44,201 nt of DNA from assembly GCF_008107625.1 (NCBI RefSeq), contig NZ_SDKK01000005.1:1-44201 (forward strand). Reading direction: 5' to 3'. This document shows, piece after piece, positions 1-44,201 of the stretch; position 1 is the first letter of the stretch; the number at the start of each line of letters is the position of its first letter. The translations under genes were made by a program, and so were the position numbers. The DNA is from Zoogloea oleivorans (GTDB taxonomy: Bacteria; Pseudomonadota; Gammaproteobacteria; Burkholderiales; Rhodocyclaceae). The notes below the pieces were generated by a model. That model saw only the letters and a program-made list of their open reading frames with translations, did not search any database and was not told the DNA's origin.

Positions 1-74
1 AAATGCCTCGACTTTGAAACTCCAGCAGAGGTATTTGCGAGGGAAATCATGAACTTTCAACCCGGTGTTGCACT

Positions 75-506
75 TCAGACTTGAAACCGCCCGGCGTTAT
101 CTGGTTCTGCAAGATATTTACAAAGCGCGGGAAGAATCCCGCTGCCTTGAAAGTCGACTATTTCATTTACCAAGGACTTGTGACCATCCGCGGATCTTCC
201 GCCGACGCCATGACTTTCGACGAAAGATTCGCCCTTTGAAGCGAGTAGTGCTTTAGTCGCGTTTAGGAAGCAGTAGTAAGAGGTGAGTGGTGCGGACAAC
301 TCTGAAAGCGCTGCAGACGCCTTGAAAAAATGTTTTGCTTGCTCCCAATAGAAGAGCGCGTCCTTTTGATGATGGCGCTTAAGCCAGAGAGAAACAAAAT
401 CCCACGGGTCAGAGCAGAGGACGCGCTGAGTTCTGAAATCCGGGGCCATCAGGCACCCGTGAAGACGAACAGCCTTACCTGCGATGTGTAGTTTGTGCGC
501 GGACAT
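75..506 (-). CDS. YaaC-like protein, N-terminal part only (probably truncated or frameshifted)
   Basis: This reading frame gives 143 residues starting MSAHKLHIAG. The central stretch, with YWEQAKHFFKAS at about residues 53-64 followed by LTSYYCFLNATKALL, resembles the 'A.yF..A......P...YY..LN..Kall' pattern of the YaaC family, whose full-length members are roughly twice this size. That family call is from memory of the pattern and is tentative. The frame ends at a stop at 75-77. Another minus-strand frame stays open from about 75 to the window edge and could be the continuation (SLKCNTGLKVHDFPRKYLCW), so a frameshift, a sequencing error or real decay are all possible. Base composition is lower in GC than in the housekeeping genes to the right, as for the SEFIR gene upstream, and both point the same way with 368 bases between them. 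No clear ribosome binding site precedes the ATG. Function is unknown; YaaC-like proteins are not assigned a biochemical activity. Confidence 0.45.
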   Translation of the reverse strand: MSAHKLHIAGKAVRLHGCLMAPDFRTQRVLCSDPWDFVSLWLKRHHQKDALFYWEQAKHFFKASAALSELSAPLTSYYCFLNATKALLASKGESFVESHGVGGRSADGHKSLVNEIVDFQGSGILPALCKYLAEPDNAGRFQV

Positions 507-874
507 GAGTATTTCTAATTTTTTTTCTGGAAGCAGTCTTACCGCATAACATCAGAGTGCTTGACAACATGTCATGTAAGTTACTGTTTAAAAGTGAAAA
601 CTACACACCACGCAAAATAACATGACAGAACAAGCAGCAGCCGACGGCATAGCGAAACGATCCGGTCTAGATGGCACATAGATGGATAACATATCGCTTC
701 ACCCGCATGGCCGCTCTCTAGATCTCGCAGCGACTGACCGCATCTGGCCGACTACCGCCCCTCGGATAGACAAATTTCGATCCAAAGCGGCAGTTCATGC
801 CTGAGTAAAGCGGACGTTCAACTTGGAGTTGAGGCGCCTGCGCGGCTCTTCGCATAGGCGCCTCGAACGTAGGG
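507..874. other. AT-rich spacer between SEFIR gene and YaaC-like gene
   Basis: There is no convincing gene in these 368 bases. Near 560-583 there is a run with a TTGACA hexamer (561-566, plus strand) followed by the near-palindrome ACATGTCATGT, and ATGACA recurs near 623. These could be operator sites for the downstream minus-strand gene but no good -10 partner is evident. The part at 760-865 resembles betaproteobacterial non-coding filler with AAAGCGG repeats. Confidence 0.4.
831..864 (-). terminator. Stem-loop after the SEFIR gene
   Basis: GAGGCGCCT at 831-839 pairs with AGGCGCCTC at 856-864 around a 16-base loop, starting about 10 bases after the SEFIR stop codon on the minus strand. It has no T-run, so it may be a transcript-stabilising or weak terminator structure rather than a classical intrinsic terminator. 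Confidence 0.45.
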
Positions 875-2314
875 TTATTCCTTGGTGCCAAGTTGGTCAA
901 AGCCCACCAATACCGATGAGCTAATCGATTCAAACTGCCATCGAGGGGGATTCGTTCTATCGGACGCGTACTCATCGAGCTTTGCCTTAAGTAGATCGAG
1001 ATTGGGAACACCCAAGAGCGACAAGGTGCGCGATAAATAGGTCTTCGACGTGGACCTTGCGAACAGCTCAAATGGCCCGTAGTGCCGGGTCGCGTAAAGC
1101 AGCGTCTCTGGCCACCATCTATCGTAGCTATCTGTGTTCGTTAAGTCGGCTCGGAGAAAGCAAACAAAATCCGACTGCATAACATGCCGGAACTGTACGC
1201 CAGAAGTCTTTGAACGTTGTTCAAGTAGGTCTGCCCTTATCGAGAGACGATTGCTCTTTAGTCGTTGGTTTCGAATCTCCAAGGACTTCATGTACTCGCG
1301 GAAGGCTGTATAGCTCACCGTTGCATTCTTGCCGTAATCAGAGTTGCTTGGAACATAGTACGACTGGGACAATAGGTATGTGGCGGATTCAATGTGCTCG
1401 CTGCGTAGGAGAACCGCAATAACATAGAGAAACATCTCATGGACTATGAATTTGAAGTTGTCGAAATCTGTCTCGCTCCACCGATTGACATGAGGTGGCC
1501 GTGAAAGGTACGGCAATATGGATTCAAAGAACCTATGAATGCGCGACACATACGCCTGCGGGTCTGTGTACTGTGCAAGTGCTGTGATGATCTGAATCAG
1601 TTCGTTGCGTGATGGAGTGAAATCCTCAATTGACTTCACTATTCGATCATCCATTTCGCTTTCGTCATCGGAAATGCGAAATCGTTCGAGGTGTTCGGAG
1701 AAGAGTGAAAGGTACTCGTCTAGGGCGCCACGTACGTAGCCTTTGTCGGCCTTTACACCCTCAATAACCCGTTTAGCGAGAGCGCTGGTTCCCAAGGCTG
1801 GTGCATCTGGTTCGATGATGAATGATGGTGGTTTTCCTATTTCTGGCTTCAGGTATAACGGCTTGTCGAAAATCCAGCGCAAGAGCTTCTCGAAGTTCTC
1901 TGCGTAACGATCGCTTTCGCTAAGGTCAACGTAGATACGTGACTTGTAGTACGTGGGTAAGCAGGGCTTGCCTGCATCGTTCTTTTCCGCGATGACTGCG
2001 ACGAACTTATCTTGAGACTGCTTCGCGTAGACCTCCGCAGAAATGATCTGGGTTTCAGTTCCAACGCCGCCTGCCCTACCATCAGCCTTGCTTGCGTAAA
2101 CCTGATCGCATACGAGGATGACTTTCGAGATAGATGAGTCAGTGACCATCTTTTCCATGAAAGCGATGGAGTCGTGGCCTTCGCGCAAATCCCACTTATC
2201 TAGGACAACATCTACGCCACTGTTTACTAGCTCTGTCGCAAGATCAACGACCCACTGTTCGTGTTCGGATGTTGACCAGCTGTAGGAAATAAATAGACGG
2301 GGTGGCGAACTCAT
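875..2314 (-). CDS. SEFIR/TIR-domain protein, candidate antiphage effector
   Basis: The protein has 479 residues. Residues 5-150 form a SEFIR-type member of the TIR superfamily: PRLFISYSWS at 5-14 (first strand, box 1), VVLDKWDLREGHD at 36-48, the DSSISKVILVCDQVYASKA helix-strand segment at 59-77, and a GVGTETQIISAEVY loop. The remaining ~320 residues are a mostly helical, poorly characterised region with no recognised nuclease, STAND ATPase or membrane segment; it ends near VLVGFDQLGTKE. SEFIR/TIR domains in bacteria are commonly immune effectors or signalling modules, several with NAD-degrading or nucleotide-signal activity (family knowledge); catalytic activity here is not shown. The ATG at 2314 has a GAGG about 10 bases upstream. 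Lower GC than the rest of the window and isolation beside a YaaC-like fragment suggest horizontal acquisition. The alternative is a TIR-like adaptor with no enzyme activity. Confidence 0.8.
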   Translation of the reverse strand: MSSPPRLFISYSWSTSEHEQWVVDLATELVNSGVDVVLDKWDLREGHDSIAFMEKMVTDSSISKVILVCDQVYASKADGRAGGVGTETQIISAEVYAKQSQDKFVAVIAEKNDAGKPCLPTYYKSRIYVDLSESDRYAENFEKLLRWIFDKPLYLKPEIGKPPSFIIEPDAPALGTSALAKRVIEGVKADKGYVRGALDEYLSLFSEHLERFRISDDESEMDDRIVKSIEDFTPSRNELIQIITALAQYTDPQAYVSRIHRFFESILPYLSRPPHVNRWSETDFDNFKFIVHEMFLYVIAVLLRSEHIESATYLLSQSYYVPSNSDYGKNATVSYTAFREYMKSLEIRNQRLKSNRLSIRADLLEQRSKTSGVQFRHVMQSDFVCFLRADLTNTDSYDRWWPETLLYATRHYGPFELFARSTSKTYLSRTLSLLGVPNLDLLKAKLDEYASDRTNPPRWQFESISSSVLVGFDQLGTKE

Positions 2315-2987
2315 ACAGGGCGTACCTCAAAGGTATAACGTAAAGTGGACGTCATTTTTTCAGGGTTTTTCGGACTCGTGACAATAACTTGTCGGCCTTA
2401 TTGGTGTAGTCCACTGTTATTAAATTCGAGTTTCGGAGGCTGTCAGTCAGCGTCCAGCATTAAATAATCCGTCAAATCCTGCAATCACTCAAATGTGCCA
2501 ATAACATTGCACGGCTGCTTTCGGGCAATTTGAGCATTGGCCGCTTCTGGCCGAAACTCGCCGGTCTGATTAGTCTGTTGCAAGCTGAGCGCATGACGAT
2601 AGGGGGCTTCCGGTTTTGCTCACCTCTTCTCCATTGATTTTCCCGCACGAAGGTGTGCGTTGGGAAGATCGTTCACCAGATAATAGTGAGCCAGATCCAT
2701 CTGCTAAATCTTGGTCATCGTGCGTTGCGGCTGGCTTGTTGGCGCTAAGGTTAGCCAGTGGGCTTTGCCTATGTTGTTCAGATAGTCCGAGGGATGCTGT
2801 ACATGTTACTGCGCTCATCGCCTGCCCGATAAGACAGGTGCTTTACACAAGCGATGTGACCAATTACCGGACCTGCCATTCAACCAGACCCTCATCCCAG
2901 ATGAAGCAACGGCGACCCAACCCCCAGTCGCCGTTGCTTCTATCCCATCCAGCCCCCGCTTCCGCAGAGGCCAGCCCATCTCTCTGA
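2315..2987. other. Long low-GC spacer, no supported gene
   Basis: These 673 bases separate the accessory genes from the core chromosome. Short frames exist on both strands (for example 2570-2818 minus and 2616-2987 plus) but none has a ribosome binding site, a recognisable domain or plausible composition. The stretch around 2530-2560 (GGCCGCTTCTGGCCGAAA) resembles non-coding filler often seen in betaproteobacteria. It may be a decayed mobile or island boundary, but I see no terminal inverted repeats or transposase remnant. Confidence 0.4.
2903..2940 (-). terminator. 14-bp perfect stem-loop downstream of small conserved gene
   Basis: GAAGCAACGGCGAC at 2903-2916 pairs perfectly with GTCGCCGTTGCTTC at 2927-2940 with a 10-base loop. 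It lies about 48 bases beyond the stop of the minus-strand gene ending at 2988. No U-run follows on the minus strand, so factor-independent termination is likely but not certain. Confidence 0.6.
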
Positions 2988-3359
2988 CTAAACCCCTTCC
3001 GCAGCCCTTGCCACCCGCGGCCGGGATTTGCGTTCGGACTTCTTCTTCAGCCCCAGCGCCGCCACTTGGTCCGAGTCCGCGCCGTAGAGGGCTTTGACCT
3101 GGCTTTTCACGCCGAGGATGAGGTCGTGGAAGTTCCACTGGATGGCGACGAGGGCGTCGCGGGCGGCGGCGGCGGCGTTTTGGGCGTGGAGTTCGGCTTC
3201 CTGGGCGATGCGGAGTTGTTCGTGCAGGGCGCCGACGGCTTCAAGGGCGTAGGCGTTGTCGTAGGGCTTGTAGCCGTTGATGGCCTTGAGGGCGAGGTAG
3301 GTGTCGATGTCGGCCTGCAGGTTTTGTGCGGGCATGCGGTTCTTGAGTGTGTTGGCCAT
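2988..3359 (-). CDS. Small conserved hypothetical protein (123 aa)
   Basis: The chosen start is the ATG at 3359 (MANTLKNRMPAQNL), because GGAGA sits five bases upstream. The open frame runs 67 codons further upstream but through a repeat-rich AT-rich spacer with no ribosome binding site. The 123-residue product is helical, with an alanine-rich segment (AEAVGALHEQ-type helices, then ELHAQNAAAAARDAL at about residues 73-87) suggesting a coiled coil. It ends in a basic lysine/arginine-rich tail (LKKKSERKSRPRVARA) that could bind nucleic acid. No signal peptide or membrane segment is present. I do not recognise a named family, though proteins of this look occur in Rhodocyclales genomes. Function is unknown. 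A strong stem-loop lies downstream at 2903-2940. Confidence 0.7.
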   Translation of the reverse strand: MANTLKNRMPAQNLQADIDTYLALKAINGYKPYDNAYALEAVGALHEQLRIAQEAELHAQNAAAAARDALVAIQWNFHDLILGVKSQVKALYGADSDQVAALGLKKKSERKSRPRVARAAEGV

Positions 3360-3701
3360 GAGTTCTCCGTGACGGGGTACGTTTCGTTTCGGGGTGCTAT
3401 GGCCGTAAATATTACCTATGATTATTGATATAGGGCAAGCGTGAAGTGTGTTGTTTCTTGCCATATGTTTGTTTTGGCGCGCCGTATAAGGGTTTTGACG
3501 CGTCGGAAGTGTCTTCCGATAGTCTGTAACTCGATTGTGGGGCGTCGGAAATGAGTTCATGACTATCGTATATGTGTTGCGATAGTTGTGAAGTGTGTTG
3601 CGAGGCGTCGGAATCGTGTTGGGGGCTATCGGAATTGAGTTCCGATGGGGCTGAAGGGGGTTTGTCGGACTGAAGTCCGACCCACAGGGGGGGGAGGGGT
3701 G
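3360..3701. repeat. Repeat-rich AT-rich spacer with GCGTCGGAA palindromes
   Basis: This 342-base spacer contains imperfect repeats built on CGTCGGAA...TTCCGATAG. CGTCGGAA occurs at 3501, 3543 and 3606. The first copy closes on itself as CGGAAGTGTCTTCCG, and a further arm TATCGGAATTGAGTTCCGAT lies at 3627-3646. CTATCG/CGATAG half-sites recur near 3518, 3572, 3590 and 3626. The run ends in the separate palindrome GTCGGACTGAAGTCCGAC. No gene is supported here. Confidence 0.65.
3664..3681. repeat. Dispersed palindrome GTCGGACTGAAGTCCGAC
   Basis: The 18-base element is an interrupted palindrome (GTCGGACT-GA-AGTCCGAC arms). A close relative, GTCGGACTTCAGTCCGAC, occurs at 10534-10551 between unrelated genes. 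Its position just after the GGDEF-EAL gene stop (minus strand) fits a REP-like extragenic element or a bidirectional terminator stem. Confidence 0.6.
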
Positions 3702-5600
3702 TTACAGGAGTTTGGCGAAGGCTTCGGCGGGCATGGGGCGGCCGAAGTAGTAGCCTTGGGCGTAGTCGCAGCCCAGCAGGTCGAGGTCGTGGGCGATGTC
3801 GGCGGTTTCAACGCCTTCGGCGAGGACGGCGATCTTGAGGCTCTTGGCCATCTGGATGACGGCGCGGACGATGGCGCCGGCGTCGGGGTCGGTGGGCAGG
3901 TCGCGGATGAAGGATTGGTCGATCTTGAGCTTTTCGACGGCGAAGCGGCGCAGGTAGGCGAGGCTGGAGTAGCCGGTGCCGAAGTCGTCGATGGCCAGGC
4001 GCAGGCCCATGCCGTGCAGTTGGCGCACGGTGGCAAGGACGTGTTCGGTGTCTTTCATGAGCACCGATTCGGTGATTTCGAGTTCGATGTGGGCGGGGTT
4101 GACGCCGCTTGCGGCGAGGGCGTTGCGGATGGTGGCAACGAGGTCGCCGCGGGTGAACTGGATGGGCGACAGGTTGATGGCCATGATCAGGTGGCCGTGG
4201 CCGGCGTCGTGCCAGGCGCGGGCCTGGCGGCAGGCTTCGTTGAGGACCCATTCGCCGAGCTGGACGATGAGGCCGGTGTCTTCGGCGACGGGGATGAAGA
4301 GGCCGGGGGGCTGCATGCCGAGTTCGGGGCAGTTCCAGCGCACCAGGGCTTCGGCGCCGACGATGCTGTTGTTGGCGAGGTCGATGAGGGGCTGGTAGTG
4401 GAGGATGAATTCGTTGCGGTCGAGGGCGCGGTGCAGGCGGTTCTGGATGTCGAGGCGGGCGACGGCGTCCTCGTTCATTTGCTGGGAGTAGTAGCGGAAG
4501 GTGTTTCGGCCGGACTCCTTGGCGTGGTACATGGCCGCGTCGGCGTTTTTGGCGAGGATGTCGAAGTCGATGCCGTCTTCGGGGTACACGGCGATGCCGA
4601 CGGAGCAGGAGATGGTCATGTCCTGTCCGGCGACGGAGCAGGGTTTGCCGAGGGTTCGCATCATCTTTTCGACGATGGGGGCGATGTCGTCGCTGTCGTG
4701 GATGTCGGTGAGGAGGACGAGGAATTCATCGCCGCCCTGACGGCTGACGGTGTCGGTGTCGCGGGTGGTGAGGCGCAGGCGGTCGGCAACGGTTTGCAGC
4801 AGGGTGTCGCCCACCGGGTGGCCGAGGCTGTCGTTGATGTGCTTGAAGTGGTCGAGGTCGAGCAGCAGCAGGGCGACCTTGTTGTGGGCGCGCTCGGCGT
4901 GGGCGAAGGCTTGTTCGGCGCGGTCGCGCAGCAGGAAGCGGTTGGGCAGGCGGGTGAGGATGTCGTGGCGGGCGAGGAAGTCGATGCGTTCTTCGGCGGC
5001 CTTGCGTTCGCTCAGGTCGGAGAAGATGGCGACGTACTTGAGCGGTTCGCCGGCGTTGTTGCGTACCACCGAGATGGACAGCCACTGGGGAAAGATCTCG
5101 CCGTTCTTGCGGCGGTTCCAGGCTTCGCCGCTCCAGTGGCCGGTGTTGAACAGTTCTTCGCGCAGTTGTTCGCGAAACTCGGCGTTGTGGTGCGAGGCGG
5201 AGACTAGGGGCGGGCTGGTGCCGATGATTTCGTCGGCGCTGTAGCCGGTAACGCTGGTGAAGGCACGATTGACCGAGATGATCCGGTTGTCGGCGTCGGT
5301 GATCATGATCGCTTCGAGGGTGTCGCTGAACACCGTGGCGGCAAGCTGCAGTTCGGCTTGCTGCTGGAGCGAGGTGGCCTTGCTGGCCTCGGTGATGAAA
5401 TTCAGGGTGTGCTGCCCGATCAGTTGGTCGGCCGTGTAGCCCAACAGGCGGCACATGGCGTCATTCACTTCCACGACGCGGTGCGCATTGTCGACGATGA
5501 GAACGCCATGGGTGGCGCTGGCGATGACGTGCCGACGCAGGGCCTCCCGTTCTTGCGAGGTGTCGTCGGAGGCGGGAGCGGAGTGTGGCGGAGAATCCAT
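3702..5600 (-). CDS. PAS-PAS-GGDEF-EAL cyclic-di-GMP signalling protein
   Basis: The 632-residue cytoplasmic protein has a PAS fold at about 22-75, a second PAS with PAC tail at 82-205, a diguanylate cyclase domain at 210-365 and a phosphodiesterase domain at 380-632. The GGDEF signature is intact at 289-293, preceded by an inhibitory-site RDTD (280-283) at the canonical five-residue spacing. The EAL signature is intact at 417-419 (GAEALVRW), and DDFGTGYSSL and the LAEGVET motif are present, so both synthesis and breakdown of c-di-GMP are possible; which dominates cannot be read from sequence. No membrane segment is predicted, so the PAS domains probably sense a soluble or internal cue. It lies 71 bases downstream of a histidine kinase on the same strand and may be co-transcribed. 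A small hairpin (5602-5608 with 5621-5627) abuts the ATG. Confidence 0.93.
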   Translation of the reverse strand: MDSPPHSAPASDDTSQEREALRRHVIASATHGVLIVDNAHRVVEVNDAMCRLLGYTADQLIGQHTLNFITEASKATSLQQQAELQLAATVFSDTLEAIMITDADNRIISVNRAFTSVTGYSADEIIGTSPPLVSASHHNAEFREQLREELFNTGHWSGEAWNRRKNGEIFPQWLSISVVRNNAGEPLKYVAIFSDLSERKAAEERIDFLARHDILTRLPNRFLLRDRAEQAFAHAERAHNKVALLLLDLDHFKHINDSLGHPVGDTLLQTVADRLRLTTRDTDTVSRQGGDEFLVLLTDIHDSDDIAPIVEKMMRTLGKPCSVAGQDMTISCSVGIAVYPEDGIDFDILAKNADAAMYHAKESGRNTFRYYSQQMNEDAVARLDIQNRLHRALDRNEFILHYQPLIDLANNSIVGAEALVRWNCPELGMQPPGLFIPVAEDTGLIVQLGEWVLNEACRQARAWHDAGHGHLIMAINLSPIQFTRGDLVATIRNALAASGVNPAHIELEITESVLMKDTEHVLATVRQLHGMGLRLAIDDFGTGYSSLAYLRRFAVEKLKIDQSFIRDLPTDPDAGAIVRAVIQMAKSLKIAVLAEGVETADIAHDLDLLGCDYAQGYYFGRPMPAEAFAKLL

Positions 5601-5671
5601 GACCGGGGGAGGAAAAGCTTCCCCGGTTTATCGGCTTGGGATTTTGAAACTTGAACGGGATGCTTTCCGCC

Positions 5672-7828
5672 CTAGATCTGATAGTCATCCGGGCTGCAGC
5701 TGTGCAGGCGCGCTTCTTCCTGGGTCCGCTTGGCCAGTGTCAGCGTCGCCCAGAACGTGCTGCCCTCTCCGGGGGTGCTGTTGCAGCCCGCGTCGCCCCC
5801 CATCAAGTGCGCCAGCTTCTTCACGATGGCCAGGCCGACCCCGGTTCCACCGTAACGGCGGGTGTTCGAGTTGTCGGCTTGCTCGAAGTGTTCAAAGAGC
5901 CGGGGGATGTCTTTCGCGGCGATGCCGATCCCCTCGTCTTTTACCGAGATGCGAATCTGTACGTAACCGGCTTCGTCATGGATCAGTTCGACCCGGATGC
6001 GTATCGTGCCCTTTTCCGAAAAGGTGATGGCGTTATTGCAGAAGCAGGCCAAGATGGTCGTGATGTGGTCGGCGGCACCATAGAGCGGTGAGGGCAGTTC
6101 GGCCACCGTGTGCTCGATGTGAAGCCCCTTGGTGCTTGCCCGGACCACCGCCAGGGCGACGGCGTCGTCCACCAACTGCACAACATTGACCGGCGCCAGA
6201 CGAACCGAGGCCGATCCTGCTTCCAGGTCGACCAGCGTCAAGATGCCGCTGATCACCGCGTCGAGCCGCTTGACGGCGGCGTCGAGCATGACCGTGCGTC
6301 GCTGCTGTTTCTCGTTGGTGACGTCGCGCCGGAACATGCTTGCCACGCCTGCTATCTGGTGCAGGGGTGTGCGCATCTCGTGGGACATGTTGCCCAGGAA
6401 GAGTGTCTTCGCCCGGTTTGCCGCTTCGGCACGCTCTTTTGCGTCGGCCAGTTCGCGCATCAGGTGTTTGCGATGGGCGATGTCTTCCACCACCGCCGAT
6501 GTGAACTTCACGGTGCCGTTTTCATTTCGCACCACATGCGAGGAGACGTGCACCCAAATCGTCCGGCCGTCCTTTCTGATAATCCGTTTCTCGATTTCCC
6601 GGGTATCGGCGTCCCCTTGCTCCACACTGTGAATCTGCGCCTGTTCGGCCTCGGCATCGTCGGGGTGAGTCATCTCGGAGGGCGTCATCCGTCCGATCAA
6701 CTCGTCTGGCGAATACCCCGTGATTTCGCAATAGCGGTCATTGACGAGCTCAAAACGACCAGAGGCATCAAGCTGCACCGCGCCCACCGCCATGGTGTTG
6801 AAGTAGGCCCGAAACTGTTCGTGCTTTGCCTCGATCTGTTTGTCCGCCAAGCGGCTGGCGGCGTCCTTTTCTTCGCGGAGATCCTGGAATGCGCGCTTGC
6901 GGCGCTGACTCACATGCAGGGTGAGCAGGGTGCCGATGACGCCGATGGCGTACAGCCCTCCCAGCGTGATTGCGGAGCGCCGCCAGTCGGCAAAGACGGT
7001 TTCTGCGTCTCGGCTCACGGCAATGACCAGGGGGTTGTCGGCCTCGCCGGAAGTGGGATAAACGGTGTGGATTGCGACAAGCCGCAGATCCCGCGTGACC
7101 GTGGCATGGTCAATGGCGAAGCTGGATGGCGCACCACTCCTCAGATGCCGGAGGAACATCGAGTCGGGACGGACCGTGAGATCCCGCCCCCGGATGTCTG
7201 GTGAAGTCTGGGTGCTGTAAATAATGCGTCCATTGCCGTGCGCAACCGACAGGCGCATGTCTGGGGAGTACTGCAACGACTTCAGCAGTACGCCGAAGTA
7301 ATCCGGATCGATGATTGCGAGCAGGTAGCCATTGAACTTCCCCGCGCGGTTTTGCAGCCCCTTGCCCAGCGCAATGGTGTAGCGACCCAGCGGGGAGGTG
7401 AAGGGGGTGGAGACATGGAGTATTGCGGGGTTGTTGCATTCGCTGAGCGCCTTGTAACGGTCGCCGCCCCGGAAGTTTCGACCAATCAGACTGGGCTGAC
7501 TGCTGGCCACGACATCGCCCTGAGCATTGACGTACAGCAAGGCGCTGACGCCCATGAGCGACTCGGACAGGATCTTCATGCGGTGGGACAGGCGTTCCGA
7601 GCCGATCTGGCTTTGCGCCAGATCGTCGGCGTCCTCTCCGACTGCATTGAGCATGCTGGCGCTGGTACGCAACTGCTCACCGATGTTGCTGTTCAGTGCC
7701 GAGGCCAGGGAGGTGAGGCGATCGGTCTCCCGCTGTTCGATCTGCCGGTGGTCAGCATAAAGCTCAGCCCCAAGCAGCGAACCGATAACGAGCAGCGCCG
7801 ATGCGCCGATGGCGACAATGCGTAACAC
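5672..7828 (-). CDS. Membrane sensor histidine kinase (CACHE-PAS-HisKA-HATPase)
   Basis: The protein has 718 residues and begins at a GTG. A first membrane segment lies at about 5-25, then a periplasmic double-CACHE-type sensor domain to about 275, a second membrane segment at about 280-305 (LGGLYAIGVIGTLLTL), a coiled linker, a PAS/PAC domain at about 335-460, a HisKA domain with the phospho-accepting His483 in the GNMSHEMRTP motif, and a HATPase domain with N, G1 (DEGIGIA) and G2 (GGTGVGLAIV) boxes. There is no receiver domain on the protein and no adjacent response regulator in the window, so it is an orphan kinase; its partner must be elsewhere. The N box reads NNAITFSE, within family variation. 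It is likely to sense a small extracellular molecule; the ligand is unknown. It may feed the c-di-GMP enzyme encoded just downstream, which is inference from position. Confidence 0.92.
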   Translation of the reverse strand: MLRIVAIGASALLVIGSLLGAELYADHRQIEQRETDRLTSLASALNSNIGEQLRTSASMLNAVGEDADDLAQSQIGSERLSHRMKILSESLMGVSALLYVNAQGDVVASSQPSLIGRNFRGGDRYKALSECNNPAILHVSTPFTSPLGRYTIALGKGLQNRAGKFNGYLLAIIDPDYFGVLLKSLQYSPDMRLSVAHGNGRIIYSTQTSPDIRGRDLTVRPDSMFLRHLRSGAPSSFAIDHATVTRDLRLVAIHTVYPTSGEADNPLVIAVSRDAETVFADWRRSAITLGGLYAIGVIGTLLTLHVSQRRKRAFQDLREEKDAASRLADKQIEAKHEQFRAYFNTMAVGAVQLDASGRFELVNDRYCEITGYSPDELIGRMTPSEMTHPDDAEAEQAQIHSVEQGDADTREIEKRIIRKDGRTIWVHVSSHVVRNENGTVKFTSAVVEDIAHRKHLMRELADAKERAEAANRAKTLFLGNMSHEMRTPLHQIAGVASMFRRDVTNEKQQRRTVMLDAAVKRLDAVISGILTLVDLEAGSASVRLAPVNVVQLVDDAVALAVVRASTKGLHIEHTVAELPSPLYGAADHITTILACFCNNAITFSEKGTIRIRVELIHDEAGYVQIRISVKDEGIGIAAKDIPRLFEHFEQADNSNTRRYGGTGVGLAIVKKLAHLMGGDAGCNSTPGEGSTFWATLTLAKRTQEEARLHSCSPDDYQI

Positions 7829-7959
7829 GGTACCCCCCTGGCTTTGAAGATGCTTCGATCGTCACGCAAGCACACCGGCACCATCCCGGGGCTGCCCAAA
7901 AGTCAGGACATGACCACAGGTGGTGCCGTGTTAATAGTTCCGGCGCAATTTTTTCGGGG

Positions 7960-8799
7960 TCAGCGGCCGAGGCCGAGGCGCTCGCACAGGGCGATGGTGG
8001 GGGCTGCCTGGTTCATGCTGTAGAAGTGCAGGCCGGGGGCGCCGGCAGCAATCAGCTTGGCACACAGCTCGCTGACCACGTCGAGGCCGAAGGCCTTGAT
8101 GGAATCGCTGTCGTCGCCGAAGGCTTCGAACTTGCGACGCATCCAGCGCGGGATTTCGGCGCCACAGGCATCCGAGAAGCGTGCCAGCTTGGAGAACGAC
8201 ACGATCGGCATGATGCCCGGCACGATGGGCACGTTGACGCCGAGGGCTGCACATTCGTCACGGAAGTGCAGGTAGGCGTCGAGGTTGTAGAAGTACTGGG
8301 TGATCGCCGAGTTGGCGCCGGCATCCACCTTGCGCTTGAAGGCGAGCAGGTCGTCCTTCGGGCTCTTGGCCTGGGGGTGGTATTCGGGGTAGGCGGCGAC
8401 TTCGATGTGGAAGTGATCGCCGGTTTCGGCCCGGATGAATTCGACCAGTTCGTTGGCGTAGCGCAGCTCGCCGGGGTCACCGACGCCGGAGGGCAGGTCG
8501 CCGCGCAGGGCGACGATGCGGCGGATGCCTTCGGTCTTGTAGCGGGCGAGGATCTCGCGCACGTGTTCGCGGGTCGAGCCGATGCACGACAGGTGCGGCG
8601 CAGCCTGGTGGCCTTCGCGCTGAATCTCGAAGACGGTCTCGAAGGTGCGGGCCTGCGTGGAGCCGCCGGCGCCGAAGGTCACCGAGAAGAACTCGGGCTT
8701 CAGTTCGGCCAGTTTGGCCCGCGTGGCGCGCAGCTTTTCGACGCCCTCGGAGGTTTGCGGCGGGAAGAATTCGATGGAGAAGGGGGTCTTGTTCGACAC
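7960..8799 (-). CDS. metF: 5,10-methylenetetrahydrofolate reductase
   Basis: MetF reduces 5,10-methylene-THF to 5-methyl-THF using a flavin, supplying the methyl group for methionine synthesis. The 279-residue length fits the bacterial enzyme. SIEFFPPQTSEG near residue 8 is the characteristic N-terminal motif; SVTFGAGGST at about 40-49, HLSCIGSTREH and ALRGDLPSG follow as in the family. Translation starts at a GTG at 8799 with AAGGA six bases upstream. It lies 56 bases downstream of ahcY on the same strand with a 12-bp hairpin between, so it probably shares the SAH-riboswitch-controlled transcript. The pairing with ahcY is common in betaproteobacteria: SAH removal and regeneration of methionine are switched on together. 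Confidence 0.97.
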   Translation of the reverse strand: MSNKTPFSIEFFPPQTSEGVEKLRATRAKLAELKPEFFSVTFGAGGSTQARTFETVFEIQREGHQAAPHLSCIGSTREHVREILARYKTEGIRRIVALRGDLPSGVGDPGELRYANELVEFIRAETGDHFHIEVAAYPEYHPQAKSPKDDLLAFKRKVDAGANSAITQYFYNLDAYLHFRDECAALGVNVPIVPGIMPIVSFSKLARFSDACGAEIPRWMRRKFEAFGDDSDSIKAFGLDVVSELCAKLIAAGAPGLHFYSMNQAAPTIALCERLGLGR

Positions 8800-8816
8800 G
8801 GGATGTCCTTGCTGGC

Positions 8817-8848
8817 GACCCCGCCTGCACTGGCGCGCAGGCGGGGTC
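8817..8848 (-). other. 12-bp intercistronic hairpin between ahcY and metF
   Basis: GACCCCGCCTGC at 8817-8828 pairs perfectly with GCAGGCGGGGTC at 8837-8848 with an 8-base loop. It begins seven bases after the ahcY stop and ends about 18 bases before the metF GTG. Without a U-run it is unlikely to terminate all transcripts. It may protect the ahcY 3' end or set the ahcY:metF ratio by partial termination or processing. Confidence 0.6.
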
Positions 8849-8855
8849 GTGCCGC

Positions 8856-10268
8856 TTAGTAGCGGTATTGGTCGGCCTTGTAGGGGCCTTGCTTGGGCAC
8901 GCCGATGTAGGCGGCCTGCTCGTCGGTCAGCTCGGAGAGCTGGGCGTTGAGCTTCTTGAGCTGCAGGCGGGCCACCTTCTCGTCCAGATGCTTGGGCAGC
9001 GTGTACACGCCCACCGGGTAGTCGGCGGTACGGGTGTACAGCTCGATCTGGGCGATGGTCTGGTTGGCGAAGGAGGACGACATCACGTAGGACGGGTGAC
9101 CGGTGCCGCAGCCGAGGTTAACCAGGCGACCCTTGGCCAGCAGGATGATGCGCTTGCCGTCCGGGAAGATGATGTGGTCGACCTGGGGCTTGATCTCTTC
9201 CCACTGGTACTGCTCGATCGAGGCGACGTCGATTTCGTTGTCGAAGTGGCCGATGTTGCAGACGATGGCCTGGTCCTTCATGGCGGCCATGTGGTCATGG
9301 GTGATGACGTGGAAGTTGCCGGTGGTGGTGACGAAGATGTCGGCCTTGTCGGCGGCGTACTCCATCGTGACCACGCGGTAGCCTTCCATGGCGGCTTGCA
9401 GGGCGCAGATCGGGTCGATTTCGGTGACCCACACCTGGGCCGACAGGGCACGCATGGCCTGGGCGGAACCCTTGCCCACGTCGCCGTAGCCGGCAATGAC
9501 GGCAACCTTGCCGGCGATCATCACGTCGGTGGCGCGCTTGATGCCATCGACCAGCGATTCGCGGCAGCCATACAGGTTGTCGAACTTGGACTTGGTGACC
9601 GAGTCGTTGACGTTGATGGCCGGGAACTTGAGTTCGCCGCGCTGGTGCATCTGGTACAGGCGATGCACGCCGGTGGTGGTTTCTTCGGTGACGCCCTTGA
9701 CGGCGGCCAGACGCACGGAATACCAGGTCGGGTCGATGGCCAGCTTGGCCTTGATGGCGGCGAAGAGGATGGTTTCTTCTTCGGAGCTGGGGCTGGCGAT
9801 GACGGACAGGTCCTTCTCGGCGCGGGCCCCCAGGTGCAGCAGCAGGGTCGCGTCGCCGCCGTCGTCGAGGATCATGTTGGTGTAGCCACCATCGGTCCAT
9901 TCGAAGATGCGGTGGGTGTAGTCCCAGTAGTCGGTGAGGGATTCACCCTTGACGGCGAAGACCGGGATGTTCTGCGCGGCAATGGCGGCGGCGGCGTGGT
10001 CTTGCGTCGAGAAGATGTTGCACGAGGCCCAGCGCACTTCGGCGCCGAGGGCGGTGAGCGTCTCGATCAGCACGGCGGTCTGGATGGTCATGTGCAGCGA
10101 GCCGGTGATGCGCGCGCCCTTGAGGGGCTGGGCAGCCGCGAACTCGTCGCGAATGGCCATCAGGCCGGGCATCTCGGTTTCGGCGATGCGGATTTCCTTG
10201 CGGCCCCAGTCAGACAGGGACAGGTCGGCGATGACGTAATCGGTGAACTTTTCAGCCACAGCGTTCAT
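8856..10268 (-). CDS. ahcY: Adenosylhomocysteinase (SAH hydrolase)
   Basis: AhcY reversibly hydrolyses S-adenosylhomocysteine to adenosine and homocysteine with tightly bound NAD, relieving product inhibition of methyltransferases. The 470-residue length matches the bacterial form that carries an insert relative to the eukaryotic enzyme. Visible signatures are [13 protein letters not shown] near residue 84, [11 protein letters not shown], the NAD-binding [13 protein letters not shown] at about residues 260-272, [18 protein letters not shown] and the conserved C-terminal KADQYRY. Its leader carries a SAH riboswitch (10366-10471) and a TATAAT promoter. metF follows on the same transcript. Confidence 0.98.
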
Positions 10269-10365
10269 GAGATTTCCTCGAACTTGTGGCCGGGATCTGG
10301 GGTAGTACGGGTGGGCTCACCACGTCTCCCCGTGCCCGGCACGGGTTTGCAAACAAAGCATGGAC

Positions 10366-10471
10366 GGGTGAGCGCAGTTGCTGGTGCCGGTGGAGTTGCC
10401 TCCGGTGGCACTGACATCGAGCCTGGGACACGGCGGGCATTGCACCCGGCGGCCTTGCAGCGCTCCTCGAA
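10366..10471 (-). ncRNA. SAH riboswitch upstream of ahcY-metF
   Basis: Read on the minus strand, the leader contains the hallmark elements of the SAH riboswitch class. CGAGGAGCGCTGCAA starts at 10469, a CCCAGGCTCG follows, and AACTGCGCTCAC closes the element near 10368. GAGCGC pairs with the distal GCGCTC as P1, and CGAG near the 5' end can pair with CTCG of CAGGCTCG as the pseudoknot. A further arm folds as GTGCC-GGAG-GCAA-CTCC-GGCAC with a GCAA tetraloop. SAH riboswitches turn expression on when SAH accumulates (established for the class). The expression platform is less clear: a 7-bp CCCGTGC/GCACGGG hairpin lies at 10329-10345 between aptamer and start codon. Confidence 0.93.
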
Positions 10472-10482
10472 GCAGGACGGCG

Positions 10483-10488
10483 ATTATA
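10483..10488 (-). promoter_or_regulatory. TATAAT -10 box of the ahcY-metF transcript
   Basis: The minus strand reads TATAAT at 10488-10483, which would start transcription at about 10475, a few bases before the first riboswitch stem (10469). The -35 region is weak (TCAAGA at about 17 bases spacing). Confidence 0.7.
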
Positions 10489-10533
10489 TCGGATCGAGGC
10501 CGGGATTCTTGAGAATTTCCTGCACCCTGTAGG

Positions 10534-10551
10534 TCGGACTTCAGTCCGACA
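10534..10551. repeat. Dispersed palindrome GTCGGACTTCAGTCCGAC
   Basis: The element is near-identical to that at 3664-3681, differing at the central bases. It lies just beyond the last gene of the lipid A acyltransferase operon (stop at 10566, minus strand) and upstream of the ahcY promoter, so it may terminate the former or act as a REP-like element. Confidence 0.6.
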
Positions 10552-10565
10552 GCCCCGCTATATGT

Positions 10566-11438
10566 TCAGTAAATCTTCGGTTCGCCGGGCGGACGGGTCT
10601 TGAAGCGGCGGTGCACCCAGTAGTACTGGGCCGGCATGGTGCGGATGCGTTCTTCGAGAAAGGCGTTCATGCGGCGGGCGTCGCCTTCGACGCTGTCACC
10701 GGGGAAGTCGGTCCACGGTTGGCCCAGCTCCACCACGTAACCTTGCCCGCCCGGCAGCATGCGGGTGATGCACGGCACCACCACGGCACCGCCCAGCTTG
10801 GCGAAGCGTGGCAGGGCGGCGAGGGTGGCGGCCTGCACGCCAAAGAAAGGCACGAACACCGATTCGTTGGGGCCGTTGTCCATGTCCGGCAGGTAGTAAA
10901 AGGGCCGGCAGTCCTTCATGGCCTTGATCGAGGCGCGAATGCTTTCGTCGCGGCGCAGCAGGATCTGGCTGCCGAAGCGGCTGCGTCCGTGGAGCAGCCA
11001 GTGGTCGATGACCGGGTCTTTCTGGCGGGCGTAGATGCTGACGCAGTCGAAGGAGGCGGCCAGCCGCGTGCCGCCGAGGTCGAGGCCAAGGAAGTGCGGG
11101 GTGAGGAGGATGACCGGCTGGCCGTCGTCGATGAGCTTTTGCAGCATGGCTTCGCCTTCGACACGCACGAGGCGGCGGATGCGTGCTTCGGGGGCAAACC
11201 AGGCGAGGCCGCGTTCGATGAGGCTGCGGCCGGCGAGGGCGAAGTGTTCTTTCGCCAGCTGGCGGCGTTCGCCGTCGGAGAGTTCGGGGAAGCACAGACG
11301 CAGGTTGGTCAGCACCACCCGACGGCGCGGAAAGATGATTCCGTACAACAGCAGGCCCAGGCCGCGGCCGATGGAGGCTTGCACGGACAGCGGCAGCCAG
11401 TGGAGCAGCCACAGCAGGGCAACGATGATTCGGCTCAT
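10566..11438 (-). CDS. LpxL/HtrB-family lipid A acyltransferase, second copy
   Basis: The 290-residue protein adds a secondary acyl chain to lipid A precursors at the inner membrane (family role). The start is the ATG at 11438 (MSRIIVALLWLLHWLP), which overlaps the upstream acyltransferase stop as ATGA. An N-terminal hydrophobic anchor covers about residues 4-30. The acyltransferase motif is LLTPHFLGLDLGG (H-x4-D type) near residue 120, followed by PDMDNGPNESVFVPFFG and the YYWVHRRFKTRP signature near the C terminus typical of LpxL/LpxM enzymes. It forms a two-gene operon with its paralogue. Chain-length specificity cannot be read. Confidence 0.9.
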   Translation of the reverse strand: MSRIIVALLWLLHWLPLSVQASIGRGLGLLLYGIIFPRRRVVLTNLRLCFPELSDGERRQLAKEHFALAGRSLIERGLAWFAPEARIRRLVRVEGEAMLQKLIDDGQPVILLTPHFLGLDLGGTRLAASFDCVSIYARQKDPVIDHWLLHGRSRFGSQILLRRDESIRASIKAMKDCRPFYYLPDMDNGPNESVFVPFFGVQAATLAALPRFAKLGGAVVVPCITRMLPGGQGYVVELGQPWTDFPGDSVEGDARRMNAFLEERIRTMPAQYYWVHRRFKTRPPGEPKIY

Positions 11439-12307
11439 TCCTGGTTTTCTCGGGTAGTGGGCGCGGGAGGTGCGCCGGAGGGGCGTTTGTAGCGGTTGTA
11501 GCCCCACAGGTACTGGGCCGGGTTCTCGCGGATCTGCGCTTCCATCTCGCGGTTGATGGCGGCGGCGCGGGCGTTGGTATCCCCTTCCAGCGGCTGCAGG
11601 GGTGGGCGCAGATGGAGGTGAAAACCCTGCCCGCCGGGGAGGCGCTCGGCCCACGCGAAAATCGTGGTGACGCCAGGCAGCTCGGTCAGGCGGGCCCCGA
11701 GGGTCATGGTGTAGGCGGGCCGTCCGAAGAAGGGCAGCCAGGCGCCTTCGCCGCCGCCGGGCACCTGGTCGGGCAGCATGCCCACGGCTTCCCGGGCACG
11801 CAGGGCCTTGATGAGGCGGCGCACGCCGCCCGTGTCGGCCGGCGCCAGGCGCATGTTGCCGCGACTGCGGCCGGCGTTGATGAGCGGCTGCAGGACGGCT
11901 TTCTTGGGGGCTCGATAGAGCACGGTGATCGGCTTGTGGCTGGAAAAGAACTGCGCGCTGATCTCGAAGCAGCCCAGGTGGGGGGTGATGAAGACGATGC
12001 CGCCGTCCCGCACTTCGGCCGCTTCGACGTGTTCCCAGCCACTGACCTTGACCACCTTTTTGAAGAGTTCATGTTGCGGGCGCAGTAGCACCCACGGCAG
12101 TTCGAGTGCCTGCTTGCCGGTCTCGCCGACTGCCTGGCGCCACACCTTGCTGGCGGTGTCGGCACCGAGGGCTTGCTCAAGGTTGGCGCGCAGGCGCCGT
12201 CGATACGTGGGTGACAGGGCGTAGGTGAGCCAGCCGGCGATAAAGCCGCAGCGTTGCAGAAGGCCAAGCGGAAGGCGGGCCAGCAGGGAGAAAATGAATG
12301 ACACCAT
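11435..12307 (-). CDS. LpxL/HtrB-family lipid A acyltransferase, first copy
   Basis: The protein has 290 residues from the ATG at 12307 (MVSFIFSLLARLPLG); an upstream in-frame TTG at 12313 is possible, and neither has a good ribosome binding site. A hydrophobic N-terminal segment (about 2-28) anchors it to the inner membrane. The catalytic H-x4-E/D motif is ITPHLGCFEI at about residues 107-116. PDQVPGGGEGAWLPFFG and the C-terminal QYLWGYNRYKRP signature match the family. The two acyltransferases differ substantially, so they probably add different secondary chains. The gene is divergent from metK; only about 55 bases separate its start from the metK riboswitch, so the promoters are back to back. 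Confidence 0.9.
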   Translation of the reverse strand: MVSFIFSLLARLPLGLLQRCGFIAGWLTYALSPTYRRRLRANLEQALGADTASKVWRQAVGETGKQALELPWVLLRPQHELFKKVVKVSGWEHVEAAEVRDGGIVFITPHLGCFEISAQFFSSHKPITVLYRAPKKAVLQPLINAGRSRGNMRLAPADTGGVRRLIKALRAREAVGMLPDQVPGGGEGAWLPFFGRPAYTMTLGARLTELPGVTTIFAWAERLPGGQGFHLHLRPPLQPLEGDTNARAAAINREMEAQIRENPAQYLWGYNRYKRPSGAPPAPTTRENQE

Positions 12308-12328
12308 CGACAATTGGGGCAGGCCGAA

Positions 12329-12356
12329 TTGACGGCCGGGGGCGCGAAGCTATAAT
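12329..12356 (+). promoter_or_regulatory. Sigma-70 promoter of metK
   Basis: TTGACG at 12329-12334 and TATAAT at 12351-12356 are separated by 16 bases, a near-consensus sigma-70 promoter. The predicted start at about 12362-12364 coincides with the first base of the riboswitch stem P1. Confidence 0.85.
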
Positions 12357-12361
12357 TGTGA

Positions 12362-12450
12362 TTCCGCCGAGTTAATCCGACAACTTGCAGGGCGGGGGCG
12401 GTTCGCAGCTTAGCTGCGGATGGGCCTAAAAAGTACTGCTAAAGCGTCGC
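12362..12450 (+). ncRNA. Candidate SAM-II-type riboswitch in the metK leader
   Basis: The leader begins with stem P1, CCGCC (12364-12368) with GGCGG (12391-12395), enclosing a loop GTTAATCCGACAACTTGCAG. This loop strongly resembles the SAM-II loop (pattern TTTAACCG...TTGCA). Downstream, CTAAAAAGTACTGCTAAAG at 12426-12444 resembles the SAM-II 3' strand (ATAAATGTAGCTAAA pattern). The H-type pseudoknot can form: GCAG 12387-12390 with CTGC 12436-12439, and CGAC 12378-12381 with GTCG 12446-12449. Between P1 and the 3' strand sits an extra hairpin, CGCAGC 12404-12409 with GCTGCG 12413-12418. SAM-II represses SAM/methionine genes when SAM is bound (class knowledge). SAM-II is best known from alphaproteobacteria, so assignment in this host is by sequence and fold reading only. 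Confidence 0.72.
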
Positions 12451-12460
12451 CGCTCCGAAG

Positions 12461-12507
12461 ATCCCCAGAGACGGCAACGCCGCCACAACTGGGGATTTTT
12501 GTTTTTT
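12461..12507 (+). terminator. Intrinsic terminator in the metK leader (attenuator)
   Basis: ATCCCCAG at 12461-12468 pairs with CTGGGGAT at 12489-12496, with an inner CGGC-AAC-GCCG hairpin, followed by TTTTGTTTTTT. It ends about 14 bases before the metK ATG, inside the transcript, so it must be conditional. CTGCGGAT at 12414-12421, part of the inserted hairpin of the candidate riboswitch, can pair with ATCCCCAG (seven of eight), giving a plausible antiterminator. Confidence 0.82.
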
Positions 12508-12520
12508 GTAGGAGCGTTTC

Positions 12521-13687
12521 ATGGCCCGTGAATTCCTTTTTACCTCTGAGTCCGTCTCCGAAGGCCATCCCGACAAGGTCGCCGACCAGATCTCCGATGC
12601 GGTGCTGGACGCCATTCTCGCCCAGGACCCGCGTGGCCGGGTGGCTTGCGAGACGCTGGTGTCCACCGGCCTGGTGGTGATTTCCGGTGAAATTACCACC
12701 AATGCCGATATCAACTACATGGATATCGCCCGCGCTACCGTGAAGCGCATCGGTTACGACGACTCCGACATCGGTTTCGACTACAAGAGCTGCGCGGTGC
12801 TCACCGCCATCAACCGCCAGTCTTCCGACATCGCCCAGGGTGTGAATGAAGGCGAAGGCCTCGACCTCGACCAGGGCGCCGGCGACCAGGGTTTGATGTT
12901 CGGTTACGCGACCAACGAGACGCCGAGCCTGATGCCCTTCCCGATCTACTACGCCCACCGCATCATGCAGCGTCAGGCGGAAGTGCGTAAGGACGGCCGT
13001 TTGCCGTGGCTGCGTCCGGACGCCAAGAGCCAGCTGACCGTGAAGTACGTGGACGGCAAGCCGGTGGCGATCGACACCGTGGTGGTGTCCACCCAGCACC
13101 ATCCGGATGTCTCCCACGCCCAGCTGTCCGAGGCGGTGATCGAGGAGATCATCAAGCCGGTGCTGCCGAAGGACATGCTGACGGCCAGCACCCGCTTCCT
13201 GATCAACCCGACCGGCCGTTTTGTCATCGGCGGCCCGAACGGCGACTGTGGCCTCACCGGGCGCAAGATCATCGTCGACACCTACGGCGGTGCGGCGCAC
13301 CACGGTGGTGGGGCGTTCTCGGGCAAGGATCCGTCGAAGGTGGACCGCTCGGCGGCCTACGCCGGCCGTTACGTGGCGAAGAACATCGTGGCCGCCGGCC
13401 TGGCCGACAAGTGCGAAGTACAGGTGGCCTACGCCATCGGCGTCGCCAAGCCGGTGAGCCTGATGGTCGAGACCTTTGGTACCGGCAAGGTGTCCGACGA
13501 GAAGATCGTTGCGCTGATCCAGGCCCACTTCGACCTGCGCCCGAAGGCCATCATCGCCAGCCTCGACCTGCTGCGTCCGATCTACTCCCGCACCGCGGCT
13601 TACGGCCACTTTGGTCGTGACGAAGCGGACTTCACCTGGGAGAACACCGACAAGGCGGCTGCGTTGCGCGCTGACGCCGGGCTCTAA
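12521..13687 (+). CDS. metK: S-adenosylmethionine synthetase
   Basis: MetK makes S-adenosylmethionine from methionine and ATP, releasing phosphate and pyrophosphate; it works as a cytoplasmic tetramer with Mg and K. The 388-residue length is standard. The N-terminal [18 protein letters not shown] (about residues 13-30), the [15 protein letters not shown] signature near residue 120, and [22 protein letters not shown] near residue 250 are all present. The ATG has GTAGGAG nine bases upstream. It is a single-gene transcript with its own promoter, candidate SAM riboswitch, leader terminator and a strong downstream terminator. Confidence 0.98.
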
Positions 13688-13719
13688 GCGCCGGCCGCTG
13701 CCCCTTTCACGGGCAGTAA

Positions 13720-13752
13720 AAAGGGCGACCTGTGCGGGTCGCCCTTTTCTTT
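13720..13752 (+). terminator. Intrinsic terminator after metK
   Basis: AAGGGCGACC at 13721-13730 pairs with GGTCGCCCTT at 13737-13746 with a short loop and is followed by TTTCTTT. Since A-rich sequence precedes the stem, it can also serve the convergent minus-strand gene ending at 13769. Confidence 0.9.
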
Positions 13753-13768
13753 GTGCCGTCGTTGCGGC

Positions 13769-14737
13769 TTACTTGCTGCGGATCGGGCTGAACTCGACCG
13801 GCACCCAGGCGTAACCCTTGCCTTCGGTACGCACGTGGCCAATGCCGGGGAAGGGCAGGTGCATGCCGGCGACCGCCAGTTTTTCCTTCGCCGCGAAGGC
13901 GAACAGCTTCTTGCGGGCCATCACGGCCTGCTTCTTGTCGCTGTCGAATTCGATGGCGACTTCCGGGCGGGCGAACTGTACCGCGTGGCTGTGCACGGCA
14001 TCGCCGACGATCAGCAGACGTTCGCCCTTCGATTCGATCAGGTAGGCGGTGTGGCCGGGCGTGTGGCCGTGGGCATCGACGGCGCGGATGCCGGGGGCGA
14101 GTTCGGCGGTGCCGCTGAAGGTCTTCCACTTGCCGGCGGCCTGGTAGGGCGTGGCGGCCGTGCGGGCCATCTGGAAGAAGGGGCGGAAGCCTTCGGGCGC
14201 CTTGGCGGCGATTTCCTCGGACAGCCAGAAGTCGCTGTCGGCCTGGGTGACGCGCACTTCGGCGTTGGGGAAGAGCGGCTTGCCCTCGGCATTGAGGAGA
14301 CCGGCGGCGTGGTCGGCATGGAGGTGGGTCAGCAGCACCACGTCCACCTGTTCGGGGCTGTAGCCGGCGGCCTTGAGGTTGTCGCCGATGAAGCCGAGGG
14401 TCGGGCCGAAGGCCTTGGCGGCGCCGGTATCCACCAGGATCAGCTTGCCGCCGGTGTTGATCAGGAAGGCATTGACGGCGGTCTGGACCTTTTGCCCGGC
14501 CAGGAACATGCGCGTCAGCAGGCGCTGGACTTCGGCGGGGCTGGCATTACTGAGGATTTTCGTGTCGAGGTCGATATAACCATCGTAGAGCGCAGTGACT
14601 TCCAGTTCGCCTAGGGCCATGCGGTAGTAGCCGGGAACCTGTGTCTTGACCGGCGGGGCTTCGGCACAGGCCGGGGCGGCAGGGATGAGGCTGACGCCAA
14701 GGGCGACGGCAATGGCGGTGAGGCTGCGACGGATCAT
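13769..14737 (-). CDS. Periplasmic metallo-beta-lactamase-fold hydrolase
   Basis: The 322-residue precursor carries a Sec signal peptide (MIRRSLTAIAVALGVSLIPA, cleaved after about CAEA at residue 26). The mature part is an MBL-fold enzyme: LVDTGA at 101-106, the zinc motif THLHADH at 137-143, DAHGHTPGHTAYL and VGDAVHSH (metal-bridging Asp). The most similar described groups are lactonase-like and uncharacterised MBL-fold hydrolases; the substrate cannot be read from the sequence. The ATG at 14737 lies 60 bases downstream of a cupin gene on the same strand, so the two are probably co-transcribed. It converges on metK and shares the terminator region. Confidence 0.9.
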   Translation of the reverse strand: MIRRSLTAIAVALGVSLIPAAPACAEAPPVKTQVPGYYRMALGELEVTALYDGYIDLDTKILSNASPAEVQRLLTRMFLAGQKVQTAVNAFLINTGGKLILVDTGAAKAFGPTLGFIGDNLKAAGYSPEQVDVVLLTHLHADHAAGLLNAEGKPLFPNAEVRVTQADSDFWLSEEIAAKAPEGFRPFFQMARTAATPYQAAGKWKTFSGTAELAPGIRAVDAHGHTPGHTAYLIESKGERLLIVGDAVHSHAVQFARPEVAIEFDSDKKQAVMARKKLFAFAAKEKLAVAGMHLPFPGIGHVRTEGKGYAWVPVEFSPIRSK

Positions 14738-14797
14738 GGATGAGTCTCCGGGTCAGAAAAGGACAAGAGGATACGTTGCGGCGCTGACGGACGGAAG

Positions 14798-15115
14798 TCA
14801 GCCGGCGGTGTGTATCGCCAGCCACACGGTATCGGGGCCGGTGGCGGCAACCCGGTGCCGGCAGCCGGCGGGAATGACGAGCCAGTCGCCGGGCGTGAGG
14901 ATCTGCCGGCGACCGTCATCGAATTCCAGTTCGGCGCTTCCTCGGGCCAGCATCACCCATTCGTCGGCGGGCTGGTCGTACCAGAAGCCGGGCGGGCTGG
15001 CGTGAAGGTGCGAGGCAATGCGTTCGATGCGCAGCCCCGGGGTGGCGAACAGGGTTTCGAAGTGTTCGTCCTGGCCGGGATCGGGCAGGGCGGCGAAGAG
15101 GTTGCGACAGGGCAT
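14798..15115 (-). CDS. Cupin-domain protein
   Basis: The 105-residue protein is a single small beta-barrel cupin. The two cupin motifs are recognisable: SPPGFWYDQPADEWVMLARGSAEL (about residues 40-63, with the glutamate of motif 1 at DEW) and PGDWLVIPAGCRHRVAAT (about 75-92, motif 2 with the metal-ligand His). No signal peptide is present. It could be a small-molecule isomerase or a stress-related cupin; the substrate is unknown. The downstream MBL-fold gene starts 60 bases later. Confidence 0.88.
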   Translation of the reverse strand: MPCRNLFAALPDPGQDEHFETLFATPGLRIERIASHLHASPPGFWYDQPADEWVMLARGSAELEFDDGRRQILTPGDWLVIPAGCRHRVAATGPDTVWLAIHTAG

Positions 15116-15410
15116 CGGGGGCTCCGGGTTCGGGCCGTCAAGTATGCCCGACCCGTTGTCGGCCGATGATGTCCGACCCGGTGCGGGGACCGGGTCGGAT
15201 GTGTGTAAAAAAGGCTGCGCCGGGATGAGGTCTCTGTTGGGATTTGGGGGCTTTTTATGCCCCGGCGCGCCGTTGAGGAAGTGATGCTATGGGAGTGTCG
15301 GGTTACAGGCCAATTGAATATACGCATTGCAAGGATAGGGTTTGCCTATGGTGTCTGCGCCAAATCGGATGCCCCATCGGCGCTTTCGGAGGCCCTGAGA
15401 GGGATTAAGC
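15116..15410. other. Structured spacer upstream of the CACHE-GGDEF gene
   Basis: This 295-base divergent spacer has several strong inverted repeats. TCCGACCCGGT (15172-15182) pairs perfectly with ACCGGGTCGGA (15189-15199). GCGCCGGG (15217-15224) pairs with CCCGGCGC (15261-15268), while the overlapping GGGGC and GCCCC around 15247-15262 could form a competing short hairpin with a TTTTTA loop. GCGCC...GGCGC recurs at about 15357-15384. No known riboswitch class is matched, including c-di-GMP types, and no convincing promoter is visible. Confidence 0.5.
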
Positions 15411-17882
15411 TTGATCAATGAAGAACAGAAACGTGGCGAGAACAGCTGCGATGATCCGCGGGAGATGAACGTGAGGTTCGGCAAAAGGCTTGGACTCCGG
15501 TTCCGCTCCTTGCGGACGCGGCTTGCCGTGGGAGCCTTGTTCGGTGTGTTGCTTGTCTTGTGGGCGACAACGCTGGTGCTGGGGTATTTTTTGCGCGATG
15601 AGATGCAGGCGACGCTCTCGGCCCAGCAGTTCTCGGTGGTGACCCTGCTGGCCGATGAGGTCGATCGGTCGGTTTCCGAGCGCATGCGGGCCCTGAAGGC
15701 GGTCGCCGCGGGTATCGACGCGACCAAGCTGACCCGGGTCGAGCTGCTCGATGCGGAGCTGCGTCATCAGGAGGTGCTGCATACCCTCTTCAACTGGGGG
15801 GTGCTGGTTACCGACCGGAGCGGGATGGCGCTGATCAGTCTGCCCGATGTGCTGGGCCGGCGCGGCGTCAATTACCTCGATGTGGAGGCGGTTCGGGAGA
15901 CGCTCGAAGGGGGTCGCAGCGTGGTGGGCGCGGCGCTGATCGGCAAGACGACCCATCAGCCGGTGGTGCCGATGATCGTGCCGATTCGTGGTGCGAATGG
16001 TGAAGTCATCGGTAGTGTGATCGGCCTGACCAATCTGGCGCTTCCCAACTTTCTCGACGAGATCGGCGCCAACCGCTTTGGGCGCGAGGGCGGTTATCTG
16101 CTGACCGATCCGCGCCAGCGCATTTTCATTGCGGCCACCGACAAGAGCCGGGTCATGAAGCCAGGGCCGCCCCCGGGTCTCAATCCGGTCTACGACCGCT
16201 ATCTGGCGGGTTACGAGGGCTCCGGCCTGGCGCGCAGTTCGCGCGGCGTGGTGGAGCTGTCGTCGAGCCGGCGGGTGCCCTCGGCGGGCTGGTTGATGCA
16301 GGCGGTGCTGCCTGCCGAAGAGGCGTTTGCGCCGATCTACAGGCTGCAGTGGCGGGTTCTGGGAGTGTCGATGGTGCTGACCGTTCTGGCTGGCACCGTT
16401 GCCTGGTGGTGGTTGCGCCGGCAACTGCAGCCCCTCGGCGAGGCCGCCGAACTGCTTGGCCGCATGCGTGACGGGGTGATCCCCCGACAGCCGTTGCCGG
16501 TGCGTCGGGATGATGAAATCGGCGAGCTGGCGGGCGCTTTCAATGGATTGCTGAGTGCGATTCTGGAGGGTGAGTCGCGGGCTGCGGAGCACACCTTCAA
16601 TCAGCGTCTGCGGGGCATCGTGGCGCAGATTCCCGGCCTGGTTTTCCAGTATCGCGTCGGGGCCGACGGGGCGCACAGCCTGCCCTTTGCCAGTGATGCG
16701 ATCCGCGATCTGTGCGGTGTCGAGCCGGCCGCCCTGACCGGCTGTGCGGCGGCCCTGCATGCCCTCATCCATCCGGACGATCTGCCGGGTTTCATGGCGG
16801 CTCTGCGGGAGTCGGCCGCCCACCTTGCGCCGTGGCGCATGGAGTGCCGTCTCAATCATCCCCGCCGTGGGGTGCGCTGGATGCGGATCGATGCGCTGCC
16901 CGAGGCGGGTGAGGGCGGAGTGGTTACCTGGCAGGGTTTTGCGACCGACATCACCGCGGCGAAGGAGACTGAAAGCGAGCTGCGCATCGCCGCGGCGACC
17001 TTCGAGACCCAGGAAGGCATCTTCATCACCGATGTGAACAAACGCATCGTGCGGGTCAATCAGGCGTTTACCGCGATGACCGGCTATTCGGCCGCCGAGG
17101 CCATCGGGCAGACGCCGAGCCTGCTCCGTTCGGGGCGTCACAGCACGGAGTTCTATCGGCACCTGTACGAAGGGCTGGCGCGGGATGGTTTCTGGCAGGG
17201 GGAAATCTGGAACCGGAGGAAGAGCGGCGAGGTGTTCGTCGAGTGGGTGACGATTTCGGCGGTCCGCGACGGGCGCGGGCAGGTCACCCATTACGTGGCG
17301 GCTTTTTCCGATATCACCGAACGCCGCAAGGCCGAGGAGAAGATCCACCAGTTGGCCTTTTACGACCCGCTCACCCAGTTGCCCAATCGTCGCCTGTTCC
17401 ACGACCGGCTGGATCAGGCCCTCGCCGCCAGCGCCCGTACCCGCAGTCACGGGGCGCTGATGTTCCTCGATCTGGATGGTTTCAAGGGGCTCAACGACAG
17501 CTATGGTCACGTCATCGGTGACGAGTTGCTGGTCGAGGTGGCTCACCGCCTGACGCGTTCGGTGCGGGAGACGGACACCGTGGCGCGCCTGGGAGGCGAC
17601 GAGTTCGTGGTGATCCTGGAAAACCTTGATGAGGCAGGTTGCGATGCCGCTGCCCGGGTTGCCGAGAAGCTGCGTCAGGTGCTGGCCGAACCCTATCGCC
17701 TGAGTGTGCCCGGCATCGGCGCGGATGTGACCCACCGGTGCTCGGCGAGCATTGGTGTGTGCCCGTTCCTGGGGCACGCGGAGACGCGGGATGAACTCAT
17801 CAAGCGGGCCGATATTGCGATGTATCAGGCCAAGGCGGCGGGGCGCAACGCCATCCGCTTCTACATGGAGAGCCCCGGCTGA
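15411..17882 (+). CDS. Membrane CACHE-HAMP-PAS-PAS-GGDEF diguanylate cyclase
   Basis: The product has 823 residues if translation starts at the TTG at 15411, which has GAGGG about eight bases upstream. An ATG at 15465 (MNVRFGKRLG) is an alternative without good spacing. A membrane segment at about 38-62 is followed by a periplasmic CACHE-type domain to about 305, a second membrane segment at about 313-335, a HAMP linker, a divergent PAS (about 400-520), a PAS/PAC pair (about 520-640) and a GGDEF domain. GGDEF is intact at about 728-732 with an inhibitory-site RETD five residues before it, so product feedback is likely. There is no EAL domain. It should make c-di-GMP in response to an external ligand, which is unknown. 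The gene converges on ccmI with 36 bases between stops. Confidence 0.92.
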   Translation: MINEEQKRGENSCDDPREMNVRFGKRLGLRFRSLRTRLAVGALFGVLLVLWATTLVLGYFLRDEMQATLSAQQFSVVTLLADEVDRSVSERMRALKAVAAGIDATKLTRVELLDAELRHQEVLHTLFNWGVLVTDRSGMALISLPDVLGRRGVNYLDVEAVRETLEGGRSVVGAALIGKTTHQPVVPMIVPIRGANGEVIGSVIGLTNLALPNFLDEIGANRFGREGGYLLTDPRQRIFIAATDKSRVMKPGPPPGLNPVYDRYLAGYEGSGLARSSRGVVELSSSRRVPSAGWLMQAVLPAEEAFAPIYRLQWRVLGVSMVLTVLAGTVAWWWLRRQLQPLGEAAELLGRMRDGVIPRQPLPVRRDDEIGELAGAFNGLLSAILEGESRAAEHTFNQRLRGIVAQIPGLVFQYRVGADGAHSLPFASDAIRDLCGVEPAALTGCAAALHALIHPDDLPGFMAALRESAAHLAPWRMECRLNHPRRGVRWMRIDALPEAGEGGVVTWQGFATDITAAKETESELRIAAATFETQEGIFITDVNKRIVRVNQAFTAMTGYSAAEAIGQTPSLLRSGRHSTEFYRHLYEGLARDGFWQGEIWNRRKSGEVFVEWVTISAVRDGRGQVTHYVAAFSDITERRKAEEKIHQLAFYDPLTQLPNRRLFHDRLDQALAASARTRSHGALMFLDLDGFKGLNDSYGHVIGDELLVEVAHRLTRSVRETDTVARLGGDEFVVILENLDEAGCDAAARVAEKLRQVLAEPYRLSVPGIGADVTHRCSASIGVCPFLGHAETRDELIKRADIAMYQAKAAGRNAIRFYMESPG

Positions 17883-17918
17883 ACGCGCTTGACGCGTCTG
17901 CCGGGGGTGTGTCGGGCC

Positions 17919-19160
17919 TTACTGCACGACCTTGTCGATGACCAGCTGGAGCTTGGTGGCGCCCGGCTTGACCGGGGTGAGCTCGCCGCTCAGGTCACCC
18001 GGCTTGGCGATGGCGTCGCCGGTCTTCGAGACGCGGGCCTCGATGCGCAGCGTGGCGGCAGACGAAATCTTCAGGTCCGGACGCATGGCCATGCTGTCAT
18101 CCAGGCTGAAATCCTTCGGCAGGTCGGACACCTTTACACGCAGCACGGCCAGCGGCATGCGCGGGCCGTCGGCGGGACGGGCGAAGATGTATACCGTGTC
18201 ATCCGGACCGGCCTGGCCTTTCAGGGCCGGTGCCAGGCTGACCCGACCGCTGACCGAGGTGGCGCCGGTTGCCCTGGCTTCCGGCTGGGCGGTGGTGTCG
18301 GCCTTCGGTGCCGGTTTGGCGGCGGGCTGGCCCTGGCCCATCAGGCTGCGGATTTTTTCGAGGCCGGCGGTGAGGTTGCGGGCATCCTCGGAATCCGGCG
18401 GCACCTGGGCGAGCACCCGTTCCCAGTAGCGGGCGGCCTCGGGGTAGTTCTGGCGGAAGTAGGCGTCGGTGCCGGCCAGCACGAGGGCTTGCGGGTTGTC
18501 CGGCTGATCCTTGAGGACCTGCTTGAGCAGGATCAGGCCCTTGCCTTCGACCTTGCCCTGGTTCTGCTCGGCGGACAGTTCGGCCACTTCCAGCATCAGT
18601 TCGGGCTCGCTTTCCATGGCGGAACCGGCCTTCTCGAAGGCGCGGGCGGCTTCGTCGAAGCGCCCCATGACCTTGTAGCTGCGGCCGAGCATGACCCAGC
18701 CTTGCAGGTTGTCCGGGTTTTGTTCGAGCTTTTCAGCCAGCGTACCCACCATTTTCTCGACTTCGGCGGCCGTTGGGGCGACGCCTTTCTGGGCGGTCGG
18801 GTCCATGGCTGCCGGGTTGCCGAGGACGAAATACAGGGCTACGGCGGCGGCCGGCAGGGTAATGCCGAGGGCCAGTGCGGTGCGCGGCAGGCGGCGGGCG
18901 GCGGACGGGGTGTCACCGTCATCGGCTACATCTTCGAGCACCCGGCGTTCGAGTTCTTCCCGGGCGATGGCGTGGTCGTCGCGGGAGACGGTGCCGCTGG
19001 CCAGATCTCGGTCGAGCTCGGCCATCTGGTCGCGGTAAATGGCGGTGTTGAGGGCCTTGCGGGAGGTGCTGGCAGTGTGGCGCTGGCGCAGCAGCGGCCA
19101 GCAGATGATGGCGAGGGCGAAGGCGGTAAGCAGCCCGGCGGCGATCCAGAAGGCGGTCAT
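17919..19160 (-). CDS. ccmI: Cytochrome c maturation protein CcmI
   Basis: CcmI (CycH) holds apocytochrome c for heme attachment by CcmF/H. The 413-residue protein starts at the ATG at 19160, overlapping the ccmH stop. An N-terminal membrane segment (about 4-24) and a second at about 94-114 (LALGITLPAAAVALYFVL) bracket a cytoplasmic loop. The periplasmic part has TPR repeats (about 135-270, for example LGRSYKVMGRFDEAARAFEKA) and a C-terminal beta-rich domain (from about 300: VSGRVSLAPAL, VYIFARPADGPRMPLAVLR). It is the last gene of the ccm operon. Confidence 0.95.
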   Translation of the reverse strand: MTAFWIAAGLLTAFALAIICWPLLRQRHTASTSRKALNTAIYRDQMAELDRDLASGTVSRDDHAIAREELERRVLEDVADDGDTPSAARRLPRTALALGITLPAAAVALYFVLGNPAAMDPTAQKGVAPTAAEVEKMVGTLAEKLEQNPDNLQGWVMLGRSYKVMGRFDEAARAFEKAGSAMESEPELMLEVAELSAEQNQGKVEGKGLILLKQVLKDQPDNPQALVLAGTDAYFRQNYPEAARYWERVLAQVPPDSEDARNLTAGLEKIRSLMGQGQPAAKPAPKADTTAQPEARATGATSVSGRVSLAPALKGQAGPDDTVYIFARPADGPRMPLAVLRVKVSDLPKDFSLDDSMAMRPDLKISSAATLRIEARVSKTGDAIAKPGDLSGELTPVKPGATKLQLVIDKVVQ

Positions 19161-19648
19161 GCCTGGTCTTTCGGGGAATTGGGGGAATCCTGACCGGTAA
19201 GGAGGGCCTTGGCGGCGGCCTTGTCGGTGGCGGAGAGGGCGGGGGCGACGACCTTGCCGGCGCGGCGGCGCAGGTAGGCGATCAGACCGATGACGGCACC
19301 GCCAAGAATCACGAAGGGGCCGAACCACAGAAACCAGGTGGTCGGCTTGACTGGCGGACGGTAGAGCACGAAGTCACCGTAGCGGCTGACCAGATATTCC
19401 TTGATCTCCGGATCGGTCTTGCCCTCGCGGACCAGCGTGCGCACTTCACGGCGCAGGTCTTCGGCCAGTTCGGCGTGGGACGCTGCGAGGCTTTCGTTCT
19501 GGCACACCAGGCAGCGCAGCTCTTCGGAAATGGCCACCATGCGGGCCTCGACGACCGGATCTTCGGCCATCGGGGTGGCCTCGCCGGCGTGGGCGAGGGG
19601 CAGGGCAAGCAGCAGCGCTGCGGCTGCGGTGATGAGGCGTTGTTTCAT
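19157..19648 (-). CDS. ccmH: Cytochrome c maturation protein CcmH
   Basis: CcmH is a periplasmic thioredoxin-like oxidoreductase that reduces the apocytochrome CxxCH motif with CcmG. From the ATG at 19648 (MKQRLITAAA) the protein has 163 residues. A signal segment is at 1-21, the redox motif RCLVCQN has Cys46 and Cys49, and one membrane anchor follows at about 105-125 (WFLWFGPFVILGGAVIGLIA). The frame continues six codons upstream, but MKQRL fits the usual N terminus. The stop overlaps the ccmI start. CcmH and CcmI are separate here, unlike the fused E. coli CcmH. Confidence 0.96.
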   Translation of the reverse strand: MKQRLITAAAALLLALPLAHAGEATPMAEDPVVEARMVAISEELRCLVCQNESLAASHAELAEDLRREVRTLVREGKTDPEIKEYLVSRYGDFVLYRPPVKPTTWFLWFGPFVILGGAVIGLIAYLRRRAGKVVAPALSATDKAAAKALLTGQDSPNSPKDQA

Positions 19649-19649
19649 G

Positions 19650-20240
19650 TCAGGATTCCTCGGCAAGCTTCTTGGCCAGCGGAAGAATCTTCTGCTGCAG
19701 TGCCTCGGGGGTGATCGGGCCGATCTGCTTGAAGCGGATCACGCCTTTCTTGTCGATCAGGTAGGTTTCCGGCACGCCATACACGCCGTAGTCGATGCCG
19801 ACCCGGCCGTCCATGTCGAGTACCGACAGGGTGTAGGGATTGCCGTGGCGACTCAGCCAGCCAGCTGCACGCTGGCGGGTCAGGACGATCTCCTGGTCGG
19901 CGGCGAGCTTCTTCACGTCGGTCTCGCCGTCGCCGCGCACTTCCTTGTAGTTGAGGCCGACGATGGGCACGCCGCCCTGCTTGGCAAAGGCCACCAGCAG
20001 CGGGTGTTCGGCACGGCACGAGACGCACCAGGAGGCCCACACGTTGAGCAGCCACACCTGGCCGCGCATGTCGGCCGGAGAGAAGGTCTTGCCCGGCTCG
20101 CCGAGCTTTTCCAGTTTGAACTCCGGCGCCGGCTTGCCCACCAGCGGGGAGGGCACTTCGTGGGGGTCGCGGTTGAGACCGACGGCGAGGAAGACGACCA
20201 GGACCAGGAACAGGCCGAGGGGAATCAGGAAGCGTTTCAA
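19650..20240 (-). CDS. ccmG: Thiol:disulfide interchange protein CcmG (DsbE)
   Basis: The 196-residue membrane-anchored thioredoxin-like protein keeps the apocytochrome c heme-binding cysteines reduced in the periplasm. There is an N-terminal anchor at about 4-22 and the active-site WCVSC at 71-75; the GVPETYLID motif with the cis-proline loop is near residue 156. The start is a TTG at 20240 that overlaps the ccmF stop as TTGA, which implies translational coupling. The ccmH ATG lies just past its stop. Confidence 0.96.
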   Translation of the reverse strand: MKRFLIPLGLFLVLVVFLAVGLNRDPHEVPSPLVGKPAPEFKLEKLGEPGKTFSPADMRGQVWLLNVWASWCVSCRAEHPLLVAFAKQGGVPIVGLNYKEVRGDGETDVKKLAADQEIVLTRQRAAGWLSRHGNPYTLSVLDMDGRVGIDYGVYGVPETYLIDKKGVIRFKQIGPITPEALQQKILPLAKKLAEES

Positions 20241-22195
20241 GATGCGGCTCCGTGGGCGGCCAGACCAGCAGAGGCCTTGGCAGCAGTGGATTTGAGGCGG
20301 TAGCGACGATCACTGGCGGCGAGGATGCCGCCGAGGGCCATGAGTACGGCGCCGGCCCAGATCCAGCTGACGAAGGGCTTGTAATACACGCGCACGCTCC
20401 ATGCACCGTCGCCGCCTTCGAGCGGATCGCCGAGGGATACGTAGATGTCGCGGGTCAGGCCCGGGTCGATGAAGGCTTCGGTCATCGGCATGGCCGAAGA
20501 CAGATACTTGCGCTTCTCCGGGTGCAGTTGCATCACCACCTGTCCGTCGCGGATCAGTTCGAGGTTGCCGCGCGCAGCCGTGTAGTTGGGGCCGGGTGCG
20601 CTTTCGACGCCCTTGAAGCGGATCAGGTAGTCGCCGGTCTTGACCGTGTCGCCCGGCGCCATGCGTACGTCGCGTTCGGACTCATAGTACTTGACCATCA
20701 CGATGCCGACCACGGTGACCGCGATGCCGATGTGGGCCAGATGCATGCCCCAGAAGGCCCGCGGCGGCAGGCTCGACTTGACCCGCGCGATGATTTGTAC
20801 CACCGATGAGCCGACGATCCACGCCGCCAGGCCGATGCCCAGCGCCACGCCGGCCGACCAGGCGCCGGCGATGAAGGGCACGCTGACACCCACCGCTACG
20901 GCAATGCCGAAGGCCCAGCGCAGGGGCCGCACGATGTCGGCCAGATTGGTCTGCTTCCAGCGGGCCACCGGGCCGAGTGCCATCAGGAACAGCACCGGCA
21001 CCATCAGCGGCGCAAAGACCGCGTTGAAATACGGGGGGCCGACCGACAGCTTGCCCAGGTTCAGGGCGTCGATCACCAGCGGGTACAGCGTGCCGAGGAA
21101 CACGGCGCCGGTGGCCGACAGCAGCAGGACGTTGTTGATCAGCAGGAAGGTTTCCCGCGAGATCAGCGAGAAGGCGCCGCCGAGGCTGACTTTGGGCGCC
21201 CGCCAGGCGAACAGGGTCAGGGACGCACCGACGACGACAACCAGGAAGAGCAGGATGAACACGCCGCGCTTGGGGTCGGAGGCGAAGGCATGCACCGAAC
21301 TCAGCACGCCGGAGCGCACCAGGAAGGTACCCAGCAAGGACAGGGAGAAGGCGCCGATGGCCAGCAATACGGTCCAGTTCTTGAAACTGCCACGCTTTTC
21401 GGTGACCGCCAGCGAGTGGATCAGTGCGGTGCCGACCAGCCAGGGCATGAAGGAGGCGTTTTCGACCGGATCCCAGAACCACCAGCCACCCCAGCCCAGC
21501 TCGTAATAGGCCCAGATGGAGCCGAGGCCGATGCCGAGGGTCAGGAAGATCCACGCAGCGGTCGTCCACGGGCGTGACCAGCGCGCCCAGGCGGCATCGA
21601 GGCGGCCGGACAGCAGGGCCGCAATGGCGAAGGCGAAGGCCACCGAGAAGCCCACATAGCCCATGTAGAGCATTGGCGGGTGGAAGATCAGGCCCGGGTC
21701 CTGCAGCAGCGGGTTCAGGTCGCGACCGTCATCGGCGCCGGGGAGCAGGCGCTCGAAGGGGCTGGAGGTGGTCAGGATGAACAGGATGAAGCCGGCGGCC
21801 ACCAGGCCGAGCACGCCCTGCACCCGGGCCACCATGTCGTCCGGCAGGCTGCGCGAGAAGGCCGCCACGGCCAGGGCCCATAGGGCCAGCATCTGCACCC
21901 ACAACAGCAGGGAGCCTTCATGGCCGCCCCATACGCCGGCAATGCGGTACTCGATGGGCAGCTTGGAGTTGGAGTGCTGGACGACGTAGAGCACCGAGAA
22001 GTCGTTGTTGATGAAGCTCGCCGTGAGGCAGCTGAAGGACACCGCGATCAGCAGGAAGAGGGTTGCCGAGGCCGGCCGCGCAAGGGCGATCCAGGCGGGA
22101 ATGCCGCGCTGGGCGCCGATCAGGGGCAGCGTGCCCTGAACCAGGGCGACAAGCAGGGCGAGGATGAGGGCAAAACTGCCGATTTCAGGAATCAT
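20237..22195 (-). CDS. ccmF: Heme lyase CcmF
   Basis: CcmF is the large integral inner-membrane subunit that transfers heme from holo-CcmE to apocytochrome c. The 652-residue length and roughly 15 membrane segments are typical. The tryptophan-rich WWD motif (WGGWWFWDPVENASFMPWL) lies at about residues 237-255, and conserved histidines occur in the flanking loops (GGHEGSLLLW near 93, ALIHSLAVTEKRG). The C-terminal periplasmic region ends with a last membrane segment (FVSWIWAGAVLMALGGILAA). The ATG lies 15 bases after the ccmE stop. Confidence 0.97.
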   Translation of the reverse strand: MIPEIGSFALILALLVALVQGTLPLIGAQRGIPAWIALARPASATLFLLIAVSFSCLTASFINNDFSVLYVVQHSNSKLPIEYRIAGVWGGHEGSLLLWVQMLALWALAVAAFSRSLPDDMVARVQGVLGLVAAGFILFILTTSSPFERLLPGADDGRDLNPLLQDPGLIFHPPMLYMGYVGFSVAFAFAIAALLSGRLDAAWARWSRPWTTAAWIFLTLGIGLGSIWAYYELGWGGWWFWDPVENASFMPWLVGTALIHSLAVTEKRGSFKNWTVLLAIGAFSLSLLGTFLVRSGVLSSVHAFASDPKRGVFILLFLVVVVGASLTLFAWRAPKVSLGGAFSLISRETFLLINNVLLLSATGAVFLGTLYPLVIDALNLGKLSVGPPYFNAVFAPLMVPVLFLMALGPVARWKQTNLADIVRPLRWAFGIAVAVGVSVPFIAGAWSAGVALGIGLAAWIVGSSVVQIIARVKSSLPPRAFWGMHLAHIGIAVTVVGIVMVKYYESERDVRMAPGDTVKTGDYLIRFKGVESAPGPNYTAARGNLELIRDGQVVMQLHPEKRKYLSSAMPMTEAFIDPGLTRDIYVSLGDPLEGGDGAWSVRVYYKPFVSWIWAGAVLMALGGILAASDRRYRLKSTAAKASAGLAAHGAAS

Positions 22196-22210
22196 GGGGC
22201 GCCTCCCGGC

Positions 22211-22651
22211 TTACTGCTTGAGGGTCTTCGAGGCTTCGTGGGCCTGATCGACGGCGGCCTGGGCCTCCGGCGGCATGTAGTTCTCGTCGTGCTTGGCGAG
22301 GACTTCGGTGGCGGTGAACTGGCCGTCCGCCCCGAGGTTGCCCTGGGCCACGACGCCTTTGCCCTCGCTGAAGAGGTCGGGCAGGATGCCTGTGTAGGAA
22401 ACCGGGATTTCCTTGGCCGTGTCGGTGACGACGAAGCGGGCAGTGATGTCGGTGCGTTGCAGGCTGCCTTCCTTCACCAGTCCGCCGATGCGGAAGGTGC
22501 GGTCTTTGGGTGCCTCACCCTTGGACACCTGGGTCGGTGTGAAGAAGAACACCAGATTGCTCTGGAAGGCATTGAGCACCAGAGTGGCGGCAATGCCGAG
22601 GGCGGCGAGTCCGCCGACGATAATGGCAAAACGCTTGTGACGTGGCTTCAT
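22211..22651 (-). CDS. ccmE: Periplasmic heme chaperone CcmE
   Basis: CcmE covalently binds heme delivered by CcmC and passes it to CcmF. The protein has 146 residues, with a membrane anchor at about 8-28 and an OB-fold domain. [18 protein letters not shown] is the family signature and the heme-binding histidine is His121 in KHDENYMPP (H-x3-Y, Tyr125 as axial ligand). The ATG has AGGA about eight bases upstream. It starts four bases after the ccmD stop. Confidence 0.97.
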
Positions 22652-22654
22652 GAT

Positions 22655-22837
22655 TTATTCCTGATTCTCTCTGTCGGCCGCCAGTTCCCGGCGCAGGGCC
22701 CGGCGGGTATCGGAAAAACGCTTCCGGACCAGCAAGGTTTCGATCAGCAGGGTCAGGGCGGTGACGCCGAAACTGCCCCACACATAGAGGCCGTAGCCTC
22801 CCATCGCGAAAAACTCGCTCGTGCTTCCCCAGTTCAT
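22655..22837 (-). CDS. ccmD: Heme exporter protein CcmD
   Basis: This is a small 60-residue single-span membrane protein that stabilises the CcmABC-CcmE complex. MNWGSTSEFFAMGGYGLYVW leads into one membrane helix (about 12-36) and a basic, charged C-terminal tail, which is the usual CcmD layout. Its ATG at 22837 overlaps the ccmC stop as ATGA. It is easily missed because it sits inside a longer open frame. Confidence 0.94.
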   Translation of the reverse strand: MNWGSTSEFFAMGGYGLYVWGSFGVTALTLLIETLLVRKRFSDTRRALRRELAADRENQE

Positions 22838-23583
22838 GCCTGCATCTCCGGCAGTTCGGCCACCCAGGTGGCGTGACGTTCCCGTTCGAGGATGATCGCC
22901 CGCACCCGGTACAGGGCGATGGCGATGCTGTACATCCAGAAGGCCAGGGCCATGATCAGCATGCCCCACAGCATCGTGGTGGCCATTGTTGGTGCCTTGG
23001 TCATGGATACAGACGCGCCCTGATGCAGGGTGTTCCACCATTTCACCGAAAAATAAATGATCGGCACGTTCACCACACCCACCAGGGACACGATGGCGCC
23101 GGCCTTGTCGGCCCGCCGCGGGTCGTCGATGGCGGCGGTGAGGGCGATGTAGCCCAGGTACAGGAACAGCAGGATCAGTTCGGAAGTGAGGCGCGCGTCC
23201 CACACCCACCAGGCGCCCCACATGGGCTTGCCCCACAGGGCACCGGTCCACAGCGAGATGAAGGCAAACAGCGCGCCGGTGGGGGCCAGTGCCGAACTCA
23301 TCATGCCTGACAGGCGGGTGTTGAAGGTGATGCCAATGGCGGCCCAGAAGGCCATCACGCAATAGATGAACATGGACATCCACGAGGCCGGTACGTGGAT
23401 GAAGATGATGCGGTAGCCCTCGCCCTGCTGGAAGTCGGTGGGGGCGACGAAAAAGCTGATCCACAGCCCGACCGCAGCGAGGGCGGTGCCGAGGGCGGCG
23501 AACCACGGCCAGGCCTTGCCGGCGAGGGGGTAGAAGGTCGCCGGGGCGGCGAACTTGAACCAGTTGACGAGACGCTGACTCAT
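22834..23583 (-). CDS. ccmC: Heme transporter/handling protein CcmC
   Basis: CcmC loads heme onto CcmE. The 249-residue integral membrane protein has six predicted segments and a WWD-type motif (WGAWWVWDARLTSELIL at about residues 120-136). Conserved histidines flank the motif (FIHVPASW at about 61 and NTLHQGAS at about 185). It lies between ccmB (38 bases upstream) and ccmD (overlapping). Confidence 0.97.
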   Translation of the reverse strand: MSQRLVNWFKFAAPATFYPLAGKAWPWFAALGTALAAVGLWISFFVAPTDFQQGEGYRIIFIHVPASWMSMFIYCVMAFWAAIGITFNTRLSGMMSSALAPTGALFAFISLWTGALWGKPMWGAWWVWDARLTSELILLFLYLGYIALTAAIDDPRRADKAGAIVSLVGVVNVPIIYFSVKWWNTLHQGASVSMTKAPTMATTMLWGMLIMALAFWMYSIAIALYRVRAIILERERHATWVAELPEMQA

Positions 23584-23621
23584 GGATGAATCCGGTTAAA
23601 GGTAGGTGAAGACTGCAAGCG

Positions 23622-24287
23622 CTATTCGAGGGCAATACGCAGCGCGGCGGTGGCGGCCCAGGGCGCAAAAAACGTGGCCAGCGCCAGTAGTGCGCCGAGC
23701 AGGGACAGGTGACCACCCGCGCCAAGCCCGGCCATGTCGGCCTCGACGGCACCGGCCCCGAAGATCAGCGCCGGAATATACAGGGGCAGCACCAGCAGGG
23801 ACAGCAACACCCCGCCGCCACGTACGCCGAGGGTCAGGGCTGCGCCGATGGCCCCGATCAGCGACAGCAGGGGCGTGCCCAGCAGCAGGGAAATCATCAG
23901 GATTCCGAGGGAACGTGGGCTCAGGTCGAACTGCAGTCCCAGTACCGGCGCCAGCAGCACCAGGGGCAGGCCGGAGGTCAGCCAGTGGGCGAACACCTTG
24001 CCGCTCACCAGCAGGGCCAGCGGAGTAGGAGACAGCGCCATCTGCTCGAGAGTTCCGTCCTGGTGGTCGGCGGCGAACATGCGGTTGAGGGACAGCATGG
24101 CGGCCAGCAGGGCGGCCACCCACAGCACGCCCGGGGCGATGCGCCGCAGCAGGTTGGTTTCGGCCCCGATTCCGAGCGGAAACAGGCTGGCCACGATCAT
24201 GAAGAAGAACAGGGCCGTGAATACCTCGCTCTTGCGCCGGGCGGCGAGGAGCAGGTCACGACGGACGATGGCGACGAATGCGTTCAT
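23622..24287 (-). CDS. ccmB: Heme exporter subunit CcmB
   Basis: CcmB is the membrane subunit of the CcmAB ABC complex, which releases holo-CcmE from CcmC. The chosen start is the ATG at 24287 (MNAFVAIVRRDLLLAARR), overlapping the ccmA stop as ATGA; the open frame upstream is a shadow of ccmA. The 221 residues have about six membrane helices. The conserved DHQDGTLEQMALSP segment is near residue 70. Confidence 0.96.
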   Translation of the reverse strand: MNAFVAIVRRDLLLAARRKSEVFTALFFFMIVASLFPLGIGAETNLLRRIAPGVLWVAALLAAMLSLNRMFAADHQDGTLEQMALSPTPLALLVSGKVFAHWLTSGLPLVLLAPVLGLQFDLSPRSLGILMISLLLGTPLLSLIGAIGAALTLGVRGGGVLLSLLVLPLYIPALIFGAGAVEADMAGLGAGGHLSLLGALLALATFFAPWAATAALRIALE

Positions 24288-24895
24288 GACAGCCTCAGGC
24301 TGGCGCCGTTGCCGGCGAGCTGTACCGCCTGGTGGCTGGTAAACATGAGCATCCCGCCACGCGCCAGGTGCTCGTCGAGAATGCTGCACAGCAGTGCCAC
24401 GGCGGCTACGTCGAGGGCCACGAAGGGTTCGTCGAGAATCCACAGGCGGGCCTGGCTGCACAGCAGGCGGGCCAGCGCCACGCGGCGTTTCTGGCCCTGC
24501 GAGAGCACCCGGGTGGGCAGGTCTTCGCGACCTTTCAGGCCGATACGGCGCAGGGCGGCGAGGGCGGTGGCTTCGTCGAGGGGGCGCCCGGCGACTGCCG
24601 CGGCAGTTTGCAGGTTTTCGAGGGCGGACAGATCGTCCTTGATGGACGGCGCGTGACCCAGGTAGAGCAGGCGCGCGTTGAACTCGTCGCGTACGGTGTC
24701 GACCGGCTGGCCGTCCCATTCGAGATGGCCGTCGGCGGCCTGGGCGAGGCCGGCGACGATGCGCAGCAGGCTGGTCTTGCCGGCGCCATTGGCGCCTTCG
24801 ACCTGCAACCAGTCCCCCGCAGAGACGGAAAAGTCCACATCGGAAAACAGGCGGCGGTCACCGCGAACGCAGGCAAGGCCGTGGGCACGAAGCAT
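24284..24895 (-). CDS. ccmA: Heme exporter ATP-binding protein CcmA
   Basis: CcmA is the ABC ATPase of the cytochrome c maturation complex. The 203-residue protein has Walker A GANGAGKTS (34-42), the ABC signature LSQGQKRRVALAR near 133, Walker B LWILDEPF near 152 and the switch histidine in FTSHQA. It is the first gene of the ccmABCDEFGHI operon; all intergenic gaps are short or overlapping. Confidence 0.97.
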   Translation of the reverse strand: MLRAHGLACVRGDRRLFSDVDFSVSAGDWLQVEGANGAGKTSLLRIVAGLAQAADGHLEWDGQPVDTVRDEFNARLLYLGHAPSIKDDLSALENLQTAAAVAGRPLDEATALAALRRIGLKGREDLPTRVLSQGQKRRVALARLLCSQARLWILDEPFVALDVAAVALLCSILDEHLARGGMLMFTSHQAVQLAGNGASLRLS

Positions 24896-25025
24896 CGGCA
24901 GGGGGAAACCGGAAAGACGAGTCGGCGCATTCTGCCCGACGGACCCCGGCGGGTAAACCGGCTATATCAAGGAAAACCGTGTGCAGCCGGTCTAAACGGA
25001 GGTTGGTGAGCCGGCGCAGGTGTAC

Positions 25026-25733
25026 TTAATGACGGGCGGTGCTGGCGTAGCCCTCGGGCAGAACCGTCGGCGGAACTGCGGCTTCGGCGTGCTCGTCGCT
25101 GCGTTCCGGGGGCTGCGTGGGGTAGGCGGCGCCGATCTCGAGGACGTCCATCACCTGGCGGGCGAAGCTGCGACAGGCATTGCCCAGGTTGGAAGGCAGA
25201 CCGTCGGGGGCGGTTTTCTGGAGCAGCAGCTTGGAGGCTGACAGGCTGGGAACCGGGTGCAGGATGCGGTGCTTGTGGGCGCCGAGGATCTGGGCAACGT
25301 TGCGGTCGGCGGCGTCGCGCTGCCAGGCGTTGGTGGGCCACTGGGAGGGCAGGGCGTAGGCGTGGGGGAAGGTTTCGAGGTCGCGCAGGACGGTGCGCAG
25401 GTCTTCGTGGGAGTCGCGGAAGGGCAGCAGCACGATGTCGGCGAGTTCGTTGAGGCTGCGATCGACATCGGCCCGGTTGCCGCCGCCGTCGATGACGCCG
25501 ATCCAGCCTTCCATGGTGCGCAGCTTGCCGACGACCTTCTGGAGTGCCGCCGGGGTGCGCGCGTCGGCGGTGATGTAGCGGCGGCCGTCGGGCGACAGGG
25601 GCTCGCGGGAGGTATCGGTGAGCACGCAGGCAGAACGCTGGCCGAGGAGCCCGAGGCCCTGACAGAGCATGTGGGACAGGGTGGTCTTGCCGGTGCCGCC
25701 CTTGTTGCCGATGATGCAGATGATCCGGGACAT
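25026..25733 (-). CDS. Orphan ParA-like P-loop ATPase
   Basis: The 235-residue protein opens with the deviant Walker A of the ParA/MinD family, GNKGGTGKTT at 9-18, including the signature lysine at residue 11. An acidic strand VIDGGGNRADVD at about 78-89 fits the Walker A' position, and VLLPFRDSHED follows. The C-terminal 30 residues are acidic and proline-rich, likely disordered. No ParB, chemotaxis cluster or cellulose genes are adjacent, so the cargo is unknown. It is transcribed toward ccmA but separated by 130 bases. Alternatives include a plasmid StbB/conjugative-type ATPase fossil, though base composition is like the core genome. Confidence 0.8.
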   Translation of the reverse strand: MSRIICIIGNKGGTGKTTLSHMLCQGLGLLGQRSACVLTDTSREPLSPDGRRYITADARTPAALQKVVGKLRTMEGWIGVIDGGGNRADVDRSLNELADIVLLPFRDSHEDLRTVLRDLETFPHAYALPSQWPTNAWQRDAADRNVAQILGAHKHRILHPVPSLSASKLLLQKTAPDGLPSNLGNACRSFARQVMDVLEIGAAYPTQPPERSDEHAEAAVPPTVLPEGYASTARH

Positions 25734-25816
25734 GGTGAAAACCTCTCGCAGAATGCCAGGCGCAATGACGCCATTATTGGCGCTTTAACGGCCGGGCGGG
25801 GCAAGGAATTGAGGGC

Positions 25817-26593
25817 TTATGGGACAGCAATTCCGGTTTTGAGGACAGGCGCCGGTCCGGCGGGCAGATAGCAGTACAGGCGCGTGCGGCGGCGGTCGCC
25901 CACCTCGACCACCGATTCCGGCTCCACGCCTTCCACCGGAAAGCTGTTGCTGACCAGCAGGCTGCCCGGGCGCAATTCGGCGCTGGCCTTGCTCCATACC
26001 CGGGACATCGGCACCGGCGACAGGAAGGCGTAAACCACGTCGTAGTCGGACCACGGAATGAGCCAGAAGTCTCCGCGGGCAAGGCTGATGTTGGGTTGCG
26101 CGCGGGACAGGAGGCACGACAGCGCATACGGTGCCGGGGCCGACTCCATGCCCTCGAAGCGGCAGTCGGGGCGCATCCGGGCCAGGGGGCGCAGCAGCGA
26201 GCCGGTGCCGCTGCCCAGATCGAGCAGCTTGGCCGGCCGCTCTGCAGGCAGCAGGCCGGCAACGGTTTCAGCGGTCAGCCGGTTGGACAGGAACAGCGGC
26301 ACCTGAGTGCGAAAGCTGCTCCAGTAGATCAGCGCGAAGACCAGGAAGGCCGCCAGGTACCAGCCGGGGGGAATGCCCAGTTGCAGTGCGCCGACCACCA
26401 ACGGCAAGAAACCGAGGTGAATCCAGCGCCACCAGTGGGCGCTTTTGAGGGCGACGGCGGCGCCGGTGGCGGCCGCGGCCTGCACGGCCACCAGCGGCCA
26501 CAGCCCTGCCGGCAAAACGCCGCTACGCGCTGCGGCGAAGGCCGCGGTGCAGCCGAGGAGCTGGGCGATGAGGGCTTTGAGGGCGGGGGGCAT
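25817..26593 (-). CDS. Membrane-anchored class I SAM-dependent methyltransferase
   Basis: The protein has 258 residues from the ATG at 26593 (MPPALKALIAQLLG); a TTG six codons upstream is possible, and neither has a clear ribosome binding site. The first ~90 residues contain three to four hydrophobic segments and resemble a membrane anchor. The rest is a Rossmann-type methyltransferase with motif I LLDLGSGTGSLL at about residues 122-133, the acidic MESAPAP at about 148, and GDFWLIPWSDYDVVYAFLSP at motif IV. The substrate is unknown; similar proteins are annotated simply as class I methyltransferases. It follows the indolepyruvate oxidoreductase on the same strand with a 52-base gap and may be its distal operon member. 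Confidence 0.78.
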   Translation of the reverse strand: MPPALKALIAQLLGCTAAFAAARSGVLPAGLWPLVAVQAAAATGAAVALKSAHWWRWIHLGFLPLVVGALQLGIPPGWYLAAFLVFALIYWSSFRTQVPLFLSNRLTAETVAGLLPAERPAKLLDLGSGTGSLLRPLARMRPDCRFEGMESAPAPYALSCLLSRAQPNISLARGDFWLIPWSDYDVVYAFLSPVPMSRVWSKASAELRPGSLLVSNSFPVEGVEPESVVEVGDRRRTRLYCYLPAGPAPVLKTGIAVP

Positions 26594-26645
26594 GGGCAGG
26601 CTTCGGCGCAATGAAGAATTTCGCGCCAGTGTAGCTGCTCGCCAT

Positions 26646-29600
26646 TCAGGCCGCGCGTTCTGTCCCTTTTGGCAAGCCGCCCCAGCGCGCCAGCAGCGCC
26701 TTGCGTTTCTCTGCCGCCTTGTTCATCGACCACGCCTTGATGTGCCCGTAGCCGCGGATTTCCTCGGGCAGGCTGGCGATTTCCACTGCCAGCGGGAGTG
26801 TGTCGGCCGTGAGTCCGTCCAGCAACTGCGCGATATCGTCTTCGTATTGCCGGATCAGCGCCCGCTCGGCCTTGCGTTCCGGGTGGTAGCCGAAGACATC
26901 GAAGGGTGTGCCGCGCAGGCGACGAAGCTTGCTGAGCCAGCCGAAGGCGGTTTTCATCCACGGGCCGAAGACGAGCTTCTTGATCCGTCCGGACGCCGGA
27001 TCGGGGCGGGCCAAGAAGGTTGGGGCGAGGTGGAAGTTCACCGTGAAGTCGCCGTCGAAGCGCGAATCCAGCGCGCTCCAGAAGGCCGGGTCACTGTACA
27101 GGCGGGCCACTTCGTACTCGTCCTTGTAGGCAAGGAGCTTGAAGTAGTAGCTGGCCACTGCTTCGCCGAGGCGCGTGCTGCCGAGGGGCGCTTCGGCAGC
27201 GCGGACGCGGGTGACCAGATCCCGATAGCGCTCGGCGTAGGCGGCGTCCTGGTAGTCGGTGAGGATGACGGCGCGGCGGGCGATGCGTTCGTCGAGGCCT
27301 TCGGGGCGGATCGGGATGACCGGCGCCGGCGTCACTTCGCGCTCCACCGCGGTCAGGTTGACGGCGGCCCGGCGCCCCCACAAAAACGCCTGGCGGTTCA
27401 TTGCCACGGCGGCGCCGTTGAGTTCGATGGCCCGGTCGAGGCTGGCTTCGCTGATCGGCACCCAGCCCTTCTGCCAGGCGTAGCCGAGCAGGAACAGGTT
27501 GGTGGCGATGGCGTCGCCCATCAGCTTGGTGGCCAGGTTCTGGGCGTCGAGGAAGTCGCAGCCACTGGGGCCGACGGCTTCGACGATGGCGGCTTCCATC
27601 TTGTCGAGGGGGAATTGCCAGTCGGGATTGCGGGTGAATTCCGACGTTGGCGTTTCGGCGCAGTTCACCACGCCGTGGGTGCGCCCGACGCTCATCTTGG
27701 CCAGGGCATCGACGCTGGCGGTGACGATCAGGTCGCCGCCGATCACTGCGTTGGCTTCGCCGGCGGCGATGCGTACGGCGTGCAGGTCGTCGGGTCGGTC
27801 GGCGATGCGGATGTGGCTGAACACCGAGCCGCCCTTCTGGGCCAGGCCGGTCATGTCGAGCACGGTGACGCCCTTGCCGTCCAGGTGCGCGGCCACGCCG
27901 ATCAGTGCGCCGATGGTGACCACTCCGGTGCCGCCCACGCCGGTGACGAGGATGCCCCACGGCCGCGCCGTGGATGGCAGCAGCGGCGGCGGTAGCGCGC
28001 CGAAGCGGGATTCGTCCGTTTGCTGTCCCCGGCCCTTGCGCAGCGTGCCGCCCTGAATGGTGACGAAGCTCGGGCAGAAGCCGTTCATGCACGAGTAGTC
28101 CTTGTTGCAGGCCGACTGGTCGATCTGGCGCTTTCTGCCGAATTCCGTCTCGACCGGCAGGATGGCCATGCAGTTGGACTCGCGCCCGCAGTCGCCACAG
28201 CCTTCGCACACCGCCTCGTTGATGAAGACGCGGGTTTGCGGGTCGGGGTAGGTGCCGCGTTTGCGGCGGCGGCGCTTTTCGGCGGCACAGGTCTGGTCGA
28301 AAACGAGGGCCGACACGCCGGCCACCTTGCGCAGTTCGCGCTGGATCACGTCGAGTTCGTCCCGGTGGCGGATCGGAATGCCGTGGGGAATGTCGGCCAC
28401 ATGCCAGGCCCGGTCGGTGCCGTCGGTGACGAGGACGATGTTGTTCACCCCTTCGCCCTGCAGCTGGCGCAGCAGCTTGGGCACGGTGAGGTCGCCATCC
28501 ACCGGCTGGCCACCGGTCATCGCGACGGCGTCGTTGAAGAGAATCTTGTAGGTGATGCCGCTGCTGGCGCCCGGCTTGTTGAACGCTGCCACGGCTTGCC
28601 GGATGGCCAGCAGGCCCGAGTGGAAATAGGTGCCGTCGCCAAGGTTGGCGAAGAGGTGCGGTTCGTCGAGGAAGGGCGCCTGGCCGACCCACGGCACGCC
28701 TTCACCGCCCATGTGGGTGAAGGTGGTGGTCTTGCGGTCGGGCATGAAGGTGGCCATGTAATGGCAGCCGATGCCGGCCATCGCGCGGCTGCCGTCGGGC
28801 ACCACGGTGGAGGTGTTGTGCGGGCAGCCGGGGCAGAAGGTGGGCACCCGGTCGATGGCGAAGACGCGGCGGCCGAGGGTGGCCTCCTTGGCTTCGAGGA
28901 AGGCGAGGCGCGTCTGGATGTGTTCGGAGGTGAAGAAGCGGTCGATGCGCGCGGCGATCACCCGGGCGATCATCGCCGGGGTCAGCTCGCCGGCGGCGGG
29001 TAGCAGCCATTCGCCGTGGTCCACGGTGATGCGGCCGTCCAGCCCGAGGGTGCTCTGCATCGACCACTCGCCTTTTTCGTCGAACTTGCCGACGACGCGC
29101 GGGCGCACGTCTTCACGCCAGTTGTAGAGTTCTTCCTTCAGCTGGTATTCGATGAGCTGGCGCTTCTCCTCGATGACCAGGATTTCCTCCAGCCCCTCGG
29201 CGAAGTGGCGCACGCCCTCGGCTTCCAGCGGCCACACCATGCCCACCTTGTAGAGGCGGATGCCGATCTCGGCGGCCAGCTGCTCGTCGATGCCCAGGTC
29301 GTCAAAGGCCTGGCGCACATCGAGGTAGCTCTTGCCGCTGGTGATGATGCCCAGGCGCGGCTGCGGTGCGTCGATGACGATCCGGTTGAGGCCGTTGGCG
29401 CGGCAGTAGGCGAGGGCCGCGTAGAGCTTGGCGTGAAGCAGGCGTTTTTCCTGCACCAGCGGCGGGTCGGGCCAGCGGATGTTGAGGCCGTCGGGCGGCA
29501 GGGCGAAGTCGGCGGGAATCTTGGTGGTGACGCGCAGCGGGTCCACATCCACCGACGCCGAGGTTTCGACCGTGTCGGCCAGCGCCTTGAAGGCCACCCA

Positions 29601-30221
29601 GCAGCCCGAATAGCGTGACAAGGCCCAGCCGTGCACGCCGAAGTCGAGATATTCCTGCACGCCGGCCGGGGCCAGTACCGGCATCATCATCGACTTGAAG
29701 AAGTGGTCGGTCTGGTGCGGCAGCGTGGACGACTTGGCGGCGTGGTCGTCGCCGGCGATCACCAGCACGCCGCCGTATTGCGAGCTGCCGGCCGCGTTGG
29801 CGTGGCGGAACACGTCGCCGCAGCGGTCCACCCCCGGCCCCTTGCCGTACCACATGGCAAACACGCCCTGCACGCGGGCCTTGGCCGACAGGGACACCTG
29901 CTGGCTGCCCCACACGGCGGTGGCGGCCATGTCCTCGTTGATGCCGGGCTGGAAGACGATGTCGTGGCTGGCCAGGTGCTTTTGCGCCTTCCACAGGGTC
30001 TGGTCGAGGCCGCCCAGCGGCGAGCCGCGATAGCCCGAGACGAAGCCGGCGGTGTTGAGCCCGGTGGCCCGGTCGCGGTCGCGCTGGATCAGCAGCAGGC
30101 GCACCAGCGCCTGGTAACCGGTCAGGTAAACGCGTCCGGAATGGGTGGTGTATTTGTCGTCGAGAAGCGCGCTGGAGGGATTGGGCACTGCTAGCGCGCG
30201 GACAGGATCCTGCTCGGCCAT
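26646..30221 (-). CDS. Indolepyruvate:ferredoxin oxidoreductase, fused subunits
   Basis: This 1191-residue protein oxidatively decarboxylates arylpyruvates (indolepyruvate, phenylpyruvate) to acyl-CoA with reduction of ferredoxin, using thiamine diphosphate. The start is the ATG at 30221 (MAEQDPVRALAVPN), chosen over upstream codons because AGGA precedes it. The pyruvate-binding half begins YLTGYQALVRLLL and GYRGSPLGGLD near residue 45. The ThDP half has CPGCPHNTS (first Cys at 463) and GGEGVPWVG. A bacterial-type ferredoxin-like cluster motif CEGCGDCG starts at 672. The gamma/iorB domain begins near 758 (GVGGTGVVTIGALIG) and the C-terminal ~250 residues form the family-specific extension. 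It is the fused IorAB form common in aerobic alpha- and betaproteobacteria, linked to aromatic amino acid breakdown; one ORF replaces two genes. Confidence 0.95.
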   Translation of the reverse strand: MAEQDPVRALAVPNPSSALLDDKYTTHSGRVYLTGYQALVRLLLIQRDRDRATGLNTAGFVSGYRGSPLGGLDQTLWKAQKHLASHDIVFQPGINEDMAATAVWGSQQVSLSAKARVQGVFAMWYGKGPGVDRCGDVFRHANAAGSSQYGGVLVIAGDDHAAKSSTLPHQTDHFFKSMMMPVLAPAGVQEYLDFGVHGWALSRYSGCWVAFKALADTVETSASVDVDPLRVTTKIPADFALPPDGLNIRWPDPPLVQEKRLLHAKLYAALAYCRANGLNRIVIDAPQPRLGIITSGKSYLDVRQAFDDLGIDEQLAAEIGIRLYKVGMVWPLEAEGVRHFAEGLEEILVIEEKRQLIEYQLKEELYNWREDVRPRVVGKFDEKGEWSMQSTLGLDGRITVDHGEWLLPAAGELTPAMIARVIAARIDRFFTSEHIQTRLAFLEAKEATLGRRVFAIDRVPTFCPGCPHNTSTVVPDGSRAMAGIGCHYMATFMPDRKTTTFTHMGGEGVPWVGQAPFLDEPHLFANLGDGTYFHSGLLAIRQAVAAFNKPGASSGITYKILFNDAVAMTGGQPVDGDLTVPKLLRQLQGEGVNNIVLVTDGTDRAWHVADIPHGIPIRHRDELDVIQRELRKVAGVSALVFDQTCAAEKRRRRKRGTYPDPQTRVFINEAVCEGCGDCGRESNCMAILPVETEFGRKRQIDQSACNKDYSCMNGFCPSFVTIQGGTLRKGRGQQTDESRFGALPPPLLPSTARPWGILVTGVGGTGVVTIGALIGVAAHLDGKGVTVLDMTGLAQKGGSVFSHIRIADRPDDLHAVRIAAGEANAVIGGDLIVTASVDALAKMSVGRTHGVVNCAETPTSEFTRNPDWQFPLDKMEAAIVEAVGPSGCDFLDAQNLATKLMGDAIATNLFLLGYAWQKGWVPISEASLDRAIELNGAAVAMNRQAFLWGRRAAVNLTAVEREVTPAPVIPIRPEGLDERIARRAVILTDYQDAAYAERYRDLVTRVRAAEAPLGSTRLGEAVASYYFKLLAYKDEYEVARLYSDPAFWSALDSRFDGDFTVNFHLAPTFLARPDPASGRIKKLVFGPWMKTAFGWLSKLRRLRGTPFDVFGYHPERKAERALIRQYEDDIAQLLDGLTADTLPLAVEIASLPEEIRGYGHIKAWSMNKAAEKRKALLARWGGLPKGTERAA

Positions 30222-30562
30222 GACGGATTCCTCGCAAAAATTGTGTTTTCGATGCGCTCGCGGGTCAGGCCTTGTGGGCCGTGCCGCCGAGGTCTTGCAA
30301 GGCAAGCGTAGTTGCCGGCGGCGGGCAACTCAATGATTGGATACCCTGATGGCAAAGAGGTTGCAGATCTGTCGGGGGACGGGAGGGTTTGCTTACAAAA
30401 TCGCTGTGGCTGTTACAGGTTTTCGGCCAGTTCTTGCCGGGGGCGGGGGCACAGTGGAGAGGCGGTGCCGCCCGGCGCCTGCAGTCCATCACCCCTCGGT
30501 CTGCATCAGGGGCACGCCCACGGCCCGGCGAGTGGGGCGGCGTAACATAGGGGGTTCAGGAT
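30222..30562. other. Divergent promoter spacer, no gene
   Basis: This 341-base region separates the minus-strand oxidoreductase from the plus-strand pigment operon and must carry both promoters. I see no near-consensus sigma-70 pair and no known riboswitch. GC-rich sequence near 30429-30540 precedes the PAP2 gene, with CAGGAT just before its ATG. Confidence 0.5.
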
Positions 30563-31363
30563 ATGTCACGTCCTTCGGGAGTTCTTTTGTCTGAATCACG
30601 CGTCTTGCGCTTGCATGAGCCGGCTTCTCCGGATGCGCCGGCTGGCCCCGCCGCACGTCCGGTCGGTGCGGAGGTGCTGGCCCGTCTGCGCCACTTGTGG
30701 TGGCTCAAGGCTGCAGGGACCAGCCTTTTCATGGTGACGTTCTTCACGGCCTACCTGCATCTGCTCAAGCAGCCCCTGTTTCCGGTGATCGTGATGCCGC
30801 TCACCTGGGTCGATCGGGTATTGGGCTTTCAGCCCTGGTCGCTGGTTGCCTACGCCTCCCTGTGGTTCTATGTGTCCCTGCCTCCCGCCCTGGCGCCCAG
30901 CCGGGCGCGTCTGTTCAGTTATGGCTGGCACATCGGCAGCCTGTGCCTGGCGGGAATCCTGTTCTTCATTTTCTGGCCGACGGCCGTACCGCCAGCCAAT
31001 GTGGACTGGGGACTCTATCCCGGCTATGCGCTCCTGAAGGGCATTGATGCCGGCGGCAATGCGTGTCCGTCCCTGCACGTGGCCACGGCCCTGTATTCGG
31101 CTCTCTGGCTGAACCAGGACTTGCGTGACATGGGGGCCGGACGCGGGCTGCGGCGCGCCAACTGGCTGTGGTGCGGGCTGATCGTTTTTTCCACGCTGGT
31201 CACCAAGCAGCATGTCATGCTGGACGTGCTGGCGGGCGCAGCCCTGGCCCTGGTGGTGGCCGTTTTGTCGCCCGGGTTGAAGACGGCAGGCCCGGTATTG
31301 GGGTATAAACCGCGCGGGCTGTGGCCCGGGCGCAAATCGTTGTTTCGAGGAAGTGCAGAATGA
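30563..31363 (+). CDS. PAP2-superfamily membrane phosphatase-like protein
   Basis: The 266-residue integral membrane protein has five to six hydrophobic segments after a ~45-residue cytoplasmic N terminus. The PAP2 motifs are partial: CPSLHVATAL at about residues 172-181 is the PSGH box in its PSLH form, and KQHVMLD at about 214-220 is the H-x3-D box. The first K-x6-RP box is not evident, so the protein is closer to the inositol phosphosphingolipid/AUR1-like branch than to classical PAP2. It probably acts on an isoprenoid or lipid phosphate at the membrane. It is the first gene of the plus-strand operon and its TGA overlaps the next ATG as ATGA. Confidence 0.82.
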   Translation: MSRPSGVLLSESRVLRLHEPASPDAPAGPAARPVGAEVLARLRHLWWLKAAGTSLFMVTFFTAYLHLLKQPLFPVIVMPLTWVDRVLGFQPWSLVAYASLWFYVSLPPALAPSRARLFSYGWHIGSLCLAGILFFIFWPTAVPPANVDWGLYPGYALLKGIDAGGNACPSLHVATALYSALWLNQDLRDMGAGRGLRRANWLWCGLIVFSTLVTKQHVMLDVLAGAALALVVAVLSPGLKTAGPVLGYKPRGLWPGRKSLFRGSAE

Positions 31364-32700
31364 ATGGTCGGCCGCAACAGGACTCCCTGACCGAATGCGA
31401 TGTGCTGGTGATCGGCGGTGGTCCCGCCGGCAGCGCCGTCGCGCCCTTGCTGGCCCAAAAGGGTTATCGCGTCGTTCTGCTGGAGAAGGCCCACCATCCA
31501 CGTTTCCATATCGGCGAATCCCTGCTGCCGGCCAATCTGCCCTTGCTGGAGCAACTCGGGGTGGCCGACGAGGTGCGGGCCATCGGAATGGAAAAATGGG
31601 GTGCCGAGTTCGTTTCTCCCTGGCACGCGCATGGCCAGGCCTTCCAGTTCGCCGATGCCTGGGACAAGTCCATGCCGCATGCCTACCAGGTCAAGCGGGC
31701 CGACTTCGACCACATCCTGATCCGCAATGCGGCCCGCAAGGGCGTCGAGGTGATCGAGGGCTGCAAGGTCAAGACGGTGGACTTTCTCCCTGACGATCAG
31801 GGCGTGATCATCCGCGCCGAACACGACGACGGTCGCGAAGCCGGCTGGAAGGCCCGCTTCGTGGTGGATGCCTCGGGGCGCGACACGTTTCTGGCCAATC
31901 GCTTCCAGATCAAGCACAAGAATCCGCGTCACAACAGCTCGGCCATGTACGCCCACTTCAGCGGCGCGGAGCGCAAGGAAGGCCAGGCGGAGGGCGACAT
32001 CACCATCTTCTGGTTCGAGCACGGCTGGTTCTGGTTCATTCCGCTATCCGACGGCTCCACCAGTGTTGGCGCCACCGTGTGGCCCTATTACATGAAAACC
32101 CGCGCCGGCCGCAGCCTGGGGCAGTTCCTCAGCGACACCATCGCCACCTGTCCGCCGCTGGCCGAGCGTTTGAAGGGCGCAAAAATGGTCACTGAGGCGG
32201 AGGCCACTGGCAACTTCTCCTATGTGTCCGAGCGCAACCACGGGAGCAACTACCTGCTGCTGGGCGACGCCTACGCCTTTATCGACCCGGTGTTCTCGTC
32301 CGGTGTGATGCTGGCCATGAACAGCGGCTTCGAAGGCGCCAAGGCCATTGATGCCTGCCTGTCCCGGCCACGCGAGGCGGCAGCGGCGCTCAAGCAGTTC
32401 GACCACGTCATGAAGCATGGCCCGAAGGCCTTTTCGTGGTTCATCTACCGGATCACCAACCCGACCATGCGCGACATCTTCATGGCGCCGCGCAACATCT
32501 TCCGGGTCAAGGAGGCGCTGCTCTCCGTGCTGGCCGGCGATATCTTCGGCAAGACCCCGATCTGGACCGGCCTGCGCATCTTCAAGGTGATCTACTACCT
32601 CTCCTTCATCGGCAATTTCCGTCAGTCGCTGGCGGGCTGGCAGCGGCGGCGGGTGAACATCAAGCCGGTGGACGAGACCGGGCTGGGTGTCGGCCGGTGA
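31360..32700 (+). CDS. FAD-dependent halogenase/monooxygenase-like oxidoreductase
   Basis: The 446-residue protein belongs to the flavin monooxygenase-halogenase-reductase superfamily. The start is the ATG at 31360 with GAGG upstream. The dinucleotide-binding GGGPAG lies at 19-24, IGESLLP at 51-57, GRDT near 173-176 and LLLGDAYAFIDPVFSSGV near 308. It contains W-x-W-x-I-P (WFWFIP, 223-228) and a lysine in MEKWGAEF (79), both features of flavin-dependent halogenases (family knowledge). Related genes in aryl-polyene and xanthomonadin clusters are annotated as tryptophan halogenase-like. Halogenation of the pigment is therefore plausible, but a hydroxylase or reductase is equally possible. The C terminus (about 380-446) is an extension with several hydrophobic residues. 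It overlaps the preceding gene by four bases and is followed by a GTGA-coupled gene. Confidence 0.85.
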   Translation: MNGRPQQDSLTECDVLVIGGGPAGSAVAPLLAQKGYRVVLLEKAHHPRFHIGESLLPANLPLLEQLGVADEVRAIGMEKWGAEFVSPWHAHGQAFQFADAWDKSMPHAYQVKRADFDHILIRNAARKGVEVIEGCKVKTVDFLPDDQGVIIRAEHDDGREAGWKARFVVDASGRDTFLANRFQIKHKNPRHNSSAMYAHFSGAERKEGQAEGDITIFWFEHGWFWFIPLSDGSTSVGATVWPYYMKTRAGRSLGQFLSDTIATCPPLAERLKGAKMVTEAEATGNFSYVSERNHGSNYLLLGDAYAFIDPVFSSGVMLAMNSGFEGAKAIDACLSRPREAAAALKQFDHVMKHGPKAFSWFIYRITNPTMRDIFMAPRNIFRVKEALLSVLAGDIFGKTPIWTGLRIFKVIYYLSFIGNFRQSLAGWQRRRVNIKPVDETGLGVGR

Positions 32701-33725
32701 GGCACGAGGACGCTCGCCTGCATCGCATCCTGTCTGTTTCCGAGTTGGCCGGCAGCCGGGACGATCCGGCCCTGCTCGGGGTTTCCTGGGTTGGCCGCGA
32801 CGCACCTGCCGGCTTCGGCACGACCGGGCTGCCCTTTCAGCACATCGTTGCGGCGCAGCTTGGCCGTGGTGGTGCCGGGCCCGCCGAGGCCTGGTTCGGC
32901 GCCCTTGCCGGCCGTGAGGGGTTTGCCCATGACGTGCATTTCCGTTGCGATGCGCACCTGCTGTTCGGCGTGATCACCCTTGCGGAGGGCGATTGCGCCG
33001 GTGATGCCGGGGCCACGCCCCTGCAACGGGCCAGTCAGCAGGCCTACGAGAGCCTGTTCCGGGTCCTCGCCGAGGAGGGCTATCCCCACCTGTGGCGGGT
33101 CTGGAACTACCTCGACGACATCAACGGCACGACCGCCGGCCTGGAGCGCTACCGCCAGTTCAACATCGGGCGTCATCAGGCCTTCGCCAATGCCGATCGT
33201 CTGCAGGGCTGCACCATTCCGGCAGCCAGTGCGCTGGGTGTGGCTGGTGGCCCCCTGAGCATCGCCTTCCTCGCCGCCCGGGCGCCGTGCATCCCGCTGG
33301 AGAACCCCCGCCAGCTCAGCGCCTACCGTTATCCGGCCGACTACGGCCCGCGCAGCCCGACCTTTTCGCGGGCGGCCCTGGCACGGTTGCCGGGGCAGGA
33401 ATGGCTGTTCGTGTCGGGCACCGCCAGCATCGTCGGGCACCTCACCGTGCATCACGGCGACCCGGCCGCCCAGACCCGCGAGATCGTTGCCAACCTGGAG
33501 GCGCTGCTTGCCGAAGCCAGCCGGGTCAGCACCGGTCCGGCCTACCGGCTCGACGCGTTGAGCGGTCGCGCCTATGTACGCCACCCGGAACACCTGGCGG
33601 CCGTGCAGGCCGAACTGGTCCGGGCCCTGGGGGCCGAGGCCCCCATCGTTTATGTCCATGCCGACGTGTGCCGGGCCGATCTCCTCGTCGAGCTCGAAGC
33701 CCAGGCCTGTCACCTGTTTGTCTGA
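32697..33725 (+). CDS. XanB2-like chorismatase (hydroxybenzoate synthase)
   Basis: The 342-residue protein resembles the chorismatase family (XanB2, FkbO, Hyg5), which cleaves chorismate to 3- or 4-hydroxybenzoate or a dihydrodiol. In Xanthomonas the XanB2 product primes xanthomonadin. Matching stretches are the N-terminal LSVSELAGSRDDPALLG, WRVWNYLDDINGTTAGLERYRQFN near residue 130, NIGRHQAF, TASIVGHLTVHHGD near 240 and the C-terminal YVHADVCRADLLVELEA, the expected position of the catalytic Glu. The GTG start overlaps the previous stop as GTGA, so translation is coupled. Which hydroxybenzoate is made cannot be decided here. Confidence 0.85.
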   Translation: MRHEDARLHRILSVSELAGSRDDPALLGVSWVGRDAPAGFGTTGLPFQHIVAAQLGRGGAGPAEAWFGALAGREGFAHDVHFRCDAHLLFGVITLAEGDCAGDAGATPLQRASQQAYESLFRVLAEEGYPHLWRVWNYLDDINGTTAGLERYRQFNIGRHQAFANADRLQGCTIPAASALGVAGGPLSIAFLAARAPCIPLENPRQLSAYRYPADYGPRSPTFSRAALARLPGQEWLFVSGTASIVGHLTVHHGDPAAQTREIVANLEALLAEASRVSTGPAYRLDALSGRAYVRHPEHLAAVQAELVRALGAEAPIVYVHADVCRADLLVELEAQACHLFV

Positions 33726-33732
33726 GTCCGCC

Positions 33733-34572
33733 ATGCGCCTTTCGCGTCTCTGCTGTGCCTTCCTGATCCTCGCTCCGCTGCTGGCCGCGCCCGCCGTGGC
33801 GGCTACCGACAAGCCTCTGTGGGAGGTCGGTGCCGGCGTCGGTGTCCTCAGCCTGCCGGCCTGGCGCGGTGCCGACGAGACGCGCAACTACGTCTTGCCG
33901 GTGCCTTACTTCACCTATCACGGCCGTTTCCTGCGGGCCGACCGGCACGGTGTTCGCGGGGTGCTGTTCGACAGCGACCGGATCGATCTGGGCATCAGCC
34001 TGGCGGCCTCCCCGCCGGTGGGCAGCGATCGCAGCGGTGCGCGGTCCGGCATGCCGGACCTCGACGCCACCGCCGAGATCGGTCCGCAGCTCGACCTCAC
34101 CCTGTGGCGTAGCGACAGCCACGCGCGTTCCCTCAAGCTGATCCTGCCCCTGCGCAGCGCCTTCACCCTGAGCGGCCCGCCGCGCCAGGAGGGCTGGGTG
34201 TTCTCGCCGGCCCTCAACCTGGACATCACCGACATGGCCGCGCTGCCCGGCTGGAACCTCGGCCTGCGCAGCGGCCCGCTGTTTGCCAGCCGGCGCCAGC
34301 ACGCCTATTTTTATGAAGTGACACCGGCCCATGCCACGCCTGCCCGCCCCGCCTATGCGGCGGACGGCGGCTACAGCGGCAGCCAGTTCCTGGTGTCCCT
34401 GTCGAAGCGCTATCCCGGCTACTGGGTCGGTGGCTACGCGCGCTACGACGCCCTGCAGGGCGCCGCCTTCGAGAACAGCCCGCTGGTGTCGCGCAGCCAT
34501 TACCTGGCTGCCGGGGTGGCGGTGGCGTGGGTTTTCGGTGAATCGAGTCAGCGTGTGACGGTCGATGACTAG
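33733..34572 (+). CDS. MipA/OmpV-family outer-membrane protein
   Basis: The 279-residue precursor has a Sec signal peptide (MRLSRLCCAFLILAPLLAAP, cut near AVA at residue 22) and a beta-barrel body with alternating aromatic/Gly strands typical of MipA/OmpV: VGAGVGVLSLPAWRGADETRNYVLPVPYF at about 31-59, and a terminal strand HYLAAGVAVAWVF. Members occur in the outer membrane; some interact with lytic enzymes, but the role in this operon is unknown. A transport or scaffold function for the pigment is possible. It starts seven bases after the chorismatase stop. Confidence 0.85.
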   Translation: MRLSRLCCAFLILAPLLAAPAVAATDKPLWEVGAGVGVLSLPAWRGADETRNYVLPVPYFTYHGRFLRADRHGVRGVLFDSDRIDLGISLAASPPVGSDRSGARSGMPDLDATAEIGPQLDLTLWRSDSHARSLKLILPLRSAFTLSGPPRQEGWVFSPALNLDITDMAALPGWNLGLRSGPLFASRRQHAYFYEVTPAHATPARPAYAADGGYSGSQFLVSLSKRYPGYWVGGYARYDALQGAAFENSPLVSRSHYLAAGVAVAWVFGESSQRVTVDD

Positions 34573-35371
34573 CCTTGTGTCGCGCCTGGGGCGCGCGGTG
34601 TGGACCGCCTACGAATACGTCGCCATGGTGCTGGGGCTCGGTGCGCTGGCCCTGCTGTGCCTGGGCTGGCTGCCCTGGGCGCTGCTGGGTGCCGTGTTGC
34701 CGCCGCGGGCCGGGCGTTTTATCGGGCGCGTGGCGATCATGGTCGGTTTCCGCCTGTACCTGCACTTCCTGACCCTTTTCTGCGCCTGTCGCTTCGACCT
34801 CTCGGCGCTGGACTCCCTGCGTCGCGACCAGCCCCTGATCCTGGTTGCCAACCACCCCTCGCTGCTCGATGTGGTGATGATCGTTTCCCGCCTGCCCAAC
34901 GCGGTCTGCGTGATGAAGGCGTCGCTGATGGACAACATCCTCCTCGGGGCGGCGGCCCGGCTGGCCCGCTACATCCGCAACGACGCGCCGGTGAGCATGG
35001 TCCGGCGGGCCCGCGCCGCACTGCAGCAGGGGGCGCACCTGGTGATCTTTCCGGAAGGCTCGCGCACGCTGCATTTTCCGGTCGATGCGTGCACCAACGC
35101 CGCCGGCCTGATTGCCAGCAACGCCCGGGTGCCCCTGCAGGCGCTGATCATCGAATTCAGCTCGCCCTACCTGGGCAAGGCCTGGCCCCTGTTTCGCAAG
35201 CCGGAACTGCCGCTGCGCTTCCGCATTCGCCTGGGGCGCCGTTTCGAGGCCCCGGCCCATATCCGCAACTTCACCGGGGAGCTGGAGGACTACTTCCGTC
35301 GGGAGATGTCCACCAGCGCCGACGGCCCGGCGCCCCCCGGCAACCCAAACTGCGAAAGCGCAGCATCATGA
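34565..35371 (+). CDS. 1-acyl-glycerol-phosphate-type acyltransferase (PlsC family)
   Basis: The 268-residue protein has one or two N-terminal membrane segments (about 18-62) and the PlsC-type acyltransferase motifs: NHPSLLD at 96-102 (catalytic H-x4-D, His97 and Asp102) and FPEGSRT at 162-168. In the aryl-polyene context such enzymes are thought to attach the polyene to a lipid or glycolipid anchor; this is inference. The ATG overlaps the previous stop by 8 bases, and the next gene overlaps its stop as ATGA. Confidence 0.9.
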   Translation: MTSLVSRLGRAVWTAYEYVAMVLGLGALALLCLGWLPWALLGAVLPPRAGRFIGRVAIMVGFRLYLHFLTLFCACRFDLSALDSLRRDQPLILVANHPSLLDVVMIVSRLPNAVCVMKASLMDNILLGAAARLARYIRNDAPVSMVRRARAALQQGAHLVIFPEGSRTLHFPVDACTNAAGLIASNARVPLQALIIEFSSPYLGKAWPLFRKPELPLRFRIRLGRRFEAPAHIRNFTGELEDYFRREMSTSADGPAPPGNPNCESAAS

Positions 35372-36126
35372 TCAAGGCATCCACCACCCATCTGGTCCTG
35401 ATTCCCAGCTACAACCCCGGCCCCAAGGTGGACGAAACCGTGCGCGAAGCCCGCCGTTACTGGAACCCTGTGTGGCTCGTGGTGGACGGCAGCACCGACG
35501 GCAGCCCGGCACGCCTGCAGGCCATGGCCGCGGCCGACCCGGGCATCCGGGTGATCGTGCTGCCGGAAAACCAGGGCAAGGGCGCCGCCGTGCTCGAAGG
35601 CCTGCGCGCCGCCGCCGCGGCAGGCTTCACCCATGTGCTGACGATGGATTCGGACGGCCAGCACCCGGCCCCGTGCATCCCCGAGTTCATGGCTGTATCG
35701 GCCCGCAACCCGGGCTGCATGGTGCTCGGCAAACCGGTTTTCGATGCCGCCGCGCCGGCCTTGCGGGTGAAGGGCCGGGAGGTGTCCAACTGGTGGGCCA
35801 ACCTGGAAACCCTGTGGATGGGCATCGGCGATTCCCTGTTCGGTTTTCGCGTCTATCCGGTGGCCCCGCTGGAAAGGATCATGAGCCGCCAGCGCTGGAT
35901 GCGCCGTTTCGACTTCGACCCGGAAGCCGTGGTGCGCCTGGCCTGGGCCGGCGTGCGGCCGATCAACCTGCCGGCCCCGGTGCGTTACTTCAGGGCCGAC
36001 GAAGGCGGCGTGTCCCACTTCCGCTACTTCCGCGACAACAAGCTGCTGACCTGGATGCACACCCGGCTGGTCATCGGCTTCATCCTGCGACTGCCGGGGC
36101 TGGTGGTGAGGAAGCTGCGGGGGTAG
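35368..36126 (+). CDS. Family 2 glycosyltransferase
   Basis: This 252-residue GT-A enzyme has no membrane segment except perhaps a weak C-terminal one (LVIGFILRLPGLVVRKLRG). VLIPSYNPG at 10-18, DGSTDGS at 40-46, ENQGKGAAVLEGL at 67-79 and the nucleotide/metal-binding MDSDGQHP at 93-100 are typical of family 2 (DxD-type). It probably adds a sugar to the polyene head group or a lipid carrier. It starts on the preceding stop (ATGA overlap) and is the last gene of the plus-strand operon. Similar short glycosyltransferases are standard in xanthomonadin-like clusters. Confidence 0.9.
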   Translation: MIKASTTHLVLIPSYNPGPKVDETVREARRYWNPVWLVVDGSTDGSPARLQAMAAADPGIRVIVLPENQGKGAAVLEGLRAAAAAGFTHVLTMDSDGQHPAPCIPEFMAVSARNPGCMVLGKPVFDAAAPALRVKGREVSNWWANLETLWMGIGDSLFGFRVYPVAPLERIMSRQRWMRRFDFDPEAVVRLAWAGVRPINLPAPVRYFRADEGGVSHFRYFRDNKLLTWMHTRLVIGFILRLPGLVVRKLRG

Positions 36127-36411
36127 AGGGATGCCGCCGCAGCCTTCTTCGGATGTCCGTCGTCCTTCTTTCCATGCCGATCATGGATTTAATATCCCCG
36201 GAGAGGGATTAAATAATCCGGGAGGGGAATAAAAGGATGAATTTCGATATTTAATCCATCCCCGCCGATGATTTATCTCCACCCCGGATGGATAAATTAT
36301 CGACGGAGACTGAAAGATCAATGGCGGGCGTGGAAAATTCGATGCCTGGCGGGGATGTTTTGATGGTCAGGGATATTTAATCGATGGCGGCGGATATTGA
36401 TTCCGCCATGC
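36127..36411. repeat. AT-rich palindrome array between converging operons
   Basis: Short palindromes of type GGATTTAATATCC are clustered at about 36180-36400: GGATTTAATATCC (36185), GGATTAAATAATCC (36207), GATATTTAATCCATCC (36246), GGATGGATAAATTATCG (36286) and GGATATTTAATCGATGG (36371), with GGATATTGATTCC at 36391. This AT-rich block is at odds with the GC-rich genes on both sides. No gene is supported. It could be terminator-like structures for both operons, protein binding sites or a small repeat family. Confidence 0.6.
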
Positions 36412-37707
36412 CTAGCGCTGCCCGGGCACCAGGTGGCCCATCTTCGGCAGCCAGCGCCGCAGCCCCGGCGTTGTCACCACGGTGCTGACAATCGCCATCA
36501 GGACCAGCATCGTGAACACGTGCTGGGAGATCACCCCCAGGTCGTAGCCGACGTTGATGACGATCAGTTCCATCAGCGCGCGGGTGTTCATCATGATGCC
36601 GAGCACGCTGGCTTCGGCGTGCTTGAGCCCGCAGCTGCGCGCCGCCAGGTAGGTGCCGCCGAACTTGCCGATGCTGGCGAGCACGGTGACGAGGAGGCAC
36701 CAGCCCCACAGGGCCGGGGTGTCGAGGCCGCCGATGTTGGTGCGCAGGCCGGTGTAGGTGAAGAAGATCGGCAGGAAGAAGACCATCACGAAGTGGCCGA
36801 TGCGTTCCTTCCAGGCCTCCACCAGTTCGGGTTCGTCGTGCACCAGCACGCCCATCACAAAACCGCCAAAGATGGCGAAGATGCCCAGTTTGTAGGTGGT
36901 CATCGCGCACACGAAGATGGCTGCCAGCAGGATGCCCATCAGGTGTGGCGAGAGGTGCCCGTGGTGGCGGGTGCGGCGTACCGCCTGCTTGGCCAGCGGG
37001 CGCACCACGAACCAGCAGACCCCCATGAACAGCCCCACCAGGGCGACCTTGCCGGCAAAGGCGGTGGCGTCGAAATTGGACAGGGTGAGGGTGGTGACAA
37101 GCGCCAGGAGCAGCCAGCCGACCACGTCGTTGATGGCGGCGGCGCTGATGGCGATGACGCCGATGGGGTGCCGGGTCAGTTGGAACTCGATCATGATCCG
37201 CCCGAGGATGGGCAGGGCGGTGATCGAGAAGGCGGTGGCGATGAACAGTCCGGAGCCGAACTGGTCGGCATGCGGCGAGAGTTCCGGCGCCGACAGGTAG
37301 CCGAATGACAGCCCGAGGGCGAAGGGCAGGGCCAGGCCGGCGATGGCCACGCGGGTCACCGCCTGGCGGTTTTCCCGCTCGCGCAGGTGGGAGAAGTCGA
37401 ACTCGATGCCAATCTGGAACATCAGCAGGATCAGGCCGATCTGGGACAGCACCTGCATGGGTTCCGCCGGCGCCGAGCGGAATACGTAGTCGAACACGTC
37501 CGGGGCCAGCAGGCCGAACAGGGACGGCCCGAGGAGGATGCCGACGATGATCTCGCCGACCGCCGGCGATTGCCCCAGGCGCTTGGCCAGCTCGCCTCCG
37601 AGGCGCGCGGCCAGCACGATCACGGTGAGCTGGAGCAGGGTGAAGAACAGGACGGCTTCGGCCTTGTGCACCGAGACGGCGCTGACCAGGTGGTTGGTGG
37701 TACTCAC
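36412..37707 (-). CDS. CPA2-family cation:proton antiporter
   Basis: The 431-residue integral membrane protein has about 12-13 segments. LGQSPAVGEIIVGILLGPSLFG at about 45-66, GLILLMFQIGIEFDFSHLRE (about 90-109) and AISAAAINDVVGWLLLALV (about 187-205) match KefB/CPA2 transporters, with the conserved IND...GW motif. It has no C-terminal TrkA-N domain, so it is not a glutathione-gated KefB/C. Its start lies four bases after the fabG-like gene stop, so it is expressed with the aryl-polyene operon. Ion exchange or pH homeostasis, or energising an exporter, are possible roles. Confidence 0.9.
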   Translation of the reverse strand: MSTTNHLVSAVSVHKAEAVLFFTLLQLTVIVLAARLGGELAKRLGQSPAVGEIIVGILLGPSLFGLLAPDVFDYVFRSAPAEPMQVLSQIGLILLMFQIGIEFDFSHLRERENRQAVTRVAIAGLALPFALGLSFGYLSAPELSPHADQFGSGLFIATAFSITALPILGRIMIEFQLTRHPIGVIAISAAAINDVVGWLLLALVTTLTLSNFDATAFAGKVALVGLFMGVCWFVVRPLAKQAVRRTRHHGHLSPHLMGILLAAIFVCAMTTYKLGIFAIFGGFVMGVLVHDEPELVEAWKERIGHFVMVFFLPIFFTYTGLRTNIGGLDTPALWGWCLLVTVLASIGKFGGTYLAARSCGLKHAEASVLGIMMNTRALMELIVINVGYDLGVISQHVFTMLVLMAIVSTVVTTPGLRRWLPKMGHLVPGQR

Positions 37708-37711
37708 CGGC

Positions 37712-38431
37712 TCAGATCATGCCGCCGTTGACCGAGATGACCTGACCCGTGATGTAGGTGGCTCGCCCGGAGGCCAGGAAGGACACCAGGTCGGCGACTT
37801 CTTCGGGTTTGCCGGCGCGCTTCATCGGCACGATGCGGTCGATGGCGGCCTGATCGAAACTGCCCTCGATCATGTCGGTGGCGATGATGCCCGGGGCTAC
37901 CGCATTGACGGTGATGCCGCGGCTGGCCAGTTCGAGGGCCAGCGATTTGGTGGCCGCATGCAGGGCGCCCTTGGCGGCGGCGTAATTGACCTGCCCGCGG
38001 TTGCCGACCAGGCCGGCCACCGAGGTGATGGTGATGATGCGCCCCCAGCGGCCGCGGATCATCGGCATGGTCAGGGGCTGGGTGACGTTGTAGAAGCCGT
38101 TGAGGTTCACGTCCATGACCTGCTGCCACTTGTCCGGCCCCATGCCCGGAAAGACAGCGTCGGCGTGCACGCCGGCGTTGTTGACCAGGATGTGCACCGG
38201 GCCGCCGGCGAGGATGGCGTCCAGCGCCGCGCCGGTGGCGGCGGCATCGGTGATGTCGAAGGTCACGGCTTCGGCGGCGCCGCCGGCGGCGCGGATGTCG
38301 GCAACGACCGCGGCGGCCTTGTCCGGGTTGCGGTTGGCGTGCACCAGCACGTGATGGCCGTCGGCGGCGAGCTGACGGGCGATGGCGGCGCCGATGCCGC
38401 CGCTGGCCCCGGTGACGAGGGCGCGCCTCAT
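37712..38431 (-). CDS. 3-oxoacyl-ACP reductase (FabG-like)
   Basis: This 239-residue short-chain dehydrogenase reduces beta-ketoacyl-ACP with NADPH in each polyene elongation round. The N-terminal VTGASGGIGAA nucleotide motif (about 6-16), NNAGVHAD near 87, the catalytic Tyr-Lys pair in NYAAAKGAL (about 151-159) with Ser in TSVAG, and the C-terminal ITGQVISVNGGMI are all present. The start at 38431 overlaps the dehydratase stop. It precedes the CPA2 gene. Confidence 0.95.
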   Translation of the reverse strand: MRRALVTGASGGIGAAIARQLAADGHHVLVHANRNPDKAAAVVADIRAAGGAAEAVTFDITDAAATGAALDAILAGGPVHILVNNAGVHADAVFPGMGPDKWQQVMDVNLNGFYNVTQPLTMPMIRGRWGRIITITSVAGLVGNRGQVNYAAAKGALHAATKSLALELASRGITVNAVAPGIIATDMIEGSFDQAAIDRIVPMKRAGKPEEVADLVSFLASGRATYITGQVISVNGGMI

Positions 38432-38865
38432 GCCAGCGCCCCGGCGTCGAGGATCACCGCGGCGCGGCCGTCGAGCAGCGGCTGCCCGGCGGCGGATACC
38501 GCGAAGCGGTAGAGCACCTGGTTGGCATCGCCGGACAGGCGTTCGGCCTCGACCAGCAGGTCGGCGGGCTGATCGTCCAGGCGCAGGGTGTGGAAGTTGA
38601 CGCTGCGCACGCTGGCCAGGTAGCCCTGGCGGGGCGGCTGGCCGTCGTCGGCGAGCAGGCCGCCATGCAGGGCCATGGCCTGGGCGGCGTACTCGATGCC
38701 GGCGGCAATGCCGAGGCGTTCGGCGTCGCGCAGCGGGTTGTCGGCGCGGCGATGGCTGCTGGCGGTGCACTGGATGGTCGAGGCGTTCCAGTCGCGCACC
38801 GTGTCGAGCAGGCACATGTCGCCCTGGTGGGGAATGCGGGCGGCAATGGCGGTGCGGTCTAGCAT
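38428..38865 (-). CDS. FabZ/ApeP-like hot-dog beta-hydroxyacyl-ACP dehydratase
   Basis: The 145-residue hot-dog fold protein has RIPHQGDMCLLD at about 10-21, the FabZ-like motif with its conserved His, and GIEYAAQAMALHGGL at about 56-70 on the central helix with the acidic catalytic residue. It lacks a typical FabA motif. It should dehydrate beta-hydroxyacyl intermediates to trans-enoyl units in the polyene, with no enoyl reductase to remove the double bonds. Overlaps with neighbours on both sides (7 bases and 4 bases) indicate a tightly coupled operon. Confidence 0.9.
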   Translation of the reverse strand: MLDRTAIAARIPHQGDMCLLDTVRDWNASTIQCTASSHRRADNPLRDAERLGIAAGIEYAAQAMALHGGLLADDGQPPRQGYLASVRSVNFHTLRLDDQPADLLVEAERLSGDANQVLYRFAVSAAGQPLLDGRAAVILDAGALA

Positions 38866-39665
38866 GGGTCGAGGCTTACGCTGAGGCTGAGGGGGGCGAG
38901 GTATTCCAGCGCGACGCAGCCGGGGCCGCCAGCGGCCAGCAGGCCGAGCAGGGGCAGGCCGCGCAGGGCCGGAATGGCCGTGCGCAGGGTGTCGAGGGTC
39001 GGCTCGGCGAGGGGGTCGGGCGGGGTGTCGGTCAGTGCGATGGCGATGCGCGCGAGGCTGCGCGGTGTCTGCACCGGGCTGAGGACGAGGCCGATGCCGG
39101 CGGCGTCGGGAATCGGCCGGACGGCGAACAGGGGCTCGGGGTATTCCGCGTCGTAGGCCACCAGCAGGGTCGGTGTCTGGCTGGTGATGGCCTGCACCAG
39201 GGCTTCGAGCAGGCCGGCCGAAAAGCTGCCGTCGTAGGCGCACAGGGACTGGCTGGCGCACATGGCGCCGGTGGCGATGCTCCAGTAGCCGGCCGGGGTG
39301 TTGTGCAGGGAGTTGTGGAAGCGCGTCGGCGAGACCCGGTGGTCATCGGAGGCCAGGGTTTCGCACAGGGCGTGGCAGTTGTGGCCGTCGGCGGTGGAGG
39401 CGGAGAAGATCGCCGGCACGGTGGTGGCCTCGATGCCGGCATGTTCCAGCGCGGCAAGGCCGCTGGCCAGGGCCACGCGCACCACCCGGCTGGCCCGGCG
39501 GCGTTCGGCGGGGGGCAGCAGCAGCGGGGCGGGGAGCACGCTGGGGGCATTTTGAAAGGGCGCGCGGCCGGTCAGGACGGCTGCGCCGGCGGCCCAGTCG
39601 GGCATGCCGGGGGCGATCAGGCCGACGCCTTCGATCCATGCGGAGAGACTGTGCGGGGCGCTCAT
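38859..39665 (-). CDS. Beta-ketoacyl synthase chain-length-factor-like protein
   Basis: The 268-residue protein is shorter than a full ketosynthase (about 400). Its N terminus (LSAWIEGVGLIAPGMPDWAAG) and the central ATGAMCASQSLCAYDGSFSAG match the ketoacyl-synthase-like family found beside aryl-polyene ketosynthases. The typical CSS/active-site Cys context of a working ketosynthase (TACSSS) is not seen here, so it probably acts as the partner subunit that sets polyene length in a heterodimer with the next gene. It overlaps both neighbours by 4-7 bases. Confidence 0.88.
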   Translation of the reverse strand: MSAPHSLSAWIEGVGLIAPGMPDWAAGAAVLTGRAPFQNAPSVLPAPLLLPPAERRRASRVVRVALASGLAALEHAGIEATTVPAIFSASTADGHNCHALCETLASDDHRVSPTRFHNSLHNTPAGYWSIATGAMCASQSLCAYDGSFSAGLLEALVQAITSQTPTLLVAYDAEYPEPLFAVRPIPDAAGIGLVLSPVQTPRSLARIAIALTDTPPDPLAEPTLDTLRTAIPALRGLPLLGLLAAGGPGCVALEYLAPLSLSVSLDPC

Positions 39666-40855
39666 CCGGCTCTCCCGAACACCAGGCTGCAGTTGCTGCC
39701 GCCGAAACCGAAGGAGTTGCTCATGGCGTGGCGGAGGGGGGCCTCGCGGGTGCTCAGCAGGTAGTCGATGGGAATGCCCGGATCGAGCGTGCGGGTATTG
39801 ACGCTGCCGGGCAGGAAGCCCTCGGCGAGGGCCAGGGCGCAGACGCTGGCTTCGAGTGCGCCGGCAGCGCCGAGGGTGTGGCCGGTGATGCCCTTGGTGG
39901 AGCTGCCCGGTACCCGGGTGCCGAACAGTGCCGCGACGGCGCAGCCCTCGGCGGCGTCGTTGTTGGGCGTGGCGGTGCCGTGGAGGTTGATGTAGTCGAT
40001 GTCATCCGCGGTGAGGCCGGCATCGGCCAGTGCGGCTTCCATGGCCTGGCGGGCGCCGCGCCCTTCCGGGTGGGGCGAGGACATGTGGTAGGCGTCGCTG
40101 GATTCGCCGCAGCCCAGGAGCAGTACCGCGTCGGCGTCGAGGCTGGCGGGCGGGCGTTCGAGGAGGGCGAAGGCGGCGGCTTCGCCGATGGAGATGCCCT
40201 TGCGGGCTGCGTCGTAGGGGCGGCAGGGCTCCGGGGAGGTCAGTTCCAGCGAGGCGAAGCCGTGCAGGGTGGTCAGGCACAGGCTGTCGACGCCGCCGAC
40301 GATGGCCGCGTCGATGAGGCCGGCGTGGATCATGCGGGCCGCCGCGGCATGGACCTTGGCCGACGAGGAGCAGGCGGTGGACACCACGCCGGCCGGCCCT
40401 TCCAGGCCGAACCAGTCGCGCACGAAGGCGGCCAGGGAATAGGTGTTGTGGGTGCCCCGATAGATGAAACTGGCCGGCAGTGCGCCGCTGAGCGGATCCC
40501 GCTGGCGATAGGCGGTTTCGGTGGCGAGGATGCCGGAGGTGCTGGTGCCGAGGATCACGCCGACGCGTCTGACGCCGTGGCGGGCGATGGCGGCCCGCAC
40601 GGTCGCGTCGAAGCCGTCGCTTTCCAGGCCGCGGCGGGCCAGGCGGTTGTTGCGACAGTCGTAGTCGGCCAGGGCTGCCGGCAGCGCCGTGCCGTCGAGG
40701 CCGGCGACTTCACCGATCCAGGTGTCGAGGGCAACGCCGTCGAAGCGGCAGGGCGTCAGGCCGCCGGTACCGGTGCGCAGGGCGGCCCGAAGGGGAGCCA
40801 GCCCGTCGCCGACGCAGGTGACCACGGTATGGCGGGCGAGGTGCAGTGGTGTCAC
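39662..40855 (-). CDS. FabF-type beta-ketoacyl-ACP synthase
   Basis: The 397-residue ketosynthase starts at a GTG at 40855. The active-site cysteine is Cys162 in STACSSSAKV; the two catalytic histidines lie in NLHGTATPNNDAAEG and KGITGHTLGAAGALE, and the C-terminal NSFGFGGSNCSLVFG is also present. It should condense malonyl-ACP with the growing polyene chain together with the chain-length factor encoded next. The methyltransferase gene upstream is separated by 73 bases without an obvious terminator. Confidence 0.95.
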   Translation of the reverse strand: MTPLHLARHTVVTCVGDGLAPLRAALRTGTGGLTPCRFDGVALDTWIGEVAGLDGTALPAALADYDCRNNRLARRGLESDGFDATVRAAIARHGVRRVGVILGTSTSGILATETAYRQRDPLSGALPASFIYRGTHNTYSLAAFVRDWFGLEGPAGVVSTACSSSAKVHAAAARMIHAGLIDAAIVGGVDSLCLTTLHGFASLELTSPEPCRPYDAARKGISIGEAAAFALLERPPASLDADAVLLLGCGESSDAYHMSSPHPEGRGARQAMEAALADAGLTADDIDYINLHGTATPNNDAAEGCAVAALFGTRVPGSSTKGITGHTLGAAGALEASVCALALAEGFLPGSVNTRTLDPGIPIDYLLSTREAPLRHAMSNSFGFGGSNCSLVFGRAG

Positions 40856-40928
40856 GGTTCGAGGTGCAGAAAGAGTGGCGCGAGTTTAGCAGAGCGGCCC
40901 CTCCCTCATGGCACGGGGACGAGTGCGC

Positions 40929-41645
40929 TCAGGCCACTTGGGCGAGGATCAGGGTGTTGGCGAAACCGGCGCTGCCCATGGGGCGGGTTTCGGTGCGGAA
41001 ACCGATGTTCTGCAGCAGGGTCAGCCAGGCGTCGAGGGGGCGCCCGTGGAGTCGCGGGAAACGCCCGCAATGGGCAAGGACCACCAGGCTGTCGGTCAGG
41101 CGGGAGAGCCGGTAGGGCAGGCCGGCCGCGGCATCGCCGACCCGCAGGAGCAGGCGTCCGTCGCTGCCGAGGCTGTCGCGGATGCGGCGCAGCAGGGCTT
41201 CCTGCCGGTCTGCCGGAATGTAGTGGAGGACGTCGATCAGGCTGACCACGTCGGCGGCGGGCAGGGGCGCGGTGCACATGTCGCCGCTGTTCACCCGGAT
41301 GGGGGCCGGGCTGTCGGTGAAGGCGGTACGGGCGCGCCGGACGGCAGCGGCGAGGAGTTCCACGCCCTGGTAGTCGGCGAGGCGCGGGGGCGGCGGCAGG
41401 TCGGCCGGCCATTGGCCCCGGTCGTGGAGGCGGGCGGCGGCGAGGAGCCAGGCGGCGAGCAGGCCCTGGCCGCAACCGAGGTCCAGGTAGCGGCCCCGGG
41501 CGGGGAGCAGGCCGGGGTCGAGGAGAGCGGTGAAGAGCAGGTCGGCGCCGAGCTTGCCGCGGGCGAAGTGCCAGGCCCACGGGCTGGCGGAACGGTAGGG
41601 CGCGCTGGCTTCCGTGACCAGCCGTTTGTGAAATGTGGCGCTCAC
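40929..41645 (-). CDS. Class I SAM-dependent methyltransferase of the pigment cluster
   Basis: The 238-residue protein has motif I YLDLGCGQGLLAAWLL near residue 49, an acidic motif II in YQGVELLAAAV, the core VNSGDMCTAPLPAADVVSLIDVLHYI, and GRLLLRVGDA. Methyltransferases of this kind occur in aryl-polyene clusters and are proposed to methylate the aryl head group; the acceptor here is unknown. Its ATG at 41645 overlaps the deacetylase stop as ATGA. Confidence 0.87.
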   Translation of the reverse strand: MSATFHKRLVTEASAPYRSASPWAWHFARGKLGADLLFTALLDPGLLPARGRYLDLGCGQGLLAAWLLAAARLHDRGQWPADLPPPPRLADYQGVELLAAAVRRARTAFTDSPAPIRVNSGDMCTAPLPAADVVSLIDVLHYIPADRQEALLRRIRDSLGSDGRLLLRVGDAAAGLPYRLSRLTDSLVVLAHCGRFPRLHGRPLDAWLTLLQNIGFRTETRPMGSAGFANTLILAQVA

Positions 41646-42424
41646 AGTGTGACAGGGTGCAGGCCGGCGGCGTGGATGCGTGCCAGCAGGCGCGGCAGCA
41701 CGTCGAGGATCACCGCTTGGCCGGCCGGGCTGCGGGCGGCGTTGCCGTCGTGGAGGAGCAGGATGTCGCCCCCGGTCAGCCCATTGGCGAGGCGCTCGAG
41801 TACCCGTTGCGGGTCGCCGACGCGGGTGTCGTAGGCGCGGCGGGTCCAGGTGGCGAGGCGCAGCTCGAGGCGCGCCAGCACCGGGTCGAGGAAGGGATTG
41901 CGCAGGCCGGCCGGGGGGCGGAAGTAGCGCGGTGCGTGACCGGTGATCTGGGCCAGGGTGTCCTGGGCGGCGCTGATTTCCTGCGCCATGCGGCGTGGCC
42001 CGAAGGTCGAGAAGCGCTTCCAGTGGTGCTCGCTGTGGTTCTCGATGGTGTGGCCGCGGGCGATGATCTCGCGCGCCAGGGCCGGGTGGGCGGCGGCCCG
42101 GCGGCCGATGCAGAAGAAGGTGGCGCGGGCCTTGGCGGCGTCCAGTTGGTCGAGCACGCGGGGGGTGACTGCAGGGTCGGGGCCGTCGTCGATGCTCAGG
42201 ACGATCTCGCCGCGGGCGGCGGCGTCCGCCGGCAGGCGGGTGATGTTGGGGCCGAGCAGACCATTGCGGGGCAGCAGGCCGGCCAGCGTGAGTACGACGT
42301 GGTTGGCGGCCAGCGCGCCGACGGCCAGTGGCCAGTGAGCGGGGGCGAGGAGCAGGCCGGCTCCGGCCCCGGCGTGGATCACGGCACTGGCGCGCAGGAA
42401 GGGACTGGGTTGCCAGCGGGCCAT
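41642..42424 (-). CDS. NodB-type polysaccharide deacetylase
   Basis: The 260-residue protein has two N-terminal hydrophobic segments (about 10-48) and a NodB domain: VLSIDDGPDP (metal-binding Asp pair) near residue 75, ATFFCIGR, the histidine motif HTIENHSEHHWKR near 123, RYFRPPAGLRNP near 164, and ILLLHDGNA near 220. The role in this operon is unknown; it may act on an amino-sugar in the glycolipid anchor (inference). It starts one base after the transporter stop and overlaps the methyltransferase start. Confidence 0.9.
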   Translation of the reverse strand: MARWQPSPFLRASAVIHAGAGAGLLLAPAHWPLAVGALAANHVVLTLAGLLPRNGLLGPNITRLPADAAARGEIVLSIDDGPDPAVTPRVLDQLDAAKARATFFCIGRRAAAHPALAREIIARGHTIENHSEHHWKRFSTFGPRRMAQEISAAQDTLAQITGHAPRYFRPPAGLRNPFLDPVLARLELRLATWTRRAYDTRVGDPQRVLERLANGLTGGDILLLHDGNAARSPAGQAVILDVLPRLLARIHAAGLHPVTL

Positions 42425-42425
42425 G

Positions 42426-44201
42426 TCAGTGCTTGTTCTTGCGCGCCAGCATGGCGGAGATCATCAGGGTGAGCACGGCGCCGGGGCCGACGGTGATGCC
42501 GATGGCCTTGAGCACCGGTACCGGCGAGAAGGCCAGGGCGCCAAAGCCGATGACCGTGGCCAGGTTGGCGAGGAGCAGTGAGGCGAGGGTGCGCGGGTCA
42601 TCCCCCGGATTGCTGTCGGCCCGGTCGAAGAACAGGGCGTAGTTGGAGCCGACGGCGACAATCAGCAGCATGCCGATCAGGTGCAGCAGGGTCAGGCGCT
42701 GGCCGGTGAGGGCCAGGCCGGCCATCACGATCAGCTCGGTGGCGACCAGCGGGATCAGTACCCGGATCAGGCGCCCGGGCTGGCGCAGGGTCACCGCCAT
42801 GAGCAGCACGATGGCCAGGCAGCCGGCCAGGGACAGCAGGATGGCTTCGTCCAGGTAGGCCTGATAGAGGTGGTTGGATTCGCCGAAAATGTCCACGAAG
42901 AGGGCACCGCTGCCCTGCAGTGCGGCCTGGATGCGGGCTGGATCGAGGGGCGTGTCGCCGGCCGGGGCGCGCAGCGGCATCAGCACCGTCCAGCCCTGCG
43001 GGCGTTCGAGCAGCAGGGAGTCGACCGCCAGGGCGAGGGTCGAGCCGCGCAGGGATTCGGGCGTCAGCAGGGGCTGGCGGCGGGCCGCGTCCACGTCGTC
43101 GAGGAAGGCGCCGAGCTTGGCGGCCCGCAGGGGCAAGCCGTCCAGGGCGGTGTCGAGGCGGCGGGCGAGTTCGTCGCGCGCGGGAAGGGATTGCTGGCGG
43201 GCGCGCTGGGTGGCTTCGCTGGGCAGGAAGCGGGCGGGGCTCTCGAAGCCGCCGAGGGCGCCTGCTTCGACCAGCGTGGTGAGGCGCATGCCGGCCTGTT
43301 CGGCGGCGAGCAGGGCGGCTTCCCGGTTGGCGGCCTTGAGAACCACCAGGTAGCGCAGGTCGGGCGCGCCGAGGTCGGCGCGCAGGCTCTGGTCGAGGGC
43401 CTGGTCGGCGCTGGAGACGGGGCTGAGGCCGGACAGGCCGCTGCTCCAGATCTGGTCCCGGTGGGTGACCAGAACGACGCTGGCGGCGATGGCGAGCAGG
43501 GGGATGGCCAGGCGCAGCCGGGACAGTTGGCCCCAGAAGCCGGCCATCGCCCGGCCGAGGGGGGCGATGTCGCGGATGTGGAAGCTGGCCGGGCGCAGGT
43601 GGGGCAAGACGAAGCGGGTGACTGCGGCCGCGGTGACGAGGCCGGCGATGGAGTACAGGCCGAGCTGGGCGAGCCCCGGAAAGCCGGAGAAGAGCAGGGA
43701 CGCAAAGCCGAACACGGAGGTCAGCACACCGAGCCGGATGGTCGGCCAGAAGCGTTCCATCCAGCGGCCTTCGCCGTCTTCGCCGTCGGACTGGACGAAG
43801 TAGTAGATGGTGTAGTCCACCGCTTCGCCGATGAGGGTGGTACCGAAGCCGATGGTGAGACCATGCACCGAGCCGAAGCCGAGGGCCACGGCGGCGATGC
43901 CGGCCAGCGCCCCGGTGGCTACCGGCAGCAGGCCGAGGACCACGGCGGTGACCGAGCGGTAGATCAGCAGCAGCAGGCAGATCACCGCGGCGGTGCTGAT
44001 GGTGGTGAGGCGCACCGCTTCGGATTCGATGGCCGCGCGGGAGTTGACCGCGAACACCGCGGCGCCGGAGAGCAGCAGGCGGGCGTCCGGGCTGGCCTTG
44101 GGCAGTTCGGCAAAGTCGGCGTGGATGCGGGCGATGGCGGCCGCCTGGGCGTCGGTGTCGGAGCCGGCGGCGCGGGTCTGCAGCATCAGGATGGCCCGCC
44201 G
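42426..44201 (-). CDS. MMPL/RND-type exporter, partial at window edge
   Basis: The visible part is the C-terminal 591 residues of a large membrane transporter; the frame stays open to the right edge (RRAIL before the first internal Met), so the N terminus lies outside. It shows several clusters of membrane helices, including a four-to-six helix block with FGTTLIGEAVDYTIYYFVQ and GVLTSVFGFASLLFSGFPGLAQLG, a periplasmic domain, and a second block ending LLHLIGMLLIVAVGSNYALFF and MLARKNKH. These fit the MMPL/RND exporters encoded in aryl-polyene and xanthomonadin clusters. It probably moves the polyene lipid across the inner membrane. Confidence 0.9.
   Translation of the reverse strand, partial: RRAILMLQTRAAGSDTDAQAAAIARIHADFAELPKASPDARLLLSGAAVFAVNSRAAIESEAVRLTTISTAAVICLLLLIYRSVTAVVLGLLPVATGALAGIAAVALGFGSVHGLTIGFGTTLIGEAVDYTIYYFVQSDGEDGEGRWMERFWPTIRLGVLTSVFGFASLLFSGFPGLAQLGLYSIAGLVTAAAVTRFVLPHLRPASFHIRDIAPLGRAMAGFWGQLSRLRLAIPLLAIAASVVLVTHRDQIWSSGLSGLSPVSSADQALDQSLRADLGAPDLRYLVVLKAANREAALLAAEQAGMRLTTLVEAGALGGFESPARFLPSEATQRARQQSLPARDELARRLDTALDGLPLRAAKLGAFLDDVDAARRQPLLTPESLRGSTLALAVDSLLLERPQGWTVLMPLRAPAGDTPLDPARIQAALQGSGALFVDIFGESNHLYQAYLDEAILLSLAGCLAIVLLMAVTLRQPGRLIRVLIPLVATELIVMAGLALTGQRLTLLHLIGMLLIVAVGSNYALFFDRADSNPGDDPRTLASLLLANLATVIGFGALAFSPVPVLKAIGITVGPGAVLTLMISAMLARKNKH

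Follow-up and report, generated by a model that had tools for sequence, protein, structure and literature searches.

The window analysed here, the whole 44,201-nucleotide stretch of Zoogloea oleivorans DNA, carries metK behind a leader in which a promoter is followed by a pseudoknot, a hairpin with a T-run, a Shine-Dalgarno sequence and the gene (Table 1). Both promoter boxes are found at 21 of 21 Zoogloea loci, the window's own counted in, and the promoter scan places the start of transcription where an earlier note on this DNA had predicted it, at P1. A GGAG motif lies no more than 20 nt from the start codon in 52 of 64 metK leaders, and the fold of the leader gives z = -2.68 against shuffled sequences. 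As expected of a SAM-II riboswitch, the gene downstream belongs to methionine/SAM metabolism. The window also contains an SAH riboswitch upstream of ahcY, and with the metK leader two of its SAM-cycle genes would thus be under RNA control.

Table 1. Features of the metK locus and its surroundings (positions in the window).
Feature	Positions	Strand	Basis or remark
ahcY	8856-10268	-	
SAH riboswitch (RF01057)	10363-10474	-	41.2 bits
Divergent neighbour gene	11435-12313		lysophospholipid/lipid A acyltransferase relative
Sigma-70-type promoter	12329-12356	+	-35 TTGACG 12329-12334, 16-nt spacer, -10 TATAAT 12351-12356; scan 11/12, shuffle mean 0.1; start at or just before P1
P1 5' strand CCGCC	12364-12368	+	pairs with 12391-12395, 5/5 Watson-Crick
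Loop L1 GAGUUAA	12369-12375	+	third strand of expected triplex; G12371 = SAM-II position U10
Distal P2 5' strand CGAC	12378-12381	+	pairs with 12446-12449, 4/4
Invariant UUGC (12385-12388) plus AG	12385-12390	+	GCAG 12387-12390 pairs with CUGC 12436-12439, 4/4
P1 3' strand GGCGG	12391-12395	+	letter check
Variable hairpin-bearing insert	12396-12433	+	length and sequence differ among relatives, many without it (alignments)
Proximal P2 3' strand and pocket GCUAAA (12438-12443)	12436-12443	+	GCTAAA in 100/100
Distal P2 3' strand GUCG	12446-12449	+	also used by alternative helix
Alternative (antiterminator/anti-sequestor) helix, 5' arm	12444-12455	+	11 pairs with 12468-12480; hairpin -15.3 kcal/mol
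Anti-Shine-Dalgarno strand CGCUCC	12451-12456	+	pairs with 12511-12516, 6/6
Probable intrinsic terminator	12461-12507	+	AUCCCCAG 12461-12468 / CUGGGGAU 12489-12496, T-run to 12507; folds
Alternative helix, 3' arm	12468-12480	+	inside terminator-hairpin loop; pairing and swap test
Shine-Dalgarno GGAGCG	12511-12516	+	window letters
metK, methionine adenosyltransferase, 388 aa	12521-13687	+	TIGR01034, 616 bits, cutoff 309

The leader forms an H-type pseudoknot at 12364-12449. A core alignment was made from 100 of 182 loci, thinned by hand, and covariation was counted on the 94 distinct cores. P1 is paired in 94/94 at four positions and in 92/94 at the fifth, and its outer pair, kept in 94/94, occurs as five pair types against a best value of 61 in 2000 shuffles. 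The two variable pairs of the proximal P2 (GCNN/NNGC) hold in 87/94 and 84/85, where shuffles reach at most 79 and 80. In the distal P2, the innermost pair is present in 94/94 and never varies, the second is found in 91/94, which equals the shuffle maximum (mean, 87.4), the third in 90/94 (maximum, 85), and the fourth in 53/94, which is indistinguishable from shuffles (maximum, 55). When the distal partner was shifted by one or two positions, at most one of three columns was well paired (93, 7 and 2; 0, 1 and 89; 0, 15 and 12; 3, 14 and 62 of 94). Both pseudoknot pairings that the earlier note had read from the letters are complete in the window, and the covariation that it had proposed to look for in related metK leaders is seen in P1, proximal P2 and distal P2.

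The P3 hairpin of SAM-V sits between P1 and the P2 3' strand, and the metK element resembles SAM-V in carrying a hairpin at this place. The hairpin reported at 12404-12418 does exist, albeit as a variable insertion that many relatives lack. Its suggested function fared worse. According to that proposal, the 3' arm of the insert hairpin, CTGCGGAT, pairs with the 5' arm of the terminator as an antiterminator (12414-12421 with 12461-12468), for which seven of eight pairs are possible in the window, and inserts paired with the terminator region of their own leader do exceed shuffled inserts (-18.76 versus -15.89 kcal/mol), though in differing registers. However, the insert is missing from many aligned relatives, neither conservation nor covariation of the pairing was seen, and the octamer occurs at 3 of 21 Zoogloea loci, one of which is the window's own. 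Since swapped partners pair no worse than own ones (-19.22 versus -18.76 kcal/mol) and 437 of 500 permutations were at least as good, we rejected this antiterminator, to which almost no likelihood is left.

The loop and 3' strand had been said to fit the SAM-II pattern, and the comparison upholds this. The UU of L1, UUGC and GCUAAA correspond, in the numbering given in the available part of PMC3764141, to the SAM-II pocket positions U11, U12, U20-C23 and G42-A47. All of these letters (U11 U12 U20 U21 G22 C23 G42 C43 U44 A45 A46 A47) are kept in 100/100 aligned copies, an invariance that is partly selection, since the model used to find the copies had itself been built from copies of this kind. 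The roles of the SAM-contacting letters in SAM-II and SAM-V are taken from the portions of PMC3764141 and PMC6061858 that were accessible. This conservation also bears on the idea of a leader-peptide or protein-bound attenuator lacking a ligand pocket. While the anatomy of an attenuator and terminator would by itself leave the effector unspecified, the invariance of the pocket-like loop letters in 100/100 aligned copies speaks against such a device. By eye, the sole leader ORF noticed starts at 12420, within the non-conserved insert, and has no run of Met codons. The leader peptide was rejected on this reading, and an attenuator of this kind is highly improbable here.

Position U10 is where the element departs from the pattern. 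Completely conserved across the SAM-II set described in the available text of PMC3764141, it has an equivalent that is G in 73, T in 25, A in 1 and a gap in 1 of the 100 copies, and G in the window. The G is found in 60 of 66 metK-linked copies versus 13 of 34 others (G versus not-G, Fisher p = 4.7e-8, a value that ignores kinship and is confounded with phylogeny). Conceivably, then, the same pseudoknot could bind a ligand other than SAM, e.g., SAH, which SAM-II rejects, or another adenosyl compound, with U10 changed to G as the gene changed from metX/metZ to metK. The association of G with metK accords with this, and variant riboswitches with a changed ligand are known, such as the SAM-I-derived spermidine switch (PMC10853860, in the part seen). 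However, the equivalents of the direct SAM contacts (U11, U21, U44 and A47) are invariant in the 100 aligned copies, the regulated gene encodes SAM synthetase, and a separate SAH riboswitch stands before ahcY in the same window. Furthermore, in the SAM-V crystal structure, as described in the part of PMC6061858 at hand, U8 touches U47, the uridine pairing with the SAM adenine, and not SAM itself; by our own reading, U8 of SAM-V is the equivalent of SAM-II U10. A change of ligand is therefore unlikely. SAM is most likely the ligand, and its binding is a prediction, as are the direction of the switch and the division between transcription and translation, all of which we infer from sequence.

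The search with the SAM-II model RF00521 (SAM_alpha) that the earlier note had proposed did not match the window, either over its whole length at the gathering cutoff (36 bits) or over 12200-12700 at E<=10, and the Rfam SAM models, including RF01826 (SAM-V) and RF01726 (SAM-II long loops), likewise gave no match over 12200-12700 at E<=10. RF00521 exceeded its cutoff in 8 of 60 genomes and fell slightly short in many others; at E<=10, matches appeared in 60/60 genomes and in 13 of 14 control genomes, so that weak matches carry no meaning. At 20 of its places, the next genes that could be read by eye were metX, metZ and, once, metH. In the window's own genome, a SAM-II element before metX (NF047916) scores 29.9 bits (G000:C50:28907-28986, L044). 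Because other beta- and gammaproteobacterial SAM-II copies likewise lie near or below the cutoff of 36, Rfam may undercount SAM-II in these groups.

This raises the alternative that the metK element is an ordinary member of SAM-II that simply receives a low score from Rfam's alphaproteobacterial model. Its pseudoknot and spacing equal the RF00521 consensus, at least one metK copy reaches 21.4 bits (in G027), 25 of 100 copies keep U10, and doublet SAM-II elements with mixed platforms have already been reported (PMC9481103, in part). On the other hand, the genomes in which metK-type copies went unmatched at E<=0.5 in 8/8 scanned loci also have SAM-II elements in front of metX/metZ, with scores of up to 45 bits, and U10, the extended P2 and the platform set the metK copies apart from SAM-II as a group. 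The alternative thus deserves to be taken seriously, though we consider it rather less probable than its negation. RF00521 was discarded as a detector of metK copies, as it mainly picks other SAM-II elements, and since neither the model score nor U10 agreed with SAM-II, we did not file the element under RF00521.

We favor instead a variant standing beside SAM-II. With SAM-II, the element shares the H-type pseudoknot, the pocket of L1 UU, UUGC and GCUAAA, the 3-nt spacing to the distal helix and the expected OFF direction. It differs in having no RF00521 match, in the G at U10 in 73/100, in serving metK, in its anti-Shine-Dalgarno and alternative-helix platform, and in a proximal P2 that is two covarying pairs longer; among 63 elements of the same genomes selected by a SAM-II pattern, in which the spacer is AGC in 62, the first of these extra positions pairs in 22. 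The pocket logic, a P2 of several pairs and translational action are shared with SAM-V (RF01826) as portrayed in the available part of PMC6061858. In contrast to SAM-V, which is marine, the metK element is betaproteobacterial, has no match to RF01826 at E<=10, and sequesters the Shine-Dalgarno by a separate strand: whereas in SAM-V the Shine-Dalgarno lies inside the distal helix by the pocket, here it begins 62 nt after the pseudoknot.

A betaproteobacterial metXZ element, described with a consensus of six conserved regions (Leyn et al., 2014; PMC4239095), resembles the metK leader in combining a pseudoknot with a terminator/antiterminator idea, but serves metX/metZ, and from its description in the text seen, which does not call it SAM-II, it is very probably the ordinary SAM-II before these genes. 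A regulator of metK was sought in betaproteobacteria by the same study and, according to the part consulted, not found. Tandem SAM-II/SAM-V and some doublet SAM-II arrangements (PMC9481103, in part) have the same order as loci in our set, where in 22/100 the metK-type copy is closely preceded by a weaker match of SAM-II-like character; by eye, the first copy often has a terminator among the loci inspected. In our loci, the second place is taken by the metK-type variant, which sets them apart from those of that paper, where 44 doublets are described. Other paired arrangements were also seen. In L031, L032 and L033 (two copies in G014 and one in G009), SAM-II with a terminator precedes a metK-type element and a hairpin that ends near the Shine-Dalgarno; L031 has a Sir2-family gene (PF02146) downstream and, nearby, an int-alpA RNA match just below cutoff. 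The ten matches to our covariance model R2 in G678 (L101, L182) form five pairs with members 93-104 bases apart, i.e., tandem SAM-II-like leaders, and an intermediate between SAM-II and the metK type (L047, 1900-1966, minus strand; 47.1 bits with R2) stands in tandem behind SAM-II.

Downstream of the pseudoknot, two helices were examined in 64 of the 66 metK-linked copies, leaving out one for which no start was found and one whose start is 258 nt away. The alternative helix has the general form GCGU-GCC, in the P2 3' strand, with GGC-ACGC or a counterpart in the next hairpin. In partner-swap tests, which ignore the relatedness of the leaders, own arms of this helix averaged -11.68 kcal/mol, swapped arms -10.53 and shuffled arms -9.26, and those of the anti-Shine-Dalgarno helix -10.67, -7.62 and -5.91 kcal/mol, with 0 of 2000 permutations as good in either case. 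The same test applied to SAM-II elements (10 nt after GCUAAA) revealed no such helix (own, -8.97; swapped, -9.17; 825 of 1000 permutations at least equal). In family f8, the strand is GUCGCAG and faces CUGCGAC or a near match in 6/6; its pairing is -12.20 within the group versus -9.10 (f8 strands with main-group arms) and -9.26 across groups, the only case in which the alternative helix shows clear compensation at the level of a lineage. Family f49 has GCGUU (GCGUUC) in place of GCGUC, and L1 follows with GAAC or GAGC in 6/6. It was dropped as a co-change of both alternative-helix partners, because its downstream arm, AACGC, is shared by 13 leaders of other families and is not specific to it; main-group strands gave -12.56 with f49 arms but a weaker -11.27 with arms of their own group. 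No preference for own arms was seen in the six leaders whose strand reads GCGTCT. Comparison among relatives thus supports the pseudoknot and, by their advantage over swapped partners, both downstream helices.

Coupling to a terminator, as the earlier note had it, is supported for this genus. By regular expression, 20 of 21 Zoogloea loci retain the T-run, and the hairpin at 12461-12507 is probably an intrinsic terminator that Zoogloea adds to the platform, even though a strict scan of the window for terminators with loops of 3-8 did not list it. Of the 64 metK leaders, 15 have a terminator-like hairpin and 49 have none; the window's family, with 22 leaders in the set, accounts for 11 of the 15. 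Therefore, termination is not the general output, and most relatives, lacking a terminator, probably act on translation. The note had further held that SAM-II usually acts on translation and that a terminator-coupled version would be unusual. Its suspicion of a variant stands, but those premises do not: PMC2258182 and PMC6061858, in the parts available, describe SAM-II as mostly terminator-linked, and terminator-coupled SAM-II as common. SAM-II of Sinorhizobium meliloti, for example, is predicted to terminate metZ transcription, and RNA levels fit (PMC9373788, as excerpted).

The arrangement of these helices suggests how the leader might switch. The alternative helix crosses the terminator and the anti-Shine-Dalgarno helix and so is mutually exclusive with them, and the pseudoknot uses the same GCGUC strand, so that ligand binding should block the alternative helix. 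When SAM is present, the pseudoknot would be locked through L1 and both P2 segments, leaving the distal P2 3' strand (GCGUC) unavailable; the strand after it would pair with the Shine-Dalgarno, and in Zoogloea the nested hairpin would also terminate transcription. Without SAM, GCGU-GCCG-CUC would pair with GAG-CGGC-ACGC before the 3' arm of the terminator is made, and the alternative helix would then block both the terminator and the anti-Shine-Dalgarno helix, allowing metK to be transcribed and translated. In folds of the window, blocking the P2 strand weakened the pre-terminator structure from -16.5 to -6.4 kcal/mol. Since the terminator is the more stable structure once both strands are made and outcompetes the alternative helix, the switch must be kinetic and would depend on co-transcriptional timing. 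We consider it likely that the leader is an OFF switch repressed by SAM and, within the SAM-II/SAM-V superfamily, a distinct, mainly betaproteobacterial metK subtype. A bolder proposal would make the metK elements a riboswitch class of their own, built on the scaffold of SAM-II, in which the change of U10 to G and the longer proximal P2 retune the ligand or affinity set point, and the pocket-adjacent strand common to the mutually exclusive pseudoknot and alternative helix, with its neighbour on the Shine-Dalgarno, lets one aptamer be read as translation control, termination or both, depending on lineage. This we regard as speculative and doubtful.

The element is widely distributed. BLAST with the leader gave matches in 38 of 60 genomes, the window's own counted in, and a single copy of the exact core pattern is present in the genome of the window; no plasmid record matched the leader. 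With R2, a covariance model built from 22 sequences with P1 as its sole helix, 147 of 399 genomes of the order matched at E<=1e-8; the 271/399 that matched at E<=0.01 include lower-scoring SAM-II elements before other genes. A class-level draw gave 102 of 274 genomes at E<=0.01, those read being mostly SAM-II before metZ-like genes, and a phylum-level draw 24 of 299 at E<=1e-6, seven of them outside the order and all of family f210. Outlying copies of this family are those of L103, G749, G753, G757, G836, G878 and G971. L103 precedes a 102-residue protein. At least 66 of the 100 aligned copies precede metK. Pattern matches in named genomes covered at least 120 stretches, and in 112 of 120 a looser motif identified the next gene as metK (among the remaining eight, the sequence of L236 ends 142 nt after the element); among 80 listed stretches, 70 precede metK by motif, and L199 and L229 were assigned to metK by eye. 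Genera with the element include Burkholderia, Ralstonia, Cupriavidus, Bordetella, Thauera and Dechloromonas.

Some metK-type copies stand before other genes. At L048, L082, L216, L241 and L251, and also at L092 and L123, some of them in tandem behind SAM-II, the gene downstream encodes a protein of ~100 residues that starts with MYDC or MFDC; in L251, this protein had no match in Pfam or NCBIfam. A MATE efflux gene follows the short protein in L048 (PF01554) and, by eye, in L082, L216, L241 and L251, and the combination of element, short protein and MATE gene is possibly a SAM-controlled exporter operon. In L174 (G041), a metK-type element precedes, by eye, the start of a metZ-like gene, with an RF00521 match ~40 bases upstream.

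Judged by comparison of sequences, the element is a widespread variant within the SAM-II/SAM-V superfamily, of metK type and with a platform of its own, and would work like SAM-II. Among open-licence papers, we found no report of it. SAM synthetase is central to metabolism, and its control in betaproteobacteria was left open by the comparative study noted above (PMC4239095, in the part available); the element would fill this gap for a metK regulator in many betaproteobacterial genera. It may also provide a natural test of the part that U10, a single position of the pocket, plays in specificity, and of the ways in which the same aptamer can be coupled to its output, translation in most lineages and, in Zoogloea, termination as well.
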